Assembly: GCA_903930515.1 (NCBI GenBank)
Contig: CAIYYW010000077.1
Coordinates: 1 to 9,570, forward strand
Length of the DNA stretch: 9,570 bases
DNA from: an uncultured delta proteobacterium
GTDB lineage: Bacteria; RBG-13-61-14; DRUE01
Direction: 5' to 3'
Position numbers and translations under genes: made by a program. Each line of letters opens with the position of its first letter. Position 1 is the stretch's first letter. Shown here piece after piece: positions 1-9,570 of this stretch. The notes under the pieces are model-generated. The model was not told where the DNA came from, made no database searches, and was given only the letters and a program-made list of their open reading frames with translations.

Positions 1-1082
1 AGGCGAACCGGAACCTGGAGCACAAGCTGGAAGAGTTGCAGGAGGGCGTGCTGGAAGTGAGGATGGTTCCGATCGGGCAGATTTACGACAAGCTCCGCAG
101 GAATGTGCGCAAGCTCGCGCGCGAGACCGGCAAGGAGATCAACTTTATCGCGGAAGGCGGCGAGACCGAGCTGGACAAGCTGATCATCGAGGACCTGGCG
201 GACCCGCTGATGCACATCATCCGGAATTCAATTGACCACGGGATTGAAACCAAAGAAAAAAGGGTCAGCCAGGGCAAGTCCGAGCAGGGAGAGATCAAGC
301 TGAGCGCGCTCCAGCGCGGAAACCATGTCGTGATCGAGATCAGCGATGACGGGGCCGGGCTGGATTTCCCCCGGATAAAAAAGCAGGCGGTGAAAATGGG
401 TTTGCTCGGAGCGGACCAGGAGGTCAAGGAGGAAGACCTGACCCAGCTATTGTTCTTGTCCGGGTTCTCGACCGCGGAAAAGGTGAGCGAGCTTTCCGGA
501 CGCGGCGTGGGGCTGGATGTGGTCAAGAACAATATCGGCGCCCTGAGCGGAGCGATTGATGTTGAAAGCCGTCCGGGCAAAAGCACCAAGGTGATCATCA
601 CCCTGCCGATCACGCTCGCGATCATCCAGGCCCTGATCGTGGAAGTGGGCAAGGAGACCTTCGCCATCCCCCTTAACGCGGTATCCTCCGGAATCGCCGT
701 GAAGCTGGAAGAGATCAAGACCATTGAAGGCAGGGAAGTGATTGAGCTCCGCGAGCGGACTTTGCCCCTGCTCCGGCTGGAAAAATTTTTCAAGCTCAGC
801 TCCGGGACCAAGCCGGGCCAGGAGGATGACATTTATATCGTTACCGTGGGGATCGCCGAGCGCCGGATCGGACTGGTGGTGGACCGGCTGCTGGGCAGGC
901 AGGACATCGTGATCAAAAGCATCGGGGAGGTGCTGGCCGGGATCAAAGGCGTGGCCGGAGCCACCGAGCTGGGCGATCAGCGAACCATCCTGGTCTTGGA
1001 TGTGGTAGGCTTGATTGAAGAATCGTCCAGCGCCCGGATTACCGGCCGGATCAGCGTGGGAGCGCGTAACCATGTATCTTGA
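1..1082 (+). CDS. cheA: Chemotaxis histidine kinase CheA, 5'-truncated by the window edge
   Basis: This is the C-terminal part of the CheA kinase, which passes phosphate from its P1 histidine to CheY and CheB. The reading frame is open from base 3 with no start, so the gene begins upstream and the P1 (phospho-His) and P2 regions are not visible. What is seen: the end of the P3 dimerisation helix with the typical EVRMVPI motif (about 54-74); the HATPase domain with N box RNSIDHGIE (about 222-248), G1 box DDGAGLD (345-365) and G2 box GRGVGLD (498-518); and a CheW-like P5 regulatory domain starting at LPITLAIIQAL (about 600-1020). All ATP-binding motifs look intact, so the kinase should be active. 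A short tail of about 18 residues follows P5. The stop codon overlaps the next gene by 11 bp, which suggests translational coupling. Confidence 0.96.
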   Translation, partial: ANRNLEHKLEELQEGVLEVRMVPIGQIYDKLRRNVRKLARETGKEINFIAEGGETELDKLIIEDLADPLMHIIRNSIDHGIETKEKRVSQGKSEQGEIKLSALQRGNHVVIEISDDGAGLDFPRIKKQAVKMGLLGADQEVKEEDLTQLLFLSGFSTAEKVSELSGRGVGLDVVKNNIGALSGAIDVESRPGKSTKVIITLPITLAIIQALIVEVGKETFAIPLNAVSSGIAVKLEEIKTIEGREVIELRERTLPLLRLEKFFKLSSGTKPGQEDDIYIVTVGIAERRIGLVVDRLLGRQDIVIKSIGEVLAGIKGVAGATELGDQRTILVLDVVGLIEESSSARITGRISVGARNHVS

Positions 1083-1926
1083 ATTTTACGGATTGAAGGA
1101 TAAGCCGTTCGGAAAAACCCCGGACCCGGAAATGCTCTTCCTCTCCCGGCGCCACGAGGAAGCCCTGGCGCGGATGGAGCAGGCGGTGGAAGACCGGGAG
1201 CTTTTGCTTTTGACCGGAGAGATCGGGTCGGGAAAAACCACCCTGAGCCGGGCGCTGATTGACCGGCTGCCTGAGAATTTCAAGCCCTGCCTGATCATCA
1301 ATCCCAGGCTCAGCCCGAACCAGTTGCTCCGGACCGTGTCCAGAAGGCTGGGCGCGGAAGAGCCGAAATATTTCAAGAGCGACCTGGTTGAACAGATTTT
1401 TGAGCTCCTGTTCCAGCACTACCATAACGGGATTTGCCCGGTATTGATCATTGACGAGGCGCATTTGATCCCGAGCCGGGAAACTTTTGAGGAAGTGAGA
1501 TTGCTCACCAATTGTCAACTGGACAAGGAAAACCTGGTCAGCATTATCCTGATCGGACAGCCCGAGTTGAACCAGCGGCTTTCCCACCCGGTGTATCAGG
1601 CATTGCGGCAAAGGGTCGGGATCCGCTATCACCTGGCCGGGCTGGCGCGGGAAGAATTGCCCGAGTACCTGGAATTCCGGCTGAAGAAGGCCGGGAGGGA
1701 AAAAAACCTGTTTGCGCCCGAGGCGATTGAGGCGATCTGGGTTTTCTCCGGTGGAATTCCACGGCGGATCAACAATATCGCGGCCAACGCCCTGATTGAG
1801 GGTTTTGCCCGCGAGGTCAAGCTGATCCAGCCTAGGATCATTGAAGATGTGGCCGAAGACCTGGGCCTGGAAAAGATGATTGAAGTGAAAGATCAAAAGA
1901 CCAACGCGGTTCGGAAAGCGGGATAA
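1072..1926 (+). CDS. ExeA/GspA-type AAA ATPase in che operon
   Basis: A 284-residue P-loop ATPase. The opening MYLEFYGLKDKPFGKTPDP is the hallmark N-terminus of the ExeA/GspA family. Walker A GEIGSGKTT is at residues 49-57, Walker B VLIIDEAH at 124-131, a sensor-like IILIGQPEL at 158-166, and a likely Arg-finger segment ALRQRVGIRYHL at 177-188. The start is ATG 1072, because the longer frame from TTG 1015 only adds residues unlike the family; GGGAG at 1058-1062 lies 9 nt upstream. ExeA proteins known from type II secretion carry a membrane anchor and a peptidoglycan-binding C-terminus. This protein ends after the AAA lid, with no transmembrane segment or such domain visible, so it is probably cytoplasmic. 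It sits between cheA and cheW, overlapping cheA by 11 bp. Its role is unknown; positioning or assembly of the array is an inference. TniB/IstB-like transposition ATPases are related but no transposase is nearby. Confidence 0.88.
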   Translation: MYLEFYGLKDKPFGKTPDPEMLFLSRRHEEALARMEQAVEDRELLLLTGEIGSGKTTLSRALIDRLPENFKPCLIINPRLSPNQLLRTVSRRLGAEEPKYFKSDLVEQIFELLFQHYHNGICPVLIIDEAHLIPSRETFEEVRLLTNCQLDKENLVSIILIGQPELNQRLSHPVYQALRQRVGIRYHLAGLAREELPEYLEFRLKKAGREKNLFAPEAIEAIWVFSGGIPRRINNIAANALIEGFAREVKLIQPRIIEDVAEDLGLEKMIEVKDQKTNAVRKAG

Positions 1927-1929
1927 AAA

Positions 1930-2985
1930 ATGGACCTGGTGGAAGCAAGAAAGAAAGCCAAAGAGCTCCAGGAGAAGAAGCAGGAAACCCCTGCGGCCAA
2001 GCCGGTAATGGAAAAGCCGGAAAGCCCGGCCCTGGAAAAGCCATCGGCCAAGAAAGTCCCGGGAAAAAAGAAAAGACCGGGGCCTGAAGCCAAAGCCCGG
2101 CCCGCGGCAAAAAAGACCGAGGCCAAAAAAGCGAAGGCCGGGAAAAAAACGGAGCCGGTCCCGGTGAAGAAGGCCAAAGCTGAAAAAACGGGTGGATTGC
2201 CGGAGCCGAAGCCGGCCGCAAAACCCGCTCCAACCCCTCCGGCCAAAACCGAGCCGGCGCCTACGGAAGAACTTTTTGTGGATATGAACTTCGGGGAAGA
2301 TTTGCCGGACCTGACGGCAAAAGAAAAAAAGCCGGCCCGGGAAGAGAAACGCGGGGAAGCGCCGAAGCAAAAACAGGAAGCGATCTCGGAAAAGAAGGTT
2401 GAAAAACAGCAGGCGCCGGCGAAGTCGTCCGAGCTTGCCCCGCCTGCGGTTTTGGAGCCGGATTCGGATAAGGATTTTTACGAACTGGTGGTGGAAGACC
2501 TGGTGCAGTACGGCTATGGGGAAATAGAGTCGGAAGCGGACCTGGTTGAGCTGTTGGGACTCCGGCTGGGAAGCGAGATTTACGCGATCTCCCTGGTCAA
2601 GATCCAGCAGATCATCAAGCCGCGCTCAATCACTTTGGTGCCGGGATCTCCTCATTATGTGCTCGGGATCGTCTCGCTCCGGGGAATGGTAATCCCGATC
2701 TTTGACCTGAGAAAGAGGCTGGGACTGGAGCCGGTTCAGCCCACCCGCCAGACCCGGATCATTATTGTCAAGGTCAAAGATAGCGTGCTGGCCGGACTCT
2801 ATGTGGACCAGGTCCTGGAAGTGGCGCGCGTTCCCCAAAGCTCGTTTGAGGCCCCCCACTCCATTTTCAGCGGAGCCGAGGGGGAATTCTTAGAGGGGAT
2901 CGCCCGATATAAGAACCAGATGCTGATCGTGCTCAACCTGGCAAATGTTGTTCTGGGCAAAGAAGAAGAAAGAAAGGCTGGATAA
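1930..2985 (+). CDS. cheW: CheW-domain protein with long Lys/Ala/Pro-rich N-terminal arm
   Basis: A 351-residue adaptor, about twice the usual CheW length. Residues 206-345 are a CheW domain: LGLRLGSEIYAISLVKIQQI, then GIVSLRGMVIPIFDLRKRLG (246-265), then the second barrel with GLYVDQVLEV. CheW couples receptors to CheA P5. Residues 1-175 are low complexity and look disordered: strongly basic at 41-86 (KKVPGKKKRP, AAKKTEAKKAKAGKK), resembling histone H1 tails, then Pro/Ala-rich, then mixed-charge. An acidic stretch (about 177-204, with PDSDKDFYELVVEDL) precedes the domain. The gene starts 3 nt after the ATPase stop, with only a weak ribosome site, so it is probably translated by coupling. The arm could bind nucleic acid or act as a flexible tether; neither is proven. 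The CheW assignment is sure, the arm's role is not. Confidence 0.92.
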   Translation: MDLVEARKKAKELQEKKQETPAAKPVMEKPESPALEKPSAKKVPGKKKRPGPEAKARPAAKKTEAKKAKAGKKTEPVPVKKAKAEKTGGLPEPKPAAKPAPTPPAKTEPAPTEELFVDMNFGEDLPDLTAKEKKPAREEKRGEAPKQKQEAISEKKVEKQQAPAKSSELAPPAVLEPDSDKDFYELVVEDLVQYGYGEIESEADLVELLGLRLGSEIYAISLVKIQQIIKPRSITLVPGSPHYVLGIVSLRGMVIPIFDLRKRLGLEPVQPTRQTRIIIVKVKDSVLAGLYVDQVLEVARVPQSSFEAPHSIFSGAEGEFLEGIARYKNQMLIVLNLANVVLGKEEERKAG

Positions 2986-2988
2986 ATA

Positions 2989-3474
2989 ATGGGGGAAGTC
3001 AAGGGAAAATCAAAGGAAATCCGGCTCGCCTGTTTCACCCTGAACGAGCAGAGCTATGCCATTGACATAATGAAAATCAGGCAGATCATCCGGCCCACTA
3101 AAATCCGGCCCCTGCCGGAAGCGCCCAACTTCGTGGAGGGCGTGATCAGTCTCCGGGGGGCGGTGATCCCGATCATTGACCTGCGCAAGCGGTTCGGGAT
3201 TGAGATCAAGCCGGACAAGGAGCCGAGGGTGATCATTGTCAGCGTGGAGCGGCAGGTGGTCGGGATCGTGGTGGACGAGGTGAGCGAAGTGATCAATGTT
3301 TCCGCCGAACAGATCCAGCCCCCGCCCAGGCTGAGCGGAATCCCCAGCCGATTCCTCTCCGGCGCCTGCCAGTGGAAAGACGATATTCTGTTGATCCTGA
3401 AGCTGGACCAGATTTTGACCAGCGAGGAAAAATTGAGTCTGGCCGAACTTAAAAAACCGACGGGAAAGGAGTAA
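2989..3474 (+). CDS. cheW: Chemotaxis coupling protein CheW (standard length)
   Basis: A 161-residue single-domain CheW, the usual length for the family, acting as the cytoplasmic bridge between receptors and the CheA P5 domain. The domain fills residues 10-145: IRLACFTLNEQSYAIDIMKI, the signature GVISLRGAVIPIIDLRKRFG (51-70), VVGIVVDEVSEVI (90-102) and a final DDILLILKLDQIL (131-143). It starts 3 nt after the preceding CheW gene, with AAAGG at 2973-2977 as a modest ribosome site. It resembles the CheW domain of that neighbour (both have the ISLRG..IPI.DLRKR core and the QIIRP/QIIKP motif), so the pair could stem from a duplication followed by gain of the arm in one copy. The two probably occupy different positions in, or have different partners within, one array. 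Confidence 0.96.
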   Translation: MGEVKGKSKEIRLACFTLNEQSYAIDIMKIRQIIRPTKIRPLPEAPNFVEGVISLRGAVIPIIDLRKRFGIEIKPDKEPRVIIVSVERQVVGIVVDEVSEVINVSAEQIQPPPRLSGIPSRFLSGACQWKDDILLILKLDQILTSEEKLSLAELKKPTGKE

Positions 3475-3476
3475 AA

Positions 3477-4793
3477 ATGATAGTTTTATGTCCGAAATGC
3501 AAAACCAAATACCGGGTGGATGAAAATAAAATAGGCCCGGATGGGGTCAAACTGCGTTGCTCCCAGTGTCAGATCGTTTTCAAGGTCGCCAAAAGGACTC
3601 CGGCTCAGGCCGCCCCGTCGCCTCAGCCGCAGGCCCGCCCTGCTCCGGCGCCCGTGCCCTCCCCGGCCCGGCCCGCGCCGGCTCCGGCTCCGGCCGCGGC
3701 TCCGGCGGTCACCGGCCCGATGGTTCCGCAGGGCGAGGTTAAAGCGGAATTGTTGTTGGCGGACGCGGACGAAATTTTCTTGAACAAGATCGGAGACGAA
3801 CTGGTAGCCGCCGGATATCTGGTCTGGTACGCGAGAGACGGTGAAACCGCCTTGAATTTCATCCGGGAAAAGAGGCCCAAGGCCGCGATCCTGGAAGTGA
3901 TGCTCCCCGGTCTGTTCGGGTTTGAAGTATGCGAGAAAATCAAGGAAGACCCCGAACTGTCGCAACTGGTCAAGCTGGTATTGATCGGATCGGTATATGA
4001 AAAAAACCGGTTTCGGAGAGCGCCCACAACTTTGTATGGCGCGGACGCCTATGTGGACAAGTATCATAATGAAAAAGAGGTTTTGAAAAAGGTGGAGATC
4101 TTGCTCGGGTTTGCCGTGGAAGAGCCGGCGCCCGAAGAGGAACCGTCGGAAGCAACTCCGGAAATCGCGGCCGCTCCGACCCCGCCTCCGCCGACCCCGC
4201 CTTCGGCCAGGCCGGCCCCGGCTCCAACCCTGAAAATTCAGGCTCCACCGGCCCGGCCCGCGCCCGCGGCTCCGAAACCCGCGCCGCCCCCTGCCCCGGC
4301 CAGGCTGGCCGCGCCTGCCCCGCGAGTTACCCAGCCGGTTAGCCCGCCTCCGGCGCCAAAAGCCGTGCCCAGGCCCGCAATCCCGGCCCCGGTTCCGCCA
4401 CCCGCATCCCCAAGACCGGTTCCGCCACCACGCCCCGCGCCCCCGGCTCCGGTCAAACCCGCGGCGCCTCCTGCTCCGCCTTTGCCCGCTCCCGCGGCTC
4501 CGCCTGCAACGGGCGTGGATTGGACCAAGTTGGTCCCGGATACTCCCGAGCATAAGAAGGCGGCCCGGCTCGCGAGAACCATTGTCGCGGATATCGCCCT
4601 GTACAATCCCGACCTGGTGGAACGAGGGGTTCGGGAAGGAACCCTTTTCCAACTGCTCGCCAAGGATATTGAAGATGGGAGAAAACATTTTCAAACCAAG
4701 GCCGGCCCGGAGATTATGGCGGTAGCGGATTATTATCAGTTGGCCCTGGAAGATGTCATCGCGAAAAAGAAGAAGAAGCTCGGCCTGGAGTGA
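3477..4793 (+). CDS. MJ0042 zinc ribbon plus degenerate receiver plus C-terminal helical module
   Basis: A 438-residue mosaic protein. Residues 1-37 are an MJ0042-type zinc ribbon with CPKC (5-8) and CSQC (28-31) as the four metal ligands. A Pro/Ala linker (about 42-87) leads to a CheY-like receiver fold (90-210). There the usual phospho-acceptor Asp is Glu140 in AAILEVMLPGLFGFEVC; the acidic pocket reads ADADE, so one Asp of the usual DD pair is Ala97. Ser172 (LIGS) and Lys195 (YVDKY) match the other conserved switch positions. A long Pro/Ala-rich linker (about 215-346) leads to a helical C-terminal segment (358-435, HKKAARLARTIVADIALYNP onward). I recall similar segments in other MJ0042 proteins but cannot verify this. 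A strong ribosome site, AAAGGAG, lies at 3465-3471. By position it belongs to the chemosensory pathway; a phosphorylation-independent scaffold is an inference. Confidence 0.85.
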   Translation: MIVLCPKCKTKYRVDENKIGPDGVKLRCSQCQIVFKVAKRTPAQAAPSPQPQARPAPAPVPSPARPAPAPAPAAAPAVTGPMVPQGEVKAELLLADADEIFLNKIGDELVAAGYLVWYARDGETALNFIREKRPKAAILEVMLPGLFGFEVCEKIKEDPELSQLVKLVLIGSVYEKNRFRRAPTTLYGADAYVDKYHNEKEVLKKVEILLGFAVEEPAPEEEPSEATPEIAAAPTPPPPTPPSARPAPAPTLKIQAPPARPAPAAPKPAPPPAPARLAAPAPRVTQPVSPPPAPKAVPRPAIPAPVPPPASPRPVPPPRPAPPAPVKPAAPPAPPLPAPAAPPATGVDWTKLVPDTPEHKKAARLARTIVADIALYNPDLVERGVREGTLFQLLAKDIEDGRKHFQTKAGPEIMAVADYYQLALEDVIAKKKKKLGLE

Positions 4794-4794
4794 G

Positions 4795-6768
4795 ATGGGG
4801 GAAGATCCGAACAACCTGGTCAAAAAAGGGGAAATCTCCAGGCGGCTGCATCATCCGGAGGAAGAAATCCGCCGGCTGGCGGTTGACGAGCTCAAGCGCC
4901 GTCACGGGGCGGAGAACCTCGCGCTCCTGAGCGAGGGATTGGGCGATTTGAGCTGGCGGGTGCGGAAGACCGCGATTGATGTGATCGTGAATTACCCGGA
5001 CCAGAAATCCTCGACCGCGATCCTGATCAATGCCCTGTATGACCACGAGAACGCGGGACGGCGCACCAGCGCGATTGAGGCCCTGATCCGGATGGGAGAG
5101 CGGTCGGTGGATGAGTTGCTTCAGGCCTGCCAGACCTATGACCCGGAGGTGCGAAAATTTCTCCTGGACATTTTGGGAGAAGTCCGCCACCCCAAGTCGC
5201 TCCCCTGCGTGCTCAAGAACCTGGACGACCCGGATGAAAATGTCCGGCTGGCCGCGGTGGAGGCCCTGGGCAAGATCGGCGGCCAGGAGGCGGACAAGAA
5301 ATTGATGGAGCTGATCAATTCCGGGAATGATCTGGTGATCCGGTTCAGCGCCCTGCATCTCCTGGGCAAATCCGGAAAGCCTTTTCCGGCCGGGATGGTT
5401 GAAAGGCTGCTCAAGGAAAGATTGTTCCGCCGCGCCGTGTTTGAAGTTCTGGGAGGAAGTTCCGATCCTCAAAGCGTCAGCTTCCTCCTGGAAGGGATCG
5501 CGGACAGCGCCAAGAGCGCCCGCCAGGCTGCGATCCATTCGATGACCCGGATTTACGAGAAAGATCAGGCCGGGAACCTGCGGCCGCAGATTGAGCAAGG
5601 TCTCCGGAAGATTTTCAATCATAAGAACCTAAGCTTGCTCGTGGAATTCATTGAGGGTGATCATGCCCATACCCGCCGGAATGTGCTGACCCTGTTATCC
5701 TTGCTGGACCTCGAGCAATCGCTGCATTATCTGTTTTCGCTCAGCCTGAACGATTCCCTTTCCGAAGATTTGGCCGCGAACCTGGAGCGGATCAGGCAGC
5801 GCCGTCCGGATTGGTTCAAGAAGCAGTTGAAGGGGGAAGTTTCGGAAATAAAGGAAGCGGTCAAGCATCTGCTCAAGGAGGAAGAAGGGATTCTGTCTCT
5901 GACCGAGGAGGCCAAACCGCAGTTGAGCGAGGCGGAGTTCAGCCTGATCCGGGACCGGATCAGCCTGAGCTACGGCATCTTCTTTGACCTGGAAATGAAA
6001 TATCTGGTGGAACGAAGGATCGCCCAGCGCATGCATCAACTGGGGGATCGGAGATTTTCCGATTACCTGATCCGGCTGGAGAACTCGGTCAGCGGACAGG
6101 AAGAGTTGAATGAGCTGACCCGGCTCCTGGTCAATAACGAGACCTATTTTTTCCGCGAAGATTTTCAGCTCCAGACTTTTTCCGAAGAAATTATGCCTGA
6201 GCTGATTGAAAGCGCGCGCCAGGAAGGGAGGGAAAGCATCCGGATCTGGAGCGCCGGCTGTTCCAGCGGGGAAGAGCCATACACCATCGCGATGCTGATC
6301 GCGGAACGGAAGGACCTGGGAAAACTTAAGGTGGAAATTTACGGCTCGGACTTGAGCGAGGAGATGATCAAAAAGGCCGGCCAGGGGGTTTACGGCCCCA
6401 GTTCCTTTCGGGTGATTGACGAATATCATTTCAAAAAATATTTCTCCGCCTCCGGACACAAGTTTCAAGTCCAGGACCAGCTCCGGAAGATGGTTCAGTT
6501 TGATTGCCTCAACCTCCTCAGCTTCGGATATCCCGCCCCGCTCCGGAACCTGGATGTGATCTTCTGCCGGAATGTCCTGATCTATTTCAGCCTGGAGGCC
6601 AAGCGGGCCTTGGTGGAAAGGTTCTATCAAAGCCTGCGCTGGGGAGGATTCCTCCTGCTCGGCCACTCGGAAAGCCTGCTCAACCTGTCCACCGCTTTCC
6701 GGCTCCGTCATTTTAAAAACGACCTGGTTCATCAGAAACCGCCGCTGGAGGATAGCCGTGGGAAATGA
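4795..6768 (+). CDS. cheR: HEAT-repeat/CheR fusion, chemoreceptor methyltransferase
   Basis: A 657-residue protein. Residues about 15-345 are HEAT-like helical repeats, seen in recurring DPDENVRLAAVEALGKIG (145-162) and LSWRVRKTAIDVI (52-64) units. Residues about 378-650 are a complete CheR, which methylates receptor glutamates using S-adenosylmethionine. CheR marks: NNETYFFRE (447-455), the SAM loop WSAGCSSGEEPYTIA (485-499), YGSDLSEEMI (516-525), FDCLNLL (569-575), DVIFCRNVLIYF (587-598) and GHSES (623-627). Ordinary CheR is about 280 residues, so the HEAT half is an extra binding platform. I chose ATG 4795, 1 nt past the previous stop with GGAG at 4787-4790, over the in-frame ATG 4753, which lies inside the upstream gene and would add 14 basic residues unlike a family start. 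The stop overlaps cheB by 11 bp. Confidence 0.93.
   Translation: MGEDPNNLVKKGEISRRLHHPEEEIRRLAVDELKRRHGAENLALLSEGLGDLSWRVRKTAIDVIVNYPDQKSSTAILINALYDHENAGRRTSAIEALIRMGERSVDELLQACQTYDPEVRKFLLDILGEVRHPKSLPCVLKNLDDPDENVRLAAVEALGKIGGQEADKKLMELINSGNDLVIRFSALHLLGKSGKPFPAGMVERLLKERLFRRAVFEVLGGSSDPQSVSFLLEGIADSAKSARQAAIHSMTRIYEKDQAGNLRPQIEQGLRKIFNHKNLSLLVEFIEGDHAHTRRNVLTLLSLLDLEQSLHYLFSLSLNDSLSEDLAANLERIRQRRPDWFKKQLKGEVSEIKEAVKHLLKEEEGILSLTEEAKPQLSEAEFSLIRDRISLSYGIFFDLEMKYLVERRIAQRMHQLGDRRFSDYLIRLENSVSGQEELNELTRLLVNNETYFFREDFQLQTFSEEIMPELIESARQEGRESIRIWSAGCSSGEEPYTIAMLIAERKDLGKLKVEIYGSDLSEEMIKKAGQGVYGPSSFRVIDEYHFKKYFSASGHKFQVQDQLRKMVQFDCLNLLSFGYPAPLRNLDVIFCRNVLIYFSLEAKRALVERFYQSLRWGGFLLLGHSESLLNLSTAFRLRHFKNDLVHQKPPLEDSRGK
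6747..6751 (+). promoter_or_regulatory. Ribosome binding site deciding the GTG start of cheB
   Basis: GGAGG, 6 nt before GTG 6758, lies inside the last codons of cheR. It is among the strongest Shine-Dalgarno matches in the operon and fixes the non-ATG start of cheB. Confidence 0.75.
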
Positions 6769-7813
6769 TGTAATCAGTGTGTTGGTGGTTGACGACTCGG
6801 TTTATAATAGACGGATGCTGAGCGAGATTATTGACCAGACCGGATTTGCCAAGGTGGTGGCGGTGGCCCGGGACGGCGAGGAGGGTTTGAAAAAGGTTTT
6901 TGATCTCCGGCCCGACCTGATCACCCTGGACCTGGAAATGCCCCATATGGACGGTTTCACTTTCCTCCGGATCCTGATGAAGAGCATGCCCACCCCGGTG
7001 GTGGTGGTGAGTTCGCTGGCGGAAGACCGGAATGTGTTCAAGGCGCTGGAGCTGGGCGCGCTTGATTTTGTGGGCAAGCCGGACACCAAGCTTTCCACCA
7101 TTGAGCAGTTCCAGAAAGACCTGATCCAGAAATTGGCGATGACCCGTCATATCCGGATGCGCAATATCCAGCGCCGGATCAGCCAGCAAGTGGTGACCCA
7201 GTTGGGGATCGCCCCGGTGGTCAAGCCCGCGGAAGCGGTCGCGCGCAAAGTGGAATTGGTCGCGATCGGCGCCAGCACCGGGGGCCCCAGCGCGATCCAG
7301 AGCATCCTCTCGCGGTTCCCCGCGGATTTGAACGCCGGGATCGCGGTCAGCCAGCATATGCCGTCCGGGTTCACCAAGGCCTTTGCCGAGCGGCTGGACC
7401 GGATCAGCAAGCTGACGGTCAAGGAAGCGGAGCCGGGCGATTTTATGGAAAAAGGGAAAGTGTTGATCTCGCCGGGGGGAAAGAATTTGATCCTGGCCAG
7501 ACAGGGTAGTAAAGTAGTGGCAAGACTGGAAGAGCGGGCCGAAAGCGACCGTTACATCCCGAGCGTGGACAAATTGTTCAAGAGCGCCGCGGGCGTCTAC
7601 GGTTCCCGGATGATGGCGGTGGTCCTGACCGGGATGGGCTCGGACGGAAAAGAGGGGGTCCTGGCGGTGAAGCGGGCAGGCGGTTTCGTGATCGCCGAAT
7701 CGGAAAAGACCAGCATCGTCTTCGGGATGCCAAGGGAGGCGATTGAGACGCACCAGGTGGACCGGGTGGCGAACCTGGAGGAAATTTCAGGAGAGATTTT
7801 AAAATTCTGTTAG
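6758..7813 (+). CDS. cheB: Chemotaxis methylesterase/deamidase CheB
   Basis: A 351-residue, full-length CheB, which removes receptor methyl groups when phosphorylated by CheA. The N-terminal receiver (1-125) has the acidic pair Asp12/Asp13, the phospho-acceptor Asp58 in DLITLDLEMPHMDG, Ser85/Ser86 at the switch position and Lys107 in VGKP. A linker (about 126-163) joins the esterase domain (164-350), whose catalytic triad is visible as Ser173 (GASTGG), His200 (SQHMP) and Asp296 (GMGSDG). Nothing essential is missing. The start is GTG 6758, supported by GGAGG at 6747-6751 with a 6-nt spacing, and by the onset of the receiver soon after. The 11-bp overlap with cheR means methylase and esterase are probably translationally coupled. 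Confidence 0.97.
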   Translation: MGNDVISVLVVDDSVYNRRMLSEIIDQTGFAKVVAVARDGEEGLKKVFDLRPDLITLDLEMPHMDGFTFLRILMKSMPTPVVVVSSLAEDRNVFKALELGALDFVGKPDTKLSTIEQFQKDLIQKLAMTRHIRMRNIQRRISQQVVTQLGIAPVVKPAEAVARKVELVAIGASTGGPSAIQSILSRFPADLNAGIAVSQHMPSGFTKAFAERLDRISKLTVKEAEPGDFMEKGKVLISPGGKNLILARQGSKVVARLEERAESDRYIPSVDKLFKSAAGVYGSRMMAVVLTGMGSDGKEGVLAVKRAGGFVIAESEKTSIVFGMPREAIETHQVDRVANLEEISGEILKFC

Positions 7814-7825
7814 ATCGGGAGTTGA

Positions 7826-8689
7826 ATGATGGGAGAAGAAAAGCGGTTGGAAGACAAACTCAAGGCGTTGCAAAAGCTGGCCACCAGCGACGAAGCCGGA
7901 GAAATCCTGGAAATGGTCAACCGGGGGATGGAGTTCACCAAGGAAATACTGGGAGAGAATGAGCGGCTCCGGTTCCGGATGGTTCAGCTCCAGGAGGAGA
8001 TCCAGGAATTGGGACAACTCTCCGAGCGCAAGCAGCTCCAGGTCCGGCTCAAGGAAGAGTTGCGCCGGCTGGAGATGGAGAAGCAGAGACTGCTGGGCGA
8101 GTATCAGAAGGTGGAAGCCCAAAACCGGGAATACGCCACGCGCTATGTGGAGGTGGAGGAGGAGAACAATAATCTGGCCAATTTATATGTCTGTTCCTAT
8201 CAACTACATTCCACCCTGGATTTCCACGAAGTGCTCCAGATAATTATGGAGATCATCATCAACCTGATCGGAGCCGAGGAATTCGGGATCCTACTGCTTG
8301 ACGAAAAAACCCGGCTCCTGCACCCGGTGGCGATGGAAGGAAGGGAGGTCGGAGCGGTTCCGACTTTCCCGCTCGGGGAGGGCATGGTGGGGAGATGCGC
8401 GGAGACCGGGGAGAACTATTATGCCCCGGACATTTCCCAAACCCAGCAGAGCCGTTCGGTGGATTCTCCGTTGGTGGCGATCCCGCTCAAGATCAAGGAC
8501 CAGGTGATCGGGGTGATCGTGCTGTTCAAGCTGCTCCCGCAAAAAACCCAGTTCGCAAATGTGGACTACGAACTGTTCACGCTGTTAGCCGGACATGCCG
8601 CCACTGCAATTTTCTCTTCCCGGCTCTATACCGAGGCGCAGAGAAAACTGACCACGATCAAGGGTTTTATGGAGCTTTTGACTCATTGA
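7826..8689 (+). CDS. Coiled-coil plus GAF domain protein
   Basis: A 287-residue soluble protein. Residues about 30-118 are rich in Glu, Arg, Lys, Leu and Gln in a heptad-like pattern (QLQEEIQELGQ, KEELRRLEMEKQRLL), predicting a long coiled coil. Residues about 127-270 form a GAF domain: STLDFHEVLQIIMEIIINLI, FGILLLDEKTRLLHPVA, FPLGEGMVGRCAETGE (181-196), SPLVAIPLKIKDQVIGVIVL (214-233) and the last helix FTLLAGHAATAI. GAF domains bind small ligands or mediate dimerisation; the ligand here cannot be told. The last 17 residues (RKLTTIKGFMELLTH) resemble the part of a HisKA helix that follows the phospho-His, but no His or ATPase domain is present. GGGAG (7817-7821) is 4 nt from ATG 7826 and 7 nt from ATG 7829, so the second ATG is an equally good start. 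The gap after cheB is 12 nt, so it probably belongs to the operon. Confidence 0.88.
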   Translation: MMGEEKRLEDKLKALQKLATSDEAGEILEMVNRGMEFTKEILGENERLRFRMVQLQEEIQELGQLSERKQLQVRLKEELRRLEMEKQRLLGEYQKVEAQNREYATRYVEVEEENNNLANLYVCSYQLHSTLDFHEVLQIIMEIIINLIGAEEFGILLLDEKTRLLHPVAMEGREVGAVPTFPLGEGMVGRCAETGENYYAPDISQTQQSRSVDSPLVAIPLKIKDQVIGVIVLFKLLPQKTQFANVDYELFTLLAGHAATAIFSSRLYTEAQRKLTTIKGFMELLTH

Positions 8690-8706
8690 GGGTAATTGGT
8701 TAAAAT
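8678..8706 (+). promoter_or_regulatory. Candidate sigma70-type promoter for cheY
   Basis: TTGACT (8678-8683) and TAAAAT (8701-8706) each match the -35 and -10 consensus at 5 of 6 positions and are separated by exactly 17 nt. The -35 box lies in the last codons of the GAF gene. Transcription would start near 8713, giving a leader of about 15 nt to the cheY start. This is the only gap over 12 nt inside the gene series, which fits separate or boosted transcription of cheY. It is a sequence match only; such matches arise by chance in AT-rich stretches. Confidence 0.5.
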
Positions 8707-8716
8707 CTATAGCTTT

Positions 8717-8723
8717 AGGGGGA
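8717..8723 (+). promoter_or_regulatory. Ribosome binding site for cheY GTG start
   Basis: AGGGGGA ends 4 nt before GTG 8728. It supports the GTG start; the protein then opens with MKILVVEDSPTMRQ, exactly where a CheY should begin. Confidence 0.65.
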
Positions 8724-8727
8724 ACTA

Positions 8728-9096
8728 GTGAAGATTCTGGTAGTTGAAGATTCGCCGACCATGAGACAGTTGATCAGCTTCGCACTCAAGCGGCTCAAGG
8801 ATATGATGATCGTGGAGGCCGCGGACGGGGTGGAGGGCCTCAAGAAATTGAACTCGGACACCTTTGACCTGATCATCACCGACATCAATATGCCGGTGAT
8901 GGACGGACTCAAGCTGATCAGCCTGGTCCGGAGAGATGTCAAGTATCGGAATATTCCCATTATGATCATCACCACCGAGGGAGGCGCCGAGGACCGGGAA
9001 CGCGCCCTGGCCCTGGGAGCAAACGCCTATGTCACCAAGCCGATCCAGGCGGGAAATGTGATGGAAATAGCCAAAAGCCTCCTCGGGATCCCCTAA
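8728..9096 (+). CDS. cheY: Single-domain response regulator CheY
   Basis: A 122-residue receiver with no output domain, the typical CheY size. All phosphorylation residues are present: Glu7/Asp8 in VVEDS for Mg2+ binding, phospho-acceptor Asp52 in LIITDINMPVMDG, Thr82 in IMIITTEGG, and Lys104 in YVTKP. It is the likely diffusible output of the CheA in this operon, acting on a motor, pilus or other effector encoded elsewhere. The aromatic switch position (Tyr106 in E. coli) corresponds to Tyr101. The gene begins with GTG after a good ribosome site, 38 nt beyond the GAF gene, and has its own candidate promoter. It contrasts with the degenerate receiver earlier in the operon, which lacks the acceptor Asp. 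Confidence 0.95.
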   Translation: MKILVVEDSPTMRQLISFALKRLKDMMIVEAADGVEGLKKLNSDTFDLIITDINMPVMDGLKLISLVRRDVKYRNIPIMIITTEGGAEDRERALALGANAYVTKPIQAGNVMEIAKSLLGIP

Positions 9097-9133
9097 GCCC
9101 TGAATACACCCCAAGAAAATCAAATATCTTTCT

Positions 9134-9165
9134 CACCGCAAAGGCGCAAAGAACGCAAAGAATTC
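9134..9165 (+). repeat. CGCAAAG direct-repeat block 1
   Basis: The block reads CACCGCAAAG, GCGCAAAG, AACGCAAAG then AATTC, that is three tandem CGCAAAG units with short variable joints. It resembles dispersed intergenic repeats known from many environmental bacteria. A perfect hairpin follows at 9173. Confidence 0.75.
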
Positions 9166-9172
9166 TTGGGGG

Positions 9173-9192
9173 CGCGGACACTCCTGTCCGCG
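9173..9192 (+). repeat. Perfect hairpin 1 (8-bp stem)
   Basis: CGCGGACA and TGTCCGCG pair perfectly around the loop CTCC. ATTGAAAC follows rather than a T run, so it is not a standard terminator. Confidence 0.75.
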
Positions 9193-9198
9193 ATTGAA

Positions 9199-9225
9199 AC
9201 GCAAAGGACGCAAAGAAATAAATTG
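9199..9225 (+). repeat. CGCAAAG direct-repeat block 2
   Basis: Two units, ACGCAAAGG and ACGCAAAG, then AAATAAATTG. It is a shorter relative of block 1 and is followed directly by hairpin 2. Confidence 0.65.
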
Positions 9226-9228
9226 GGT

Positions 9229-9247
9229 CCAGGGTCTGCGACCCTGG
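9229..9247 (+). repeat. Perfect hairpin 2 (8-bp stem)
   Basis: CCAGGGTC and GACCCTGG pair perfectly around the loop TGC. The stem sequence is unrelated to hairpin 1, but its place just after a CGCAAAG block is the same. Confidence 0.75.
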
Positions 9248-9268
9248 CCGCAAAGCCGCAAAGAATTC
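9248..9268 (+). repeat. CGCAAAG direct-repeat block 3
   Basis: CCGCAAAG, CCGCAAAG then AATTC. Unlike the other early blocks it is followed by an AT-rich stretch (9269-9300) without a hairpin. Confidence 0.65.
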
Positions 9269-9308
9269 AGAATTATTTTTCTGCTTTTAACGCGAAACAA
9301 TGCATTCT

Positions 9309-9340
9309 CACCGCAGAGCCGCAGAGGCCGCAGAGAATTG
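9309..9340 (+). repeat. CGCAGAG direct-repeat block 4
   Basis: CACCGCAGAG, CCGCAGAG, GCCGCAGAG then AATTG: the same three-unit layout as block 1, with CGCAGAG instead of CGCAAAG throughout, as if the units had been homogenised within the block. Confidence 0.72.
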
Positions 9341-9348
9341 AATTGGGT

Positions 9349-9365
9349 CAAGGGGCACGCCCTTG
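9349..9365 (+). repeat. Perfect hairpin 3 (6-bp stem)
   Basis: CAAGGG and CCCTTG pair around the loop GCACG. It is preceded by AATTGGGT, as hairpin 2 is, so the two repeat-plus-hairpin modules share their joint. Confidence 0.68.
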
Positions 9366-9367
9366 TT

Positions 9368-9391
9368 CCCTCCCCCCGCCGTGGGGGAGGG
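9368..9391 (+). repeat. Perfect hairpin 4 (9-bp C/G stem), CCCTCTCCC-type repeat
   Basis: CCCTCCCCC and GGGGGAGGG pair perfectly around CGCCGT, then TTAGGGAGAGGGGG follows. This resembles the dispersed CCCTCTCCCTAACCCTC-type repeat found in many bacterial genomes. A run of five T follows at about 9407-9411, too far from the stem for a normal terminator. Confidence 0.7.
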
Positions 9392-9411
9392 TTAGGGAGA
9401 GGGGGATTTTT

Positions 9412-9439
9412 CACCGCAAAGCCGCGCCGCAGAGAATTC
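9412..9439 (+). repeat. CGCAAAG direct-repeat block 5
   Basis: CACCGCAAAG, CCGCG, CCGCAGAG then AATTC. It mixes the AAAG and AGAG unit types and has a shortened middle unit. Confidence 0.65.
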
Positions 9440-9453
9440 AAATCATTTTTTAC

Positions 9454-9509
9454 CACAACGACACTACGAATCAAAAGATTATTTTCGTCGTGCCCGTCGT
9501 GTCGTCGTG
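9454..9509. repeat. Imperfect inverted repeat of CACGACG type
   Basis: CACAACGACACTACG (9454-9468) matches the reverse complement of CGTCGTGTCGTCGTG (9495-9509) at 13 of 15 positions, with 26 bases between. Each arm is itself built of short ACGAC units. Confidence 0.6.
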
Positions 9510-9540
9510 TTTAAGAGAAATTCTAATTGAAGATTTTAAA

Positions 9541-9555
9541 CACCACGGCACCACG
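9541..9555 (+). repeat. CACCACG tandem pair at window edge
   Basis: CACCACG occurs twice (9541-9547 and 9549-9555). It resembles the ACGACAC repeats just upstream and probably begins another repeat array outside the window. Confidence 0.4.
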
Positions 9556-9570
9556 CCGGATGAGGAAGAA

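Follow-up and report, generated by a model that had tools for sequence, protein, structure and literature searches.

In a window of 9,570 nucleotides from an uncultured delta proteobacterium, the whole stretch of DNA analysed here, we found a chemosensory-operon gene whose product joins a zinc ribbon, a degenerate receiver with glutamate at the phospho-acceptor position, a Pro-rich linker and a RomX-like domain (Table 1). We think it fairly probable that this protein is an adaptor of the chemosensory operon, carrying a phosphorylation-independent docking pseudo-receiver and a RomX module in one chain. This protein apparently couples the operon to cell polarity and dispenses with the customary phosphate switch. 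The order of the domains, the lost acidic pair, the acceptor glutamate, the RomX homology, the operon and the presence of MglA and MglB in the genome are all seen directly in the sequence.

Table 1. Features of the window, with positions counted from its first nucleotide
Feature	Position	Strand	Evidence
CheA, C-terminal part, cut by window edge	3..1082	+	Pfam HATPase_c + CheW
AAA ATPase gene of operon	1072..1926	+	Pfam AAA_22; conserved in operon elsewhere
CheW with long Lys/Pro/Ala-rich N-terminus	1930..2985	+	Pfam CheW
CheW	2989..3474	+	Pfam CheW
Zinc ribbon, pseudo-receiver, Pro-rich linker and RomX-like protein, 438 aa	3477..4793	+	
MJ0042-type zinc ribbon, residues 1-37	3477..3587	+	Pfam PF13717 E=4.1e-14; TIGR02098 E=3.7e-13
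Degenerate receiver domain, residues 90-213	3744..4115	+	Pfam PF00072 E=5.6e-9; family profile
Acidic-pair positions, D96 present, second position A97	3762..3767 (D96 3762, A97 3765)	+	residue/codon check
Glu140 (GAA), phospho-acceptor position	3894..3896	+	residue/codon check
Ser172, switch Thr/Ser position	3990..3992	+	residue/codon check
Lys195, conserved Lys position	4059..4061	+	residue/codon check
Pro/Ala-rich linker, presumably disordered	4116..4517	+	composition
RomX-like helical domain, residues 348-438	4518..4790	+	phmmer, profile and Foldseek to PDB 8zna
HEAT-repeat/CheR fusion, start ATG 4795 just past stop of receiver-RomX gene	4795..6768	+	
CheB	6758..7813	+	Pfam Response_reg + CheB_methylest
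GAF-domain protein	7826..8689	+	Pfam GAF_2
CheY, canonical acceptor (LIITDINMP)	8728..9096	+	Pfam PF00072; sequence

Domain layout and operon setting

The translation of the open reading frame contains ...AELLLADADEIF...KAAILEVMLPGLFGFEV...LVLIGSVYEKNR...AYVDKYH. The GC-rich Pro/Ala codons of this gene most likely account for a long open reading frame on the reverse strand (3486-4823), which we take for a shadow. An earlier sequence-only reading had recognised a zinc-ribbon protein with a receiver, which stands, and had missed the C-terminal RomX domain. Pfam and NCBIfam leave this domain unnamed; the PDB sequence search named it RomX. The domain of the window protein alone matches Myxococcus xanthus RomX (PDB 8zna) at E=2.3e-13 with phmmer, and a profile of 12 C-terminal domains matches it at E=2.2e-29. 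Foldseek of a two-sequence AlphaFold model (pLDDT 77) places 8zna at rank 1 with a probability of 1.00 and a TM of 0.52, at an E-value of only 5.3e-3. By these comparisons the C-terminal domain is a RomX homologue, here fused rather than a stand-alone protein of about 90 residues. Stand-alone RomX-like relatives of that size occur in genomes G035, G044 and G058, probably also in G002, and the window's genome yielded no second RomX-like match at E<=1e-3. Two such small proteins (L185 5599-5877, L186 5200-5487) end in S-[KS]-I-W, a tail absent from the fused form.

The setting had been taken for a phosphorelay operon and is instead a chemosensory (Che) operon. A conserved CheA/CheW/CheR/CheB/CheY neighbourhood surrounds the receiver-RomX gene in 15 of the 19 genomes examined, with HEAT and CheR genes directly after it (15 of 19), and the usual order is CheY-CheA-AAA-CheW-CheW-...-HEAT-CheR-CheB-GAF-CheY. 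The gene lies outside the che operon in 4 of the 19, all in one large phylum. HEAT and CheR form one fused gene in the window and two adjoining genes in most other genomes with the operon. The AAA ATPase gene keeps its position between the CheA and CheW genes in many genomes. Downstream of cheY (9130-9481) are six copies of an irregular CACCGCAAAGGCGCAAAGAACGCAAAG-type repeat; identity to the reference copy is 60-83% for the other five. When not in the che operon, the receiver-RomX gene often adjoins, by eye, the gene of a rhomboid-like membrane protein (L101 7369-8067, L110 5437-6117, L111 6714-7412).

Using M. xanthus MglA (identical to PDB 6hjh) as the query, we found in the window's genome an MglA 76% identical to it, encoded on another contig with MglB adjacent. 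An MglA match is present in 40 of 40 tested carrier genomes versus 16 of 40 non-carriers (Fisher p=8e-10), and in the large phylum alone in 19 of 19 carriers versus 7 of 15 non-carriers (p=4e-4). Since these genomes share ancestry and the controls are unmatched, the co-occurrence of MglA with the receiver-RomX protein is support rather than proof. MglA lies on other contigs; in the neighbourhoods retrieved, none was found by motif next to the receiver-RomX gene. The window's genome also encodes a second MglA-like GTPase of 242 residues with 43% identity (L181 1577-2302). A separate protein in the same genome (C181/L003), whose receiver is intact, carries a VERVAWEVVPELAE helix at its C-terminus; we regard it as RomR-like because this motif matches the residues named in PMC12719032. 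The window protein is not of the RomR type, which combines a receiver and linker with a Glu-rich RomR-C helix bearing invariant Trp and Pro; its own C-terminus is RomX-like.

The receiver pocket in the window and across the family

Residue and codon checks bear out the pocket as first described (3744-4106), namely glutamate at the acceptor, Ala97 in the acidic pair and retained Ser172 and Lys195. Measured against a canonical CheY-like receiver, the domain has lost the acceptor Asp and part of the acidic pair (D96 only, with A97 and E140) and has kept the switch Ser/Thr and the conserved Lys (S172, K195). Its T+1 residue is a bulky Val. Pfam Response_reg matches residues 93-206 at 36.6 bits against a gathering cut-off of 30.2 (E=5.6e-9), and a receiver match that has no acceptor Asp places the domain among the aspartate-less pseudo-receivers. 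AlphaFold, given two sequences, modelled the receiver poorly (pLDDT 58). The sister species (G001/L032, a 'delta proteobacterium' lake-sediment bin) also has glutamate at the acceptor, encoded by GAG versus GAA in the window. Between the two species dN/dS is about 0.14 over the Glu-bearing receiver and similarly low over the zinc ribbon and RomX parts, which indicates that the receiver with Glu140 is under purifying selection. Because of the different codon and the low dN/dS, we take the site to be maintained rather than the product of sequencing error or decay.

Searching small phyla and one large phylum with profiles, we obtained 111 distinct homologues, separated by a score gap (members at or above 87.8 bits, ordinary receivers at or below 80). 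A scan of genome contigs with the receiver alone found just the sister species and distant receivers. The family shares the zinc ribbon, degenerate receiver, Pro-rich linker and helical domain of about 90 residues; the C-terminal domain is present in all except a few incomplete members, a CxxC-type or CxC-type zinc motif occurs at nearly every N-terminus, and at the thresholds used we found one copy per carrier genome.

The sequence-only reading had named aspartate at the acceptor in orthologues as evidence against its proposal, and aspartate is what most of the family carries: 89 of the 111 have Asp, 17 Glu, 4 Gly and 1 Ser, with glutamate recurring in a second clade. The rest of the pocket is degenerate as well. 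Only the 2 members from the window's genus retain an acidic residue at the first position of the acidic pair, the other 108 of 110 homologues having lost it (His in 80); the second position is Asp/Glu in 53, about half of the family. The switch residue is Ser in 94, Ala in 14 and Thr in 3, and the conserved Lys remains in only 44, with Arg in 9. T+1, usually Ala or Gly in true receivers (PMC12632262), is a bulky Ile or Val in 93 of the 111. Judged from this alignment, the pocket is degenerate throughout the family, and Glu140 is one of its states rather than a lone change. The best-conserved surface of the family receiver is the alpha4-beta5 stretch, YDKTRYKRxPxSLYGADDYIEKHH. As this stretch is highly conserved and the pocket is degenerate, we read alpha4-beta5 as a putative docking face retained while the phosphorylation chemistry was lost. 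Of what had been proposed for this domain, a phosphorylation-blind docking module is thus well supported by the acidic pair, the T+1 residue and the alpha4-beta5 face.

Origin of the acceptor glutamate and competing explanations

When the acceptor column is left out of the tree, at least three changes between Glu and not-Glu are required: one falls on the branch leading to the window's genus, and the others lie around a group of 15 members from the large phylum. Placing all Glu sequences in a single clade is rejected (AU p=0.0017, for a group picked after the tree was seen). By this tree, glutamate arose at the acceptor at least twice. The closest outgroup, G002, belongs to the same order; its acceptor is Asp and its acidic pair reads Asn/Ala. 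Because G002 retains Asp without either acidic-pair residue, phosphorylation was probably lost, or the Mg2+ site impaired, before glutamate appeared. The second acidic residue is missing in 17 of 17 Glu members; on the tree, with too few independent events, this association is suggestive and not significant. The conserved Lys is absent from the other 15 Glu proteins, 4 of which have Ala at the Ser position.

These observations bear on whether Glu140 genuinely mimics phospho-Asp, locking the receiver 'on' and keeping the fused RomX constitutively active, as a natural counterpart of RomR D53E. In M. xanthus, the D53E variant of RomR is hyper-reversing and the D53N variant hypo-reversing (PMC3441718). 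Glutamate is the commonest acceptor residue of aspartate-less receivers (PMC12632262), Ser172 and Lys195 are retained in the window's genus and glutamate evolved at least twice. The other Glu proteins, however, have lost the Lys and in part the Ser. A later study, as cited in PMC6428892, found the RomR phospho-site dispensable for reversals, and the 'D' residue was disproved as the source of activity in some pseudo-receivers (PMC12632262). Because G002 has already lost the acidic pair, Asp prevails among relatives and Gly and Ser also occur, the constitutively 'on' state that had been suggested is weakened, and we consider such mimicry unlikely. The variable acceptor and the widely lost acidic pair would also fit a decaying relic in which the acceptor change is neutral drift. 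Against this speak the dN/dS, equally low in all three parts, the strongly conserved alpha4-beta5 motif and the single copy per genome where found, so that decay seems very improbable to us.

A further alternative is that the domain is still phosphorylated, weakly or at another residue; candidates would be Ser172 and, in relatives, the Asp that remains. Of the members with Asp, about half retain an acidic second position, and a pseudo-receiver with Asp may still work as a receiver of lower efficiency (PMC12632262). In the window protein itself neither the acceptor Asp nor the second acidic residue is left, and T+1 is a bulky Val; we hold this explanation to be improbable. In the relatives, weak phosphorylation is conceivable since most retain Asp and about half the acidic second position. 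The adaptor reading, too, has points against it: MglA is common in genomes without a receiver-RomX protein, the receiver-RomX gene is not always in the che operon, and any specific kinship of its receiver with the RomR receiver is only putative.

We hypothesize that, in this adaptor, the RomX domain would bind MglA-GTP as in Myxococcus. The pseudo-receiver may replace the RomR receiver, the normal partner of RomX, by docking on the fused RomX domain, and/or may dock on Che proteins via its conserved alpha4-beta5 face, with the zinc ribbon and linker perhaps helping in tethering. The signal would pass by localisation or protein contacts rather than by phosphate on the pseudo-receiver, the phosphorylated outputs presumably being CheY and CheB. 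In the window's genus, the ancestral Asp would have changed to Glu once Mg2+ binding was already compromised, and Glu140 may keep the receiver in a single conformation by way of Lys195 and Ser172. More tentatively, it is possible that in many deep-branching phyla a chemosensory pathway steers MglA polarity via a single-chain receiver-RomX adaptor, without receiver phosphorylation, in which the acceptor glutamate evolved recurrently as a built-in 'RomR D53E'.

Relation to known polarity proteins and pseudo-receivers

Many phyla encode, within a che operon, a protein in which receiver and RomX are naturally fused; this is direct comparative evidence that the two are linked. The natural acceptor series of Asp, Glu, Gly and Ser offers a means of probing the workings of pseudo-receivers, a 'mystery' in the words of PMC12632262. 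Taken alone, an acceptor glutamate is known and common among pseudo-receivers (PMC12632262). What seems new is the conserved protein that combines zinc ribbon, pseudo-receiver and RomX within a che operon, of which we found no report in the literature searched, where RomX was partly covered.

Among the PDB sequence matches is the FrzS pseudo-receiver of M. xanthus. FrzS, a regulator of polarity and pili, likewise contains a receiver fold; the resemblance to the window receiver is only generic. To our knowledge, FrzS has neither a RomX domain nor a zinc ribbon. With the aspartate-less pseudo-receivers of PMC12632262 the window domain shares a Pfam-recognised receiver match, the loss of the acceptor Asp and second acidic residue, and the commonest replacement, Glu. 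It differs from them in its family's own conserved alpha4-beta5 motif and fixed zinc ribbon/RomX architecture. Bdellovibrio RomR is similarly a RomR-type receiver no longer driven by phosphorylation (PMC6428892), but there the function was lost by N-terminal truncation rather than by a change of acceptor, and the protein is not fused to RomX.

The closest parallel is the polarity module of M. xanthus, where the RomR receiver binds RomX and RomX engages MglA-GTP (PMC12719032). The pair has been described as an MglA GEF (PMC9481161, PMC10329633, PMC11016934), and later work, as cited in PMC12719032, terms it an effector instead. The window protein has a RomX domain homologous by sequence and fold, and a receiver with a Pro-rich linker as in RomR; its genome encodes MglA and MglB, and like the M. 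xanthus module, which is tied to Frz, it is connected with a chemosensory system (PMC3441718). Unlike the M. xanthus proteins, it has a degenerate receiver pocket, lacks the RomR C-terminal helix, holds RomX and receiver covalently in a single chain together with an additional zinc ribbon, and is encoded within a che operon.
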